Position numbers and translations under genes: made by a program. Source: Pseudobutyrivibrio ruminis CF1b (GTDB taxonomy: Bacteria; Bacillota; Clostridia; Lachnospirales; Lachnospiraceae). From it: a DNA stretch of 64,000 nucleotides. Location of the stretch: assembly GCF_000424005.1 (NCBI RefSeq), contig NZ_AUJB01000017.1:62001-126000 (forward strand), in the 5' to 3' direction. This document shows positions 1 to 64,000 of the stretch, one piece after another; the first letter of the stretch is position 1, and every line of letters starts with the position of its first letter. The notes beneath the pieces were generated by a model, which saw only the letters and a program-made list of their open reading frames with translations, ran no database searches and was not told where the DNA came from.

Positions 1-154
1 CGATGTCGTACTTTGTGATAAATCCTTCATCAACAAGAATGTCTGCAATTGCAAGCTTCATCTTTGATGCAGGAATATCTACTGTATCATGTTTTGCAGT
101 GTTTGCATTACGGATTCTTGTAAGCATATCTGCTATTGGATCACTCATATTCAT
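1..154 (-). CDS. rpsH: Ribosomal protein S8, 3' end cut off by window edge
   Basis: Encodes the first 51 residues of S8 (begins [17 protein letters not shown]), a 30S protein that binds 16S rRNA helix 21 and in many bacteria represses the spc operon. The start is the ATG at 154, 11 nt after an AGGAGG-type site; a second ATG six bases on is too far from it. It follows rpsN in the ribosomal operon. The C-terminal part lies outside the window. Confidence 0.95.
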
Positions 155-195
155 GATGCAAATTTCCTCCTAATTTTCAATCTGTGCTCGTTATC

Positions 196-381
196 TTACC
201 ATGAAGCTTTCTTAACGCCTGGGATCTGACCCTTGTAAGCTAACTCACGGAAACATACTCTACAAATACCATACTTTCTAAGGTATGCATGTGGACGACC
301 GCAGATTTTGCAGCGGCTATATTCCTGTGTAGAGAACTTAGCTGCGCGCTGCTGCTTAACTTTCATTGACTTCTTTGCCAT
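196..381 (-). CDS. rpsN: Ribosomal protein S14, zinc-binding type Z
   Basis: A 61-residue S14 of the short zinc-containing class, located in the head of the 30S subunit. Two CxxC pairs (CKIC and CRVC, about residues 24-27 and 40-43) form the zinc ribbon. The reading frame stays open further upstream, but MAKKSMK is the family start and has a good AGGAAAG-type site. It lies between rplE and rpsH, the usual spc order. The zinc form means this copy depends on zinc supply; whether a zinc-free paralogue exists elsewhere cannot be seen. Confidence 0.96.
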
Positions 382-391
382 AACTTTCCTC

Positions 392-937
392 CTATGCTTC
401 CTTAGCGAAAGGCATATTGAATAAACGAAGTAATTCTCTTGCCTCTTCATCTGTCTTAGCTGTAGTTACGAAGATGATATCCATACCACGAGTCTTGTCG
501 ATCTTATCGTACTCGATCTCAGGGAAGATAATCTGCTCCTTGATACCAAGTGCATAGTTACCTCTACCATCGAAGGAATTAGGATTTACACCTCTAAAGT
601 CACGTACACGTGGGAGTGCAAGATTGATGAGACGATCTGCGAACTCGTACATCTTCTCTCCACGAAGTGTAGTCTTACATCCGATTGCCATACCTTCACG
701 AATCTTGAAGTTAGCAACAGAATTCTTAGCCTTTGTTGTAACAGCTTTCTGGCCTGTAATCTTTTCCATATCATTAACTGCAGACTCAAGAAGCTTTGCG
801 TTGTCCTTTGCCTCGCCAACACCCATGTTGACAACGATCTTTTCGATCTTAGGAACTTCCATAATATTCTTGTATCCAAACTTCTCTACCATTGCTGGTA
901 CGATCTCATTAAGATACTGATCTTTTAATCTACTCAA
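392..937 (-). CDS. rplE: Ribosomal protein L5
   Basis: The 181-residue L5 binds 5S rRNA and forms part of the central protuberance of the 50S subunit. Full family length, with typical segments ([10 protein letters not shown] near residue 35; [12 protein letters not shown] near 127). The start codon is TTG at 937, nine bases after AAGGAG; no ATG is available near it, so a weak initiator appears to be used. It lies 22 nt after rplX in the same transcript. Confidence 0.96.
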
Positions 938-959
938 CGAACTGTTCTCCTTTCTTCAA

Positions 960-1271
960 TTAGTCAATCACTTCGCCAGTCTTCTTAGCGAAACGGACTT
1001 TCTTATCTCCGTCCATCTTGAAGCCAACGCGTGTAGGCTGACCGTTATGAAGTAACATAACATTTGAAGCATCGATAGGAGCTTCCTGCTCGATGATACC
1101 GCCTGCCTGGTTAGCCATGCTAGGCTTAACATGACGCTTAACCATGTTAACACCTTCAACTGTAACGGTGTTATTCTTCTTATCTACTGCGATAACCTTA
1201 CCTTCGTTGTTAACATCGCCACCAGCAATGACACGAACTGTATCGCCCTTTTTAATTTTCATAGTTGCCAT
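960..1271 (-). CDS. rplX: Ribosomal protein L24
   Basis: A 103-residue L24, an early 50S assembly initiator that binds 23S rRNA domain I. It has the KOW motif at the N-terminus (MKIKKGDTVRVIAGGDVNNEG). The frame is open for 14 codons further upstream, but the ATG at 1271 (MATMKIK) sits nine bases after AGGAGG and is taken as the start. It lies between rplN and rplE. Confidence 0.95.
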   Translation of the reverse strand: MATMKIKKGDTVRVIAGGDVNNEGKVIAVDKKNNTVTVEGVNMVKRHVKPSMANQAGGIIEQEAPIDASNVMLLHNGQPTRVGFKMDGDKKVRFAKKTGEVID

Positions 1272-1284
1272 TCTACTCTTCCTC

Positions 1285-1653
1285 CTACAATACTTCTGGA
1301 GCGAGAGAAACAATCTTCATGAACTGCTTCTCACGAAGCTCTCTAGCTACAGGTCCAAAAATACGAGTTCCTCTTGGAGTCTTGTCATCTTTGATGATGA
1401 CTGCAGCATTTTCATCAAACTTGATATAAGAACCATCTTTACGACGGGCACCTTTAACTGAACGAACAACTACTGCCTTAACAACGTCACCCTTCTTTAC
1501 AACGCCACCTGGTGTTGCATCTTTAACGGTAGCAGTAATTACGTCGCCGATATTGGCATATCTTCTTGTAGATCCACCCATAACACGGATAACAAGGATT
1601 TCCTTTGCTCCTGTATTATCGGCTACCTTTAATCTACTTTCCTGTTGTACCAT
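1285..1653 (-). CDS. rplN: Ribosomal protein L14
   Basis: A 122-residue L14, a highly conserved 50S protein that contacts 16S rRNA at an intersubunit bridge and is the docking site of RsfS. It begins [18 protein letters not shown] and has the usual family length. It lies between rpsQ and rplX in spc-operon order, with an AGGAGG-type site upstream. Confidence 0.97.
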
Positions 1654-1671
1654 TATAGTAGCCTCCTTTAA

Positions 1672-1926
1672 TTATTTTGCTCTTTCGATTACTTCTACAA
1701 GTCTCCATCTCTTATCCTTAGAGAGTGGTCTTGTCTCCATAACCTTTACAGTATCTCCGATGTGAGCATCGCCGTTCTCATCGTGAGCCTTAAGCTTATA
1801 TGTCTTCTTAACGATCTTGTTGTAAAGTGGATGCTTTACATTGTCACGGATTGCAACAACGATTGTCTTATCCATCTTGTCGCTTACAACAACACCTGTA
1901 CGTGTTTTTCTTAAGTTTCTTTCCAC
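1672..1926 (-). CDS. rpsQ: Ribosomal protein S17
   Basis: An 84-residue S17, an OB-fold primary 16S rRNA-binding protein. Recognisable by [14 protein letters not shown] near residue 11. The start codon is GTG at 1926, preceded by AAAGGAG. It lies 40 bases after rpmC, closing the S10-type half of the cluster. Confidence 0.96.
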
Positions 1927-1966
1927 GTCTTTGTTCTCCTTTCAAATAGTTAAGATCCAAAACTAA

Positions 1967-2173
1967 TTATGCGTTCTTCTCAGCTTCTGTGATAACAGTC
2001 TGAATACGAGCGATGTTACGACGAACCTCACGGATTCTTGCTGTATTGTCTAACTGATTTGTAGCATTCTGGAATCTTAAGTTGAAAAGTTCTTTCTTAG
2101 CTTCTACGAGCTGAGCGTTAAGCTCTGCTACTGAAGTGTTCTTTAAATCTTCTACGTACTTTGTATTCTTCAT
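1967..2173 (-). CDS. rpmC: Ribosomal protein L29
   Basis: A 68-residue L29, a small helical-hairpin protein near the exit of the 50S peptide tunnel and part of the binding site for SRP and trigger factor. Its ATG overlaps the TAA of rplP by one base (TAATG), so translation is probably coupled to L16. Confidence 0.96.
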
Positions 2174-2601
2174 TATGCTTCACCGCCTTCTAAATCCTCA
2201 CGGGAAACTATCTTGCACTTGCAAGGAAGTTTATGTGTAGCGAGACGAAGTGCTTCTCTAGCAACTTCCTCAGATACTCCTGAGATCTCGAATAATACAC
2301 GGCCCGGCTTAACAACAGCTACCCAATATTCAAGTGTACCCTTACCTGAACCCATTCGAGTTTCAGCAGGTTTTGCAGTAACTGGCTTGTCTGGGAAAAT
2401 CTTGATCCAAACTTTACCACCACGCTTAATGTAACGTGTCATAGCGATACGAGCTGCTTCGATCTGGTTTGACTTAATCCAAGCTGGCTCCATTGCAACG
2501 ATACCATACTCACCGTATGAAATCTTATTTCCTCTTGAAGCTTTACCAGCCATGTTTCCACGGAACTGTTTTCTATGCTTCGCTCTCTTTGGCATTAACA
2601 T
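2173..2601 (-). CDS. rplP: Ribosomal protein L16
   Basis: A 142-residue L16, needed for the peptidyl-transferase and A-site region of the 50S subunit. It contains the family segment [19 protein letters not shown] near residue 82. The frame is open 16 codons further upstream; the ATG at 2601 ([11 protein letters not shown]) is 11 bases after GGAGG and one base past the rpsC stop, so it is preferred. Confidence 0.96.
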
Positions 2602-2602
2602 A

Positions 2603-3262
2603 TTATTCGGCTCCTCCTTCCACATTCTTCTTCTTTGGAAGTACTTCACCCTTATAGATCCATACCTTTACGCCAACCTTACCATAAGTAGTGTCAGCCT
2701 CAGCGAATCCATAATCAATATCAGCACGGAGTGTCTGAAGTGGAATAGTACCTTCGTTGTAAGACTCGCTACGTGCCATATCAGCACCACCAAGACGACC
2801 TGAACAGCTTGTCTTGATACCCTTGATGCCAGTCTTCATTGCTCTTGACATGCAAGACTTCATTGCTCTACGGAAAGATACACGGTTCTCAAGCTGACCT
2901 GCAATGTTCTCAGCAACAAGCTGTGCATCACGATCTGGTCTCTTGATTTCCTTGATATCTACAACAAGCTTATCGCTTGTCTGCTTCTGGAGCTCTGTCT
3001 TAATCTTGTCGATTTCAGCGCCGCCCTTACCGATAACTACGCCAGGCTTTGCTGTATAAACTGTAACCTTAACTCTACCAGCAGCACGCTCGATTTCAAT
3101 CTTAGAAACGCCTGCAGCATAAAGCTTCTTCTTAAGAAATTTTCTGATATTATAGTCTTCAACTAAGTAGTCTGAGAAGTTCTCGCCCTCAGCATACCAC
3201 TTAGAATCCCAGTCCTTAATAACACCGACTCTTAAGCCATGAGGATTAACTTTCTGTCCCAT
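2603..3262 (-). CDS. rpsC: Ribosomal protein S3
   Basis: A 219-residue S3, part of the mRNA entry channel and its helicase activity. It has the KH domain with the GxxG loop ([10 protein letters not shown] near residue 75) and the C-terminal segment ([12 protein letters not shown] near 157). It lies directly upstream of rplP and ends two bases before its start, implying coupled translation. Confidence 0.97.
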
Positions 3263-3273
3263 GTTTTGCCTCC

Positions 3274-3663
3274 TTAATTTTTCTGATCAAGCACTACTGT
3301 GATGTGGCTCATTCTCTTTTCGATTCTGTAAGCTCTACCCTGTGCTCTTGGTCTGATTCTCTTCATTGTAGGTCCCTTGTTTGCATAGCACTCAGCTACT
3401 ACGAGGTCCTTACGATCTAAGCCGTTATTGTTCTCAGCGTTTGCAATAGCAGACTTAAGTAATTTTTCTATAACGCTTGAAGCGTATCTTGGATTGTACA
3501 TTACGATAGCAAGTGCTGTATCAACATCCTTACCACGAATGGCATCAAGTACGAAACAAGCCTTCTGAACTGACATTCTAGCATAAGATAACTTTGCTGA
3601 AGGTCTTGTATCCTTTACATCGTTTCTCTCACGTTTAATTTGAGATCTATGTCCCTTAGCCAT
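3274..3663 (-). CDS. rplV: Ribosomal protein L22
   Basis: A 129-residue L22 that lines the peptide exit tunnel; changes in its extended loop alter macrolide sensitivity in other bacteria. The tunnel-tip region ([15 protein letters not shown] near residue 99) is intact. It lies between rpsS and rpsC, with a GGAGT-type site upstream. Confidence 0.96.
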
Positions 3664-3685
3664 GATTAAAACTCCTTTCTGTTAA

Positions 3686-3967
3686 TTAGCGTACCTTTGA
3701 CTTCTTTTCGTCCTTGCCGTGACCTCTGTAGGTTCTTGTAGCAACGAACTCACCAAGCTTGTGTCCAACCATATCTTCTGTTACGTATACTGGAACATGC
3801 TTTCTTCCGTCATGTACTGCAATTGTATGTCCAACCATCTGTGGGAAGATTGTAGAACGACGTGACCATGTCTTGATAACTGACTTGTCGCCGTTTGCGT
3901 TCATAGCGTCAACCTTCTTTAATAAGCTTGCATCAGCAAATGGTCCTTTTTTTAATGAACGTGCCAT
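3686..3967 (-). CDS. rpsS: Ribosomal protein S19
   Basis: A 93-residue S19, which forms a complex with S13 in the 30S head near the A and P sites. It begins [12 protein letters not shown] and contains the conserved [22 protein letters not shown] segment in the second half. Strong AAGGAGG site, 11 nt after rplB in the operon. Confidence 0.97.
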
Positions 3968-3978
3968 GTGTATCCTCC

Positions 3979-4821
3979 TTACTTGATTGCTCTACCATCG
4001 CGTCTTCTTACGATGAGCTTGTTAGACTGCTTATGTTTCTTTCTAGTCTTGAGACCAAGAGCAGGCTTGCCCCAAGGTGTACATGGACCTGGACGTCCGA
4101 TAGGAGCGCGGCCCTCACCACCACCATGTGGATGGTCATTAGGGTTCATAACAGAACCACGAACTGTAGGTCTGATACCCATGTGTCTCTTACGACCAGC
4201 TTTACCAATCTTAACAAGGTTGTGATCACCGTTACCGATAACACCGATAGATGCGCGGCAGTTAAGAGGTACCATTCTCATTTCGCCTGAAGGAAGACGA
4301 AGTGTTGCATACTTTCCTTCCTTAGCCATGAGCTGAGCTGAGTTACCAGCTGAACGAACAAGCTGTCCGCCACGACCTGGATAAAGCTCGATATTGTGAA
4401 TAAGTGTACCAACTGGAATCTTCTCAAGTGGTAAGCAGTTACCAACTCTAACTTCAGCGTCAGCACCGTTCATAACTGTCATGCCGTCTGTAAGACCAGC
4501 TGGAGCAAGGATGTAAGCCTTCTCACCATCTGCGTAGCAGATAAGAGCGATGTTAGCTGTTCTGTTTGGATCGTACTCGATACCGATAACCTTTGCAGGA
4601 ACTCCATCCTTATTTCTCTTGAAATCGATAAGTCTATATTTCTGTCTATTACCGCCACCGTGGTGTCTTACGGTAATCTTACCCTGATTGTTACGACCAG
4701 CGTGCTTCTTAAGTGAAACAGTAAGTGACTTCTCTGGAGAGTTCTTTGTGATCTCTGAGAAATCTGAACCAGTCATATTTCTTCTCGAAGGTGTATATGG
4801 GTTATATGTCTTAATTCCCAT
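3979..4821 (-). CDS. rplB: Ribosomal protein L2
   Basis: A 280-residue L2, one of the oldest 50S proteins, needed for subunit joining and peptidyl transfer. The C-terminal loop [20 protein letters not shown] (near residue 227) carries the conserved His next to the catalytic centre. Normal length, with good AAAGGAG spacing. An 86-nt gap without a clear signal separates it from rplW. Confidence 0.97.
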
Positions 4822-4907
4822 TTTGATTCTCCTTTCAAAAACTCGTTTATTGTCGTGCTCGACTGCACATAAAATTAATTAACTCTTGTCTATAAAAGAC
4901 CTAAATC

Positions 4908-5207
4908 TTAAAGACCTGAGAAAATCTCGATGTCTTTGCTATCAGCTGTAAGCTGTACGATAGCCTTCTTTGTCTTTGCTGTCTTTCCGTAAGTCATTCC
5001 ACGTCTCTTTGTCTTACCATCAGCGTTCATTGTGTTAACTGATGCAACCTTTACTCCGTCGAACATCTTCTCAACAGCTTCCTTAATCATAGTCTTGTTA
5101 GCTTCTGGATGAACAAGGAATGTATACTTCTTCTCAGCCATTGCGTTCATAGACTTCTCTGTGATTACAGGCTTAAGGATTACGTCATAGTACTGTACGT
5201 TTGCCAT
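4908..5207 (-). CDS. rplW: Ribosomal protein L23
   Basis: A 99-residue L23, the docking point for trigger factor and SRP at the tunnel exit. It shows the family start [13 protein letters not shown]. Its ATG overlaps the rplD stop (TAATG), so it is probably translated by ribosomes finishing L4. Confidence 0.96.
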
Positions 5208-5827
5208 TATGCATACACCTCCTGAATCTGATCAACAGCAGCCTTTGTTACTACTACTGTGTTGTACTTAAGGATGTCATATACGTTGATTGTGTTTGTA
5301 AGAGCTGTCTTAACTGTAGGAATGTTCTTTGCAGACATTACTACGTTCTGATCGTTTGTATCAAGAACTACGAGAGCCTTCTCAACGTTAAGGTTTGTAA
5401 GAACCTTTGCGAAATCCTTTGTCTTAATAGAATCAAGCTTAAGCTCGTCAACAACGATGAACTTGTTCTCGTTAACAACTGAAGTAAGTGCAGACTTAAG
5501 AGCTGCTCTCTTCTCCTTCTTGTTAAGCTTGAATGAATAATCTCTTGGAGTTGGTGCGAATACTACGCCACCACCTGTCCACTGTGGAGATCTTGTAGAA
5601 CCCTGTCTTGCATGACCTGTTCCCTTCTGTCTCCAAGGTTTTCTACCACCACCAGAAACCTCAGAACGAGTCTTAGCCTTCTGTGTTCCCTGACGGTTAT
5701 TTGCAAGCTGCTGGACAACTGCCATGTGCACTAAGTGCTCATTGATCTCAACTGCGAAGATGCTATCGTTAAGATCCATGCTGCCAACTTCTTTGCCTTC
5801 CATATTAAATACGGATACTTTAGCCAT
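5207..5827 (-). CDS. rplD: Ribosomal protein L4
   Basis: A 206-residue L4. The extended loop with [18 protein letters not shown] (about residues 60-77) reaches the tunnel wall. In Escherichia coli L4 also represses the S10 operon by binding its leader. Here two structured regions (7017-7272 and 6541-6704) could be targets of such control, which is an inference only. AGGAGG site upstream. Confidence 0.96.
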
Positions 5828-5856
5828 TGCTAAGTTCCTCCTTTCCTATCGTAAGA

Positions 5857-6540
5857 TTACTTTCCTGCTTTAACTGACTCTTTGATTGTTACAAGAGACT
5901 TCTTTGGTCCTGGAACAGCACCCTTTACTAAAAGCAGATTGTTTTCAACGTCAACACGTACAATCTCAAGATTCTGGATTGTAACTCTTGTTCCGCCCAT
6001 CTGACCAGGCATACCCTTGCCCTTGAATACACGGCTAGGTGATGAACATGCACCGTTTGAACCCTGGTGTCTGTGGAACTTAGAACCATGAGCCATAGGT
6101 CCTCTGTGCTGACCTAATCTCTTGATAGCACCCTGGAATCCCTTGCCCTTTGATGTTGCTGTAGCGTCAACCTTGTCGCCAGCCTCAAAGATATCAGCCT
6201 TGATTTCCTGAGCGAGTGCGTAATCTGCACAATTATCAAATCTGAACTCTCTAACAAATCTCTTTGGCTCAACACCAGCCTTATCGAAGTGACCCTTCTC
6301 TGGCTTGTTTACGCCATTGCGATGAATGATTTCTTTGCGTCCGTTAGCATCCTTATTAACAAGCTTAACCTTCTTGTCAACAAAGCCAACCTGAACTGCA
6401 TCGTAACCGTCGTTCTCTACTGTCTTGATCTGTGTAACAACACATGGGCCAGCAGAAAGTACAGTTACAGGAATAAGCTCGCCGCCTTCATTGAAGACCT
6501 GAGTCATTCCGACCTTTGTAGCTAAAATAGCTTTCTTCAT
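5857..6540 (-). CDS. rplC: Ribosomal protein L3
   Basis: A 227-residue L3, an assembly initiator whose loops reach the peptidyl-transferase centre ([19 protein letters not shown] near residue 123). The frame is open five codons further upstream, but the ATG at 6540 ([14 protein letters not shown]) follows TGGAGG at the right distance. Unusually, 164 nt containing structure separate it from rpsJ. Confidence 0.96.
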
Positions 6541-6704
6541 TTTTCTTACCTCCATTTTCTACAGCGGAACGCTTCTTGCCCATACTATGGGGTAGCGGAA
6601 CCGTTCATCCTAGAACAGTGTCATATAAGTGGAACTAGATAAGAAATCTAAGTTGCTTCTATATAAAACCATCTTGGATGTTAACTAAAATTGGTTGAAC
6701 TCAA
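6541..6704 (-). promoter_or_regulatory. Structured spacer between rpsJ and rplC, possible regulatory leader
   Basis: This 164-nt spacer is long for an S10 operon. On the transcribed (minus) strand it holds a short hairpin CCCATA-G-TATGGG, flanked on both sides by direct copies of GTTCCGCT, a further GTTC/GAAC hairpin, and then the L3 ribosome site. It could be an L3/L4 autoregulatory leader or a processing site. No family was recognised, so function is inference. Confidence 0.4.
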
Positions 6705-7016
6705 TTACTTGTTCTTGATGCTGATCTCAACACCTGCTGGCATCTCTAACTTAGAAAGTGCCTCAACAGTCTTCTGTGTTGGGTCGATGACATCAATCAA
6801 TCTCTTATGAGTTCTCTGCTCGAACTGCTCACGAGAGTCCTTGTACTTATGTACAGCTCTAAGAATTGTAACAACTTCCTTCTTTGTTGGAAGAGGTACT
6901 GGACCACTAACCTGTGCTCCGTTCTTCTTAACAGTCTCGATGATTTTCTTGGCAGATGAATCTACTAACTCATGATCATAAGCCTTGAGTGTGATTCTCA
7001 TAACTTGATTTGCCAT
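6705..7016 (-). CDS. rpsJ: Ribosomal protein S10 (NusE)
   Basis: A 103-residue S10, both a 30S head protein and, as NusE, part of the antitermination complex with NusB. First gene of the operon. The frame is open 28 codons further upstream into the leader, but [16 protein letters not shown] is the family start and follows AAGGAGGAG. Conserved [17 protein letters not shown] near residue 36. Confidence 0.96.
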
Positions 7017-7272
7017 AAAAAAAGTCTCCTCCTTTTTCGTTTTTTCTGACTTCTGAAAAATCGAACAAGTGGCGACTGTACACTTACCCGTGTGTATCAT
7101 GGTTTAAAACTCAAAGTTCGAACCAAGTTCTCACACGTCGTCTCCGCGAATGCGGACGGTTTTCTGTTGTACAGTGACTTGTCGTCAGTTTCCTAACTTG
7201 ACATTCGCTCCACGGAAAACCAACTCAAAACTGAGTTGCAACCTCACGCTTCATAGCTATCATGTCACAGCA
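7017..7272 (-). promoter_or_regulatory. 5' leader of the S10 operon
   Basis: About 250 nt between the promoter and rpsJ. On the minus strand it contains a clear hairpin CAACTCA-GTTT-TGAGTTG (plus-strand about 7216-7233), a CCGC-ATTC-GCGG hairpin, and other paired segments. Long structured leaders in S10 operons are known sites of ribosomal-protein feedback in other bacteria. Here the role and ligand are inferred only. No protein of its own is evident, although short frames cross it. Confidence 0.5.
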
Positions 7273-7278
7273 AGTTAT

Positions 7279-7307
7279 AATATACACGCGAACAGGGGTA
7301 TATGCAA
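7279..7307 (-). promoter_or_regulatory. Promoter of the ribosomal operon
   Basis: On the minus strand: -35 TTGCAT (7302-7307), 17-bp spacer, -10 TATATT (7279-7284), followed by the structured leader and rpsJ. Good match to a sigma-A promoter. Confidence 0.65.
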
Positions 7308-7398
7308 GAAAAAGATGAAAAAAATTGTATTTTATTAGGTACAATTTTTAGAACCACTAAATCTAGTAGATGAATTGATATTTTTAAACTAGAAATCA

Positions 7399-7426
7399 TT
7401 GAAGATTAATAATCTTTAAGTATAAT
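7399..7426 (+). promoter_or_regulatory. Putative promoter of the methyltransferase gene
   Basis: TTGAAG (7399-7404), 16-bp spacer, TATAAT (7421-7426), about 64 bp before the gene. The rest of 7308-7489 is AT-rich spacer with no other feature seen. Confidence 0.5.
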
Positions 7427-7489
7427 AGTCAAGGCAAAGAGTTTTGTAAAGACTTATTTCATTATTATATAGAAAGCAAGGTATCAAAT

Positions 7490-8377
7490 ATGCAACCAGC
7501 TAATAATTGGAAAGATTACGAAATAATAGACTGTAGCTCAGGCGAGAAGCTGGAGCGCTGGGGAGACTATGTTCTTCTTCGTCCAGACCCACAGGTTATC
7601 TGGAACACAAAAAAGAAGTCTCCTTATTATAAGAAGCTAAACGCTCACTATCATCGTTCAAACAAAGGTGGCGGCGAGTGGGAGTTCTTTGACTTACCAG
7701 AGCAGTGGACTATCAGCTACCCTATCTGTGATAAGAATCTCACATTCAATCTTAAGCCATTCGCATTTAAGCACACTGGTCTCTTCCCAGAGCAGGCTGT
7801 TAACTGGGATTGGTTTTCTTCTATTATAAATAAGGAAATCAAAGAGAAGAATCGTCCGGTAAAAGTACTTAACCTTTTCGCTTACACAGGTGGTGCTACA
7901 CTTGCTGCAGCTGCAGCCGGTGCTCAGGTCACTCACGTTGATGCGTCTAAGGGTATGGTTCAGTGGGCAAAAGAGAACGCTGCTTCTTCCGGTCTTGCTG
8001 ATGCTCCTATTAGATGGCTTGTAGATGACTGTCGTAAGTTTGTTGAAAGAGAGATTCGTCGTGGAAATAAATACGACGGTATTATCATGGATCCTCCTTC
8101 ATATGGAAGAGGTTCAAAAAATGAGGTGTGGAAGATTGAAGATGATATCTTCCCATTCATCCAGCTTTGCGAAGAGATTCTTGCTGATGATGCTCTCTTC
8201 TTCCTGGTTAACTCATACACAACAGGCCTCCAGCCTGCAGTTCTAAATTATATGATTAGCACTGCTCTTCTTAAGAATCATCCTGGTGAAGTTACAGCAG
8301 ACGAGATTGGACTTCCTGTTACTGAATCAGGACTTGTGCTTCCATGTGGAGCCAGTGGTAGATGGGTAAGAAAGTAA
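7490..8377 (+). CDS. SAM-dependent methyltransferase, RlmI/RlmK-like
   Basis: A 295-residue cytosolic methyltransferase of the Methyltrans_SAM group (PF10672-like), related to 23S rRNA m5C/m2G enzymes. SAM-binding motif I is VLNLFAYTGGATLAAAAAG (about residues 125-143), with the acidic motif II residue in THVDASKG, and motif IV is IMDPPSYGRG (about 202-211). The PUA domain of full RlmI is not evident, so this is the shorter class. The substrate is probably rRNA, but that is inferred. Transcribed alone from its own promoter; an AAG-rich weak ribosome site precedes the ATG. Confidence 0.85.
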   Translation: MQPANNWKDYEIIDCSSGEKLERWGDYVLLRPDPQVIWNTKKKSPYYKKLNAHYHRSNKGGGEWEFFDLPEQWTISYPICDKNLTFNLKPFAFKHTGLFPEQAVNWDWFSSIINKEIKEKNRPVKVLNLFAYTGGATLAAAAAGAQVTHVDASKGMVQWAKENAASSGLADAPIRWLVDDCRKFVEREIRRGNKYDGIIMDPPSYGRGSKNEVWKIEDDIFPFIQLCEEILADDALFFLVNSYTTGLQPAVLNYMISTALLKNHPGEVTADEIGLPVTESGLVLPCGASGRWVRK

Positions 8378-8477
8378 TGACACATTATAATAAGAAGAAA
8401 CACAAAATTTAACTATCATTTTGTATTCTGATTAGACTATAATATCTACCATATCTATATAGAAGGAAAATAATTTT

Positions 8478-9848
8478 ATGAATGAATCGACAACTATGAA
8501 TCCACTTGGAACCGAGCCAGTTGGAACACTTCTTAGAAAATTTGCTATACCAAGTATCATCGCTATGCTTGTAGGTTCACTTTACAACATGGTGGACCAG
8601 TTATTCATAGGAAACTTTGTAGGTCCTCTTGGAAATGGTGCCACAAATATCCAGTTTCCACTTTCGATTTTGAATGTAAGTATCGCTTTACTTTGCGGTA
8701 TCGGTGCTGCTTCCACATTCAATCTTGCAATGGGACGTGGCGAGACAGAAAAAGCCGGATATTATATAGGAAATGCTGTTTCACTTATGCTCGTCGGAGG
8801 CTTGGCCCTCACTGTTATTACAGAAGTTGCTCTCAAGCCTATCCTTTTAGGATGCGGCGCTACTGAGAATATTCTTCCTTATGCAATGGAATACTCTCGT
8901 ATCTGTGCATTAGGATACCCACTGTTTATCCTTTCAGCCGGTGGTGCTCACATCGTAAGAGCTGATGGCAGCCCAAATATGACAATGGCCATCAACATGA
9001 CTGGTGCCATTATCAATACCATTCTTGATTTCCTTTTCGTTGCTGTATTTGGATGGGAGATGACAGGTGCGGCTGTTGCCACAATCATTGGACAGTGTAT
9101 TTCAGGTATCATGGTTCTTGTATACCTTACAAAGTTTAAGACTGTTAGATTAGAGAAAAAGCATTTTGTTCCAAATCTTCACATGATTGGTGCCATTGCA
9201 TCTCTTGGTACTGCACCTTTCATTAATCAGATTGCTATGATGCTTGTTCAGATTGTTATGAATCACGTAATGGGTCACTATGGTGCTCAGTCAATTTACG
9301 GACCAGATATTCCAATTACATGTGCTGGAATCATTTCAAAGGTAAATGGAATCTGCTTCTCATTTATCATTGGTATCTCACAGGGATTACAGCCAATTAT
9401 CAGCTTTAACTACGGAGCTCAGAATTACAAACGTGTTAAGCAGGCTTACAATCTTGCCATTAGAATTGCAGCCGCTTTAGCTATTTTCTTCTGGGCAAAC
9501 TTCCAGCTGTTCCCAAGACAGATTGTTTCGATCTTTGGTTCAGGTAGCGAATTATACTTTGATTTCTGTACAAAGTACTTCCGAATCTTCCTTGTAGGAT
9601 TATTCACATGCTTCCTTCAGCCATTGTCATCAAACTTCTTTACATCAATTGGTAAGCCTCAGAAGGGTGTATTCATGTCCCTCACAAGACAGGTGCTTTT
9701 CCTTACACCACTTATCATTGTCTTACCTTTAATCTTTGGATTCAACGGAGTTCTTTACGCAGGACCAATTGCAGATGCTCTTTCATTTACAATTTGCTAC
9801 ATCCTCGTAAAGCGCGAATTCAATCATCCAGAATTTAAAAACTGCTAA
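8478..9848 (+). CDS. MATE-family multidrug/cation exporter
   Basis: A 456-residue, 12-helix membrane protein made of two homologous six-helix halves, typical of MATE exporters that expel cationic compounds using Na+ or H+ gradients. The N-terminal GTLLRKFAIPSIIAMLVGSLYNMVDQ segment and the mirrored second-half segment (GISQGLQPIISFNYGAQ near residue 312) mark the family, closest in style to the DinF/MepA-like group. It follows the methyltransferase by 100 bp, with its own AGAAGG site. Ends at a shared bidirectional terminator. Substrate unknown. Confidence 0.92.
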   Translation: MNESTTMNPLGTEPVGTLLRKFAIPSIIAMLVGSLYNMVDQLFIGNFVGPLGNGATNIQFPLSILNVSIALLCGIGAASTFNLAMGRGETEKAGYYIGNAVSLMLVGGLALTVITEVALKPILLGCGATENILPYAMEYSRICALGYPLFILSAGGAHIVRADGSPNMTMAINMTGAIINTILDFLFVAVFGWEMTGAAVATIIGQCISGIMVLVYLTKFKTVRLEKKHFVPNLHMIGAIASLGTAPFINQIAMMLVQIVMNHVMGHYGAQSIYGPDIPITCAGIISKVNGICFSFIIGISQGLQPIISFNYGAQNYKRVKQAYNLAIRIAAALAIFFWANFQLFPRQIVSIFGSGSELYFDFCTKYFRIFLVGLFTCFLQPLSSNFFTSIGKPQKGVFMSLTRQVLFLTPLIIVLPLIFGFNGVLYAGPIADALSFTICYILVKREFNHPEFKNC

Positions 9849-9853
9849 AAAAT

Positions 9854-9884
9854 GTGCCCACCATATGGTGGGCACTTCTATTTT
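9854..9884. terminator. Bidirectional terminator
   Basis: Perfect hairpin GTGCCCACC-ATAT-GGTGGGCAC with a T-rich tail on the plus strand (TTCTATTTTA) and TTTTTT on the minus strand. It serves both converging genes, MATE and the GGDEF protein. Confidence 0.92.
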
Positions 9885-11172
9885 ATTTACATATAATCTG
9901 ATTTCTTCCACCTTCCTTAGCCTGATACAAATTCTCGTCTGCGCGCTTAAGAGCATCATCCACAGATTCTCCAGGCTGAAGTGCAGTCAATCCAAAACTC
10001 ATTGTGATCTGGCGATCTGAATCTGGCACCCAGATGGTTCTTACTTCGTCCATAATCAGCTCAAGTTCTCGTCTGGCAATATCCAGCTCACGGTTATCAA
10101 AGATTAGAAGGAATTCCTCACCACCCCAGCGGGCTGCCATTCCCTTTCCAACCATTCCAGCCTTGAGTTTTTCGGCAACCTTCTTAAGAACGTAATCACC
10201 CATCTCATGGCCAAAGGTATCATTAACTTTCTTAAAGAAATCGATATCAGAAATACATACGCAATATTGCATTCCCTGTTCAACGGATCTAATTCTTATA
10301 TCCTCAAGCTTCTTCTCTGCGTATCTTCTGTTATTCAGCTCAGTCAGAGCATCATAATCGACCAGCATCTGAATTGCTTTTGCCATACGCTTTCCATCAG
10401 TGGCAAGATGCTTAATCTCATCATCCTCAAGCATAAGTTCTCTAGGCATTTCAACATCAAAGTTTCCATCAGCCAGAGCGTTCATATACTTGTCCATCTT
10501 TCTGATTCTGCCGGCGAGCTTTCTATTAAAGTAAATCATTATGTAGCCCATAAGAAAGGCGGTCAATCCACAGGTTACACAAATAGGAAAGATGTATTGT
10601 AAAAGTTCCTGCTTAACAGATTCCTGAGAACGGCTAACTGCAATCATTCCGTCTGTTGTCCCAGCCTCACTTACTAATGGCATATAGTATGCATAACTTT
10701 TCCTGTCATATACCATTACGTTGCTGTAGAACTTGCTGGCACCCTCCTCCAGAACTTCCTTTTTTACTATTACAGAAGCACTTGTTCCGGTAGCTCTATT
10801 CCCGTCGGTGTCTTTTAAGGTTGTAATCAAACGAACATCGTTGTAAAAAACAGATATATCTATATCAAGCATATCTGCCAAATCGTCAACCATAGTATAC
10901 TCACCGTTGATACGCTGTTCGCCTTTATACATCTCAGCCACGCCATCACCGTCAGCATCTTCTGCCCAGTATTCACCAACATATATTTCATTTAAAACAT
11001 ACTGCGCCAGCTGAGCATCACGAATAAGCTCTTCCTTTGTTTCATTTGCCACCAGCTGATAAAGACCACTGACACTTACAGAAATAATAATGATTGCCAT
11101 CAATGTAAGTGGTATCAGGGTCATACGTAGCATCTGACTATTTAGACTATTGCTAAATTTCCTTTTCGCCAT
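9883..11172 (-). CDS. Membrane-bound diguanylate cyclase with Cache-like sensor
   Basis: A 429-residue protein predicted to make c-di-GMP from two GTP. Layout: helix about 16-36, extracellular Cache-like sensor about 40-185, second helix about 190-215, HAMP-like linker to about 270, GGDEF domain to the end. The active-site loop is RWGGEEF (about residue 345), a functional variant. The RxxD inhibitory site normally just before it is absent (GKGM in that place), so product feedback is probably weak. Monocistronic. The signal sensed is unknown. Confidence 0.9.
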   Translation of the reverse strand: MAKRKFSNSLNSQMLRMTLIPLTLMAIIIISVSVSGLYQLVANETKEELIRDAQLAQYVLNEIYVGEYWAEDADGDGVAEMYKGEQRINGEYTMVDDLADMLDIDISVFYNDVRLITTLKDTDGNRATGTSASVIVKKEVLEEGASKFYSNVMVYDRKSYAYYMPLVSEAGTTDGMIAVSRSQESVKQELLQYIFPICVTCGLTAFLMGYIMIYFNRKLAGRIRKMDKYMNALADGNFDVEMPRELMLEDDEIKHLATDGKRMAKAIQMLVDYDALTELNNRRYAEKKLEDIRIRSVEQGMQYCVCISDIDFFKKVNDTFGHEMGDYVLKKVAEKLKAGMVGKGMAARWGGEEFLLIFDNRELDIARRELELIMDEVRTIWVPDSDRQITMSFGLTALQPGESVDDALKRADENLYQAKEGGRNQIICK

Positions 11173-11290
11173 GGGAAACTCCTCAGCCGCCCTCCCCCTT
11201 TAAAGGTGGCCACTTTTAGTTATTTTCCCATAATATTATGTCATTATCGTGAACTATAATTCGATTTTACCTGTTTAAACACTGAATAAA

Positions 11291-11404
11291 CTAATTTTCA
11301 CTATAGCTAATAATCTCAGCTTTACCCCAAGGTACTGAAGCGTTAGGATCATTGATTACTGGTGCAAGAATATCGAAAGCATTACTGCCTTCCCAATAAT
11401 TAAC
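11291..11404 (-). pseudogene. Remnant coding fragment, function unknown
   Basis: In a 456-bp stretch without an intact gene (11173-11628), the minus strand has a 37-codon open frame ending NDPNASVPWGKAEIISYSEN-stop. Its composition looks like real protein, but it starts just after an in-frame stop. A good ribosome site (AAAGGAG) and ATG lie directly upstream in a different frame (MKRARLIIGKAVML). This pattern fits a decayed or frameshifted gene end. Parent family not recognised. The rest of the stretch, apart from the terminator at 11561, holds nothing I can identify. Confidence 0.35.
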
Positions 11405-11560
11405 CTAGCCCTTTTCATTTCATCATTCTCCTTTGTTCAAGTGTAAGTTATTCAAGCATTATTAAAATGCAATTTGTTACTAAATTATTACATAAAATAA
11501 TTACCAGCACAACTAATTATTGTATTATTTCATATTTGAGAAATATCTGTGGATTTATAT

Positions 11561-11606
11561 TAAAAAAGTCCCGAAACCATCCAAATTTAGATAGTTCCGA
11601 GACTTT
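11561..11606 (-). terminator. Terminator of the sugar ABC operon
   Basis: On the minus strand, a long imperfect hairpin (AAAGTCTCGGAAC pairing with GTTTCGGGACTTT) followed by TTTTTA, about 23 bp after the last permease gene. Confidence 0.75.
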
Positions 11607-11628
11607 CATTCATAATAATAAATATTTA

Positions 11629-12660
11629 CTATTTGTTTCTCTGTGCCTTAACTAAAGCAAAGATAGACTGAAGGATGATGAATACACAAAGGAGTGCTGC
11701 TGTTGCGATGTTAGCCCAGCTTGAAAGGAGCTTTCCGTTTGTATTAACAAGTACAGTAATTGTACCATTGATAAGAACACCAAAGAGTGATCCGATTACG
11801 TTACCTACACCACCTGTAAGAAGTGTTCCACCGATAACTGCTGAAGCAATGGCATCCATCTCAAGTCCCTTTGCCTGGTTTACAGAACCTGACATTGTGT
11901 TCAGGCAGTAGAGAATACCACCGATTGAACAAAGGAATGAAGAAAGGATGTGTGAAAGCATTCTTGTCTTCTTAACATTAAGACCCATCATTGTTGCAGA
12001 TGTCTGATTGCCACCTACTGCGTATAGGTTACGTCCAAACTTTGTGTACTTAAGCATTAAGAAGATAAGTACTAATACTATCAAAGCGATAAGTACTGTT
12101 GGTCTGATGTATGGAGCAACAATCTTACCATGCTTGTTTGCCTTTCCAAGGAACTCAGGAAGATTAATTTTTGAGTTTGCCCATGCGTAGAACACTGGGT
12201 TGTCTGCCTCTGTGATTGAAATCTGACCTGAGCAGATAACTGCTGTCATACCTCTTGCAAAGAACATACCTGCCATTGTTACGATGAATGGCTGAATTTC
12301 AAGGTAACCTACAAGGAATCCCTGAACAGCACCGAATATCAAACCAATAACAAGAACAAGTATTACCATTGGAACAGCGCCCATGTGCCACTCTGTCATA
12401 CCAAATACCAGGAGCATACAGTCCATTGCAATTACTGAACCAACTGAAATATCAATACCACCTGTAAGCATTACACAGGTCATACCGCAGGTTACACAGA
12501 TAAGACCAGCATTGTTGATAAGTACGTTAAGGAAAGTCTGAAGATTTCCAAATCCCTTATCAGCGTAAATTACACAACCAACTGCATACATGAATACGAA
12601 TAATGCAATTGTAATGAAAATAAGTACTGTGTTTGAATCTAATTTCTTTTTTGTCTTCAT
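11629..12660 (-). CDS. Sugar ABC transporter permease, YjfF-like
   Basis: A 343-residue membrane permease of the BPD_transp_2 (ribose/galactofuranose) family with about 9-10 helices. It contains the family signature MLTGGIDISVGSVIAMD (near residue 64) and GGTLLTGGVGNVIGSLFG (near 280). Last gene of the operon; its ATG overlaps the stop of the preceding permease by one base. The order binding protein, ATPase with two domains, permease, permease matches ytfQ-ytfR-ytfT-yjfF of Escherichia coli, which imports galactofuranose. The substrate here is inferred from that. Confidence 0.88.
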   Translation of the reverse strand: MKTKKKLDSNTVLIFITIALFVFMYAVGCVIYADKGFGNLQTFLNVLINNAGLICVTCGMTCVMLTGGIDISVGSVIAMDCMLLVFGMTEWHMGAVPMVILVLVIGLIFGAVQGFLVGYLEIQPFIVTMAGMFFARGMTAVICSGQISITEADNPVFYAWANSKINLPEFLGKANKHGKIVAPYIRPTVLIALIVLVLIFLMLKYTKFGRNLYAVGGNQTSATMMGLNVKKTRMLSHILSSFLCSIGGILYCLNTMSGSVNQAKGLEMDAIASAVIGGTLLTGGVGNVIGSLFGVLINGTITVLVNTNGKLLSSWANIATAALLCVFIILQSIFALVKAQRNK

Positions 12661-13724
12661 TATGCTGCCTCCTTTACTACTGGCTGCTGAGCTCTTGAAG
12701 CTTTCTGAGCCTTTCTGGCAGCCATGTAAGCCTTAAATGCTGGAGCCTGCACAACTACGATAATAATAACGATTATTGCCTTAAATACTGGTGCCTTATC
12801 AGTTGAAACACCCATAGCAAGAAGTGTTGTTGTGATAGCCTGAATCGTGTAAGCACCGATGATAGAGCCTGCAAGATTAAACTTACCACCACCAAGTGAG
12901 TTACCACCAAGAGCAACTGCAAGAATGGCATCAAGCTCGTAGTTAAGACCAATGTTATTTGAATCTGCTGAATAGATTCTTGATGAAGCAACGATACCAG
13001 CAATACCAGCGCAAAGGCCGCATACTACGTAGCAGATAAAGCAGATTACATCTGAATTGATACCTGAAATACGAGCTGCTCTGCCGTTGATACCAACTGA
13101 CTGAACATAAAGTCCAAGAGCTGTCTTCTTAAGAAGAACTGCTACTATCGCAATTACGATAGCTGCCACAAACACTGGTGTAGGGATTGGACATCCCGGT
13201 ATAAAGTTACCCAGATATTTATATGGCTCATATCGTATATACGTAATCTGGTTGTTGCAAAGAAGTAAGCCGATAGCACGTGCTGCTGTGAATAAAATCA
13301 AAGTAGCAACCATTGGCTGAATCTTAAGTTTTGCTACAAGTGCTCCGTTCATCGCACCGCTGACACCACCCATAAGTACACCAAAGAGCATACCTACAAT
13401 CATAGGAACAGCAAGTGTTGAAACTGAGTTGTTGCCATATCCAGCAAGTAACATACAGCAGCTACAAGCTGAAAGTGACATTACCGAACCAACTGAAATA
13501 TCAGTTCCGGCTGAAACAGCTACTACAAGTGTCTGACCAACTGCCAGAATAGCGATTTCAGATCCACGATTTAAAATATCAATTAATCTACCAAATAAAA
13601 CACCGTTGTTGATACTGATTGCAAAGAAATCAGGCGACTTAATCAAGTTTATCAACAGTACCAATATCATACAGAAAATTGGCAAGAACAGTGGCTTTTT
13701 TGTAAGCTTCTTAAAGTTTTCCAT
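12660..13724 (-). CDS. Sugar ABC transporter permease, YtfT-like
   Basis: A 354-residue permease of the same family as its neighbour, forming the presumed heterodimeric membrane channel. Signature SAGTDISVGSVMSLSA near residue 70 and ALGGNSLGGGKFNLAGSIIG near 272. Both ends overlap neighbours by single-base stop/start junctions, so the three membrane-complex genes are translationally coupled. A basic, Ala-rich C-terminal tail (ARKAQKASRAQQ) is likely cytosolic. Confidence 0.88.
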   Translation of the reverse strand: MENFKKLTKKPLFLPIFCMILVLLINLIKSPDFFAISINNGVLFGRLIDILNRGSEIAILAVGQTLVVAVSAGTDISVGSVMSLSACSCCMLLAGYGNNSVSTLAVPMIVGMLFGVLMGGVSGAMNGALVAKLKIQPMVATLILFTAARAIGLLLCNNQITYIRYEPYKYLGNFIPGCPIPTPVFVAAIVIAIVAVLLKKTALGLYVQSVGINGRAARISGINSDVICFICYVVCGLCAGIAGIVASSRIYSADSNNIGLNYELDAILAVALGGNSLGGGKFNLAGSIIGAYTIQAITTTLLAMGVSTDKAPVFKAIIVIIIVVVQAPAFKAYMAARKAQKASRAQQPVVKEAA

Positions 13725-15238
13725 TATTCTCCACCTCCTGCGATAGCTGCCATGACTGATTCCTGAGTCATTTCACCAGAAATCTCTCCTACCTGAGCGC
13801 CATCACGCATTACATACATTCTTGAACAGGTACGAAGCATCTCCTCGATTTCTGAAGAGATGAATACGATACTCATTCCCTCTTCCTCAGCAAACTTTAA
13901 TGCAAGTTTCTGGAATTCAGTCTTAGTACCGATATCGATACCTCTTGTTGGCTCATCTAAGATTAAGAAATCTGGATGTGTGCATAACCATCTTGCCAAA
14001 ATTACCTTCTGTTGATTACCACCAGAAAGCTGATTTATAGGAGTCTCCCTTGATGCTGTCTTTATCTGAAGCATATCGATAAATTTATCAGCAAGTTCAA
14101 TTTGTTTTGACATTGGAATCTTTTTGAACATTCCGCTTCTAGCCTGAAGGGCAAGGATAATATTCTCCCTAACTGAAAGATCACCGATACAACCATCCGC
14201 TTTTCTATCATCTGGAAGGTAACCCATTCCAGCTTTAATTGCATCAAGTGGTTCTTTAATATTAATCTCTTTGCCGTTAACTTTTAACGAGCCTGTCTGA
14301 GCTTTATCTGCACCATAGATGCAACGAACCATCTCTGAACGACCAGACCCAAGAAGGCCAGTAACGCCAACAACTTCGCCCTTTTTAATCTGAAAATCAA
14401 ATGGCTTAATAGTACCTTTATGACTGAGATTTTTTGCATCAACAACAACATCTTCAGAAACATTTCCAGCTCCTTCCTTCTTGATTGATGCCAGGTCATC
14501 GAAGTCTTTTCCAAGCATAGCCGCAACAAGTTTGACACGTGGCATCTCTTCAACAGAATACTCACCCGCAAATTCGCCATTTCTAAGAACAGTGATTGTA
14601 TCGCATACTGCATATACCTGCTCAAGGAAATGAGTTACAAATATTATTCCAACTCCCTTTGCTTTAAGATCCTTCATAACCTTGAAGAGCTTTTCTACTT
14701 CGTTGTCATCAAGTGATGATGTTGGCTCATCAAGAATGAGGACCTTACAATCCATATCTACAGCTCTTGCAATTGCTATCATCTGTTGAATTGCAAGAGA
14801 ATAATTTTCAAGTGCAATAGTTACATCAATATGTAAATCAAGTCCATCCACTATTTCCTTTGCACGCTTGTTCATTGTGCGCCAGTCGATGGTTCCTATT
14901 TTTGTCTTTGGCTCACGGCCAATGAATAAGTTTTCTGCTACTGTTAAGTTAGGGCAAAGGTTTACCTCCTGGTAAACTGTAGCAATTCCCTTTTCCTGAG
15001 CTTCTAATGTTGAGTGATTAATTACAGGACCCTCAACTCCAGCTACATGTATCTCGCCTGCATCGAGAGAATAAACGCCAGTCAACACCTTAATCAATGT
15101 AGACTTACCCGCACCGTTTTCTCCCATCAGCGCATGTATCTCTCCCTTTCTAAGAGTAAACTGTGCATGATCTAATGCTTTTACGCCTGGAAAGGATTTG
15201 GATATGTCGCGCATGGTAATCAGTATATTTTCATCCAT
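13724..15238 (-). CDS. Sugar ABC transporter ATPase with two domains, YtfR/MglA-like
   Basis: A 504-residue ATPase with two fused nucleotide-binding domains. Domain 1 has Walker A GENGAGKST (about residue 39) and LILDEPTSSLDD; domain 2 has the degenerate loop GLLGSGRSE (about 294), LSGGNQQKV signature (about 405) and LILDEPTRGID. Such asymmetric fusions are standard in ribose/galactose-type importers. It powers uptake by the two permeases encoded downstream. Preceded by a hairpin that may lower its expression relative to the binding protein. Confidence 0.93.
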   Translation of the reverse strand: MDENILITMRDISKSFPGVKALDHAQFTLRKGEIHALMGENGAGKSTLIKVLTGVYSLDAGEIHVAGVEGPVINHSTLEAQEKGIATVYQEVNLCPNLTVAENLFIGREPKTKIGTIDWRTMNKRAKEIVDGLDLHIDVTIALENYSLAIQQMIAIARAVDMDCKVLILDEPTSSLDDNEVEKLFKVMKDLKAKGVGIIFVTHFLEQVYAVCDTITVLRNGEFAGEYSVEEMPRVKLVAAMLGKDFDDLASIKKEGAGNVSEDVVVDAKNLSHKGTIKPFDFQIKKGEVVGVTGLLGSGRSEMVRCIYGADKAQTGSLKVNGKEINIKEPLDAIKAGMGYLPDDRKADGCIGDLSVRENIILALQARSGMFKKIPMSKQIELADKFIDMLQIKTASRETPINQLSGGNQQKVILARWLCTHPDFLILDEPTRGIDIGTKTEFQKLALKFAEEEGMSIVFISSEIEEMLRTCSRMYVMRDGAQVGEISGEMTQESVMAAIAGGGE

Positions 15239-15258
15239 AATCTTTCTCCACTTTCTTT

Positions 15259-15291
15259 AAAAATAAGGGGAAGGCGATGGGCCTTCCCCCA
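15259..15291 (-). terminator. Intra-operon terminator-like hairpin
   Basis: On the minus strand GGGGGAAGGC-CCAT-CGCCTTCCCC followed by TTATTTTT, between the binding-protein gene and the ATPase gene. Such partial terminators commonly let the binding protein be made in excess of the membrane complex. Confidence 0.75.
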
Positions 15292-15307
15292 TAACAAAAT
15301 CTAAATT

Positions 15308-16408
15308 TTAGTATGAAGCCTGTGAAGCTGCGTCTGTTACCTGGATAAGATCCTCTGTAACTTCGTCGCCAGCGTTGTTTGTGTATGTGATTGACTTAAG
15401 AATGTCTTCTGCAACATACCATGGCTCTGTCATGAATGTCTGCTTTGCAACTGTCTCACCGTTCTTAAGAGCCTTAACGATGTCTGCACAGTAAGATCCC
15501 TGAAGTGGGTAGCACATGAAGTCTGCGTTGATGTCGCCAGACTGTACATACTCAAGACCAGCCTTGCAAGCGTCGAAAGAAATAAGGATTACGTCCTTAT
15601 CAACACCGTAAGAAACACCAGCTGCCTTCATAGCATCCATAGCACCGAAAGCTTCGTTATCGTTCTGGCAAACAACTACGTTAAACTTGCCTGCATAAGA
15701 CTTGCAGTAAGACTCCATAACCTGCTGTCCACCGTCCTGTGTGAAGTCACCATCCTGAGAATCAAGGATTGTCCATCCCTCAGCATCTGCGTACTTCTTG
15801 AAACCATCTGTACGTCCAATCTGAGCTGAAGAACCATTAGAACCCTCGATAACAAGGATGTTAAGATCTTTAATACCCTTAGCCTCTGCATAAGCCTTTA
15901 ACCAAGCACCTGATGCAAGACCTTCGTTCATGAACTCTGAGCCTACCCATGAAACATACTTATCTGAATCTTCGATTGTTCTATCGATAACGATTACTGG
16001 AATACCAGCATCCTCGCACTCTGTAAGAACTGTATCCCATCCTGTTGAAACGATAGGATCGATTACGATGTAATCAACGTCGTTCTGGATGAACTGTCTA
16101 ACTGCCTCGATCTGCTTAGCAGAGTCGTTATCGCAGTCAACGAACTGTAAATCATATCCATTAGCCTCAGAGAAAGCATCCTGAACTGAATTTGTAGAAG
16201 CTGTTCTCCAATCTGACTCGTGTCCAACCTGTGCGAAACCAACAGTAATCTTTTCCCCGCTGTCTGCTGCTGCCTCGCTACCAGACTCCTCTGTTGTCTC
16301 AGCTGCTGTATCTGCTGATGTGTCTGCTGCTGTATCTGAGCTTCCACAAGCTACCATTGATGCAGCCATAAGTGCTGTGAGCATTCCTGCTACTATTCTT
16401 TTTTTCAT
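15308..16408 (-). CDS. Sugar-binding lipoprotein, YtfQ-like
   Basis: A 366-residue periplasmic-type binding protein anchored as a lipoprotein. The signal peptide ends at a lipobox (SMVAC, Cys about residue 21), followed by a Ser/Thr/Ala/Glu linker to about residue 50, then the Peripla_BP_4 fold (starting KITVGFAQVGHESDWRTA). It captures the sugar for the ABC importer encoded downstream. First gene of the operon; its promoter region carries repeated operator-like sites shared with the divergent GntR-type regulator. The GFAQVGHESDWR start resembles galactofuranose-binding YtfQ. Confidence 0.9.
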   Translation of the reverse strand: MKKRIVAGMLTALMAASMVACGSSDTAADTSADTAAETTEESGSEAAADSGEKITVGFAQVGHESDWRTASTNSVQDAFSEANGYDLQFVDCDNDSAKQIEAVRQFIQNDVDYIVIDPIVSTGWDTVLTECEDAGIPVIVIDRTIEDSDKYVSWVGSEFMNEGLASGAWLKAYAEAKGIKDLNILVIEGSNGSSAQIGRTDGFKKYADAEGWTILDSQDGDFTQDGGQQVMESYCKSYAGKFNVVVCQNDNEAFGAMDAMKAAGVSYGVDKDVILISFDACKAGLEYVQSGDINADFMCYPLQGSYCADIVKALKNGETVAKQTFMTEPWYVAEDILKSITYTNNAGDEVTEDLIQVTDAASQASY

Positions 16409-16542
16409 AAGGTTATCTCCTTCCTTCTCCTGCCAGGCAACCTTTTTCCTGGCCCCTTTGTTTTTCTGATATTAATTTATCATTATGAATTTTTTACAAC
16501 AATGAAATGGAATCAAAAAGAAAGGTTTCTATTTTTGAGATA

Positions 16543-16585
16543 ATACCAATTTTTAAATATACAAATTTTTACATACCAATTTTTA
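16543..16585. promoter_or_regulatory. Operator-like repeat cluster 1
   Basis: Two identical copies of ATACCAATTTTTA (16543-16555 and 16573-16585) start exactly 30 bp apart, with a one-mismatch copy ATACAAATTTTTA (16559-16571) between them. They lie upstream of the binding-protein gene in a 348-bp divergent intergenic region. Likely binding sites for the adjacent GntR-type regulator, but this is inferred from position. Confidence 0.55.
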
Positions 16586-16648
16586 TGATAATGGGATTCT
16601 TTCGTTGAAGTGTTGAATATTTTTTAATCAAAAATTGATTATTTTTCG

Positions 16649-16690
16649 ATTGGTATGTTTTCAAATGCTACAATTTTCATACCAATTTTA
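16649..16690. promoter_or_regulatory. Operator-like repeat cluster 2
   Basis: An inverted copy ATTGGTAT (16649-16656) and a direct copy ATACCAATTTTA (16679-16690), again 30 bp apart, nearer the regulator gene. The other parts of 16409-16756 are AT-rich, with no confident promoter call; a weak minus-strand candidate is TTGTTG-17-TAAATT near 16470-16500. Confidence 0.5.
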
Positions 16691-16756
16691 TCGGTCATAT
16701 GCTAAAATCTTATATAGACGCGTGGAAACTCTTTGAATAAAGGGGAATAATTTTTT

Positions 16757-17719
16757 ATGGTTCCAAAATATATAATTCTTAAAGAAAAAATAAATGAGGA
16801 TATTTTATCAGAGGTTTACCCACTGGATTCAAAATTACCCACCGAAGTGGAGCTTGCTAAGAAATATAATGTTAGCCGCTCTACTGTCCGACAGGCTTTG
16901 GAGCTTTTGGTAAACGATGGGATTATCAGCAAACGTTGGGGCAGTGGAAACACTGTCATCTCTAAAAGTGATTCTTCCAAAAAGAAGACAATCATGTTGC
17001 TTATGCCTGAGATGAAATCGCCTCAGTCACAGGCTATTCTTGATGACCTGACTTCTACTTTATTAAAAGAAGGCTATTCTATAGAAAGCCACGAGACTCT
17101 TCAACAGTACTCTCTCGAGAGAGAATATTTATCAACAATGCTGACCGATATCTACAGTGGTCTTATTATCTCCCCTGTCCTTTCTGCCATGCCTTCCACA
17201 AACTCTGACCTGCTTCATATTCTATTGAAACGACAGCTGCCTGTTGTATTTTTAGAATCTGCACCTGCAGGACTTTACAACACAACTGTTGTAGCTTCCG
17301 ACAATTACGGCCGTGGCTACCAGATGGCAAGGCGCTTTATTAATTCCGGTCGAAAAAAGCTTGGTGGAATATTTATCCATGACAATGCCTCTTCCATTGC
17401 TGCCTTTTCAGGCTATGTGGATGCTATAAGAGATGCCGGCCTTACCATCTGCGATTCCTGCTTCCTCTGGTGCAACTCCGTAGCCCCTCAGGGCATCAAT
17501 ACCAGAAATACTACCTTTATAAATAAATTTCTTAAACATGCCTGTGAAGAAGCTGAAATCATATATCTTGATGACGATAAGATTGGTACGGAGTGGCTCT
17601 TCCCAGTTAAAACAAACCAGCTGGAATTAAGCAAACCTTTCGGCAAAGAAGCCGCAAAGAAATTTATAGAAATAAAAAAGAATGGCAATGCCTCAGGCAT
17701 CACCATTCCATATCACTAG
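16757..17719 (+). CDS. GntR-family regulator with sugar-sensing LacI-type domain (AraR-like)
   Basis: A 320-residue hybrid regulator. Residues about 1-70 form a GntR winged helix (LPTEVELAKKYNVSRSTVRQ, DGIISKRWGSGN); from about 78 a LacI/periplasmic-binding-type effector domain follows (KKTIMLLMPEM, GLIISPV, VVASDNYGRGYQMARRFI). This is the architecture of the arabinose repressor AraR, though it is shorter than the roughly 360 residues usual there. Divergent from the ABC operon and facing its repeated sites, so it probably represses uptake until the sugar binds. Its stop codon overlaps that of the converging gene within CTAG. Confidence 0.85.
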   Translation: MVPKYIILKEKINEDILSEVYPLDSKLPTEVELAKKYNVSRSTVRQALELLVNDGIISKRWGSGNTVISKSDSSKKKTIMLLMPEMKSPQSQAILDDLTSTLLKEGYSIESHETLQQYSLEREYLSTMLTDIYSGLIISPVLSAMPSTNSDLLHILLKRQLPVVFLESAPAGLYNTTVVASDNYGRGYQMARRFINSGRKKLGGIFIHDNASSIAAFSGYVDAIRDAGLTICDSCFLWCNSVAPQGINTRNTTFINKFLKHACEEAEIIYLDDDKIGTEWLFPVKTNQLELSKPFGKEAAKKFIEIKKNGNASGITIPYH

Positions 17720-18726
17720 AATCTTCTTTTTTCAATTATTTCAGGTGCGAGATTGTCAGCAGTAAAACATTCCTCGTGCACATATGTGATTTTAGGAACC
17801 GCATTTCCCCTTTCAAGGCGACTAATCAGGTTATAGATGTAAGGGCCCTGAAGGGGATTGCACTCCACTTCCACACTAATATGACCATTCATACATAGTA
17901 CCATTGCCGAATTCATGGCATCAAAAGATACTATCTTTATTCCTTCTTTATTTCCATATTTTACTCCGGCCTCATTCATTGCCTGAATAGCGCCGTAAGC
18001 TTCCTCGTCATTTTCACAGTAAACAACATCAATATTTTCGGCTCCAAGGTCTTCAATAGCCTGAGCCATTATTTCTCTACCCTTAGCCTTTGTAAATTCT
18101 CCACAATTCTGAGCTACAATGTTCCAATTGCTGTGTTCCTTCACAGCTTCTTCAATTGCCTTGGTCCTGCCAAGCTGTGCTGATGAGCCAAGTGTTCCCT
18201 GAATATGAACTATATTTATCTGTCCATCCTCATCATTCTGCAAATATTTTTCCAGATTAGAAATTGCATATTCTCCCTCAGCTGTAAAATCCGAACCCAC
18301 AAAAGCTGTATATAAGGATTCATTTTCCACAACCACATTTCTATCGCAAATAATCACAGGAATGCCTGCATCCTTTGCCTCTGATAAAACGGTATCCCAT
18401 CCTGTCTCAACAATAGGACTGATGATAATGTAATCTACTCCCTGTTGGATAAAGGTGCGAATATCCTTTATCTGATTATCCTGCTTAGAGCGGCCATCTC
18501 TATAAATTAATTTATAGCCTCTCTCCTCAGTAAAATTCTCCTTTACTGAATCTGTAAGAGCAACACGCCAAGCCGATTCAGCCCCGGGTTGGGAAAAACC
18601 AACCACAATCAGATCGCCATTGTCCTCTTCGAATACTCCTAATGTTTGCTGCGAACCGCAAGCCGTTATACTAATCGCCAACATTATTGCCATCAAGGCA
18701 CACATTTTTCTCTTTACCCTAAACAT
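17716..18726 (-). CDS. Second sugar-binding lipoprotein, probable sensor partner
   Basis: A 336-residue YtfQ-like binding protein with lipobox SITAC (Cys about residue 23). It parallels the transporter's own binding protein closely (GFSQPGAESAWR vs GFAQVGHESDWR; SPIVETGWDTVL vs DPIVSTGWDTVL). It is encoded not with a transporter but as third gene of a regulator operon, overlapping the histidine-kinase stop by eight bases. This suggests it presents the sugar to the kinase, as XylFII does for LytS in clostridial xylose sensing. Convergent with the GntR gene with no terminator between them. Confidence 0.85.
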   Translation of the reverse strand: MFRVKRKMCALMAIMLAISITACGSQQTLGVFEEDNGDLIVVGFSQPGAESAWRVALTDSVKENFTEERGYKLIYRDGRSKQDNQIKDIRTFIQQGVDYIIISPIVETGWDTVLSEAKDAGIPVIICDRNVVVENESLYTAFVGSDFTAEGEYAISNLEKYLQNDEDGQINIVHIQGTLGSSAQLGRTKAIEEAVKEHSNWNIVAQNCGEFTKAKGREIMAQAIEDLGAENIDVVYCENDEEAYGAIQAMNEAGVKYGNKEGIKIVSFDAMNSAMVLCMNGHISVEVECNPLQGPYIYNLISRLERGNAVPKITYVHEECFTADNLAPEIIEKRRF

Positions 18727-20164
18727 TTATAATCCCCTTTTCAATACTCTCCACCTTTGGAATTACTGCTGTAATGGTGGTTCCTACTCCCTCAGAGCTT
18801 GATATTTTAAGACCATACTCATCTCCGAATAACAGCTGCATTCTTTGATGAACCGTCCTGAGGCCAAAGCCTACTTTTTCGCCATTTTCAATGGCACTTC
18901 TCATTTCGGCAAGGCGCTCTTCACTCATACCTGCACCATTGTCTCTTACCGTGAGTTCGATTTTATCTCCAATATCCACCGCATTTACCTTAATTACGCC
19001 CTTCTCACGCTGAAGCTTAATTCCATGGTAAATACTGTTTTCAACCAATGGTTGAAGAGTCAGCTTTGGAATGGAATAACCATAAAGGCTTTCCGGTATG
19101 CTGACATCATAATCCATTCGGTCCTGATATCTAATCTTCTGGATAGACAGGTAGCTAAGCACATGCTTCTGCTCCTCCTCCAGTGTGATAATATCCTTAC
19201 CTCTGCTCAAACAGAATCTGAAGAAATCTGAAAGAGCGCTGACCATCTCGATACTTTCTTCTTTTTTATCTGCCTCAATGAGCCAGATGATTGTATCCAA
19301 AGTATTATATAGGAAATGCGGATTAATCTGGGCCTGTAAAAGCTCCAGCTCCGCATGACGTTTTCTTCGCTCAGCCTTTTTATTCTCCTGAATAAGAGAA
19401 TTGAGCTGGCCTACCATTTCCTCGAAACCATCTGACAAGGTCTGAATCTCCACCGCCTTGGCTTCTACCGGAATATGCTGCTCAAAATCACCTCTTTGAA
19501 TGTCCTTTACTCTGTCAGTAAGTTTTGTAAGAGGTGATGTGATTCTGTCTGTAAGATGAGAAGCGTAAATTGCTATACCCACCACCAGAATCAAAAATCC
19601 ACCTACGATTGCCAGGATGACATATTGCAACTGTTCAGTAATTTCATTTTGCAGCTGGCTCAGGTGAGCTGATTCGTAATACAGGTAATCATACATGTAG
19701 GTCTGAATCAACTCAGTCAGAATATAAATATTGTTCTCCAACTGAGTCATGCCTTCGTCGTAAGAGCCTGCATCATCGATTTCATCCATTCGCTGTTCCA
19801 GTGTCACGCACAGGTCGCGCACGGATTCAATAGCCTCTATACTTTTCTTCTGAGTGGTATGAGACAAAAGTGTATCCGCCAGTTCGCGGGCACGCTCAAC
19901 CTCATCAACAGGTTTACCCTCAGAATATGCACTATCACTAACGTAATAGAACATCTTCAAATCAACATCATTTTTGAAGTTCTGGCTGAAGGCTGATGCC
20001 GCTGTAACATTCTGCAGAATGGTTCTGTATTGAATTGAATACCAGCAAAGTATTCCTATAAGTACCGCTACAACGATACTCATAGGTATCAGGGTAACTG
20101 CTATAAGTCTTCGAAGCATATTGCTGGTGGTAGACTTTCTTTTGATTGCAGTATTTATTCTCAT
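18719..20164 (-). CDS. Sensor histidine kinase, YesM type
   Basis: A 481-residue membrane kinase. Layout: helix about 20-40, extracytoplasmic domain about 41-180 rich in helices, second helix about 183-205, HAMP about 206-260, coiled linker, His_kinase domain with phospho-acceptor motif QINPHFLYNTLDTI (His about residue 287), and HATPase_c with LVENSIYHG and GFGLRTVHQRM. The kinase overlaps the response-regulator gene by four bases and the binding-protein gene by eight, so all three are coupled. The extracytoplasmic domain is a likely contact point for the downstream lipoprotein (inferred). Confidence 0.92.
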   Translation of the reverse strand: MRINTAIKRKSTTSNMLRRLIAVTLIPMSIVVAVLIGILCWYSIQYRTILQNVTAASAFSQNFKNDVDLKMFYYVSDSAYSEGKPVDEVERARELADTLLSHTTQKKSIEAIESVRDLCVTLEQRMDEIDDAGSYDEGMTQLENNIYILTELIQTYMYDYLYYESAHLSQLQNEITEQLQYVILAIVGGFLILVVGIAIYASHLTDRITSPLTKLTDRVKDIQRGDFEQHIPVEAKAVEIQTLSDGFEEMVGQLNSLIQENKKAERRKRHAELELLQAQINPHFLYNTLDTIIWLIEADKKEESIEMVSALSDFFRFCLSRGKDIITLEEEQKHVLSYLSIQKIRYQDRMDYDVSIPESLYGYSIPKLTLQPLVENSIYHGIKLQREKGVIKVNAVDIGDKIELTVRDNGAGMSEERLAEMRSAIENGEKVGFGLRTVHQRMQLLFGDEYGLKISSSEGVGTTITAVIPKVESIEKGIINV

Positions 20165-21768
20165 GCGCCCTGCCCCTTTGCTCGGAATTCCTTAGGGCTG
20201 AGGCCATAAGTCTTTTTGAATATATAACTGAAATAATGTGGATCCTTGTAGCCTACCTGCTCTGCAATCACCTGAGATTTTTCACCTGTGGTAAGAAGCA
20301 TTTTTTTCGCATGCTCCATTCGCTTTGTGGTCATGTACTCAACAAAAGTAGTCTTATTTTCTCTGGAGAACATGGCACTTAAGTAACTAGGTGAAATATT
20401 CACCTCTTTTGCCACCTCATTCAAACTGAGATTGCTGTCGAAATAGTGTTCATCCACATATTTAATAGCAGCAGACAACTGAGATTTTGACTGATTACCT
20501 ACTACGTTTTTACGTTTTGAAATAGCGATGGCAAACATGCGCTCCACCAATTCCATAACAGTCTCAGGCTCCACATTTTCAATGGAAGCTCTTGTGTTTG
20601 GATCCAGTGCTGCGGTAGGGTCCAGCGAAAGCTTTCTGAGATAATCACAGACACACATATACATTGTCATAGCAAAATACTTGCTAAATAATACAGACTT
20701 CATAGCATTCTTAGTCTGCTTATTGATGAGGTTGCCAAGGAACCCCTGTATCTCAGATTCCTCTGCATTTTCAAGGAACAGCATAACCAGTTTCTGATCA
20801 ATGGCAGCTGTATCGCTTTCCTCGTTGTTATTTCTGATTGTCTCAATATCCACATCTGTAAATACATGTCCCGAAGGATTCATGTATCTACAGCTAAGTC
20901 TCTTGTTTGCAATTTTGCATGCTTTAGAAAATTCGGAGAATCTTGTAATAGGTCCACTTTCAGCAAGATACCAATTTATCTCATCCTCATAAACCATGCA
21001 GCGTCGCTGGATGTTTTCAATAAGAGTAGTGGTATGACTTGCTATTGTGTCAGCATCTCCCTTTACGATAATAGCATAAGTATCCATATTCCAATGGAAC
21101 ACAATATATTCCGGACAGCACTTCAAAAACTGCATCAGCTGCTCTGAAAGACGTGCCATGTATTTAGAATAAACAGGTGCTGCCGCCACCTCTGTCATCG
21201 GTGAAAAATCAAGAAGCACCAGATTATAATTTGTGGCATCAAGAGAAAGCCCCAGCTCCTCAGATTTCTCATAAACCTCTGAGACAGACATGGCGCCGCT
21301 AACGAGCTGATTAAAGAATCTTACTCTGGCGAACTGTTCGTACTCCTGACTTTCTGCTTTGAATTGCTCTAGATAATTATCCTTTTCATTTTCCTTGTCC
21401 AGCTTTGCCTTGGCATCTGCCATAACCTCTTTCAGCTTATCCTTTGTGATAGGCTTTAAAAGATAATTGTCAACGCCAATGCTTATTGCCTCCTGGGCAT
21501 AAGAAAAATCATCGAAGCCACTAATAATAATAATTCTTGTATTAGGAAGCTCCTTCTTAATCATTTTAGATAAGGCTATGCCATCCATAAAAGGCATTCT
21601 AATATCTGTAATTAAAACGTCTGGCTTAGTCTGTCTGATAAGTGGCAATGCCATCTCCCCATCAGCTGCATCCCCTACATAAGCGAACCCATACTGTTCC
21701 CATGGAAAGCTGGCTTTTAACCCGTCGCGGATAACAATTTCATCCTCGACCAAAAATACACTATACAT
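20161..21768 (-). CDS. AraC-type response regulator, YesN type
   Basis: A 535-residue regulator. N-terminal receiver (residues 1-120) with phospho-acceptor Asp in DVLITDIRMPFMDG (about 54-56) and Lys in LLKPITK (about 105); a long middle region of about 290 residues; C-terminal AraC double helix-turn-helix (SNLSLNEVAKEVNISPSYLS, SQVIAEQVGYKDPHYFSYIFKK). Partner of the kinase encoded next. Likely targets are the ABC operon and carbohydrate genes nearby, which is inferred from position. Confidence 0.93.
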   Translation of the reverse strand: MYSVFLVEDEIVIRDGLKASFPWEQYGFAYVGDAADGEMALPLIRQTKPDVLITDIRMPFMDGIALSKMIKKELPNTRIIIISGFDDFSYAQEAISIGVDNYLLKPITKDKLKEVMADAKAKLDKENEKDNYLEQFKAESQEYEQFARVRFFNQLVSGAMSVSEVYEKSEELGLSLDATNYNLVLLDFSPMTEVAAAPVYSKYMARLSEQLMQFLKCCPEYIVFHWNMDTYAIIVKGDADTIASHTTTLIENIQRRCMVYEDEINWYLAESGPITRFSEFSKACKIANKRLSCRYMNPSGHVFTDVDIETIRNNNEESDTAAIDQKLVMLFLENAEESEIQGFLGNLINKQTKNAMKSVLFSKYFAMTMYMCVCDYLRKLSLDPTAALDPNTRASIENVEPETVMELVERMFAIAISKRKNVVGNQSKSQLSAAIKYVDEHYFDSNLSLNEVAKEVNISPSYLSAMFSRENKTTFVEYMTTKRMEHAKKMLLTTGEKSQVIAEQVGYKDPHYFSYIFKKTYGLSPKEFRAKGQGA

Positions 21769-21807
21769 TATTCCCCAAAATCCTTCTAAAACTAACTAAA
21801 ACTAATA

Positions 21808-22407
21808 CTACTTCTCTTTGTTTTTCAGATACTCTGAAATCAAGTGATATAAGCCTTCCGCTGTAGCTTCTACACCCATCAATGAACTATTAACGCAGAA
21901 ATCGTAACCTCTGCTGTCACCCCATTTCATCTTCGAGTAATAGTTGTGATATGCCTTTCTTTTTTTGTCGTGGCGGAACATCTTTGCCTTTGCCTCAAGC
22001 TTGTTAAGCTTGTACAGGCGGCTGATTCGTTCTACCTTTGCATCTTCCTCGCCTCTGACGAAGATAGAGATAAGAGCTGGATTATCGCGCAAAACATTTT
22101 CTGCGCATCTACCAACTACAACAAAGCTTTCGCCCGATTCAGCTTTCTCTCTGATGAAATTAAATTGAAGTTGTGCAATGGAATCCTGAACAGAAGAAGA
22201 ATGCCCTCTGACGGTACGATGAAGACCCTGGCGTTTCATTTCCTCGTGCTTGTAAAGATTTTCAGCATCGATTCCATTACGTTCTGCCAGCTGATCTAGC
22301 ATGTTGCGATCATACATAGGTACATTGAAACGTTCTGCCAAAATTGAAGCGATGTAATGACCTCCGCTTCCGTACTCTCTACCAACTGAAATGATAAACT
22401 GCCCCAT
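21808..22407 (-). CDS. Cytidylate-kinase-like protein
   Basis: A 199-residue P-loop protein of the cytidylate kinase-like family (PF13189 type), common in Clostridia. It starts FIISVGREYGSGGHYIA, a modified P-loop, and has VVVGRCAENVL near residue 97 and a basic RLYKLNKLEAKAKMFRHDKKRK stretch. The true nucleoside-monophosphate kinase Cmk has a different binding region, so the substrate is uncertain. Same strand as the two-component operon; 39 bp separate it from the response-regulator start. Confidence 0.8.
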   Translation of the reverse strand: MGQFIISVGREYGSGGHYIASILAERFNVPMYDRNMLDQLAERNGIDAENLYKHEEMKRQGLHRTVRGHSSSVQDSIAQLQFNFIREKAESGESFVVVGRCAENVLRDNPALISIFVRGEEDAKVERISRLYKLNKLEAKAKMFRHDKKRKAYHNYYSKMKWGDSRGYDFCVNSSLMGVEATAEGLYHLISEYLKNKEK

Positions 22408-22477
22408 AAACTAACCCCCTTCAGTATTTTGTTAATTTTATTTTATATGATTATTCAAATAATTAAAAGCCCAAAAA

Positions 22478-22573
22478 AGCCTTCAGTTACGCTCTCAAGC
22501 CTTAATATTTCTCCGGTCAGCTGGAAAAAGCTTCCCTTGAGAAACATTAAGAGCTTGATAGCTACTAAAGGCT
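22478..22573 (-). repeat. Dispersed structured hairpin element, copy A (also terminator)
   Basis: A 96-nt imperfect long hairpin. The outer arms AGCCTTCAGT / ACTAAAGGCT (one mismatch) enclose a core shared with copies at 27758 and 60985. Key core blocks on the plus strand: CTCAAGCC, TTAATATTTCT, CAGCTGGAAAAAGCTT, GAGAAACATTAA, GAGCTTGATAGCT. On the minus strand the arm runs into TTTTTT, so it can terminate the permease gene ending 5 bp away. Confidence 0.75.
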
Positions 22574-22582
22574 ATCTATATT

Positions 22583-23932
22583 TTATAAGTATCTCAAATA
22601 AATATTAAGCATCGATACGACAAGTACAATGATTGTGCCTGGTACGAGCTCTTTGCAGTAGGTTGCCCAGCTGATAGGATAACCTTCCTTACCTGCTGTA
22701 GAGATACCAACTACGTTAGCTGATGCTCCGATTGGAGTCATGCTGCCGCCGATATCTGTACCAACTGCAAGTGTCCAAGCCATTGTAGAAAGATCAACGC
22801 CTGTAGCCTGTGCCAATGCATTGATAACAGGAATCATTGTAGCTGAGAATGGAATATTATCAATGAATGCTGATGCAACTGCACTTACCCAAAGAATAAT
22901 CGCAATCATAACATGAGCATTACCACCTGAAATCTTTGCAATAACATTTGCGATAGTAACAAGTACTCCTGTCTCCTCCAGACCACCAACTACAACGAAA
23001 AGCCCGATGAAGAAAAGAAGTGTCTCATAATCTACTCTTGTGATAAGCTCTTTGAATCTCTTTCTTCCGGCGCATAATGTGATAATTGCCACAAACACAC
23101 CAATGAATGCTACGGTAAGACCTGTCATAGCATGTGTAATAAGAAGTCCAACTGCGATGGCGAAAATTACCACGCTCCAGAAGAACATCTTCTTATCATC
23201 AATTTTAACATCTACATCGATTGTACTAGGGTCTACCTTGTCTCCTGGAGCCTGTAAACGATTACGCATTGTAAAGTAAAAATAGATAATGATAATTACC
23301 AGTGAAACACCAGCAAGTGCTCCAGTATTCATTACGAAATCTGCAAATGAATAACCAAGCGATGTACCAATGATAATATTTGGTGGATCACCGCACATTG
23401 TGGCACTACCGCCAAGGTTTGCACAGAAAATCTCCGCCATGATAACAGGCACTGGATTAAACTTTAGTGTACGTGCCAAACGGATTGTAACTGCTGAAAG
23501 GAACAGTATTACTGTGATTGAATCAATGAACATGGCAAGTACTGATGAAAGTACCATGAAAGCCACAAAAATCTTTCTAGGCTCGAAATGTGCCAGCTTT
23601 GCAATCTTGAGACAAAGCCAGTCAAAAAATCCTGCCGCTGCCATTCCTTCTACCATTACCATCATACCCCAAAGGAAAATGATAGTAGCCCAGTTAATAC
23701 CTGAGGTCTGCTCTGCTGCCTCTCCTGCTGAATACCAAAAACTAGTTTTAAAAATGTTCTTAAATGCTAACGTATTTACGAATGCCTGAGCATCTCTCAA
23801 ACCAATACCAAATACAAAAATACTGGTAAGAGCAGCACAGCACAGTGTGACATAATGCTTTGGAAATCTATCCCATACAATCAGCACGAACATAGCCACG
23901 AAAATGACTATAGCTAATATTTCTGCTAACAT
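22583..23932 (-). CDS. SLC13/ArsB/NhaD-type membrane permease
   Basis: A 449-residue protein with about 11-12 helices in the ion-transporter superfamily that includes ArsB, NhaD and dicarboxylate SLC13 carriers. Two pseudo-repeated re-entrant motifs are visible: GGSATMCGDPPNIIIGTSLG (about residue 180) and GGSMTPIGASANVVG (about 410). The frame is open 26 codons further upstream, but the ATG at 23932 follows AGGGGG and starts a hydrophobic segment. Substrate could be an anion (arsenite, citrate) or Na+/H+; the sequence does not decide. Confidence 0.82.
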   Translation of the reverse strand: MLAEILAIVIFVAMFVLIVWDRFPKHYVTLCCAALTSIFVFGIGLRDAQAFVNTLAFKNIFKTSFWYSAGEAAEQTSGINWATIIFLWGMMVMVEGMAAAGFFDWLCLKIAKLAHFEPRKIFVAFMVLSSVLAMFIDSITVILFLSAVTIRLARTLKFNPVPVIMAEIFCANLGGSATMCGDPPNIIIGTSLGYSFADFVMNTGALAGVSLVIIIIYFYFTMRNRLQAPGDKVDPSTIDVDVKIDDKKMFFWSVVIFAIAVGLLITHAMTGLTVAFIGVFVAIITLCAGRKRFKELITRVDYETLLFFIGLFVVVGGLEETGVLVTIANVIAKISGGNAHVMIAIILWVSAVASAFIDNIPFSATMIPVINALAQATGVDLSTMAWTLAVGTDIGGSMTPIGASANVVGISTAGKEGYPISWATYCKELVPGTIIVLVVSMLNIYLRYL

Positions 23933-24009
23933 AAAAACCCCCTTCGTATACTTTTTATTTCCAACATATTGTATACGAAGAGAGTTGCTTTTTGAATAAA
24001 CATTTTGCA

Positions 24010-26757
24010 CTAAATGTTTGCATTTTCTATTAATTTTTTCATCGATGCAGTATTCTTATATTCATTTAATAAGTGAATGACTGCCTGCTGCAAATCGCCG
24101 AGAGCAAGATATGGACCACGATTGAATCCTTTGTAAGTGATTTTGGTTGTTCCATCAACTTCTTCCTTGATTTTGCACACGCCAGCTTTTTGCAATTCTA
24201 TAGCTTTATCACTAATTTTTTTGCCTGGTTCAACGATTGTAGAAACAAGGGAATCTCCCTTCTTATCCAATTTGAAGGAACCCCATTTTTCATACTTTAT
24301 CATTGGCATTCCATAAAGATATGCTCGTTCAACAATTGATACATATCCATCTGGCTCAAATGTAGGCGAAACATTCATCATAGACTCCAGAAGTTTATCA
24401 GGATCATAACCTGGCATTATCAAATCACAGCCTGCATGAATATCCTCACCCTTGTCAGATATTGATCCCCAGTCAGACATTATAAATCCGTTAAATCCCC
24501 AGTCATTTCTGGCAATATCTGTAATAAGTCCCTTCTGGGATGATGTGTACTTTCCATTTATTCTATTTCCAGATGTCAAAAAGCCCGCTGGCTTAATAAT
24601 GCTCACACACGCAGAGAATGGTCTCAGATAAATCTCAGCAAATGCCCTTCTTGTAAGATTAATATCAGCATCCAATGCAAAGGTCTCCTGGTTAAATGTA
24701 ACGAGATTCTTGATAATTACATTTCTACCCTCATATCTCTTTACGCCCATGATGAAGCCAGCGCCTAAAACACCTGACAATGCAGGGTCTTCAGAGTAAA
24801 ACTCAAAAGATCTGCACCACATTGGGTTTCGGTCTACATTCAAAAATGGTGCTAGACCGTAATCAATATCATAAGCTTCCATCTCACGTCCATAGGCGCG
24901 TCCCATTCTAACCATTGCGCTCATATCCCAGGTCTGTGCCATGTTAAGTGGTGATGGGAAACAGGTACATGGAATTCCTATAATTCGTAAACCCGAAGGA
25001 CCATCTGCAAACCTCACCCTTGGAATTCCAAGAGTAGTCTCGAACTGATTGGTTGTTCTGGCAGCTATATCAAGTTTCTTATCTTTAATATTAAACTTAT
25101 AATTGAATCTGCTATCGTTATCCAGCTTTGAATCTTCCACTGCCCCCACTACGATTCTGGCAAGAATTTCAGGTGATAAAGATGCAATAAATTCCTCCAT
25201 GGTAACTTTGCCCTTTATCACGTCTATAAAAGTAGCGTTACCACAAGGCTTTACAGTTTCAATATTTTCATAAGCTCTGAAAGGAATCTCATAGGCATTA
25301 TTATTTACATAAGATGCATAGTTACTTCCCTCAGAAATATATGTTGTAAATTCTTCCTGCGGATTAACATCTCTGTTCAATGAGTTGTAATCATCCCCTG
25401 ACAGGGATGCCACCATGATGTATCCTGCCTCCTCTTCCTTTCTAGGAGGTGGAGTAAGGAAATTGCCAAAATCTCTGTTCTCCACAAACTGCGTAACCTT
25501 TTTGAGGATAGTAGTCTTATCCAATACCATCTTGGCGCATATCTTTGTATCTCTGGAATGACTTCCCAATCTAAAGATATAATCACCCTGTTCCATAAGG
25601 AATTCAGATTTCTCTTCATCAAAAGATGTGATGGCCATCATAGGAATCTTTACGGTAATCTCTTCTGACTCTCCAGGCTTTATTTTTCCTGTTTTGCCAA
25701 AGCCGCAAAGTACCTGATATGGCTTATCCAGCTTGCCTTCTGGCAATGTACAATACACCTGCACAACCTGACGACCAGAGCAGCTACCTGTATTTGTGAC
25801 CTTCACTCTCATCATGATGGAAATCCAGCTAGCCTCGAAATATTCCAGATTCATATCGAAGGTGGTATAGCTCAGTCCATATCCAAATGGATAAAGCGGC
25901 GTGATGTCAAATGTATCAAAATAACGGTATCCAACATAGATACCTTCCTTATAATCGATAGTCTTATTCTTAACAGCTTTGGAAGTGGCAGCGTGGGTAT
26001 AGCATGTAGAATAATCCTTGAATTTCTTAGCCCATGTACTTGTAAGACGTCCACTTGGATTCACAGCTCCTGTAAGAACATCCGCAAGAGAATTTCCTGC
26101 TTCCATACCTGGAACACCCATCAAAATAATGCCCTTAATATTTTTCAGTCGGGCAACTGATGCAATCTCCAGGGCGTTTGAATTCAAAACAAGGATTACA
26201 TTTTTAAAAGAATTGTTTATGCGATTAATATTATCAAGCTCTTCCTGTGATAACTGATAAGTCTTATTTGTCTCAAAAAAACTTGGGTCATCAACAAATG
26301 GTCTTCTGGCAACATAGATACATGTGTCTGTTCCAAGAATAGCCTCAGCCATATCAGCTTCTGAAATAGGTACTTCAGGGGAAAGCATTTTCATTCCGCC
26401 GAACATAACATTTACCCTGTTCTTTAAATCTGAAAATTCCTTCTCCGCCTGCTTAACAGCCTTTTCCATTTTGTTAAGCCAGCTTTCAGTACTAAAAGTA
26501 AATCCGTTATTTTCAAGACCTTCTCGTACATTTACATTTTTATCAGTATGCACTCTATTGTAAAAAATGCCGCAAAAAAGAGTGTCAACAGCACCTGCTC
26601 CGAACAATGCAACCTTTCCTTTTTGAATAGGAAGAATTCCATTATTTTTCAGCAACACCATACTGTCGGCACCAAGCTGGCGGACTAAGTCCCTGTGTTC
26701 AGGAAAAGCCATTTTTCCACTCTTAGTAATTATTCCCCTCAATTGTCTCAGGTTCAT
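24010..26757 (-). CDS. Glycoside hydrolase family 3, domain-swapped beta-glucosidase type
   Basis: A 915-residue GH3 with reversed domain order. The alpha/beta domain comes first (LGADSMVLLKNNGILPI about residue 29; GVPGMEAGNSLADVLTGAVNPSGRL about 205), then a fibronectin-III-like domain (YPFGYGLSYTTF), and the TIM barrel last (TLGIPRVRFADGPSGLR; nucleophile Asp in GFIMSDWGS, about residue 760). This permuted layout is known from Butyrivibrio and Ruminococcus beta-glucosidases. No signal peptide, so likely cytosolic. Start chosen at 26757, nine bases after AAGGAG; the frame runs 20 codons longer. Confidence 0.92.
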   Translation of the reverse strand: MNLRQLRGIITKSGKMAFPEHRDLVRQLGADSMVLLKNNGILPIQKGKVALFGAGAVDTLFCGIFYNRVHTDKNVNVREGLENNGFTFSTESWLNKMEKAVKQAEKEFSDLKNRVNVMFGGMKMLSPEVPISEADMAEAILGTDTCIYVARRPFVDDPSFFETNKTYQLSQEELDNINRINNSFKNVILVLNSNALEIASVARLKNIKGIILMGVPGMEAGNSLADVLTGAVNPSGRLTSTWAKKFKDYSTCYTHAATSKAVKNKTIDYKEGIYVGYRYFDTFDITPLYPFGYGLSYTTFDMNLEYFEASWISIMMRVKVTNTGSCSGRQVVQVYCTLPEGKLDKPYQVLCGFGKTGKIKPGESEEITVKIPMMAITSFDEEKSEFLMEQGDYIFRLGSHSRDTKICAKMVLDKTTILKKVTQFVENRDFGNFLTPPPRKEEEAGYIMVASLSGDDYNSLNRDVNPQEEFTTYISEGSNYASYVNNNAYEIPFRAYENIETVKPCGNATFIDVIKGKVTMEEFIASLSPEILARIVVGAVEDSKLDNDSRFNYKFNIKDKKLDIAARTTNQFETTLGIPRVRFADGPSGLRIIGIPCTCFPSPLNMAQTWDMSAMVRMGRAYGREMEAYDIDYGLAPFLNVDRNPMWCRSFEFYSEDPALSGVLGAGFIMGVKRYEGRNVIIKNLVTFNQETFALDADINLTRRAFAEIYLRPFSACVSIIKPAGFLTSGNRINGKYTSSQKGLITDIARNDWGFNGFIMSDWGSISDKGEDIHAGCDLIMPGYDPDKLLESMMNVSPTFEPDGYVSIVERAYLYGMPMIKYEKWGSFKLDKKGDSLVSTIVEPGKKISDKAIELQKAGVCKIKEEVDGTTKITYKGFNRGPYLALGDLQQAVIHLLNEYKNTASMKKLIENANI

Positions 26758-26907
26758 CTTCAAGTACTCCTTAGCAATTACATAACCCCGAAAAATCCCT
26801 CCCCAGAAATCTTTCATTTCGACAAATTATATGATAATATTTTTTTATTTAAAAAATGTGATAAAAAAGTGAATTTTACGCATTTTTAAACGATTAAGGA
26901 GGCCTGC

Positions 26908-27759
26908 ATGTTTAAAGATATGTTCGAAAGAGATTCCTCTCTTTCCTTTGAAGTTTTTCCACCTAAAAAAGATGATGAATTCGAAAACTGCTACAAGGTT
27001 TTGGATTCACTTGCTGAGATCAATCCTGATTTCATAAGTGTTACCTACGGTGCTGGCGGCAGTCGTTCAAAGAAAACTGTAGATATCGCTTCGTATATAC
27101 AGAATCAGTTAAAGATAGATGCCATGGCACACATGACCTGTGTAGGCTCATCTGAGGAAGATATCCTTGCTGTCACAAGAGACCTTGAGGCTGTAGGCGT
27201 CAATCACGTACTGGCTCTTCGTGGAGATAAGCCAAGAGATATGTCAGATGAACAGTTCGAACAGAGAATCTTTCCACATGCTACTGACCTAATTCAGTTC
27301 ATTAATAAAAATACTAACCTTATTGTATCAGCATCCTGCTATCCAGAAAAGCACCCTGAAGCAATTTCTATGGATTCTGACATTGCGTTTATGAAAATGA
27401 AGCAGGATATGGGTGCCGAGATGTTTATCTCACAGCTCTTCTTTGACAATGCAGACTTTTACAGATTTATCGAGCGTGCCCGCAGAGCTGAGATTACAGT
27501 ACCTATCGTTGCAGGTATTATGCCTATCACATCTGCTAAGCAGATTGGCTCTACAGTCACTCTGGCAGGCTCTTCTGTTCCAAAGAAACTTGCTGATATT
27601 TGCGCCCGCTACGGTGAGTCACCTGAGGATATGCGTAAGGCCGGTATCGCATATGCGATAGATCAGATTAATGACCTGAAGCGCTGCGGAATGGGGCACA
27701 TCCATATCTACTGCATGAACAAACCTAAGATGACAAAAGAAATTTGTGATGCTATCTAA
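26908..27759 (+). CDS. metF: 5,10-methylenetetrahydrofolate reductase
   Basis: A 283-residue FAD-dependent enzyme that makes 5-methyl-THF for methionine synthesis. It shows the family pattern: SFEVFPPKKDDE at the start, FISVTYGAGGSRSK (about residue 42), HVLALRGDKPRD (about 105), GAEMFISQLFFD (about 172). Strong AAGGAGG site. It is divergent from the GH3 gene and followed by hairpin copy B and cysE. The sulfur amino-acid theme links metF and cysE, but no SAM riboswitch or T-box is visible upstream. Confidence 0.95.
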   Translation: MFKDMFERDSSLSFEVFPPKKDDEFENCYKVLDSLAEINPDFISVTYGAGGSRSKKTVDIASYIQNQLKIDAMAHMTCVGSSEEDILAVTRDLEAVGVNHVLALRGDKPRDMSDEQFEQRIFPHATDLIQFINKNTNLIVSASCYPEKHPEAISMDSDIAFMKMKQDMGAEMFISQLFFDNADFYRFIERARRAEITVPIVAGIMPITSAKQIGSTVTLAGSSVPKKLADICARYGESPEDMRKAGIAYAIDQINDLKRCGMGHIHIYCMNKPKMTKEICDAI

Positions 27760-27849
27760 GCATGTTACACTCTCAATCCATAATATTACTTCGCTCAGCT
27801 GAAGAAAGCTTCGCTTAAGTAACATTATGAGATTGATAGCTACATGCTT
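27758..27849 (+). repeat. Dispersed structured hairpin element, copy B
   Basis: A 92-nt hairpin whose perfect outer arms AAGCATGT / ACATGCTT begin inside the metF stop codon. Core blocks: CTCAATCC, ATAATATTACT, CAGCTGAAGAAAGCTT, AGTAACATTATGAGATTGATAGCT. Compared with copies A and C, CAAGC/GCTTG is CAATC/GATTG here, and TTTCT/AGAAA is TTACT/AGTAA, so both sides of the stem changed together. It lies between metF and cysE. Confidence 0.75.
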
Positions 27850-27897
27850 TATAATGTGCTAGAATTCTTTTATATAAAAGATACGAGGAGAGTTATT

Positions 27898-28779
27898 ATG
27901 GATGGTAAAAAGATTGAGCAGGAGATTTTAGAAATCACCAATGAGCTCATAAAAGACTATAAATCAGACCGTGCTATAGATAAGATGGACACATACCATC
28001 AGCCAAATAAGGATAGCATTATCGATATCACTAAGAAGCTTCTTAGAATCGTTTATCCTGGCTACTATAGAGACCACGTTTATAAGGTCTACAATGTAGA
28101 GACAAACCTTAACACTTTAATGGAGGATGTTGTTTACAACCTCAATAAGCAGATTGCTTTAGTGCTTTGCTACAATCCTTCTTACTGCAATATCTGTGAG
28201 GAGTCATGCACTACAAAAGCCGAAGAAATGTCACTGGCATTCTTAAAGCGTATTCCTAAGGTTCGTGCTTTACTTGATACAGATCTTACTGCTGCATACG
28301 ATGGCGATCCCGCTGCCACAAGCATCGATGAAATCATCTTTGCTTACCCAGGTATTTTGGCAATCACCATTTTCCGTCTGGCTCACGAGCTTTACGACCT
28401 TGGGGTGCCTATCATTCCTCGTATCATGACTGAGCATGCTCACTCTCTTACCGGAATCGATATCCATCCAGGTGCTACCATCGGTGAATATTTCTTCATC
28501 GACCACGGCACAGGTATCGTAGTTGGTGAGACAACAGTTATCGGAAAGAACGTTAAAATCTATCAGGGTGTTACTCTAGGTGCTCTTTCAACAAGAGGCG
28601 GCCAGAACCTTCGCGGCGTACGTCGTCACCCTACTATCGAGGACAACGTTACTATTTACTCTAACGCTTCCGTACTTGGAGGCGACACAGTCATCGGACA
28701 CGATTCAATCATCGGAGGTTCTACCTTCATCACAGAATCGGTTCCACCTGAGTCAAGAATATATTATGATGTGAAATAA
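27898..28779 (+). CDS. cysE: Serine O-acetyltransferase
   Basis: A 293-residue enzyme that acetylates serine, the first step of cysteine synthesis. The N-terminal helical domain is followed by the left-handed beta-helix of hexapeptide repeats (IDIHPGATIGEYFFIDHGTGIVVGE region about residue 196; KIYQGVTLGALS about 220). Active-site His residues in the ID-HG-TG segment are present. The frame is open 18 codons upstream; the ATG at 27898 follows GAGGAG and is preferred. Longer than proteobacterial CysE mainly at the N-terminus, as in other Clostridia. Confidence 0.94.
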   Translation: MDGKKIEQEILEITNELIKDYKSDRAIDKMDTYHQPNKDSIIDITKKLLRIVYPGYYRDHVYKVYNVETNLNTLMEDVVYNLNKQIALVLCYNPSYCNICEESCTTKAEEMSLAFLKRIPKVRALLDTDLTAAYDGDPAATSIDEIIFAYPGILAITIFRLAHELYDLGVPIIPRIMTEHAHSLTGIDIHPGATIGEYFFIDHGTGIVVGETTVIGKNVKIYQGVTLGALSTRGGQNLRGVRRHPTIEDNVTIYSNASVLGGDTVIGHDSIIGGSTFITESVPPESRIYYDVK

Positions 28780-28783
28780 AATT

Positions 28784-28817
28784 GAGCCAGCTCCTTCAAG
28801 AGCTGGCTCTTTTTTTA
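28784..28817 (+). terminator. Terminator after cysE
   Basis: Perfect 10-bp stem GAGCCAGCTC-CTTCAA-GAGCTGGCTC followed by a run of eight T. Strong intrinsic terminator. Confidence 0.95.
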
Positions 28818-28859
28818 CCCGGGTTCACACCATATTTGCGATAGATTGCCTTCTGCACA

Positions 28860-30464
28860 TTATCTATTAATCTTATACGTATATGCGGTATTGTAAGTTG
28901 CCACATAAAGTGTATCATCTCTAACTTCGATCTGTTCAGGTCCTGTAACAAGCTTAATCTGATCAACCTTTTCACCTGTATTTTTATCAAGGAGATAGAG
29001 GTAATCAGGTTCCTCTGTAAATCCGTATCCACAGATGATTGTGTCATCAACAATCTGGAAGTTTGAAGCATTACTTACAAGTGGCTCACTTCTCCAAAGT
29101 ACTTTGTCTGTAGACATATCGATGGCTACCATATAATTTGACCAAGGCTCTTCAGATGCATAGCCATTATGTCCGAGAGAAACATATAATACTCCGTCCA
29201 TGGCCTTAGCCCAACGGACATACTGTGTAGTAGCTGAGTACTCATTTTCCTCCTGGTCAGGACCATTGCAAAGCTCTGCCAGGTCATATGTATGAAGCAA
29301 ATCATTTACCTCATAATCATATAAGAAAATAGTAGTGAACTCGTATCCGTACTCGCCACCATTACCAGGTGCATAGTAGTAATTGCCATCACCATAGCTA
29401 AGGAATGGGAGCTCAAATCCATTCTTTTCAGCCCATACTTCTGTGCTAAGCCAATCTGTTGTTTCCTTGCTTGTCTCAGTAAGAGTGATGTGCTTTGCAG
29501 CTGCTGGCTTTGCCTTATCACTTACATAGCGCTTCCATGTTGGGTTCTCGATAGAAACACCTCTGTCATTTTCTTCATCGTATTCATCATAATTATATTC
29601 AGATGGTTCCACCGTAGTAACATCAGCTTTTTCAGTAGTCAATAAAGCTGAAATGTCCTGATGTGATTTCTGCTTAAAAGCATCCTGGATGAAGCCTGGT
29701 AAATCATCTTCAGTAACTACAACATCCATTTCACCGGCTGCATAGCTTGCAATTTCATATGGTGAAAAATAAATATGCAATCCTTCATCTGTAAGTGTCC
29801 AAGTATAAGTATTATCATCCATCATAGTTTTAAAAGGATCTTCATCTGTAGCACATTCACATATGTAATAATTCTCGATTTCCTCTTTATTTTCTGGATA
29901 TTTTTCATATACCTTATTGCGGATAGCATCAACAAGCTTATCTTTATTATTTACAACCTCAGATAAATTAATAACATGGCCTGTTGTAACATCCAGGTTC
30001 AAAGAAAAATTATAGTGATTTGGATGCGCACCGCCTGAGCTGTAATATGATGAACCTAATAAAGTGAACAATCTTGAGTCGGCACGTACAAGTTCAAATG
30101 TAGTTTCATCAACATATTTGCCTTCTACATTGTCCTCGTCATTTAATGCATAACCGCCATATTCTGCCACAGTGTTCTCGCAACCTTCTCTCCAGTTGTT
30201 GCTATATTCCTCTAATGAACTGTTCAAGTTAGGAAATGTTTTAGCACTATCTTCAGAAAGAATTACTTCAGCATAATTTCCTGTAGCCAGTACCTGACCA
30301 TCCTGCTTTGCCTCCACAGGGTGATCTATTATTGTAACTGTAATAGGAGAACTGCTCTTATCCCCGATGAGGCCCTTGAACTTATCTGATACATTGGCAT
30401 CACAACCCATAAGTGACAATGAGCAGGCTATGGCCAATACACCAGCAATTATTTTCTTTTTCAT
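28860..30464 (-). CDS. Lipoprotein with RsiV/PdaC-like domain and beta-propeller-like C-terminus
   Basis: A 534-residue exported lipoprotein (lipobox SLMGC, Cys about residue 21). About residues 45-240 resemble the paired DUF4163/DUF3298 domain of PdaC and RsiV: EYSNNWREGCENTVAEYGGYA, LFTLLGSSYYSSGGAHPNHY, FSLNLDVTTGHVINLSEV, and LHIYFSPYEIASYAAG. The second half (about 340-534) has repeated strand motifs such as VLWRSEP and YLYLLDKNTGEKVDQIKL, like PQQ-type propellers. Function unknown: cell-wall sensing or binding is plausible. Start at 30464 chosen for the AAAGGA spacing and signal peptide. Confidence 0.7.
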   Translation of the reverse strand: MKKKIIAGVLAIACSLSLMGCDANVSDKFKGLIGDKSSSPITVTIIDHPVEAKQDGQVLATGNYAEVILSEDSAKTFPNLNSSLEEYSNNWREGCENTVAEYGGYALNDEDNVEGKYVDETTFELVRADSRLFTLLGSSYYSSGGAHPNHYNFSLNLDVTTGHVINLSEVVNNKDKLVDAIRNKVYEKYPENKEEIENYYICECATDEDPFKTMMDDNTYTWTLTDEGLHIYFSPYEIASYAAGEMDVVVTEDDLPGFIQDAFKQKSHQDISALLTTEKADVTTVEPSEYNYDEYDEENDRGVSIENPTWKRYVSDKAKPAAAKHITLTETSKETTDWLSTEVWAEKNGFELPFLSYGDGNYYYAPGNGGEYGYEFTTIFLYDYEVNDLLHTYDLAELCNGPDQEENEYSATTQYVRWAKAMDGVLYVSLGHNGYASEEPWSNYMVAIDMSTDKVLWRSEPLVSNASNFQIVDDTIICGYGFTEEPDYLYLLDKNTGEKVDQIKLVTGPEQIEVRDDTLYVATYNTAYTYKINR

Positions 30465-30600
30465 TATCATCATTCCTTTCATAAATATCATCCCAAAAAC
30501 AAATCATAAAAATATTACCAAATATTTGGATTTATAGCTATAAGATATGAAAAGTAGTAATATGAAAGCTGAAAATGAAAACAATTGAGCGGGGGTATAT

Positions 30601-31542
30601 ATGAAATTTAAAGAGATTTCTATTAACTCAATCGGTAACGTTAAGATTGGACAAACAGAGAATAAGAAGGCTGGCACCGGCGTCACAGTATTTGTTGTTC
30701 CAGAGGGAGCACCTTGTGGACTTGATATCAGAGGAGGTGGCCCCGCTGGTCGTGAATCAGGATTGCTAGATCCACTTGCAGCTGCAGAGGTAATCCACAG
30801 CGTAGTTTTAGGCGGTGGTTCAGCATTTGGACTAGAAGCAGCCAGCGGTGTAATGCAGTATCTCTCAGAGCACAATATAGGTTTCCCTGTGGGAGATGTT
30901 GTAGTTCCACTTGTTTGTCAGTCAGATATTTTTGATTTAGGATATGGCCGAAGCGATGTATATCCAGATAAGGCCATGGGTTATAAGGCTACAGAAAATG
31001 CTTTCAAGGGTAAGCATGGAAATTATAAAGATGGCAGTTTAGGTGCGGGATGTGGCGCAACAGTTGGAAAGCTCCTGGGCCCTGATAGATGCTGGAAATC
31101 TGGTTTAGGCAGTTATGCTGTAGAACTTGGTGAACTTAAGGTAGGTGCCATTATCTGTACAAATGCAATTGGTGATGTATATGATGCTAAAAATGGTAAG
31201 CGAATTGCGGGAGTAAAAAATGAAAAGGGTACCGGCCTGAACAAGGTTTCCTGCGAGGAACTTTTATACGATATGTATGTAAATCCTCCAGTTGGAATGA
31301 CCACAAACACAACCATCGGAATCATTCTGACTAATGCGAAGTTTAATAAGACTCAGCTTTGCAAGTTGGCTGGAATGGGTCACGATGGATATGCACGTTC
31401 TATTCGACCTGTTCACACTTCTATGGATGGAGACAGCATTTACGCCATGTCACTTGGTGATGTTGAGGCATCCCTTGATGTGGTTGGCACACTTGCAAAT
31501 CATGTAATATGTGAAGCTATTAAGAGAAGTGTAAATGTTTAA
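30601..31542 (+). CDS. P1-family peptidase (DmpA-like aminopeptidase)
   Basis: A 313-residue member of peptidase family S58/P1 (PF03576), N-terminal-nucleophile hydrolases that cut themselves into two chains. The expected self-cleavage region is TTNTTIGIILTNA (about residue 237), with the new N-terminal Thr as nucleophile; GGGSAFGLEAASGVM (about 79) and LGAGCGATVGKLLG (about 150) are family segments. No signal peptide, so cytosolic aminopeptidase or amidase activity is likely. GGGGG-type ribosome site. Ends before a bidirectional terminator. Confidence 0.87.
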   Translation: MKFKEISINSIGNVKIGQTENKKAGTGVTVFVVPEGAPCGLDIRGGGPAGRESGLLDPLAAAEVIHSVVLGGGSAFGLEAASGVMQYLSEHNIGFPVGDVVVPLVCQSDIFDLGYGRSDVYPDKAMGYKATENAFKGKHGNYKDGSLGAGCGATVGKLLGPDRCWKSGLGSYAVELGELKVGAIICTNAIGDVYDAKNGKRIAGVKNEKGTGLNKVSCEELLYDMYVNPPVGMTTNTTIGIILTNAKFNKTQLCKLAGMGHDGYARSIRPVHTSMDGDSIYAMSLGDVEASLDVVGTLANHVICEAIKRSVNV

Positions 31543-31639
31543 TAGCTACTAAAATAATAATCCGGAACCAATGCTGGTACTGGTTCAGGAGCTACTTCTT
31601 CTGAAGACATGGAGGTTATACTTGTTTGTAATATGCATG

Positions 31640-31673
31640 AAAAAAGAGACTAGGAGTCCTAGTCTCTTTTTGT
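31640..31673. terminator. Bidirectional terminator
   Basis: Stem AGAGACTAGG-AGT-CCTAGTCTCT flanked by A-run and T-run, placed between the converging P1 peptidase and flotillin genes. A second small hairpin (GAACCA / TGGTTC) lies upstream near 31564-31586. Confidence 0.9.
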
Positions 31674-31685
31674 TTGCCACCATTT

Positions 31686-33194
31686 TTACTTCTCTTCAGT
31701 CTTCACGCTTACATCAGCACCTGTGATGTTTACGTTCTTATTTACCTTAGCGTCGTATGTGTTAGCTCTCATGATTTCTGCGAAATCTACTCCTGTAGCC
31801 TCACTCATGGTATCAAATACCTGCTTCATAACGATTGGCATGTTACCAGAAATCTTTGAAGCTCCGCTCTGGCCGCCATCACCTGTCTCATAGATGTTAA
31901 TCTTGTCAATCTGCGAAAGTGGCTTAGCAATTTCAGCTGCGATTTCAGGCATTACCTTAATCATCATCTCTGCCATAGCAGCGCCGTTGTACTTGCGGTA
32001 TGCTTCTGCTTTCTTTTCCATTGCCTCAGCTTCTGCAAGACCCTTTGCCTTGATAGCTTCAGCTTCTGCCTTACCTTTTGCTGCGATACCAGCTGCCTCA
32101 GCATCGTACTTAGCCTTAATACCAGCTGCTTCCTGCTCTGCTGCGAACTTCTGAGCCTCAGCCTGTGCCTTTCTAGCATCAGCCTCGCGCTCCTGCTCGT
32201 ACTTAGCAGCCTCAGCCTTCTTCTGTCTCTGGATTAACTCTGCCTCAGCCTTCTTTTCAGCCTGATACTTTTCAGCATCTGCCTGCTTCTCAATCTGAGC
32301 TGCAAGTTCCTGCTGCTTTACAATTACTTCCTTCTGCTTCAGTTCTGCTTCGCGCTCTGCCTTAGCAATCTGAGCATTTACTGTAGCAGCTTCAATTGTC
32401 TTCTGCTGTTCCTGCTGCTGGATTGAGTATGCTGCATCGGCAACAGCGTTTGCTGTATCTGCCTGCTGCTTTAACTCTGCCTGCTTAATAGCAAGTGCGT
32501 TGTTCTTCTCAGCGATTTCTGTCTGTGCTGTAACTCTGGCATCATTTGCTGCCTTATCAGCCTCAGCCTGTGCGATAGCTACATCTCTGTCAGCCTGCGC
32601 CTTAGCAATTGCGGCATCCTTCTTAATCTTAGCTGTGTTATCCATACCAAGATCATTGATAAGACCATTCTCATCAGTTACATTCTGGATGTTGCAAGAA
32701 AGGATTTCGATACCAAGCTTACTCATGTCGCGTGAGGCTTTTTCCATAACCTGATCTGAGAAACTGTCTCGATCAGTGTTGATTACCTTAAGAGAAAGGG
32801 TACCGATAATCTCACGCATGTTACCCTGTAATGAATCCTGAAGATCCTGAGTAATCTGCTCTGGGTTCTTGTTAAGGAAGTTCTTTGCTGCAAGCTGAAT
32901 AGCTGCTGGGTCAGTACCAATTCTTACCTTTGCGACAGCATCAACATTTACATTAATGAAATCGTTTGTAGGTACAGACTGTTCTGTCTTAATATCTACT
33001 GTCATCTGTCCAAGATAGAGCTTATCAACTCGCTCAAAGAATGGAATCTTGATACCAGCACGACCAACTAAAATTCTAGGATTCTTTCTAAGACCTGAAA
33101 TGATAAAAGCTCTGTCAGGTGGTGCCTTTACGTAGCCTGCTACAATAATTAATAGAAGCACTATAATAAGTGCAATAATAGGAATTAGTTCCAT
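31686..33194 (-). CDS. floT: Flotillin-like SPFH membrane scaffold protein
   Basis: A 502-residue flotillin. An N-terminal membrane segment (about residues 3-22) is followed by the SPFH/PHB domain (RAFIISGLRKNPRILVGRAGIKIPFF, VNVDAVAKVRIGTDP) and a long Glu/Ala/Lys coiled coil (about 190-400) used for oligomerisation. In Bacillus, FloT organises membrane microdomains that carry kinases, secretion and wall enzymes. The gene stands alone; an NfeD partner, often adjacent in other species, is not seen on either side. Confidence 0.92.
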   Translation of the reverse strand: MELIPIIALIIVLLLIIVAGYVKAPPDRAFIISGLRKNPRILVGRAGIKIPFFERVDKLYLGQMTVDIKTEQSVPTNDFINVNVDAVAKVRIGTDPAAIQLAAKNFLNKNPEQITQDLQDSLQGNMREIIGTLSLKVINTDRDSFSDQVMEKASRDMSKLGIEILSCNIQNVTDENGLINDLGMDNTAKIKKDAAIAKAQADRDVAIAQAEADKAANDARVTAQTEIAEKNNALAIKQAELKQQADTANAVADAAYSIQQQEQQKTIEAATVNAQIAKAEREAELKQKEVIVKQQELAAQIEKQADAEKYQAEKKAEAELIQRQKKAEAAKYEQEREADARKAQAEAQKFAAEQEAAGIKAKYDAEAAGIAAKGKAEAEAIKAKGLAEAEAMEKKAEAYRKYNGAAMAEMMIKVMPEIAAEIAKPLSQIDKINIYETGDGGQSGASKISGNMPIVMKQVFDTMSEATGVDFAEIMRANTYDAKVNKNVNITGADVSVKTEEK

Positions 33195-33224
33195 ACATTT
33201 CCTCCTTCTGCGATTAAGTCGCTG

Positions 33225-33244
33225 TAACTATCTCTTGATAGTTA
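33225..33244 (-). promoter_or_regulatory. Small hairpin upstream of flotillin gene
   Basis: Perfect 8-bp inverted repeat TAACTATC-TCTT-GATAGTTA in the 96-bp gap between the papain-like protease gene and the flotillin gene. No T-run follows on the minus strand, so it is an operator or 5' UTR hairpin rather than a terminator. Confidence 0.35.
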
Positions 33245-33290
33245 TATGTTATAGCTTTACTTACCATTTAAACATATCTGGTTAAGAAAA

Positions 33291-36200
33291 TTAAGATAGT
33301 ATATCTCTCAATTTTTGCGAAATAATTGACCATATAGAAGTTCTTTTACTATTCTTACTTTTCTTTTTAGTCTTGTTATCTTTTGCTTCTGTCTTCTTTG
33401 TCTGCTTCTTTTTATTTTGCTTTTTCGTAGACTTAGACTTCTTTTTGTCTTTTTTCTTTTTGGAATTCTTCTTTGAGTTATTCTTGGTCTGTTTGTTTTT
33501 ATTAACCTGTTTCTTAGTTGAATTCTTTTTATTATCTATCTTTTCAGTTTCAACATTCTTTGAAGAGTCATTTTCTATCTGTGTTGAGTTTTCCTCCTGA
33601 GTATCAGTCTTCTCATCAGCCTTAGTATCTTCTTGTTTTTTATCCTCTGGTTTCTCTTCCACAGGTTTCTCTTCCACAGGTTTCTCTTCCACAGGTTTCT
33701 CTTCTACAGGTTCCTTTTTCTCTCTGTACTGAGGATAAAGATAAACCTCTGTATCAACTATAAATTGCTTTTGATAATTACTGAAATGACATCTAAACAT
33801 CTGATCTTCTGTTATTTCTGTGACAGGCTGCTTACCTTCTGGATCTAACGACCAATAAGCAAATTCCATATTGGAATCTTCTGGAATATAGCTTTCTGGA
33901 CTTACCATATTTATCATGGCTTCATCCAGTGCAGGAATCTTATATGGCATATGTTCTATATCAACCTCATATTCCATATACATCCTTTCATCTGTATAGC
34001 TCTTCAAATCTTCATTTGGAATATAGTACGCTACCGAGCCATACTCATATCCCCACTCAGGATATAAAACAATATCACCGGTTAATTCTGCCAAATCACA
34101 ATTTGGTACAGGCTTGGTTAAGTCCTCATCTAAATACCACTCGTAAACTGCATAGCCCTTTTTATAATAGTTTCCTTTGAAATAATAAGGGCAATTTTCT
34201 GAGTCTCCTGGATAGTAGTACTTTGGAACATTATAGGTTTGCACATCATCGCCAAATTTAAACTCCACATTATATGGCTCAACTGTTGCATATAAAACAG
34301 TTCTGTAGGAGCCATAGGTTCCGATAATTGCCGCATTTCCCTTCTTTCCATTAATAGTGACAAGACCGTTTTCATCTACATCAGCTACCTCTGGATTTCT
34401 TGATTCCCATTTAATCTCTGATGGTTCTGTTACAACAGAGTTCTCTTCCAGTTGAATTTGGAAGGTATCATCCTTATGACCCTTAAAAGCTTCCTCTTTT
34501 ACGATAATGCCTCTTTTTTGATTTGTAGAACCTTCATCCTCAGTGTTATTTGTATAAAGGTAGATTCTAGGGTCCCTATCGTATTCTTCCCCATTGATAG
34601 TACAGCCGTGATCTATTGGATTCTCAATTTCATAGGAATCACTCATATAGTTATAATCAGGCTCCACTGGTACATAAATCCAGTAATCTTCCTTATCTGT
34701 AATAGATAATGTAACTGTAACCTTTGTATCCTTCTTGATTTCTATAGGATTGTCAAGGTGAAGGGTATATGCACCACTATACTTTGCATCTGTATGACCT
34801 GTAGCTGTTTTGCTTCCCGCCTTGACTTCTACCTCTAGTTCTGAGTTGGGATTAGTAACAAATGCAGCAACAGCCTCTATTGTCTCACCAGCTTTAACAT
34901 TGTAATCTGTGGATATTTCTGCATGAGCTGACTTTACAGGAACATTATTCAGGTTAAGAGAAGAAGCGTAGGTATAAGTGTTATCGTATGGATGGATACT
35001 TGTTGAGAAGGCTGTAACTGTCTCATCCCAATTTATTCCCTTGTCGTAATAGGAAACCCAAAAATATCCAAACAAACCATAATCATCAAGACCCCAGCTG
35101 TTTCTGATTAACCATGCTCCATCACCAGGTGGAGTGTTTGTGAAATTCTCTGCTGGAAAATTATCATCCCATCCAACGATTGTTACAGCATGGTTTGGAA
35201 TGGCATCATCGCTACCATTATACATACAGTTTTCCATAGAATTGTATGCCATATCATCTGCATCAATAGTTGTGTAGACCGAGCCATGCTTTAAAATCGC
35301 ATCTTTAACATTGTCTCTCTGATAGATTCTAATATTGTTAACGCTCTCGATTCTTACACAGTTGAAATCCATAGCATATTTTGGCTCTAGCTCCTGTCCT
35401 GCCATGCTATAAGGAACAACTGACTCTGGAACAGCACCTACGCCATTTAGCATAGTTGCGTAAACGTATTGAACAAATCCTCCGTCCTGAAGGTAATCAG
35501 TATCTGGGTAAATAGTATATTTATCATTATCATGGCAATCCTTTGGGTCATCGTAATAATGAGCACAATAATATGCCATCTGGTATTCAGATAAATCAAA
35601 GCTATTATCAACACAGGTGTTTCTGTTTATAACATCTGTCTCAATAGAACACATAGCTGCATGAGCCCAGCAGGTACCATAATTTCCCTGGTTTCTAACT
35701 GAAGGAAGTGCTCCTGCTTCGTAGCCATTGTATGCTGAAGGTAGCTCGTAGCCGGGTCCCTCATAATTAGGGTCATCAATATATGGTCTGAAATTAGCAT
35801 TTGGATCACACTCTGGATCATAAGGACAATCTGGGTCCTCATACTCTGGGCAATCAGGACAGTCCGGGCAATCTGGGTCTTCATACTCTGGACAGTCTGG
35901 GCAGTCCGGACAATCTGGGTCTTCGTACTCTGGACAGTCTGGGCAGTCCGGACAATCTGGGTCTTCGTACTCTGGACAGTCTGGGTCCTCATACTCTGAT
36001 TCATCCGAGCCATCCACCCAGTCAAACAGCTTGGCAAACTTAGCCTCAGCAAAATCACTTATCTTTGTAAATAATGAAGTTAAGATGTTCTTTTCAACCT
36101 TTTCAGTTGGCTCTATAGGCTTTTCTGGATTTACAATTCCATCTGCTGGTGCTTCTTCGTCCTGTACTTTCACTGTAATTTCAGGAACCGTCACATCCTC

Positions 36201-36791
36201 TGCCAACTCATATTCTTCATCAATAACTGGACTGAAGGTGTAGGTGCCAAGCCACTCATTATAATCTGTTACAGGCTCCCACTTAGTGACCTTTACATCT
36301 ATATCCTCATCATCCTCTGTATGAGCTACGATGCTTTCTGGGAACTTTTTCTTAAGGCTGACGAAGGCTAGCTTATACTCTGTTTCTATAGGCTCAAGTT
36401 CGTCAAAGCCTGTAATAAGTTCTGAGGTTTCTTCCTCTTCTTCTAGCTCTTTTTCCTTTAGCTCCTCTTCATCTAATTCCTCTTGATCTTCTTCCTCTGA
36501 ATCTTCCTTGGATTCATCTAATTCGTTCTTTTCATTTTCAGATGAATTATCTTCTACTTCCTCTGTAGATTCTTCCTGGGAAATATCCTTTGAATTATCG
36601 TCTGATTTTTCTTTAGAATTTTCTTCTGAACTGTCATTAGAATTGTCTTGTAGAGCTTCTTGCGTAACTTCTGTTGTTTCTTCCTGGGGTATATCCGCAG
36701 TTTCTGTGGCGATGGAAATAATACTATCGCTACAAAGCAATGAAACAAGAAGCAAGCAGGATACTGCTCGCATTTTAATCTTTGTTTTCAT
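33291..36791 (-). CDS. Large secreted papain-like cysteine protease with Cys-rich repeats
   Basis: A 1166-residue exported protein. Order: signal peptide (about 1-28), very acidic Ser/Glu/Asp region (to about 130), Asp/Pro/Cys tandem repeats (about 265-320), C1 peptidase domain (about 340-600) with catalytic Cys in GNYGTCWAHAAM, His in NHAVTIVGWDD and Asn in IRNSWG, a lectin-like domain, an Ig-like BIG2 domain (about 760-840), InlB-like repeats, four PVEEK repeats, and a Lys-rich tail. No LPxTG motif; the basic tail may bind anionic wall polymers. Probably a surface protease or adhesin. Oppositely charged ends are unusual. Confidence 0.85.
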   Translation of the reverse strand: MKTKIKMRAVSCLLLVSLLCSDSIISIATETADIPQEETTEVTQEALQDNSNDSSEENSKEKSDDNSKDISQEESTEEVEDNSSENEKNELDESKEDSEEEDQEELDEEELKEKELEEEEETSELITGFDELEPIETEYKLAFVSLKKKFPESIVAHTEDDEDIDVKVTKWEPVTDYNEWLGTYTFSPVIDEEYELAEDVTVPEITVKVQDEEAPADGIVNPEKPIEPTEKVEKNILTSLFTKISDFAEAKFAKLFDWVDGSDESEYEDPDCPEYEDPDCPDCPDCPEYEDPDCPDCPDCPEYEDPDCPDCPDCPEYEDPDCPYDPECDPNANFRPYIDDPNYEGPGYELPSAYNGYEAGALPSVRNQGNYGTCWAHAAMCSIETDVINRNTCVDNSFDLSEYQMAYYCAHYYDDPKDCHDNDKYTIYPDTDYLQDGGFVQYVYATMLNGVGAVPESVVPYSMAGQELEPKYAMDFNCVRIESVNNIRIYQRDNVKDAILKHGSVYTTIDADDMAYNSMENCMYNGSDDAIPNHAVTIVGWDDNFPAENFTNTPPGDGAWLIRNSWGLDDYGLFGYFWVSYYDKGINWDETVTAFSTSIHPYDNTYTYASSLNLNNVPVKSAHAEISTDYNVKAGETIEAVAAFVTNPNSELEVEVKAGSKTATGHTDAKYSGAYTLHLDNPIEIKKDTKVTVTLSITDKEDYWIYVPVEPDYNYMSDSYEIENPIDHGCTINGEEYDRDPRIYLYTNNTEDEGSTNQKRGIIVKEEAFKGHKDDTFQIQLEENSVVTEPSEIKWESRNPEVADVDENGLVTINGKKGNAAIIGTYGSYRTVLYATVEPYNVEFKFGDDVQTYNVPKYYYPGDSENCPYYFKGNYYKKGYAVYEWYLDEDLTKPVPNCDLAELTGDIVLYPEWGYEYGSVAYYIPNEDLKSYTDERMYMEYEVDIEHMPYKIPALDEAMINMVSPESYIPEDSNMEFAYWSLDPEGKQPVTEITEDQMFRCHFSNYQKQFIVDTEVYLYPQYREKKEPVEEKPVEEKPVEEKPVEEKPEDKKQEDTKADEKTDTQEENSTQIENDSSKNVETEKIDNKKNSTKKQVNKNKQTKNNSKKNSKKKKDKKKSKSTKKQNKKKQTKKTEAKDNKTKKKSKNSKRTSIWSIISQKLRDILS
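35839..35988 (-). repeat. 42-bp coding tandem repeat
   Basis: Three full 42-bp units (35839-35880, 35881-35922, 35923-35964) and a partial fourth. Each encodes a 14-residue unit of the type EYEDPDCPDCPDCP. Units 2 and 3 differ by a single base, which indicates recent expansion or homogenisation. All lie in frame within the protease gene. Confidence 0.9.
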
Positions 36792-36852
36792 ACATTAAAC
36801 TCCATAACTTAAATATTGCCAAATTAGTTTATCATTCTATAATACTGTGGTC

Positions 36853-36881
36853 AAACAAATGGCAGGTCCATCGGACCTGCC
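36853..36881 (-). terminator. Terminator of the cNMP-binding-domain gene
   Basis: On the minus strand GGCAGGTCC-GAT-GGACCTGCC followed by ATTTGTTTG, 10 bp after the stop codon of the 758-residue gene. Confidence 0.8.
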
Positions 36882-36890
36882 ATAATCGCA

Positions 36891-39167
36891 TTACATTTTC
36901 AAGTATTCCAATCCCTGTTTTACCTCATCAGGCACAACGCCTTCGTTTTTCTCCACCTTATCTATCATGGTTTTCAGGTGATTATATGCCTGACTGCACT
37001 TAATCTCATGTCGTGAAATAACCTGCTCGTACATTGGATGGTTTGCCACCTTCGAGCGATACGCCTTTGCAAAGGTGCAATGTTTGTTCAGGATATTACG
37101 TTCCGCCTTATTCAAGCGGATACTTCCCTGTGCCTCGAAGTTAATCCATATTGTATACTGCTTCGTGAATGCTTCACGCATGTTGTTGCGGGAAGATTTA
37201 AGCAGTGTCTTTACCTTCTCTTTATTCTCAGCTGATAAATCCTTGTTCTTGCGATAGAAAGTAAAGTAATCATAAAAGTCTGATGTAAGACACTCTGAGC
37301 CAATATCGTTCCAACGAGAGCCCTGCTCTTTTCGGCAAATCTCCCAACGGAAGGCACCACAGCAGTAAATCATCAGCTTATCCAAATCATCAAAGGTGAA
37401 CATCGGAAATACGAATCGACCTGGTGAATCAACCTTTATACCGCCGCACTCCTGCCACATCATTGCACGCATGCCGCAGTTTGGAAGAAGGATGATATCA
37501 GGCTGAACTCGTTTCAAGTATGATTCACTCTTTACGCCAGCTTCCATATCGGTAAAAAATCCTTCTCGAAGGAAGATACCATAATCAACCTCTTCAATCT
37601 TTCCCATGGCCTCTTCGAGCTTGGCTTTTGTAAGTAACATTTTCATTACTTCTGCGCCAAAATCTTCTTTTGTAAGTACCGGGCAGAATGAAGTCATTTT
37701 TCCAGAGGTTGTTCTGTTTGCTGAAACGAAGAAATTGTTCATTTCGAACTTAACCTTCTGCTCCTGGTCATTCATCCAGGTTGGCATATCAGCCTCTGAA
37801 ATATTTCCTGCTTTTCTTTCCTCTAAAACAAAACCACGATAATCTAAATCCAGCTCGTTACGACTAGGCTCTCGCTCGCCAGCGTATACCGCTCTAAGCC
37901 AGGTGTAGATAGTAAATACGTGCTCACCCTGACATAACGTATCCATTCTATCCATGATGTCAGCGAGCTCATTTGTAAGTTCATCTCCAATAGCATCATA
38001 ATAAATGTAACCCATATTCAGGAACATCTTTATGATAGTATCAAGCTCACCGCCGTATGCTTCAAACTCTAGCGCTCTAAAGAAGGTCTTTTGGTATAGC
38101 TCGTAGAACAAATCAACGGCTTTCTTACGAACCTTACGTTCATTATCCTCCTTACCTTCTCTATCAGCCAAAGCTAAGTATTCATCAAGCTGACTCTTAT
38201 ATTCAGCCGTCTTCTCTTCATCAACCTCTGCGAACTCACAGATATGCTCGAAGGTCTGTGTAAACTCAGCCTGCTTCATCATCTTAGCCTCATCAAAGTT
38301 TGCAGCTGTGGCGGCAAAATCGTGTCCTTCGTATTCTGCCCAACGTTCTTTGATAAGAGCCTTATCATAAAGCCCAGACTGAGACATAAACTTATAGAGC
38401 ATCTTCATGAGCTTTTTAATATCATCCTGCTTTGCGCCATGCTGGGCTGCATATATCTGAAGATTAAAAATCAACTCAAACATATCCCCTTTATCTGGAG
38501 ATAACAGGATGGATGAGAACTCGTCTAAATAAAAGCCCATAGTCTCTACACATTCTATAGCACGCTTCATATATCCACAGCTGATTCCGATTACACCTGT
38601 AGCAATCTCATTGCGACTTCCATAAATATTTTCTATTTCTTTATTATCAACGGAATTCAAGCTATCGATGTATCCATGCTCCCATTTAAGAATTTCATCC
38701 TTTAAATCAAGTGGCTCAATTTCCTCAAGCATAGGAATTTCCTGAATCTCGGCGCCTATTGTTCTGCATTGCTTTTTATATTCATTATTAATTCCTCGGC
38801 AGTAGCTGTAAAAATCATCTACCTTCTTTTTCTTGTCATCGTAGATTTTAAAAACATCTCGACACTGCCTAAAGGCACCCTTTGAGAAACCAAAAATGTA
38901 TACAGGCTGAGCCTCAAAAATAGCATCGAAATCGTTCATGTTCTTATAAGGACATTTTATAACCATGGCATCCTCTGCCACAGTATAGTCAGCCTCATAG
39001 TCCACGTTTAATGCATCGGAAAGACCCGCGATAGTACCAGGCCCCAGTGTCAAATGCTGGCCTCGCCACACCTGTTCAATAGCACCTGTAACAACAACAT
39101 ACATGCTATCTACAGGATCACCCTCGTTTATTAACTTTTTCCCCTTTTCAACATTAATAGGTTCCAA
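36891..39167 (-). CDS. Unknown protein with N-terminal cyclic-nucleotide-binding fold
   Basis: A 758-residue cytosolic protein. Residues about 1-115 look like a Crp-type cNMP-binding barrel (GKKLINEGDPVDSMYVVVTGAIEQV, LGPGTIAGLSDALN), but no helix-turn-helix follows. The remaining 640 residues are mostly helical, rich in Glu/Lys/Met and aromatic residues, with a conserved-looking segment near 575-650 (PDIILLPNCGMRAMMWQE, GRFVFPMFTFDDLD, AFRWEICRKEQGSRWND). I do not recognise that part. The start is TTG at 39167, five bases after GAGGGG. Flanked by a surface protease and a galactanase; own terminator. Perhaps a nucleotide-responsive scaffold or enzyme. Confidence 0.6.
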   Translation of the reverse strand: MEPINVEKGKKLINEGDPVDSMYVVVTGAIEQVWRGQHLTLGPGTIAGLSDALNVDYEADYTVAEDAMVIKCPYKNMNDFDAIFEAQPVYIFGFSKGAFRQCRDVFKIYDDKKKKVDDFYSYCRGINNEYKKQCRTIGAEIQEIPMLEEIEPLDLKDEILKWEHGYIDSLNSVDNKEIENIYGSRNEIATGVIGISCGYMKRAIECVETMGFYLDEFSSILLSPDKGDMFELIFNLQIYAAQHGAKQDDIKKLMKMLYKFMSQSGLYDKALIKERWAEYEGHDFAATAANFDEAKMMKQAEFTQTFEHICEFAEVDEEKTAEYKSQLDEYLALADREGKEDNERKVRKKAVDLFYELYQKTFFRALEFEAYGGELDTIIKMFLNMGYIYYDAIGDELTNELADIMDRMDTLCQGEHVFTIYTWLRAVYAGEREPSRNELDLDYRGFVLEERKAGNISEADMPTWMNDQEQKVKFEMNNFFVSANRTTSGKMTSFCPVLTKEDFGAEVMKMLLTKAKLEEAMGKIEEVDYGIFLREGFFTDMEAGVKSESYLKRVQPDIILLPNCGMRAMMWQECGGIKVDSPGRFVFPMFTFDDLDKLMIYCCGAFRWEICRKEQGSRWNDIGSECLTSDFYDYFTFYRKNKDLSAENKEKVKTLLKSSRNNMREAFTKQYTIWINFEAQGSIRLNKAERNILNKHCTFAKAYRSKVANHPMYEQVISRHEIKCSQAYNHLKTMIDKVEKNEGVVPDEVKQGLEYLKM

Positions 39168-39331
39168 AGATTCCCCTCAATAGTTGTATATACCACAACG
39201 TCATTCATTAGCAGCGGCCTACCGGCACACTTTCCTGCAGGATACTATAACTTACTATAATTATAGAATTGTCTGAATATTATTGCAATTCCATTGAAAT
39301 AAATTCACAAAAATTTAACGGCTGAGGGGGA

Positions 39332-42292
<2,961 letters not shown>

Positions 42293-42382
42293 TTAAATAA
42301 TTTATTCATGATTTTTCACAAACGCCGATTAATCTTTTGCTAATATATAGCCTCCAAAAACTTGCTTACTATTTATTTAAAT

Positions 42383-43780
42383 CTATTTAAATGTATCCAC
42401 TGTAACCTGATCCAGATTAACGAACTTGGTCTCTTTAACCTTGGTCATTAATATTAAAAGTGATAATGCCATAAACGGAACACAGATTACTAAGAATAGC
42501 ACATCAATAGGAATAAACTTTTGACCTATAATAAATGCAATCTGTCCTATAAACATGCCGGCTCCAATAAGGACTGATATGGTACCCATAACAGATGAAC
42601 GCATGCTTGATGGAGATGATTCTGCAGGCATTGTAAGAATCAGTGTATCTGACATGGACCAAAGGCCACCTATAGAACAACCATAAGCTACTCCTGCTGT
42701 AATTGGACCCCAGCCTAGTCTACATGCTAATACAAAAATTAAAAGTCCCCCTAAAGCTATTGTTCCAAGTAAGAGGCATACTCTTTTTCTTCCTAATTTG
42801 TCCGAGAAAAGACCGCTCAGTATAGTAACAATTCCATTACAGAATGGATATATCAAAAGTGCCAATGACACCATCTGCGTTGTCATGGCTCCCTCTAAAA
42901 CTGTTGCATAGTAGGATGTGTAGAAGGTTGTTGCAAAGAATAAAAATCCTGCGATTAAAATCCATCTCAATTGCTTGTTTGAAAATATAAACTTAACTGC
43001 ATTAAAAACTCCACCTTGGCTGGAGGTATTGTTTTCCTTTTCTGTCTGGCGGCGTCTTTCCTTCTCTTCTTCAGTTAAAGAAAGATAAAATATTCTTTGT
43101 TCTAAGAACACAGGTGTTTCTTTAACTAAAACCACTGATAAAATTCCTACCACTAATGCCACTACAACAGGTATGGCATATACATATTTCCAACTTGATG
43201 ATACACCATCATTCAAAAAAACTTTCGAAAGAACACCAATAGATGACACTGAAATAAGGGCTATGCCCTTAGCTACAAAGCTGTAGGTGGCACGTTTCTC
43301 CTTTGGTGCTGTCTCCATAATATAAAGAACCTGCATATCATTAGGTGTGAAAAACAACATGAAAAGCATACCTATTATATATTGAAAAACACTTGTTGAA
43401 GTCATAACAACAAGCATACCTAGACCCATACCTATGGTGTTAATCATAAGAAATAATCTTCTTCCATAGCGATCGGACAGAGCCTTATAAAAAGGCGCTA
43501 TTATCAGGAATAGGTTTGACAGCAAATTCCAACTTGCCACGTAGTTTAGCGACTCCTTATATTCTGTTGAATTTACGTCCCTGGATGATATTTTGAATAA
43601 ATCAAAAATAATGTATGGCTGCATAGCCGAATTTATGTTAGATGTAACCTCATCAACGATGTAGATAATAGTAAGAACCACCATTATCATACCAAGATAG
43701 TAAGCAGGCTTAGGTGCACTGGCAGCCTTTCTAAGGCGCACTAACTCCTTGGCCTCCTTCTCAAGAGTATTATTTCCCAT
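42383..43780 (-). CDS. MFS transporter, substrate unknown
   Basis: A 465-residue major facilitator with 12 helices. The loop motif between helices 2 and 3 is present (YKALSDRYGRRLFL about residue 97), and its half-repeat is GLFSDKLGRKRV (about 316). A charged cytosolic loop (EEEKERRRQTEKEN about 232) separates the halves. Fourth gene of a row TraX, uraA, upp, MFS on the minus strand, so a link to pyrimidine uptake or export is possible but unproven. Its ribosome site lies inside a hairpin (43789-43836). Confidence 0.82.
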   Translation of the reverse strand: MGNNTLEKEAKELVRLRKAASAPKPAYYLGMIMVVLTIIYIVDEVTSNINSAMQPYIIFDLFKISSRDVNSTEYKESLNYVASWNLLSNLFLIIAPFYKALSDRYGRRLFLMINTIGMGLGMLVVMTSTSVFQYIIGMLFMLFFTPNDMQVLYIMETAPKEKRATYSFVAKGIALISVSSIGVLSKVFLNDGVSSSWKYVYAIPVVVALVVGILSVVLVKETPVFLEQRIFYLSLTEEEKERRRQTEKENNTSSQGGVFNAVKFIFSNKQLRWILIAGFLFFATTFYTSYYATVLEGAMTTQMVSLALLIYPFCNGIVTILSGLFSDKLGRKRVCLLLGTIALGGLLIFVLACRLGWGPITAGVAYGCSIGGLWSMSDTLILTMPAESSPSSMRSSVMGTISVLIGAGMFIGQIAFIIGQKFIPIDVLFLVICVPFMALSLLILMTKVKETKFVNLDQVTVDTFK

Positions 43781-43788
43781 ATAAAATT

Positions 43789-43836
43789 CCCCCTTATCAT
43801 TTATACCCTAGACATAAGAGTATCACGATAAGAGGG
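43789..43836 (-). promoter_or_regulatory. Hairpin covering the ribosome site of the MFS gene
   Basis: On the minus strand CCCTCTTATC pairs with GATAAGGGGG, with a long loop. The right arm contains the AAGGGGG ribosome site just before the MFS start codon, and the hairpin begins about 16 nt after upp. It may lower MFS translation or act as a weak terminator for upp. Confidence 0.5.
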
Positions 43837-43851
43837 AAATGCAAGACTTGA

Positions 43852-44490
43852 TTATTTAGTTCCGAAGATTCTGTCTCCGGCATCGCCAAGACCTGGGCAA
43901 ATGTAAGCATCTGCATTGAGCTCACGATCAATGTGTCCGATGTAAATCTGTACATCTGGGTGAGCCTCATGAAGAGCACGAACACCCTCTGGAGCACCGA
44001 TGATAGCCATGAACTTAATGCGCTTTCCACCGTGCTGCTTGATGAGGTTGATTGCATCGATTGCAGAACCGCCTGTAGCAAGCATAGGATCTGTAACTAC
44101 GATGAGACGCTCCTCGATTGGGCTAGGAAGCTTGCAGTAATACTCGTGTGGCTCATGTGTCTCCTCATCACGGTACATACCGATGTGACCAATCTTAGCT
44201 GTAGGAACGAGACGCTGAATACCATTTACCATACCAAGACCTGCACGAAGGATTGGCACGATTGCCATCTTACGACCAGCGATAACTGGTGCCATGCACT
44301 TCTCGATTGGTGTCTCGCACTCGATGTCTACTGTCTGTAAATCGTTGAGAGCTTCAAAAGCCTCAAGCATAGCTATTTCTTCTACAAGAGCACGGAACTC
44401 TGCTGTACCTGTGTTCTTATCTCTAAGCATTGTAATTTTGTGTTGAAGTAAAGGATGTGTTAACTCTACTACATTATCTAACTTTTCCAT
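43852..44490 (-). CDS. upp: Uracil phosphoribosyltransferase
   Basis: A 212-residue salvage enzyme that makes UMP from uracil and PRPP. The PRPP-binding loop is [16 protein letters not shown] (about residues 132-147), and the uracil-binding C-terminal part is [15 protein letters not shown]. It is encoded directly after the uracil permease, an obvious uptake-plus-salvage pair, separated from it by a structured 120-nt spacer. AGGAGG site present. Confidence 0.97.
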
Positions 44491-44520
44491 TAGATACCTC
44501 CTAAATATATCTTTATTAAC

Positions 44521-44611
44521 AAGGTAGTTCGCCCCATTTTAAATTGCCTGCGGCAAGGGGGCTCACAGCAATTTCATTATGCAATCATAGATTGCATAAT
44601 AAAACTGCCTT
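44521..44611 (-). ncRNA. Structured RNA-like spacer between uraA and upp
   Basis: On the minus strand the outer arms AAGGCAGTT / AACTACCTT start within the uraA stop codon and enclose a perfect hairpin TTATGCAATC-TAT-GATTGCATAA and a second stem AAATTGC / GCAATTT. GCCCC in the loop of the latter could pair with GGGGC downstream as a pseudoknot. No T-run, so not a terminator. Not a known pyrimidine-control element that I recognise (no PyrR-binding consensus). Could be a regulatory RNA, a processing signal, or a repeat. Confidence 0.4.
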
Positions 44612-45966
44612 TACCAACCTTCTTTATCAAAACGATATCTCTCAGGATTACCATACTCGTAATCTCTTCCTGGGATAATCGCATTGAGAACTACACCTGC
44701 GATTGCAGCGATTGCAAGGCTTGTAAGTGTGATGTCTGTAGAACCTACTGTAAATGTAAGTCCATCAGAGAAACCAAGGCCGCAAACTAAGATAACTGCT
44801 GCAATAATAAGGTTTCTTGAATGTGTGAAATCTACATGATTCTCAACCACATTTCTAATACCTATCGCACTAATCATACCATAAAGCATGAAGCTTATTC
44901 CACCTACGATTGCGCTAGGCATTGTGCCAATGATGTCTGCCATCTTAGGAATGAATGAAAGTACAATAGCATAAACTGCTGCAATTCTGATAACCTTTGG
45001 ATCATGAACCTTTGAAAGTTCAAGTACTCCAGTGTTCTCACCGTATGTTGTGTTAGCAGGGCCACCGAAGAATGCTGAAAGTGCTGTAGCAAAACCGTCA
45101 CCTACAAGTGTACGGTGAAGACCTGGATCAGTAACAAGATCCTCGCCAACTGTAGCTGAGATTGCTGACATATCTCCGATGTGCTCCATCATTGTAGCAA
45201 TGGCGATTGGTGCCATAACAAGGATTGCTGAAATGTTGAACTTGCAGATGAAGAAATCTGGAAGACCAACCCATGCTGCCTCGTTTACAGCTGTGAAATC
45301 AAGAATTGCGCTACCGTCTGCATTTGTCATGCCAAAGGCATTGAAAACAAGTGCACATACATATGAAATTACTACACCCATAAGAATAGGAAGAATCTTA
45401 AACATTCCTTTTCCCCAGATGTTGAAGATGATTACTACTGCAAGAGCTATAAAAGCAAGAAGCCAGTTTGAAGATGCATTGGTGATAGCTGATGGTGCAA
45501 GTGAAAGACCAATGCAAATGATAATAGGACCAGTAACTACTGGTGGAAGAAATTTCATAACCTTGTTGATTCCAACAAGCTTAATGATTAATGCAAGAAT
45601 AAGGTAAAGGGCTCCGGCAACAACAATACCTCCGCATGCGTATGGAAGCTTTTCGCCCATAGTCATATTTTTGAAAATACCAGTATTTAAATTAGCAACA
45701 GTGTGAAATCCTCCGAGAAAAGCGAATGAGGAACCAAGGAAAGCTGGAACTTTTAATTTAGAACATAAATGGAAAAATAAGGTGCCGACACCTGCGAAAA
45801 ATAAAGTAACCTGAATTGAAAGACCTTCGCCATTGAAATAATTGTTGACGAGAATTGGAACTAAAATAGTGGCTCCAAACATTGCAAATAAATGCTGAAG
45901 ACCTAAGATGAGCATTTTAGGAATACCTAGCGTAGAGGCATCCTTGATTGGTGCATGAGTGTTCAT
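44611..45966 (-). CDS. uraA: Uracil/xanthine permease (NCS2)
   Basis: A 451-residue NCS2 family symporter with 14 helices that imports uracil with protons. Family segments: LGLQHLFAMFGATILVPIL (about residue 21), GPIIICIGLSLAPSAI (about 145), GGPANTTYGENTGVLELSKVHDP (about 285) with the substrate-binding acidic and Asn residues. Followed by upp. The TraX gene ends 47 bp upstream, leaving little room for a separate promoter. Confidence 0.94.
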   Translation of the reverse strand: MNTHAPIKDASTLGIPKMLILGLQHLFAMFGATILVPILVNNYFNGEGLSIQVTLFFAGVGTLFFHLCSKLKVPAFLGSSFAFLGGFHTVANLNTGIFKNMTMGEKLPYACGGIVVAGALYLILALIIKLVGINKVMKFLPPVVTGPIIICIGLSLAPSAITNASSNWLLAFIALAVVIIFNIWGKGMFKILPILMGVVISYVCALVFNAFGMTNADGSAILDFTAVNEAAWVGLPDFFICKFNISAILVMAPIAIATMMEHIGDMSAISATVGEDLVTDPGLHRTLVGDGFATALSAFFGGPANTTYGENTGVLELSKVHDPKVIRIAAVYAIVLSFIPKMADIIGTMPSAIVGGISFMLYGMISAIGIRNVVENHVDFTHSRNLIIAAVILVCGLGFSDGLTFTVGSTDITLTSLAIAAIAGVVLNAIIPGRDYEYGNPERYRFDKEGW

Positions 45967-46013
45967 ACATTTCCTCCCTAAACTTTAATTTAACTTAAAC
46001 TTTCAGTATTCTA

Positions 46014-46766
46014 TCACAACAGGATTGCTCTGACAATCCCAATTATAAAAAGATGTATTGGATAAAAATAATTAAAGCTGTAGCGCATGATTTTCGAAGA
46101 ACTTCCGCGCTTTCCATTATAAAATGCGATAGGGATAAGCATTAAAAATGCAGCTGATTCCAGTGTTCCGCATCCCAGGGTAAGGATAGCTACACCAGCA
46201 GCAAATGCCAGTAATCGTCTGTTCCTTTCTTCTCCGTGTAAGCAGTACATCAAAACAATAACTGCCACTCCAACTATGTTGTAGTCCACACTGGCAAAAT
46301 AAGCTGCGACCATTCCTGCCACATAACATAATAAAACCACCAGCTTCTTTGCCACTATATTTTCAATACCCCAAAACTTTTCCTTCTTTGACTCTTCCAA
46401 AATCCAAATCAAAAGAAGTCCAATTAAAAGAGTGAATACTACATTGGTCTTGTTCCATACAAATAAGTCCCCAAACAAGCTCCAGTCAAATGGTATTTCT
46501 GAAAGCAGTGCCAAAATAACCAGTCTGATAGCATACTTTTTCACATTTCTGGTATGAAAGAATCCTTCCACCAAAAGAAAACAGTATATAGGAAATGCCA
46601 TTCGGCCAACGCCTCTCAAAAAGCGATAGAGCTCCCAGTTCAGGCAATCATTAGCCATGCCATATGTGTAATACAAGCCATAAGTAGCATGGTCCACCAA
46701 CATTGTGATTATGGCGATGAGCTTTAATCCATTTCCAGTTATTTGAAATCCTGCTTTATTTTCCAT
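46014..46766 (-). CDS. TraX-family membrane acyltransferase-like protein
   Basis: A 250-residue membrane protein with about 7-8 helices of the TraX family (PF05857). Marker segment: GNGLKLIAIITMLVDHATYG (about residues 10-29) and VGRMAFPIYCFLLVEGFFHTRN (about 52). TraX of the F plasmid acetylates pilin, but chromosomal relatives are widespread in Firmicutes and probably acylate a surface molecule. No conjugation genes are nearby. It may share a transcript with uraA and upp. Confidence 0.85.
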   Translation of the reverse strand: MENKAGFQITGNGLKLIAIITMLVDHATYGLYYTYGMANDCLNWELYRFLRGVGRMAFPIYCFLLVEGFFHTRNVKKYAIRLVILALLSEIPFDWSLFGDLFVWNKTNVVFTLLIGLLLIWILEESKKEKFWGIENIVAKKLVVLLCYVAGMVAAYFASVDYNIVGVAVIVLMYCLHGEERNRRLLAFAAGVAILTLGCGTLESAAFLMLIPIAFYNGKRGSSSKIMRYSFNYFYPIHLFIIGIVRAILL

Positions 46767-46782
46767 GTAAACCCCTTCTCAT

Positions 46783-46816
46783 AAAAAAACTCCCTGGTGC
46801 CAAACACACCAAGGAG
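46783..46816 (-). terminator. Terminator after the dapA-nhaC operon
   Basis: On the minus strand CTCCTTGGTG-TGTTTGG-CACCAGGGAG followed by seven T, 12 bp after the NhaC-family stop codon. Confidence 0.93.
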
Positions 46817-46827
46817 ATTATACCACA

Positions 46828-48366
46828 CTATGCTTTTTCTTGTCCCTTTGAAAATACCTTTATTCCAAATAAAGTTCCAATCATTACTACGATTCCAATA
46901 GCAAGACATGCAATCCAGTTTCTTACGAAACCTGAAATAACATAAGATAAAAGTGAAACACCTGCTACTGTAAACGCATATGGAAGCTGAGTACTTACAT
47001 GACTGATATGATCACAATCAGCTCCCGCCGATGCCATGATAGTTGTATCGGAAATTGGTGAGCAGTGATCACCGCAAACTGCACCAGCCATACAAGCTGA
47101 AATAGAGATAATCATAAGCTCGTTATTAATATCTCCACCAAATACATTTACTACGATAGGAATAAGAATACCAAATGTACCCCATGATGTTCCTGTTGCA
47201 AATGCAAGGAAGATACCTACTAAGAATACGATAGCAGGGATAAAGCTCATAAAGTGACCGTTATCAGCAATATTTGCTACTATTCCAGCAACATATTCCT
47301 TTGCTCCAAGAGAATCTGTCATAGCCTTAAGTGTCCATGCAAAAGTAAGAACCAAAATAGCAGGAACCATACTCTTGAATCCCTCTGGGATGGCGTTCAT
47401 GCACTCGCTAAAGCTGAGAACTCTTGTCACAAGGTAAAATACGATAGTAATTAAAAGAGCAACGACTGAACCGTAAACCAAACCTACTGAAGCATCTGAA
47501 TTAGAGAATGCATCGATAAATGTTTCCCCCTCAAAGAATCCACCAGTGTAAATCATTCCGATTACGTTGCAGATAATAAGTGCAGCGATAGGAAGCACAA
47601 GGTGAATAACCTTTCCTTTTTCAGAAACAGGTGGATGTGGCTGATCCTCTGCACCAGTTAATGAAGCTGCATCCTTCTTCTTTCTCTGCTTTAAAGCTGC
47701 TCTGTGATTAAGCTCTGCAAGATTCATAGAAGCATAATCAAAATTCATAAATGTAATGGTAAACATCATTACAAGTGTAAGCAATGCATAGAAGTTGTAA
47801 GGAATAGCTCTGATGAAAAGAGTAAGTCCATTTGCTCCATCTACGAAACCTGTAACAGCTGCAGCCCATGAAGAAATAGGAGCGATAATACATACAGGAG
47901 CTGCTGTTGCATCAATAAGATATGCAAGCTTCTCACGTGAAATTCCATGCTTATCTGTAACTGGTCTCATAACAGAACCTACTGTAAGGCAGTTGAAATA
48001 ATCATCGATGAAAATAAGCATACCAAGAATGATTGTAGCTACCTGTGCGCCGGCCTTTGTCTTTACATGAGTAACTGCCCACTTACCAAAAGCAGCCGAA
48101 CCACCGGCTCTGTTCATAAGCATTACCATACTTCCAAGGATAACAAGGAAAATAAGAATACCTACGTTCCAGCTGTCTGAAAGCTGACCAATCATTCCAT
48201 CTACAAAGATGTGCTCCATAGCAGCCGTTAGATTAAAGCCTGCATATAAGAGTCCACCTGCGAAAATTCCTATAAACAAAGAAGAGTAAACTTCCTTTGT
48301 AATCAGTGCCAAAATGATGGCGATAAGTGGTGGCAGAAGCGACCAGATTGTATTAGTAAATTCCAT
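46828..48366 (-). CDS. NhaC-family transporter, probable lysine transporter (LysW-like)
   Basis: A 512-residue transporter with about 12 helices of the NhaC superfamily (LVILGSMVMLMNRAGGSAAFGKW about residue 74; FATGTSWGTFGILIPIVVNVFGG about 402; DHCSPISDTTIMASAGADCDH about 441). Usually annotated as Na+/H+ antiporter. Here it overlaps dapA by 14 bases behind a lysine riboswitch, and NhaC-type proteins under lysine riboswitch control have been proposed as lysine transporters (LysW). Lysine transport is therefore the better guess, by context. Weak ribosome site, so translation is probably coupled to dapA. Confidence 0.87.
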   Translation of the reverse strand: MEFTNTIWSLLPPLIAIILALITKEVYSSLFIGIFAGGLLYAGFNLTAAMEHIFVDGMIGQLSDSWNVGILIFLVILGSMVMLMNRAGGSAAFGKWAVTHVKTKAGAQVATIILGMLIFIDDYFNCLTVGSVMRPVTDKHGISREKLAYLIDATAAPVCIIAPISSWAAAVTGFVDGANGLTLFIRAIPYNFYALLTLVMMFTITFMNFDYASMNLAELNHRAALKQRKKKDAASLTGAEDQPHPPVSEKGKVIHLVLPIAALIICNVIGMIYTGGFFEGETFIDAFSNSDASVGLVYGSVVALLITIVFYLVTRVLSFSECMNAIPEGFKSMVPAILVLTFAWTLKAMTDSLGAKEYVAGIVANIADNGHFMSFIPAIVFLVGIFLAFATGTSWGTFGILIPIVVNVFGGDINNELMIISISACMAGAVCGDHCSPISDTTIMASAGADCDHISHVSTQLPYAFTVAGVSLLSYVISGFVRNWIACLAIGIVVMIGTLFGIKVFSKGQEKA

Positions 48367-49237
48367 ATTCTTTCATCTCTCTTTCCAAAACTTTTGCGTG
48401 AGCCTCTTCCATTTCTGTAAGTGGCTTTCTAAGAGGACCTGCCTCAAATCCCATAATGTTAAGAGCCTTCTTAACAGGGATTGGATTAACCTCTGAGAAT
48501 AGAGCATCTATAAGTGGAAGTGCCTTAAGCTGCATAGCAGCTGCCTTCTTGAAATCTCCATCGAGACATGCCTGGCATAAATCATGTGTCTGCTGTGGTG
48601 CCACATTTGAAAGAACTGAGATAACACCCTTTCCACCAAGTGACATGATTGGTACTATCTGGTCATCATTTCCAGAGTAGATATCAATGCATCCATCAGC
48701 TAACTGTGCAAGCTTTGCAATCTGGCTGATATTTCCACAAGCCTCTTTGATTGCCACAATGTTATCCACATCTTTAGCAAGTTTTACAGCTGTTTCTGGG
48801 AGAATATTGCAGCCTGTACGTGATGGTACATTGTAAAGGATGCAAGGAATCTTAATGGCATCTGCAGTATCTTTGAAATGCTCATACAAACCGTTCTGTG
48901 TAGCCTTGTTGTAATAAGGTGTTACAAGAAGAACTGCATCTGCGCCAGCCTTCTCAGCTTCCTGAGAAAGATAAATAGCTGTCTCAGTCGAGTTTGAACC
49001 TGTTCCCGCAATAACAGGTACACGCTTGTTTACAGTCTGTACGCAATGTTTGATTACATCTATATGTTCCTCATGAGAAAGTGTAGATGCTTCGCCTGTA
49101 GTTCCGCAGATAACAATAGCATCTGTGTTGTTCTTAATCTGAAATTCAATCAGATTATCAAGCTTTTCATAATTAACCGAACCGTCATTGTTGAAAGGTG
49201 TAGCGATAGCCACTGCAGCGCCAGTAAAAATACTCAT
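48353..49237 (-). CDS. dapA: 4-hydroxy-tetrahydrodipicolinate synthase
   Basis: A 294-residue TIM-barrel enzyme that condenses pyruvate and aspartate semialdehyde, the first committed step to lysine and diaminopimelate. Markers: GTTGEASTLSHEEH (about residue 45), AGTGSNSTETAIYLS, Tyr in VTPYYNKATQNG (about 133), Schiff-base Lys in VAIKEACGN (about 161), and YSGNDDQIVPIMSLGGKGVISV. Start at 49237 gives 8-base spacing from GGAGG; an ATG six bases earlier is too close to it. Controlled by the upstream lysine riboswitch. Confidence 0.96.
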   Translation of the reverse strand: MSIFTGAAVAIATPFNNDGSVNYEKLDNLIEFQIKNNTDAIVICGTTGEASTLSHEEHIDVIKHCVQTVNKRVPVIAGTGSNSTETAIYLSQEAEKAGADAVLLVTPYYNKATQNGLYEHFKDTADAIKIPCILYNVPSRTGCNILPETAVKLAKDVDNIVAIKEACGNISQIAKLAQLADGCIDIYSGNDDQIVPIMSLGGKGVISVLSNVAPQQTHDLCQACLDGDFKKAAAMQLKALPLIDALFSEVNPIPVKKALNIMGFEAGPLRKPLTEMEEAHAKVLEREMKEYGIY

Positions 49238-49251
49238 TATCATATCCTCCT

Positions 49252-49292
49252 AAAAAAAATTGGCTAACCATTATAATAAATGGTTAGCCAAA
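49252..49292 (-). terminator. Riboswitch-controlled terminator before dapA
   Basis: On the minus strand TTGGCTAACCATT-TATTATA-ATGGTTAGCCAA followed by eight T, directly after the lysine aptamer and before the dapA ribosome site. This is the expression platform: transcription should stop here when lysine is bound. Confidence 0.93.
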
Positions 49293-49308
49293 AAATACGT
49301 TCATTTCA

Positions 49309-49482
49309 ATGATAGCTCCCCATCTATTACTAGATGACAGTCATACGGCTCTTAACCGTATGCCCAAGACAAACACACACAGGAGTGTGCTCTCTTTCGG
49401 CGAAATCCCCTTTTATCTCATATCACTTGGGCCTGTCCCATCAATGAGATTACTAATGTTTCTCGCAACCTCTATCTCTTAT
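49309..49482 (-). ncRNA. Lysine riboswitch (L box)
   Basis: About 174 nt on the minus strand with the conserved lysine-aptamer blocks in order: AGATAGAGGTTGCGA, AGTAAT, GGGGATTTCGCCGAA, CTTGGGCATACGG, GACTGTCATCT, and the closing GGGGAGCTATC that pairs with GATAG to form P1. It is followed by a terminator and dapA. Family assignment is by motif recognition, compared with the Bacillus lysC leader. Confidence 0.93.
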
Positions 49483-49494
49483 TAAGTTGTGCTT

Positions 49495-49523
49495 ATACTA
49501 CATCAGTAAGTACCTAGTGTCAA
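49495..49523 (-). promoter_or_regulatory. Promoter of the lysine riboswitch transcript
   Basis: TTGACA (49518-49523), 17-bp spacer, TAGTAT (49495-49500) on the minus strand; transcription would begin a few bases before the aptamer. The 359-bp region 49238-49596 is thus fully used: riboswitch, terminator and two divergent promoters. Confidence 0.8.
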
Positions 49524-49530
49524 CAACAAA

Positions 49531-49559
49531 TTGATAAACAATCATAGTGATGATAAAAT
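49531..49559 (+). promoter_or_regulatory. Promoter of the amidase gene
   Basis: TTGATA (49531-49536), 17-bp spacer, TAAAAT (49554-49559) on the plus strand, back to back with the riboswitch promoter. Confidence 0.65.
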
Positions 49560-49596
49560 TATTTCAAGATTTTTTAATTGGGGGACAAGTAAAATT

Positions 49597-50397
49597 ATGA
49601 AAACATATTTCAAAAAAATCATTACTATCGCGATTTGTTTAATAACTATCCTTTCGCTCATGGCCAGCAATACTGTTATTTCTGAGGCCAAATCCAAATC
49701 ATCAAAGAAATCATCTAAAAACATCGTAGTTGTCCTTGACCCTGGTCATGACACTACCCACATGGGATGCCATTATGAAAATTTTGAAGAAGGCATCGCT
49801 AATTTATATATTGCCTACTACTGCAAACAGGAGTTGGAAAAATATTCAGGTGTGACTGTATACATGACCCGCTACGGATTCGATTGTCCTTACGGTGCAA
49901 ATCCTGAAACAACATCTGATTGTCTCACATCAAGAGTTGAGTATGCTAAGTCTGTAAAAGCAGATGTGCTTATCAGCCTTCACAACGATTATGATCCTGA
50001 TTTGGATAAGTCACAGAATGGTGCAAAGGTCATCATTCCTAATCCAAACTACAGACCTGATTTATGTATCAAGGGACATGACCTTGGTCAGTCAATTTTG
50101 ACTCAGCTCACCACTACAGGTCTTGCCGTAAACGACTGGAAGCTCTGCCCTAACGGAACAGGTCTTGTTACAAGAGATTCTGAAGGTGGTAAATATCCTG
50201 ATGGTTCTGCCAAGGATTACTATGCATTGATTAATAAATCAAAGGTATCTGGCTTTGCCACTATTATTGTGGAGCACGCTTTTTGCACCAATGACTCAGA
50301 TAGAATTAATCACCTTAGCACACCAGAACAGTATCAGCAGCTAGGTATCGCAGATGCTACTGGAATTGCAAACTATTACGGATTAAAACTGAAATAG
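49597..50397 (+). CDS. Exported N-acetylmuramoyl-L-alanine amidase
   Basis: A 266-residue zinc amidase of the Amidase_3 (CwlC/LytC) family that cuts the bond between muramic acid and the stem peptide. Signal peptide about 1-30, short Ser/Lys linker, catalytic domain with zinc His in VVLDPGHDTTH (about 52), DVLISLHNDYDP (about 127), and catalytic Glu in IIVEHAFCTND (about 228). No wall-binding repeats. Start at 49597 is preferred over the in-frame 49531 because of the signal peptide and GGGGG site. Followed 23 bp later by the K+ channel gene. Confidence 0.9.
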   Translation: MKTYFKKIITIAICLITILSLMASNTVISEAKSKSSKKSSKNIVVVLDPGHDTTHMGCHYENFEEGIANLYIAYYCKQELEKYSGVTVYMTRYGFDCPYGANPETTSDCLTSRVEYAKSVKADVLISLHNDYDPDLDKSQNGAKVIIPNPNYRPDLCIKGHDLGQSILTQLTTTGLAVNDWKLCPNGTGLVTRDSEGGKYPDGSAKDYYALINKSKVSGFATIIVEHAFCTNDSDRINHLSTPEQYQQLGIADATGIANYYGLKLK

Positions 50398-50419
50398 GAG
50401 AATTTTTAGGAGAATATCA

Positions 50420-51391
50420 ATGAAAAAACTAAACAGGCAGGAAATCTTTAATATTATTCAGATTGGCCATAAGGGAGATGTGGCAAGCCGTACTTTCGAT
50501 ATTTTCATCACTGCAACCATCCTTATAAACGTTCTTGTGATGGTGCTCCAGACATACGAACAGTTCTCGCCATATGCTGATTTATTAAATGCTCTGTCTT
50601 TAATTACAATACTTATCTTCTGTGTGGAGTATGTACTTAGAATATGGACTGCAGACCTGCTTTATCCAGAGGATTCCCGCCCAAAGGCTATAGTAAAATT
50701 CCTGCTATCCTTTGACGGTATAGTAGATTTATTTACCATACTTCCATTTTTCTTCTTATCAGGATTTGTAGCATTTCGTATTCTTAGAGTAATAAGAATT
50801 TTCCACCTGTTTAGAATCAATGGGCAGTACGATTCTTTCGCAGTTATCTTTTCAGTTTTAAAGGAAAAGCGAAATCAGATTACATCTTCTCTCGTAATCC
50901 TGATGATTCTCATGCTGGCCAGCTCTATTGGAATTTACTACGCAGAACACGATGCTCAGCCTCGTGTATTCAGAAATGCCTTTTCAGGAATATGGTGGTC
51001 TGTTTCCACACTTCTTACAGTTGGATACGGTGACATTTACCCTATCACTACTGCCGGACGTATTATGGCCATACTTACCGGTTTCCTGGGTGTTGGCGTC
51101 GTGGCTATCCCTACTGGTATCTTAAGTGCCGGATTCGTTGAGCACTACGCAAAGATGAAGCTACTTAACAATTTTGCCAGGGACGAGCAGATTGATTTGC
51201 TTACAATTCATGTTACAGAGGGACATTGTTGGAATGGATTGAAGGTTTCAGAAATTGGGGTGCCAGATCATTTCCTTCCGGCTATCGTTACCCGAGAGGG
51301 TGAATCTATGATTCCTGTACAAGATTTGAAATTAAAAATCGGCGACACAGTCATACTGGCCGCCGAAGCTTATTTCTCACATACGTACTAA
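50420..51391 (+). CDS. Six-helix voltage-gated-like potassium channel
   Basis: A 323-residue channel with an S1-S4-like region including a positively charged segment (FRILRVIRIFHLFRI about residue 118), pore helix, selectivity filter LLTVGYGDIYP (about 198) and S6. A cytosolic TrkA-C-like domain (about 260-320) follows, which in relatives binds a nucleotide or ion ligand. Likely a homotetrameric K+ channel. Probably in one transcript with the amidase; its 3' end overlaps the converging GGDEF gene by 15 bases. Confidence 0.9.
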   Translation: MKKLNRQEIFNIIQIGHKGDVASRTFDIFITATILINVLVMVLQTYEQFSPYADLLNALSLITILIFCVEYVLRIWTADLLYPEDSRPKAIVKFLLSFDGIVDLFTILPFFFLSGFVAFRILRVIRIFHLFRINGQYDSFAVIFSVLKEKRNQITSSLVILMILMLASSIGIYYAEHDAQPRVFRNAFSGIWWSVSTLLTVGYGDIYPITTAGRIMAILTGFLGVGVVAIPTGILSAGFVEHYAKMKLLNNFARDEQIDLLTIHVTEGHCWNGLKVSEIGVPDHFLPAIVTREGESMIPVQDLKLKIGDTVILAAEAYFSHTY

Positions 51392-52864
51392 TGAATCGAT
51401 TGCTTCACCAAATACTTCATCAGGTAAATCGTACATTAGGACTTTATCTGCTCCCAAATCCTTCGCCAGTTTTTCTCCTTCCGGAGATTTAACAACGGCA
51501 AGGATTGGGATATTATTGAAGCTTTCTCTTTGCTTCATGTATTTCATTGTTAATACACCAAATTCATTATCTTCATTAACTTCCAGTAATACCAACTTCA
51601 GTTGCTTATGATACTGGCTTATGGTGCACAGAGCATCATGGTCACTGGCTGCTGAAAGAATCTCAAAGGTTTCCCCTTTATATTCCTTCAACTTCTTAAT
51701 AACATCCATTCTTCCATCATTTATGCTAATGAGAATTGGCTTCTCATAATGACGATAGTCCACACTCCAAATTGTGCAGTTATTTTTGCCACCAATTTTT
51801 GATTTATAAAGAGCATCATCTGCCATCATAAACACTTCATTGCTGTCGCGCATGCTATTACTGATAATAGCACCAATACTCATGGTAAATGGCTCGCTGT
51901 TGCCCAGATTTATATCGCTTAAAAGCTTCTGCAAAGCCCTGCAACGAGATTGAAGAATGGTAATATCACTCATTTGTGGCATCAATACCACAAACTCGTC
52001 TCCCCCATATCGTCCTGTAATATCGTAAGCTCTGAAACTGTCTAGCAATAATCTTCCCACATGTTCCAAAAGAATATCACCGGTGTTATGTCCAAGATTA
52101 TCATTTACTGATTTGAAATCATCCAAATCCAAAATCATCATGGCACAATAATCATCCTCAGGTTTTTGAAGGAAATATAAATCAATCTTTGAAAGAAGAG
52201 CACCCTTATTAAATACGTGAGTAAGCTTATCCAACGAGCTTTCACCCTTCAGTTCCTTCATGGCCAAAGCCTCTCTGCTTCGCATCTCAAGAATAAGATG
52301 ACCAAGGACCATGGAAACAGAATAAGCACCAAGGATCATGTAAACATCTCGTCTAAACAAGTTAAAATCTTTGAAGGTATAAGAAAATGCGGAGAATGTA
52401 ACAGTAGCTACCAGCTCCTCCCAACCATACTTATACATCCTGTCTATATATAATGTAGGGAAAACAAGTATCAGCATCGGAACAAAATAGGCCTGCTTAT
52501 CTGAATATACCACCGTATCAACAAGGATAAAGACCAGAGCAAGCCAAAAATAGAATGAGCAGCAAACTATTCCTGCCACTTGAGAACTTACTGGGCCGTG
52601 ATTTAATAGATATACATTCACACGATATTGAATTACCATCAGAGGAAGCATTAAGACATGAACCCATGAAATTCTGAAATCTGGAACGAAAATAAGAGCA
52701 ATAACTATCATCAAAAGATAGATGATGGAAATGTACATGCAGGCACGACGAAGCATGTACAGATTACCCTCATTGATTGAATCTATACATACTTCAAAAT
52801 ATTCATTGATATCTGCATTTTTCTGCTGGTGTTTCACAACAGATCTATACATATGTCCCTGCAT
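51377..52864 (-). CDS. Membrane diguanylate cyclase with C-terminal receiver-like domain
   Basis: A 495-residue protein with about six N-terminal helices (residues 40-200), a GGDEF domain (about 225-365), and a C-terminal receiver-like fold (about 370-495, KPILISINDGR to DEVFGEAIDSL). The active loop RYGGDEFVV is intact and preceded by an RAYD inhibitory site, unlike the other cyclase in this window. The REC-like domain lacks the usual phospho-acceptor Asp pattern (LVLLEVNEDNEF in that place), so it may be a pseudo-receiver. A receiver placed after the GGDEF is uncommon. Probably cotranscribed after rlmD. Confidence 0.87.
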   Translation of the reverse strand: MQGHMYRSVVKHQQKNADINEYFEVCIDSINEGNLYMLRRACMYISIIYLLMIVIALIFVPDFRISWVHVLMLPLMVIQYRVNVYLLNHGPVSSQVAGIVCCSFYFWLALVFILVDTVVYSDKQAYFVPMLILVFPTLYIDRMYKYGWEELVATVTFSAFSYTFKDFNLFRRDVYMILGAYSVSMVLGHLILEMRSREALAMKELKGESSLDKLTHVFNKGALLSKIDLYFLQKPEDDYCAMMILDLDDFKSVNDNLGHNTGDILLEHVGRLLLDSFRAYDITGRYGGDEFVVLMPQMSDITILQSRCRALQKLLSDINLGNSEPFTMSIGAIISNSMRDSNEVFMMADDALYKSKIGGKNNCTIWSVDYRHYEKPILISINDGRMDVIKKLKEYKGETFEILSAASDHDALCTISQYHKQLKLVLLEVNEDNEFGVLTMKYMKQRESFNNIPILAVVKSPEGEKLAKDLGADKVLMYDLPDEVFGEAIDSLVRM

Positions 52865-52937
52865 TATATTTCACCTTTGCTTCAATGAATACTAATCACA
52901 CAATAACGCTATCTTAAATGTATCAGATTATGATTTT

Positions 52938-54347
52938 CTATTGGTGTGTACACTGTGAATTTTCTGTGAGATATGTAAGTAAAGCGCAGGTTTCTGTATG
53001 TGTTGTATGACCGAACTGATCACAGACAGTATATTTCTGTAAGCTATATCCATTTGCCTCAAGATGCTTTAGGTCTCTGGCTAATGTAGCGCTGTCGCAG
53101 CTGACGTAAACAATACGGGCCGGCTGCATCTTAATCATGGTATCAAGTGCTGTAACATCACAGCCTTTTCTTGGTGGATCCACCATAATGACATCTGGGT
53201 GTGACATCTTTTCATAAATTTCTGGAAGAACTACCTCTGCCTCGCCACAGTAGAACTCAGCATTATCAAGACCATTAAGCTTAGCGTTTGCCTTTGCATT
53301 TTCGATGGCCTGTGGCACTACCTCGATTCCTATTACTCTGCCAGCATGCTTTGCCATTGAAAGGGAAATAGTTCCGATTCCACAATATAGATCCCAAACC
53401 TCTTCTGTGCCGTGTAAATCTGCATATTCTAAGGCCTTGCTATATAAACGTTCCATCTGGTCATGGTTGACCTGATAGAAGGAATTTGCGCTGATATCAA
53501 AAGCGATGGTATCACCATTTTCAAGAGTGATAGTGTCTCTGATAGCATCCTTGCCGTAAAGTGTCTTTGTCTCAAATCCCATGATAACATTGTCACGACG
53601 AGTGTTGATATTAAGAACCAGGGAAGCTAGCTCTGGCTCTACTTTTTTCACATGGGAAATCAGCGAATCGACCTTTGGAAGCTTGTCTCCATTTACAACC
53701 ACGCAGACCATGGTCTCGCCTGTAGCCTTGCCTTCACGGACAAGCACATGGCGGATAACACCCTTTCCAGTAGTCTCATCATAAGGAGCAAGGTTGCATT
53801 CCTTCATGTAATCAATTACCGCATATACGATATCCATGCTCTTCTTTGAGCAAAGCTTACAATCCTCTGATGGAATGATTCTGTGACTGCGTGCACCGTA
53901 AAATCCAGCAACAATATTGCCTTCTTTATCAAGGCCCACAGGTACCTGTGCCTTATTTCTGTAGCGAAGTGGATCCGTCATGCCAAGGATAGGCTCTCTG
54001 ATAGAATCCACAAAATCTCTGTCATATCCGCCTATTTTCACAAGGTTATTGGCAACAATGCTGTCCTTCAGCTCCAGCTGCTTGACATAATCCACCTGCA
54101 TAATCTGGCAGCCACCACACTGTCTGGCATTAGGGCAGGCAGGCTCTACTCTGAACGGTGATGGCTCAACAACCTCTTTTAACGCTGCAAAACAGTATGT
54201 CTTTTTCACCTTAGTAATGATGACATCACAAAGGTCGCCAGCAACTGCGTCTTTGACAAAAATGGTCACACCATCAGTGTGACCAATTCCAGCCCCTTCA
54301 AGGGACATATCTTCTATTGTTAATCTTACAATATCGTTTTTATTCAT
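52938..54347 (-). CDS. rlmD: 23S rRNA (uracil-5-)-methyltransferase
   Basis: A 469-residue RlmD/RlmCD-type enzyme. N-terminal TRAM domain (about 1-60), Fe-S cluster cysteines (CPNARQCGGCQ about residue 70 plus CKLCS about 157), SAM-binding motif (EVWDLYCGIGTISLSMA about 310), motif DPPRKGCD (about 398) and catalytic Cys in YVSCDSATLARDL (about 420). Firmicutes relatives methylate U747 and/or U1939; which is done here is unknown. The ATG overlaps the yhaM stop (TAATG). Confidence 0.93.
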   Translation of the reverse strand: MNKNDIVRLTIEDMSLEGAGIGHTDGVTIFVKDAVAGDLCDVIITKVKKTYCFAALKEVVEPSPFRVEPACPNARQCGGCQIMQVDYVKQLELKDSIVANNLVKIGGYDRDFVDSIREPILGMTDPLRYRNKAQVPVGLDKEGNIVAGFYGARSHRIIPSEDCKLCSKKSMDIVYAVIDYMKECNLAPYDETTGKGVIRHVLVREGKATGETMVCVVVNGDKLPKVDSLISHVKKVEPELASLVLNINTRRDNVIMGFETKTLYGKDAIRDTITLENGDTIAFDISANSFYQVNHDQMERLYSKALEYADLHGTEEVWDLYCGIGTISLSMAKHAGRVIGIEVVPQAIENAKANAKLNGLDNAEFYCGEAEVVLPEIYEKMSHPDVIMVDPPRKGCDVTALDTMIKMQPARIVYVSCDSATLARDLKHLEANGYSLQKYTVCDQFGHTTHTETCALLTYLTENSQCTHQ

Positions 54348-55297
54348 TAATTCTTTCCTGTTCTACGGATGTTTGAATCAAGCAGACGATTAAATCCCTG
54401 CCATGTCAAATTGTTCTCCTCAACATTCTCAAGAGCCTCGTAGATAGTCTCAAGCTTTGCATCGATATTATCAGCAAATGAAAGAGCAATAGCCTCTGCA
54501 ATAGCTGGCTTCTTAGGTGAACCAAATTCAAGCTCTCCGTGATGTGAAAGGATACAGTGGATAAGCTCTTTACGCTTAACAGCTGGGAATCCTTCGATAT
54601 CATCGATAGCTCTGTCTACCATCGTAGCTCCTACGTATATGTGGCCAAGAAGCTGACCCTCATCTGTGTAATCGTTGCGTGGGAACTCTGAGAGCTCCTT
54701 TACCTTACCGATATCGTGGAAGATAGCGGCAGTGATAAGTAAATCTCTGTCTAAGAATGGGTACTGTCTGCTGAAATAATCGCAGTTTGTAGCAACTGAA
54801 AGTGTGTGCTCCAAAAGACCGCCTGTAAAACCGTGATGAACAGACTTGGCTGCTGAGTGAGCTTTGAACTCCTCGATAAATGCCTGATCTTCAACGAAAT
54901 ATTTCTTGAGTAATGCCTTCATGTAAGGTGCCTGGATGGAATTGATAAGAGCCATCAAATCATTCCACATAACACCGATGTCCTTCTTGCTGGATGGGAT
55001 GTAATCTGAGATATCAAACTCACCCTCATTAGCCTTGCGAAGGCGCTTTATATTGAACTGTAATGCACCATTCCAGCTGGTGATATCACCTGTAACTGTG
55101 ATGAAATCCAACTCATCGTAATCGCTGATGCCCTCGGAATCTACATCCCAAATCTTTGCATCGATAGTGCCAGTCTTATCGCATAATGTAAGTGACTCAA
55201 AAGCCTTTCCTGTCTTAGAAATGCCCTGTGTCTTCTTCTTGCACAAGTAAGTCTCTGTGCCTCTGTCTCCCTCTCTGAGGGTGTTAATGTACTTCAT
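54347..55297 (-). CDS. yhaM: 3'-5' exoribonuclease YhaM
   Basis: A 316-residue RNase with an N-terminal OB fold (about 1-90) and an HD domain carrying FHDIGKVKELSEFP (about residue 197) with metal-binding His/Asp. Length is close to the 314 residues of Bacillus YhaM, which trims RNA 3' ends. The frame is open eight codons upstream; ATG at 55297 follows TTGGAG with six-base spacing. First gene of the yhaM-rlmD-GGDEF run. Confidence 0.92.
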   Translation of the reverse strand: MKYINTLREGDRGTETYLCKKKTQGISKTGKAFESLTLCDKTGTIDAKIWDVDSEGISDYDELDFITVTGDITSWNGALQFNIKRLRKANEGEFDISDYIPSSKKDIGVMWNDLMALINSIQAPYMKALLKKYFVEDQAFIEEFKAHSAAKSVHHGFTGGLLEHTLSVATNCDYFSRQYPFLDRDLLITAAIFHDIGKVKELSEFPRNDYTDEGQLLGHIYVGATMVDRAIDDIEGFPAVKRKELIHCILSHHGELEFGSPKKPAIAEAIALSFADNIDAKLETIYEALENVEENNLTWQGFNRLLDSNIRRTGKN

Positions 55298-55402
55298 GTA
55301 TATCTCCAATCTAAGCTCCAAAGGAGCCGCGCAGCATAAGCTGCAATTTAGCTTCTTTAATTATAAGGGATGAAGTCAGCATAATCAATGACTAGACCAT
55401 GA

Positions 55403-55444
55403 GCGAAAATATAAATTATTTCACTTATTTTTAATCGTTTTCGC
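55403..55444. promoter_or_regulatory. Inverted repeat / cre-like region before the GH42 gene
   Basis: GCGAAAA (55403-55409) and TTTTCGC (55438-55444) form an inverted repeat in the divergent region. The right half in reverse complement, CGAAAACGATTAAA, resembles a CcpA cre site with mismatches and would sit near the promoter of the beta-galactosidase. Suggestive only. Confidence 0.3.
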
Positions 55445-55485
55445 ACATTTTATATGTTAGGATTTTCATATAAGGAGAAGTAACT

Positions 55486-57525
55486 ATGAGTAAGATTTTA
55501 TTTCCTCAGGTTAAAGGCATGCTCCACGGGGGAGACTACAACCCAGAGCAATGGCTGGACAGACCTGACATTTTAGAAAAAGATATTCAATACATGAAGG
55601 AGGCTGGCATAAACACAGTCACTATGGGTGTATTTTCATGGGCAGTTCATGAACCTACAGAAGGCAACATCAGCTTCGACTGGCTTGCTAAAATCATGGA
55701 TAAGCTCTATGAAAACGGCATATATACAGTACTTGCCACTCCAACTGGTGCACGTCCTGCATGGCTTGATGAGAAATATCCTTCAGCTATGAGATGTGAT
55801 GAGCGCGGCGTTAGAAATCACCACGGTGTACGCCATAATCATTGTATGCAGTCTCCAGAATTTAGGGAAAGAGTTCGCATTATGGACACTGCTCTTGCCC
55901 AGAGATTTGCCAACCATCCAGGACTTTTAATGTGGCACATTTCAAATGAGCTGAGCGGCTACTGCTACTGCGATACCTGTCGCAAGAAATTCCAGGAGTG
56001 GCTTGCTGACCGCTATGACCATGACATAAATAAGCTTAACAAAGCATGGTGGACCACCTTCTGGTCTCACACCTTCAATAGTTTTGATCAGATTGACCCA
56101 CCTTATGCAAATGGTGAAAACTGCGTACTTGGGCTAAATCTTGACTGGAAGAGATTTACCACATGGTCTGCTACAGATTTCATGAGATTCGAGATAGATA
56201 CTCTTCGTGCTGCTGGCGCAAAAGAGCCTACTACCACCAATTTCATGGAGATGTTCTACGATTATGATTACTGGTATATGAGCAAATTCATCGATGTTAT
56301 CAGCTGGGATAATTATCCTGAAATACATAACAACCGGCAGTCAGACTCTGAACACCTTTTAGAGCGAAGCTTTAACCACGCACTATTTAGAAGTTTCAAG
56401 CCTGAGCAGCCGTTTATGATGATGGAATCAGCTCCTGGTCTTGTAAATTGGAGACCTTACAATAAATATCGTCGTCCTGGAATGCACAAACTGATTTCCA
56501 TGCAGGCAATCGCAGCAGGCTCCGATACTGTTCAGTATTTCCAGATTAGAAAAAGCCGTGGCTCTTCTGAACAATGGCATGGTGCTGTCATCGACCATAT
56601 TGGCACAAACGACACAAGAATTTTCAAAGAGGTAGCTTCTCTTGGCGCTGATTTGAAAAATATCTCAGAAATTACCGGCTCTGTTTCTGATAACAAAGTA
56701 GCTATCATTTATGATTGGGATAACCGTTGGGCCATTGATGATGCCTGGGCACTTGCCAATGAAACCAAGAAATTCGATGAGACCTGCATAAATATTTACA
56801 ATGAATTCATGCATTTGGGCATTGAGCCAGATATTGTTTCTTCAGATAGTGACTGGAGCAAATATAAGGTCATCTGCGGACCAATGCTCTATGTTCTTCA
56901 TGATGGAATCGGCCAGAAAATAAGTGATTTCGTCAGCAATGGTGGTGAATTTATGGCTACATATTTCACCGGCTATGTTAATAAGGATCTACTTGCAAAT
57001 CTTGGTGGCTTCCCTGGTGATGGCCTGGATAAAGTCTTTGGTCTTCGTTCTGAGGAAATCGACACACTTTATGCTGAGGATCAGGTGACAATCAGGATTC
57101 GTGACAAGGCCAGCACAAGCACACATTCTGCTGCAGTCTATGATTATCAGGAGCTGCTTCGTGATGTTTCAGCTGATGTCATTGCTCACTATGAGAATGA
57201 TTACATGGCTGGTACTCCCGCCATTACCTGCAATAAATATGGCAAGGGACACGCTTACTACGTGGCATGTCGCACCAATCAGCATGATATCGAATTCATT
57301 TATCGTGAGATGCTTGCTCATGCGGATATTCCATTTGCAAAGCTTCCTGAAGGTGTTGAAAAACACAGCAGGTATTCTGACGATACTGCATATGATTTCT
57401 ATCTGAATTGCACTGAAGATGAAAAAACAATTACTGATGTTTCTGGTGTAGATTTACTTACAGGCTCTGAGGTAAGCGGCGAATTAAATCTTGGCAGATA
57501 TCAGGTTGCAATAATTAAAAAATAG
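55486..57525 (+). CDS. Beta-galactosidase, GH42
   Basis: A 679-residue cytosolic beta-galactosidase. Start MSKILFPQVKGMLHGGDYNPEQW; catalytic acid/base Glu in MWHISNELSGYC (about residue 154) and nucleophile Glu in FMMMESAPGLVNW (about 314); Cys cluster CYCDTCRKKF fits the GH42 zinc site. Second domain from about 400 (trimerisation, GATase-like) and a C-terminal strand domain. It likely hydrolyses galacto-oligosaccharides released by the GH53 galactanase, although encoded 13 kb away. Ribosome site AAGGAG; terminator follows. Confidence 0.95.
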   Translation: MSKILFPQVKGMLHGGDYNPEQWLDRPDILEKDIQYMKEAGINTVTMGVFSWAVHEPTEGNISFDWLAKIMDKLYENGIYTVLATPTGARPAWLDEKYPSAMRCDERGVRNHHGVRHNHCMQSPEFRERVRIMDTALAQRFANHPGLLMWHISNELSGYCYCDTCRKKFQEWLADRYDHDINKLNKAWWTTFWSHTFNSFDQIDPPYANGENCVLGLNLDWKRFTTWSATDFMRFEIDTLRAAGAKEPTTTNFMEMFYDYDYWYMSKFIDVISWDNYPEIHNNRQSDSEHLLERSFNHALFRSFKPEQPFMMMESAPGLVNWRPYNKYRRPGMHKLISMQAIAAGSDTVQYFQIRKSRGSSEQWHGAVIDHIGTNDTRIFKEVASLGADLKNISEITGSVSDNKVAIIYDWDNRWAIDDAWALANETKKFDETCINIYNEFMHLGIEPDIVSSDSDWSKYKVICGPMLYVLHDGIGQKISDFVSNGGEFMATYFTGYVNKDLLANLGGFPGDGLDKVFGLRSEEIDTLYAEDQVTIRIRDKASTSTHSAAVYDYQELLRDVSADVIAHYENDYMAGTPAITCNKYGKGHAYYVACRTNQHDIEFIYREMLAHADIPFAKLPEGVEKHSRYSDDTAYDFYLNCTEDEKTITDVSGVDLLTGSEVSGELNLGRYQVAIIKK

Positions 57526-57537
57526 TAAACGTAAATT

Positions 57538-57569
57538 GAGCGAGGCTTTTTGGCCCCGCTCATTTTTAA
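57538..57569 (+). terminator. Terminator after the GH42 gene
   Basis: GAGCGAGGC-TTTTT-GGCCCCGCTC with one mismatch, followed by ATTTTTA. Confidence 0.85.
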
Positions 57570-57581
57570 AGGAGAACTATA

Positions 57582-57605
57582 ATGAAAAATATTATAGAGA
57601 ACTAG
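57582..57605 (+). other. Seven-codon open frame with ribosome site
   Basis: AGGAGAAC, then ATG and the peptide MKNIIEN and TAG, just after the GH42 terminator. It has an initiation signal but no gene body, so it may be the surviving start of a deleted gene or chance. Confidence 0.2.
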
Positions 57606-57628
57606 CACCTTTAAATATCTATCAAAAT

Positions 57629-57649
57629 GTAGAATTAATTGAATTCTAC
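57629..57649 (-). terminator. Weak hairpin at the 3' end of the secreted-protein gene
   Basis: GTAGAATT / AATTCTAC inverted repeat overlapping the stop codon of the gene ending at 57635; on the minus strand it runs into ATTTTGAT. Possible weak terminator. Confidence 0.4.
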
Positions 57650-58243
57650 AGAATCAATTATCATTGAAAGCTCATCGCTTACCATCATATCTACTTCTTC
57701 ATCAGTTCCCATATACTCAACACACTCGAATAAAATAGTCTGTCCATTGTGCTCTACAACGATTGCTGTGTCGTATAAACCTAAGCCCTCTCCTACCTCA
57801 GATTCCATACAAACCCAATATGCGAACTTCTCATCTATAGTAAAAGGTCCTTCGTGAGTAGTAGCTTTATCACCCCACATTGCAACTAACTCATCTCTGG
57901 CTTCCTCTGTTGTCATACCTGTAAGTGTTGAAACGGTAACCATGCATCTGCCTGAGCAGTCGCCGGTGTAATCAAATCCTACGAAATCATTTCCTTCTTC
58001 TACCTGGAATACTTCTGAATTGTACTGAACTGTCCAACCTTCCTTACCTTCAAATGTCTTATATTCTGGGAGGCAATACTCTGTAACTGTTACATTCTCA
58101 AGCTCTGCTGCTGTTACTGTTGGAACATAATCATCTCCTGTTACTTCAAATACTTCTCCCTTGACTCCTGCAACTACTAACATTGATGTTATTGCTACAA
58201 GACCTAAGCTCATCATTCCTTTTACTAACTTTTCAAAACTCAT
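57635..58243 (-). CDS. Secreted protein of unknown function
   Basis: A 202-residue exported protein with an N-terminal signal/anchor helix (about 8-30) and an acidic mature part rich in Glu, Asp and Val. Features seen: Cys residues at about 57, 95, 99, 145 and 175, segments such as GWTVQYNSEVFQVEEGNDFVGF and CMVTVSTLTGMTTEEA that resemble the PsbP/DUF-like lipoprotein fold, though I cannot name a family. Strong AGGAGG site. Its promoter shares an 11-bp-period direct repeat with the 45-residue protein gene at 60721, suggesting joint control. Confidence 0.7.
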   Translation of the reverse strand: MSFEKLVKGMMSLGLVAITSMLVVAGVKGEVFEVTGDDYVPTVTAAELENVTVTEYCLPEYKTFEGKEGWTVQYNSEVFQVEEGNDFVGFDYTGDCSGRCMVTVSTLTGMTTEEARDELVAMWGDKATTHEGPFTIDEKFAYWVCMESEVGEGLGLYDTAIVVEHNGQTILFECVEYMGTDEEVDMMVSDELSMIIDSVEFN

Positions 58244-58300
58244 TTCTTTGTCCTCCTAATACTACCTCTGTTTCCTCATCCCTTCCTTTATTCTGATGCC

Positions 58301-58336
58301 ATATTATCATCCCGATTATCACACAAGTGTCACAGC
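58301..58336 (-). promoter_or_regulatory. Direct-repeat activator-type promoter 1
   Basis: Plus-strand TATCACAC (58317-58324), AAG, TGTCACAG (58328-58335): direct repeats 11 bp apart. On the minus strand a -10-like TAATAT (58301-58306) follows after exactly 10 bp, with no good -35. This geometry is typical of OmpR/PhoB-family activator sites. The same layout occurs at 60943-60978. Confidence 0.55.
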
Positions 58337-58340
58337 AAAA

Positions 58341-58380
58341 ATTAAATAAAAACGAGGCACCTATGATTAAAGCGCCTCGC
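58341..58380 (-). terminator. Terminator of the PadR-HAAS-DUF4097 operon
   Basis: On the minus strand GCGAGGC-GCTTTAATCATAGGT-GCCTCG followed by TTTTTATTT, about 20 bp after the DUF4097 gene. Confidence 0.85.
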
Positions 58381-58399
58381 TGTATTGCTATATTAAATA

Positions 58400-59188
58400 T
58401 TATTTGCTGTTAACGTTGACACTGCCAAAAGCACAATCAACATCAATATTTTTTCTTTCTGTACTAGGAGCATCAATATCTACATCACCAAAATCGCATG
58501 CACACTCAATCTGGTCGTAAGTACCTGTAATATCAATATCACCTGCATTTGCACTTACCTCAGCTGACTTAGCTGTAGAATCCATAAGATTGAGATCACC
58601 TGCATTTGCATCGATACCAATTTTTTCTGCTGTCACATTCTTTACATCGATGTCTCCTGCGTTAGCATCAATATCAATCTTCTCAGCTGTAATATTATTA
58701 ATATCGATATCTCCAGCATTTGCATCGATATCAAAATCATCTGCCTGAATATCCTTGATATCAATATCTCCTGCTGCAATGTCAATCTTTAGAGAGTCTA
58801 ACTTTGTATTGTTTGGGACAACTATATCTAGCTTATAACCATCAAGGTTCTTCTTATGCTTAGCACTATCTTTCTGAACAATTGTAAGCTTTCCACCTTT
58901 AAGCTCTACAGTTGGCTCATACTTTTCAGGGAAGCTTGAATCTACAGAAAGCTGGCTGCCATACTTGATATTAATATCAGCTGCACTCATATCGATGACA
59001 ATATCTGTTACCTTTTCATTTGAAAAATCATAATTCCTTGTCTCTGAATTTCCGTTGTGCCAGCCGTCACTGAACCAGCTAAAACCGCCAAAGTTCATAA
59101 TGTGTCCCCACATAGCTGCCACTACAATAATTAGTGTAACCAACCATATTATAACTAAATATTTCTTAGTCCATTTCTTATTTTCCAT
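58400..59188 (-). CDS. Membrane-anchored DUF4097-type repeat protein
   Basis: A 262-residue protein: N-terminal helix (about 9-30), outside domain made of repeating beta strands. From about residue 125 there are five to six 19-residue repeats with core ANAGDIDI (IDANAGDIDINNITAEK and variants), predicted to stack as a beta-solenoid. DUF4097 proteins (putative adhesin/LiaX-like) are often encoded with PadR and HAAS-domain genes, as here. Possible role in envelope stress response. Repeats are near identical in the middle and diverge towards the end. Confidence 0.8.
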   Translation of the reverse strand: MENKKWTKKYLVIIWLVTLIIVVAAMWGHIMNFGGFSWFSDGWHNGNSETRNYDFSNEKVTDIVIDMSAADINIKYGSQLSVDSSFPEKYEPTVELKGGKLTIVQKDSAKHKKNLDGYKLDIVVPNNTKLDSLKIDIAAGDIDIKDIQADDFDIDANAGDIDINNITAEKIDIDANAGDIDVKNVTAEKIGIDANAGDLNLMDSTAKSAEVSANAGDIDITGTYDQIECACDFGDVDIDAPSTERKNIDVDCAFGSVNVNSK

Positions 59189-59191
59189 TGC

Positions 59192-60160
59192 TTAATCCTC
59201 CTCCGCTGCCAATACAACCTCTAACAATCTGTGTGCGATTGCACCTATTACCCAAATCATCCATGTGATATGCCAATCCATAGTAACGAAACTGATAATA
59301 AGATATAAACAGGTAACTGTTGGCCAGTAAACTTCCATAACGCCCTCTGCAAATTTATTTACATACACGATATCACCTTTATCCTTTCCATAACTACCAC
59401 TGATTGTCTTTGAATCATTAAGCTTTAAAACCTTTTCATAGCTTCCCATTACTGTAGTCGCATATATAATCAAGCAAACACCTGCACCTACGAAATAGAA
59501 TAAGCAATTAGAAACGATATCAATATCAATTGCTGCTGTAGGAATCCATAATATGAATAACATAATTGCTACAGCAATCATTATTGCATGTGGAACTTTG
59601 AAGTCTCTCTTTTTGCTCTTTACCATATCTGCAGTAGAAAGGTCAATCTGGCAAAGCTCCTTATCTAAAAATCTCCAATCATTACCTCTGATGCCTGCAA
59701 ATACAAATAATGCAACTGCAACTGCGATGCTGATAAACATTCCTGTTACACCAAGACCATCTCCTACCTCTCCTCTAAGAAGGAATTCAAAAAGAATTGG
59801 CCATGTAACTGATGTGATGCAAAGTAGCACGCCGATACCGATTAATAATCCATTTCCCTTCATTACATTTAAGTAATCCTCTACCTCTTCCATTCTAAGG
59901 AAGCGACGTGGCTTTGATTCTTCTCTCTCGTGTGTCTCCTGAAGCGCCTTTGTAAGTCCAAGATCCTCAGCAAGCTCATCGAGATTTCCGAACTCTGCAA
60001 TAACTGTTCCAACTGCCTGATTTTCATTTACCCCATCAGCAATCATCTCATTAAATTTATCTTCCATCATAGAAAGCAACTCAGCCTTAGCTTTCTTAAC
60101 CTCTGGAGTATTTGGCATATTTGCGAACATTGTCTCCAAATAGTTTTTTATTGTTTCCAT
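59192..60160 (-). CDS. HAAS/DUF1700-domain membrane protein
   Basis: A 322-residue protein with an N-terminal cytosolic helical domain (about 1-85) of the HAAS/DUF1700 kind (ELLSMMEDKFNEMIADGVNENQAVGTVIAEFG), a charged linker, then about six helices in two groups (about 105-165 and 200-315). HAAS proteins pair with PadR regulators, probably by sequestering or tuning them at the membrane. It lies between PadR and the DUF4097 protein in a tight operon. Confidence 0.82.
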   Translation of the reverse strand: METIKNYLETMFANMPNTPEVKKAKAELLSMMEDKFNEMIADGVNENQAVGTVIAEFGNLDELAEDLGLTKALQETHEREESKPRRFLRMEEVEDYLNVMKGNGLLIGIGVLLCITSVTWPILFEFLLRGEVGDGLGVTGMFISIAVAVALFVFAGIRGNDWRFLDKELCQIDLSTADMVKSKKRDFKVPHAIMIAVAIMLFILWIPTAAIDIDIVSNCLFYFVGAGVCLIIYATTVMGSYEKVLKLNDSKTISGSYGKDKGDIVYVNKFAEGVMEVYWPTVTCLYLIISFVTMDWHITWMIWVIGAIAHRLLEVVLAAEED

Positions 60161-60183
60161 ATATGTTCTCCTATCTTCTCCTG

Positions 60184-60525
60184 TTATTGTTCTTCTATAA
60201 ATCGTTCAATAACTTCTTTTGTTAGTTCCCACTCTTCACATTTCTCTCGGTAAAAATCTTTACCAGCGTCTGTGACTCTGTAATAAGTTCTCTTTTTTCC
60301 GTTCCCCTCTGGATCCGGGTCTGCTACGAAGGATTCTATGTATCCGTTTTTCTCCATTCGGGTGAAGGCCGAATAAAGTGTGGTCTCCTTGATTATGTAT
60401 TTCTCTTCTGAGATTTTCTTTATCTGCTTTGAGATTTCATAACCATAGGATGGCTCTTTAATAAGGATGCTAAGAATCATGGTGTCGTTGTAGCCTCGGA
60501 TTACGTCACTACTGATTTCGCCCAT
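60184..60525 (-). CDS. PadR-family transcriptional regulator
   Basis: A 113-residue winged-helix repressor (MILSILIKEPSYGYEISKQI at about residues 16-35; TLYSAFTRMEKNGYIES about 49; GKKRTYYRVTDAGKDFY about 76) with a short C-terminal dimer helix, i.e. subfamily s2. First gene of the PadR-HAAS-DUF4097 operon and probably autoregulatory, given the repeat operator and promoter directly upstream. Confidence 0.93.
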   Translation of the reverse strand: MGEISSDVIRGYNDTMILSILIKEPSYGYEISKQIKKISEEKYIIKETTLYSAFTRMEKNGYIESFVADPDPEGNGKKRTYYRVTDAGKDFYREKCEEWELTKEVIERFIEEQ

Positions 60526-60542
60526 ATTAACCTCCTTTATCT

Positions 60543-60584
60543 GTCGTACTATGTCTATCGTACTTTGCGTGTCGTACTACGTCT
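60543..60584. promoter_or_regulatory. Operator array of three 14-bp repeats
   Basis: Three contiguous 14-bp units: GTCGTACTATGTCT (60543-60556), ATCGTACTTTGCGT (60557-60570), GTCGTACTACGTCT (60571-60584). They lie between the padR promoter and its ribosome site. Likely PadR-binding sites, inferred from position. Confidence 0.65.
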
Positions 60585-60610
60585 GATGAAGTATTTCATC
60601 TGTTGAAGTA

Positions 60611-60639
60611 AATATACTACGACAGACAAAGTATGTCAA
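60611..60639 (-). promoter_or_regulatory. padR operon promoter with operator element in the spacer
   Basis: On the minus strand TTGACA (60634-60639), 17-bp spacer, TATATT (60611-60616). The spacer contains GTCTGTCGTAG, a relative of the 14-bp repeats downstream, so a repressor there would cover the polymerase site. Confidence 0.8.
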
Positions 60640-60667
60640 CACCTTTTTGTAAAATTTTTTTTATACA

Positions 60668-60704
60668 ACAAAAAAGCTATCTGAAACTTTCGTTCCAGAT
60701 AGCT
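60668..60704 (-). terminator. Terminator of the 45-residue protein gene
   Basis: On the minus strand AGCTATCTGGAAC-GAAA-GTTTCAGATAGCT followed by TTTTTTG. Strong stem with GAAA tetraloop, 16 bp after the stop codon. Confidence 0.93.
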
Positions 60705-60720
60705 CAATGTGCGATACTTT

Positions 60721-60858
60721 TTATACTGCATTCACTGCAACAACTCTAAGCTCATTGCTTGAGATAAACTCTGTTTTAATCCCCACTCTGTTAAGCTCAA
60801 AAGCCTTTCTAAAAACTTCCTCCAATGTTGCACACTTAATGATTTCGCCGATCTTCAT
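60721..60858 (-). CDS. 45-residue protein of unknown function
   Basis: A short gene with a strong ribosome site (GAGGAGGAG, then ATG seven bases on), a downstream terminator and an activator-type promoter. The product begins MKIGEIIKCATLEEVFRKAF and ends ELRVVAVNAV; it would fold as a helix (about 10-24) followed by two strands (about 26-43). Soluble, no signal peptide or membrane helix. No family recognised. The complete set of signals around it argues that it is real. Confidence 0.7.
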   Translation of the reverse strand: MKIGEIIKCATLEEVFRKAFELNRVGIKTEFISSNELRVVAVNAV

Positions 60859-60942
60859 TTTCTAACTCCTCCTCGTAATTTGTTTTCACTAGTCTTTTTA
60901 TCGGACGTGTTCTTTTTTTCTTTAGTCCTTTTTACAAAAAAA

Positions 60943-60978
60943 AATATATCATAACTTTTATCACACAAGTATCACACT
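60943..60978 (-). promoter_or_regulatory. Direct-repeat activator-type promoter 2
   Basis: Plus-strand TATCACAC (60959-60966), AAG, TATCACAC (60970-60977), with -10-like TATATT on the minus strand (60943-60948) exactly 10 bp away. Same arrangement and near-identical sequence as promoter 58301-58336. Confidence 0.55.
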
Positions 60979-60984
60979 AAAAAT

Positions 60985-61081
60985 GGCCAATCTGTTACAG
61001 TCACAAGCCATAATATTTCTACATTCAGCTGAAGAAAGCTTCATTTAAGAAATATTAGAGCTTGTTACCTACAGATTGGCC
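60985..61081 (-). repeat. Dispersed structured hairpin element, copy C
   Basis: A 97-nt hairpin 14 bp after the mutS2 stop. Perfect 11-bp outer arms GGCCAATCTGT / ACAGATTGGCC enclose the shared core (CACAAGCC, ATAATATTTCT, CAGCTGAAGAAAGCTT, AGAAATATTAGAGCTTGTTACCT). On the minus strand it runs into ATTTTTAG. Same family as 22478 and 27758, with a wholly different arm sequence. Confidence 0.75.
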
Positions 61082-61095
61082 TCAATATTCTACAT

Positions 61096-63570
61096 TTATT
61101 TAAAAGTTACAATCGTAACGCCGGCGTCGCCTTCTCCGAATTCTCCAAGGTGGAATTCAGCTACATTTTTACATTTGCGAAGGTACTGCTGCACACCAGC
61201 TCGGAGGGCTCCGGTACCCTTTCCATGAACAACTCGAACTGAGGTAAGGTGGCTGATGTATGCATCATCAAGATACTTCTCCAGCTTTGCGATACCTTCA
61301 TCAACTGTGCATCCAAGAAGATTAATTTCTGGTGAAATAGATGCTGCCTTATTGAATCCGCCGTAAGTCATATTCTTGACTCTTGTGCCCTTCTTAGGAA
61401 CAAACTTATCCTCTTCCTCTATAAGCACAAGGTCCTTGATATTTACAGTGGACTTCATAATACCCATCTGTACTGTCACATCGCCCTTAGCGTTAGGAGC
61501 GGTACAAACATTTCCTGTGAGATTCATAGAAAGTACCTTTACCTTGTCTCCCACACGGAGATTTGTAGGTACGTTGTGGTTCTCCTGAACCTCCTGCTTT
61601 TCCTTGGCCTTGCTCTTAGCTTTGTTGATACCCTGACCAAGGGCTGCACGCTTAGCCTCCATGGCAGAAATATTTCCGCCACCCTTGCCAAATTTATTAA
61701 AGTCGCGAATGGTCTCATCCGCAATGTCCTTGGCCTCCTGAAGGATAGCTGCTGCATCTTCGTGTGCCTGACGGATAAGTTCCTCACGCTGAGTCTTAAT
61801 CTTCTCTTCTTTTGCTGTAGCACTGGCAAGCTTTGCCTCTGCCTCTTTTAAAGCTGCGGCTGCCTCTGCTGCATCCTCCTCTACCTGATGACGCTTCTGC
61901 TCCAGATCAACCATCAAATCTTCAAAAGACTTGTCATCCTCTGACAATCGTCCCTGGGCATCCTCAATTAAGTCTGCTGGAATTCCAAGCTTAGAAGAAA
62001 TAGCAAATGCGTTAGACTTTCCAGGCACACCAATAATTAAGTGATATGTAGGGCTGAGGGTCTCAAGGGAGAATTCACATGAAGCATTCTCAACACCCTC
62101 TGTTGAAAGAGCATATACCTTAAGCTCACTGTAGTGAGTGGTAGCCATAGTCCTAACATCTAATACATGAAGTCTGTCTAAAATAGACTGGGCAAGGGCT
62201 GCACCTTCCTTAGGATCTGTACCAGCACAAAGCTCATCAATAAGGATAAGGAACTGTGGAACTTTCTGCTCCTCCTTTGTTCCGTGAATTACCTTTGAAT
62301 GTACAAAGTCCTTCTTATTTTCTGCATTAAGCTTCTCAGTCTCCTTTGAGTAGCTTCCACCATTGATTGCTTCTAAAATGTGGACAATGTTAACCATATG
62401 AGATGAGAATGTGGAAAGTGACTGCTCGATAGACTGCTCGTCACCAATATCTGCATAAACATCATCAAATACTGCCACCTGGCTTCTATCCTTTGCAGGA
62501 ATATGAAGACCAGCCTGTGCCATGAGTGTAAGAAGACCACATGTTTTAAGTGAGACAGTCTTACCACCAGTGTTAGGACCTGTAACAAGAAGAAGATTGT
62601 AATCCTCTCCAAGTTTAATATCTGTAGCAACAACCTTCTTAGGGTCAAGAAGTGGATGTCTTGCTCCGCGAAGGTTAATGATTCCATCCTCATTAAACTC
62701 TGGGCTGCTTGCGTTAAGCTCGATTGCATAACGGCCCTTTGCAAGAATGAAATCAATCTCTGTAAGCAATTCGTAATTACGAATTATTCCTTCAGAAGCA
62801 TCAGCTATCTTATTTGAAAGAATAGCAAGGATACGCTCTATCTCATCCTGCTCACGTACCTGTAGCTCGCGCATCTCATTATTTAAATCGACAGCCTGCA
62901 TAGGCTCAATAAAAAATGTAGAACCTGTTGAAGACTGGTCATGAACCATACCTGGCACTCTTGATTTGTAGTCAGCACGGACAGGTAGACAGAATCTGCC
63001 ACCTCGAACTGTAACTACTGGCTCCTGCAAATAGCCTCTTGTAGTGCTGTTATTAAGCATGGAATTCATTACGCTCTTAATCTTCTCATTAGTGCGCTGC
63101 ATTCCCTTTCTGATATCGTAGAGGGCTGTGCTGGCATCATCTGCGATTGTCTCCTCATCGATGATACATCTTCTGATTTCATTTAGAATCTGCACCTCTG
63201 GAGAAAGGCCATTGAAATAGAAGCTGAGGGCATCCTCTTCCTCCATCTGCTTGCCGTATGCAGCCACGCGCTTTGTAACCTCAAGAACATTTGCCACTGC
63301 AAGAATCTCCTCAATGCTCAGAGAAGAACCAAGCTCTAATCTGGCAAGTGACGGACGCAAATCAGTGGTACCGCTGGCGCTTACATCTGAAAACTTTACA
63401 AGACGATTAAAAGCGCAGGCAGTCTCCTGCTGCATCACCTTGATTTCCTCGATATCGTTAATAGGAAGAAGCTGCTTACAACGAAGCTTTCCTGACTCAC
63501 ATGTAGCCAGCTCCGATAACCTGTTTATTATCTTGTCATATTCTAGTGTTTTTAATACTTTTAAGTTCAT
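61096..63570 (-). CDS. mutS2: MutS2 endonuclease/ATPase
   Basis: An 824-residue MutS2, which acts on recombination intermediates and, in Bacillus, on collided ribosomes. Core and lever domains (1-310), ATPase with Walker A VTGPNTGGKTVSLKT (about residue 333) and Walker B LILIDELCAGTDP (about 444), long coiled coil (about 520-640), and C-terminal Smr nuclease domain with VRVVHGKGTGALRAGVQ (about 782). Slightly longer than the usual 780-790 residues, by an insertion near 410-430 (SYSKETEKLNAENKKDF). The gene stands alone. Confidence 0.95.
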   Translation of the reverse strand: MNLKVLKTLEYDKIINRLSELATCESGKLRCKQLLPINDIEEIKVMQQETACAFNRLVKFSDVSASGTTDLRPSLARLELGSSLSIEEILAVANVLEVTKRVAAYGKQMEEEDALSFYFNGLSPEVQILNEIRRCIIDEETIADDASTALYDIRKGMQRTNEKIKSVMNSMLNNSTTRGYLQEPVVTVRGGRFCLPVRADYKSRVPGMVHDQSSTGSTFFIEPMQAVDLNNEMRELQVREQDEIERILAILSNKIADASEGIIRNYELLTEIDFILAKGRYAIELNASSPEFNEDGIINLRGARHPLLDPKKVVATDIKLGEDYNLLLVTGPNTGGKTVSLKTCGLLTLMAQAGLHIPAKDRSQVAVFDDVYADIGDEQSIEQSLSTFSSHMVNIVHILEAINGGSYSKETEKLNAENKKDFVHSKVIHGTKEEQKVPQFLILIDELCAGTDPKEGAALAQSILDRLHVLDVRTMATTHYSELKVYALSTEGVENASCEFSLETLSPTYHLIIGVPGKSNAFAISSKLGIPADLIEDAQGRLSEDDKSFEDLMVDLEQKRHQVEEDAAEAAAALKEAEAKLASATAKEEKIKTQREELIRQAHEDAAAILQEAKDIADETIRDFNKFGKGGGNISAMEAKRAALGQGINKAKSKAKEKQEVQENHNVPTNLRVGDKVKVLSMNLTGNVCTAPNAKGDVTVQMGIMKSTVNIKDLVLIEEEDKFVPKKGTRVKNMTYGGFNKAASISPEINLLGCTVDEGIAKLEKYLDDAYISHLTSVRVVHGKGTGALRAGVQQYLRKCKNVAEFHLGEFGEGDAGVTIVTFK

Positions 63571-63734
63571 AATTCACTCCGAAAATAAAAATTACCTGTG
63601 ATGACCTCAATCATAAGGTTTTTATTATAAAAATGCAAATTAATACACACATTATCCTGTATAATTTCGGCATTTTTATTATTTCATATTTCCTTGACAA
63701 CAGTTATAATGTGCGCGTTATTTTTTATACTTAT

Positions 63735-63754
63735 TTATAATTGCGGAATTATAA
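63735..63754. promoter_or_regulatory. Palindrome upstream of the AMP-binding enzyme gene
   Basis: TTATAATT-GCGG-AATTATAA, a perfect 8-bp dyad extended by ATACTTA / TAAGTAT, lying 28 bp before the start codon. Could be a TetR-type operator or a 5' UTR hairpin. A TATAAT box occurs at about 63704-63709, upstream of it. Confidence 0.45.
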
Positions 63755-63781
63755 GTATTTTAAGTTTTAAGGGAGAATGAA

Positions 63782-64000
63782 ATGGTAGAATTATTGAAAC
63801 TTATTGAGAGCTATGGAGATGCTCCAGCTTTCAAAAACTTGGCTGGTGAAAACAGCTTTGAAGTTACTTACAGACAGTATCTTAACAAGATGAAGGCTTG
63901 TGCTTACAACCTTCAGCAGACTTTCGGTGATCTCACAGGAAAGCACATCGGTATCATGGCCGACAGCAATTACGAGTACACAGTTATCCTCGGTGCTGTT
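63782..64000 (+). CDS. AMP-binding (acyl-CoA synthetase-like) enzyme, 3' end cut off
   Basis: First 73 residues of an adenylate-forming enzyme. Start MVELLKLIESYGDAPAFKN, followed by the family pattern VTYRQYLNKMKACAYNL and KHIGIMADSNYEYTVILGAV, as in long-chain acyl-CoA ligases and AMP-dependent synthetases. AGGGAG site precedes the ATG. The catalytic motifs are beyond the window, so substrate class is unknown. Confidence 0.8.
   Translation, partial: MVELLKLIESYGDAPAFKNLAGENSFEVTYRQYLNKMKACAYNLQQTFGDLTGKHIGIMADSNYEYTVILGAV

Follow-up and report, generated by a model that had tools for sequence, protein, structure and literature searches.

We analyzed a stretch of 64,000 nucleotides from Pseudobutyrivibrio ruminis CF1b (NZ_AUJB01000017.1, positions 62,001 to 126,000; hereafter, the window). 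Three hairpins, termed A, B and C, lie next to protein-coding genes in the window, as follows.

22473–22478: A-run at hairpin A, the last A being common to the run and the arm; it corresponds to a U-tract on the minus strand
22478–22573, plus strand: hairpin A (arms 22478–22486 and 22565–22573, core 22487–22564)
22583–24010, minus strand: citrate-transporter gene, the end of which is 9 nt from the arm of hairpin A
26908–27759, plus strand: MTHFR gene, the TAA stop codon of which (27757–27759) is overlapped by the left arm of hairpin B
27758–27849, plus strand: hairpin B (arms 27758–27764 and 27843–27849, core 27765–27842)
From 27898: hexapeptide-transferase gene, with hairpin B upstream of it
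60979–60983: A-run at hairpin C, corresponding to a U-tract on the minus strand
60985–61081, plus strand: hairpin C (arms 60985–60994 and 61072–61081, core 60995–61071)
61096–63570, minus strand: MutS2-like gene, the end of which is 14 nt from the arm of hairpin C

The original prediction was that A, B and C are long hairpins that align the same way. This was confirmed by their positions, by the alignment, in which they share one orientation, and by folding. The folding z-scores against shuffled DNA were -7.15 for A, -6.22 for B and -8.88 for C, and none of 200 shuffles folded equally well for any of them. The paired changes described for the inner stem (CAAGC/GCTTG to CAATC/GATTG, and TTTCT/AGAAA to TTACT/AGTAA) were also found in the alignment. 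The outer arms had been described as unrelated in sequence and self-complementary. Self-pairing was observed in all three hairpins, with one C/A mismatch in A, whereas the arms do share sequence at their ends: all finish in G before TTAC and resume with C after (G/C)CTA. The tail of hairpin B is weak.

In a DNA search, 32 matches were obtained in the P. ruminis genome (16 contigs, 3.27 Mb in total). Of these, 23 were clear copies, from which a covariance model was made. With this model, 47 matches were obtained in the same genome. Since one place may be read on both strands, they correspond to 42 full-length places (E <= 2e-13) and one short weak place. Thus, the many further copies expected in the genome are present. 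Model matches were detected in 28 of 29 Pseudobutyrivibrio genomes, that of P. ruminis CF1b included, and in all 21 genomes of good quality. At most 139 candidates were scored per genome in this survey, and the largest count in one genome was up to 137 matches, a place read on both strands being counted twice. The genomes G014, G016 and G017, which are drafts of 81–86% completeness, gave 0, 1 and 6 matches, respectively. The expected spread over other Lachnospiraceae was not borne out. In a family-wide sample of 200 genomes, matches were found only in the two Pseudobutyrivibrio genomes, and no copy was found in the 198 genomes of other genera (20 candidates scored per genome, with stricter filters). 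Furthermore, an exact 22-nt pattern was found in 24 stretches of the GTDB contigs, and all 24 are titled Pseudobutyrivibrio. The hairpin family appears to be confined to this genus of rumen bacteria.

In Rfam, no match at the gathering score was obtained for the window copies, and near copy B none appeared even with E values of up to 1; a known Rfam family is rejected on this basis. Copies borne by plasmids or viruses were unsupported, since neither a 92-base query against the PLSDB plasmids nor an exact 19-nt pattern in viral contigs gave a match. Among the open-licence PMC papers that were listed in literature searches, none dealt with such repeats in Pseudobutyrivibrio or Butyrivibrio.

The core is about 73–81 nt long, and the whole unit with its paired outer arms is about 90–105 nt. 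In an alignment of 71 distinct rows, which was fitted to the model and thereby favours pairing, and in which related rows are counted separately, standard pairs occupy 97.7% of the pair cells and two-sided changes occur in 23 of the 29 pairs. In these rows, 403 cells are changed on both sides, against 112 in shuffles (sd 9.6), and pairing falls to 27–45% when the partner is shifted by one to three columns. The covariation in these aligned copies is massive. The selection on structure originally proposed is upheld in so far as the covariation is overwhelming, but classical RNA selection need not be its sole cause, given the core flips and replacements described below.

In 94 rows, which take in two opposite-strand readings and one truncated copy, the 2726 pair cells include 2624 Watson-Crick pairs, 9 G-U and 26 A-C, of which the A-C cells are G-U when the other strand is read. 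G-U wobble is rarer here than in tRNAs (52 of 761 pairs in 35 tRNA genes from two related genomes). Since wobbles are rare in the pair cells, the paired changes mostly replace one Watson-Crick pair by a different one. This calls for folding of both strands, the copies being read both ways, for events at the DNA level that alter both sides at once, or for the two together. In co-directional gene contexts, 13 wobbles were concordant with the mRNA strand and 5 were discordant; a wobble that follows the mRNA strand is not convincing.

Copies were collected with a finder, a regular expression that requires roughly paired arms. It recovered 93 of 96 copies outside the window and all three within it, and yielded 117 unique copies. 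The arms are 6 bp or shorter in 51 copies and at least 7 bp in 66, but this length may take in pairing between an A-run and a T-run, which makes it depend in part on the tails. Among the 51 short-arm copies, 36 have a 5-bp arm with GC at its outer end, and 33 have CC in the left flank and TCA in the right. Their commonest full form is TATAATCC-GCNNG-TTAC...CTA-CNNGC-TCATCTAA, in which the variable letters (N) pair with each other. Because these 33 copies have common sequence outside the arms, the unit exceeds the core. The outer arms are part of the unit, yet they vary from site to site.

Among 111 copies for which both neighbours are known, 109 have a gene ending towards them. Two copies are in divergent gaps, against 16% of the background (p 1.7e-6), and 33 are in convergent gaps, against 7.8% (p 1e-11), where the background is gaps of at least 100 nt in sequence of two related genomes, and where the copies are not independent, some being orthologues and most loci having been picked by likeness to the copies of P. 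ruminis. For the 38 copies from G001 and G003, where the finder was run over the sequence at large and not over chosen loci, the effect was weaker, with 1 copy in a divergent gap (p 0.024) and 7 in convergent gaps (p 0.026). The median distance from a copy to the neighbouring stop codon is about 12–24 nt. Two loci have two copies near each other, in the same orientation in L141 (7292–7575) and in opposite orientation in L139 (5651–6125).

Since arm length and tails are interdependent, the tails were also counted by gene context alone. A T tail on the right (at least 6 T in 10 nt) was detected in 25 of 33 convergent copies, 12 of 55 (- -) copies and 10 of 21 (+ +) copies. The corresponding numbers for an A tail on the left (at least 6 A in 10 nt) were 22 of 33, 13 of 55 and 4 of 21. 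The convergent and (- -) copies differ in both the T tail (p 1.3e-6) and the A tail (p 1e-4). When divided by arm length, the convergent long-arm copies have T on the right in 24 of 27 and A on the left in 20 of 27, and the convergent short-arm copies in 1 of 6 and 2 of 6, respectively. In the (- -) context, the short-arm copies have T on the right in 4 of 30 and A on the left in 1 of 30. Of the 25 long-arm copies there, 12 carry A on the left, where it is expected, and 8 carry T on the right, the opposite side. A Fisher p of 2e-8 contrasts groups that differ in arm length as well as in gene context, and no conclusion is drawn from it. Thus, tails are far from universal among the copies. The arrangement of a terminator, that is, a stem with a U-tract behind a gene, is seen in most convergent copies, in a minority of (- -) copies and in about half of (+ +) copies. 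Judged by their letters, the copies in convergent gaps, which are mostly tailed on both sides, look like bidirectional terminators.

Presence and absence were compared at orthologous sites. Of 91 unique copies, 37 could be assigned to a site in 2.0 Mb of G001 from their two flanks, L063 being left out as a G001 copy matching itself. Ten records at 8 sites were occupied, 9 in the same orientation and 1 inverted. The finder detected no element in the other 27 records (about 22 sites), but at least 3 of these sites hold remnants. The G001 sites with gaps up to 200 nt were also read by eye, L069, L054, L134 and L139 being left out. At site C, the G001 sequence is continuous and has neither core nor arms. 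At L031, L041, L055 and L126, a plain hairpin unlike the element stands in its place in G001. In total, eight sites empty by eye have no arms or a different plain hairpin (site C, L031, L032, L041, L055, L058, L081 and L278). The cleanest case is L278 in a comparison of G002 with G003, where the flanks are 92–93% identical and a short-arm unit is missing before a start codon. Thus, at clean empty sites the arms are absent along with the core. Each empty site may reflect a gain elsewhere or a loss at the site. In the 13 records of the comparison with G003, L253 was missed by the finder and occupied by eye, L109 matched itself, and L110/L261 and L010/L045 each represent a single copy. As a separate observation at L109 (1327–1460), the right arm and the adjoining nucleotides (TACATGCTTATTTATTAGA) are tandemly repeated in G003, not in G002.

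Decayed forms were also found. At three sites (L129, L088 and L042), G001 has arm hairpins from which the core is nearly gone. The small-loop hairpins at L129 and L088 retain apparent core ends (TTACGCTTTATAGCTA and TAGCTAA, respectively), and therefore look like internal deletions. At L042, identical arms GCCTG/CAGGC enclose a 10-nt loop in G001, and this could be a hairpin from before an insertion or, possibly, a decayed form. Site B is a remnant in G027 (L091), and the counterpart of L272 in G003 is a flipped remnant. L086 is a partly repeated copy, and at L136 (5380–5590) a copy is nested in an older copy. L136 alone hints at a target duplication, of 6 nt (TTCAAG), and none is clear at the empty site L278. 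A search for an autonomous partner covered 2.0 Mb of sequence from G001 and 0.4 Mb from G003; among the element halves located outside full copies, with 130 nt read at each, none flanked a transposase. The halves were mostly chance matches, together with two decayed copies in G003 and one 3' orphan half in G001.

Occupied orthologous sites show how the element changes in place. Both flanks could be aligned for 37 orthologous pairs, some of which share a site; the element lies the same way in 33 of these pairs and is inverted in 4, at three distinct sites. In L074/L097, the arms are identical, the core is flipped and one base is changed. For the 19 pairs that are at least 75% identical, the structure of one member served as the reference: 516 of its Watson-Crick pairs are the same in the other member, 62 are changed to another Watson-Crick pair (30 of them transversion pairs) and 24 are changed to a wobble or mismatch, where one or both sides may differ. 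In L253 and its G003 counterpart, with flanks 94–97% identical, one arm pair is changed from C-G to A-T, and the core also has unpaired changes. A one-step state was found in L274, where the arm has a C/A mismatch and G003 has T-A. In L077/L141, the arm letters change at orthologous sites and the pairing is kept.

The core is nearly unchanged between L268 and G003 (flanks 92%) and widely different between L003 and L062 (flanks 91–92%, element 67%). Since cores at orthologous sites are either near-identical or widely unlike, the sequences hint at replacement of the core in place. Arms are common and the core is different between site A and its G001 counterpart (271964) and between G001 111386 and G003 173563; arms kept with a different core were also found at L057, L125 and G001 1396818. 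Because cores flip and get replaced within kept arms, DNA-level events such as conversion and template switching probably contribute to the covariation. Furthermore, 62% of 99 cores have their nearest core within their own genome. The share in 2000 shuffles was 27%, with a maximum of 46%. A loop type common to 7 of 29 G001 cores is absent from the 31 G000 cores compared. The mean core identity is 0.689 within G001 and 0.702 between G001 and G000, and 0.750 within G002 and 0.753 between G002 and G003, where the G000 and G002 loci were picked because they resemble a single model. That cores are homogenised within a genome was only partly borne out. The cores are partly genome-specific, and conversion and lineage-specific spread explain this equally well.

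Several known systems were compared. BOX, RUP, ERIC, Correia/NEMIS and EFAR elements have conserved termini. Integron attC sites were also considered as a possible likeness. The nearest known kinds are SPRITE, BOX and RUP of pneumococcus. According to excerpts of PMC3049150, SPRITE resembles the present hairpins as a short interspersed, terminator-like repeat near gene 3' ends that is enriched between convergent genes, and the excerpts give neither a known mobilising IS nor an established target duplication for it. Unlike our hairpins, SPRITE is described there as having an 18-bp stem, a U-rich tract behind it and AAAA/TTTT ends. The Pseudobutyrivibrio hairpins are much longer, have a conserved core in site-specific arms, flip in place and belong to an unrelated genus. 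Thus, the original statement that no named family has this layout holds for Rfam, but SPRITE does have a name and shares part of the layout. BOX and RUP of pneumococcus, ERIC of enterobacteria, Correia/NEMIS of Neisseria and EFAR of Enterococcus are likewise short non-coding palindromes with many copies and robust RNA folds in the parts of PMC3049150, PMC10969869 and PMC3733652 drawn on here. BOX, RUP and SPRITE also insert into one another. Unlike in BOX, RUP, ERIC, Correia and EFAR, the outermost stem of our hairpins varies between copies and yet pairs with itself; the sequence comparison with these families was by Rfam. Excerpts of a 2024 review of prokaryotic MITEs (PMC10969869) present a terminator role as conceivable. 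The hairpins are short (about 90–105 nt), non-coding, self-complementary and present in 42 copies, as in a MITE, with outermost repeats that are not conserved in sequence, and they differ in presence at orthologous sites (the G001 placements; L278, empty in G003). The template-switch model, in the portion of PMC8794818 used here, predicts multiple paired changes per event and inversion of a loop within its stem. The flip in L074/L097 has this form, but that portion describes the model for rRNA with loops of about 4–8 nt, whereas the inverted core measures about 75 nt here. In the open-licence PMC papers that were consulted, neither a conserved core within paired outer arms specific to each site nor flipping in place was described.

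Four other explanations were weighed. The hairpins could be a purely selfish or inert MITE-like repeat, positioned behind genes only because insertion is tolerated there. The presence/absence differences, the restriction to one genus, the nested, repeated and decayed copies (L136, L086 and L091) and the loop types that vary between genomes all agree with this, and the authors of PMC3049150, in the excerpts, apply the same logic to the convergent-gene enrichment of the pneumococcal repeats. We nevertheless regard an inert repeat as doubtful, because pairing is so widely intact over the 71 distinct rows with few wobbles, because the tails track the gene context and because the arms of L077/L141 remain paired while their letters change. 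It is somewhat less probable still that the core alone is the element and inserts in the loops of pre-existing intrinsic terminators, the arms being the old terminator stems. Arms with A/T tails do resemble terminators, arms are kept around different cores at the five places listed above, and L042 in G001 has the same arms around its short loop. Against this, arms are also gone, or a different plain hairpin is present, at the eight empty sites, the hairpins at L129 and L088 appear to be internal deletions, and 33 short-arm copies share sequence beyond the arms. As a general rule, core insertion into ready-made terminator loops is rejected, since arms are missing at empty sites.

That the hairpins are bound by a protein or processed by an enzyme (e.g., RNase III or a nucleoid protein) also seems unlikely, slightly more so than core insertion. 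The conserved unpaired bases of the core (TAC opposite T near the base, a bulged A and the CAAGC block) might be recognition marks. The asymmetric internal loops are conserved and several core pairs barely vary despite change elsewhere; moreover, Correia elements are known to be targeted by RNase III, and an RNase E site can be unmasked by ERIC, as stated in excerpts of PMC10969869. A binding site has no candidate protein here and leaves the tails unexplained. The REP/REPIN repeats with RAYT, which would be moved by a Y1 transposase, are alike as high-copy extragenic palindromes, and many of our copies have GTAG at one core end on the reverse strand. The hairpins are larger than REPs, which are 20–40 bp in the excerpts of PMC3733652, and Y1_Tnp (PF01797) is present in 10 of the 29 genus genomes but absent from the P. 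ruminis genome with its 42 copies. This very improbable explanation was rejected on the absence of Y1_Tnp.

On balance, and with moderate confidence, we favour an old dispersed MITE-like hairpin that has been co-opted as terminators and intercistronic hairpins. A MITE-like palindrome would have spread through Pseudobutyrivibrio and would today be mainly an RNA hairpin at gene 3' ends. Copies flanked by A/T runs, as in most convergent gaps, would be intrinsic and often bidirectional terminators. Short-arm copies without tails between co-directional genes, often just before the next gene, would be intercistronic hairpins, and these probably influence mRNA stability or processing. The cores would flip or be replaced in place through ectopic conversion or template switching. 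The enrichment in convergent gaps counts against co-option, because it is also expected of a tolerated parasite, an argument taken from the excerpts of PMC3049150. The match between tails and gene context argues for use despite this option.

A bolder version is that a mobile hairpin supplies the genus with terminators, that single events at the DNA level (template switching or ectopic conversion, with core flips in place) rewrite both sides of its stem and that its arms are made to measure at each site; we hold this to be improbable, about as much as an inert repeat. If it were true, an RNA structure would evolve almost without unpaired or wobble intermediates. The family offers a natural experiment on the possible origin of bacterial terminators and intercistronic hairpins from a dispersed repeat. 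With up to 137 matches per genome in about 28 related genomes, and with sites of paired arm change, flips and replacement, it becomes directly testable whether compensatory changes in hairpins are single mutational events. Annotators, in turn, gain a family that is absent from Rfam 15.

Some other features of the window were observed. A 38-nt direct repeat (82%) is present at 58305–58342 and 60947–60984 and contains TATCACACAAGT.TCACA. Its second copy adjoins hairpin C in the region before a PadR-like regulator gene, and the repeat, which is partly retained in G001, is possibly a common operator or promoter. Tandem 42-nt and 15-nt repeats (35808–35998 and 33620–33718, respectively) are within a large ORF (33291–36791, minus strand) and are probably repetitive protein segments. 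Two Rfam structures were detected on the minus strand, an S10-Clostridia ribosomal protein leader (RF03136) at 7179–7262 with 91.4 bits and a lysine riboswitch (RF00168) at 49305–49482 with 116.6 bits.
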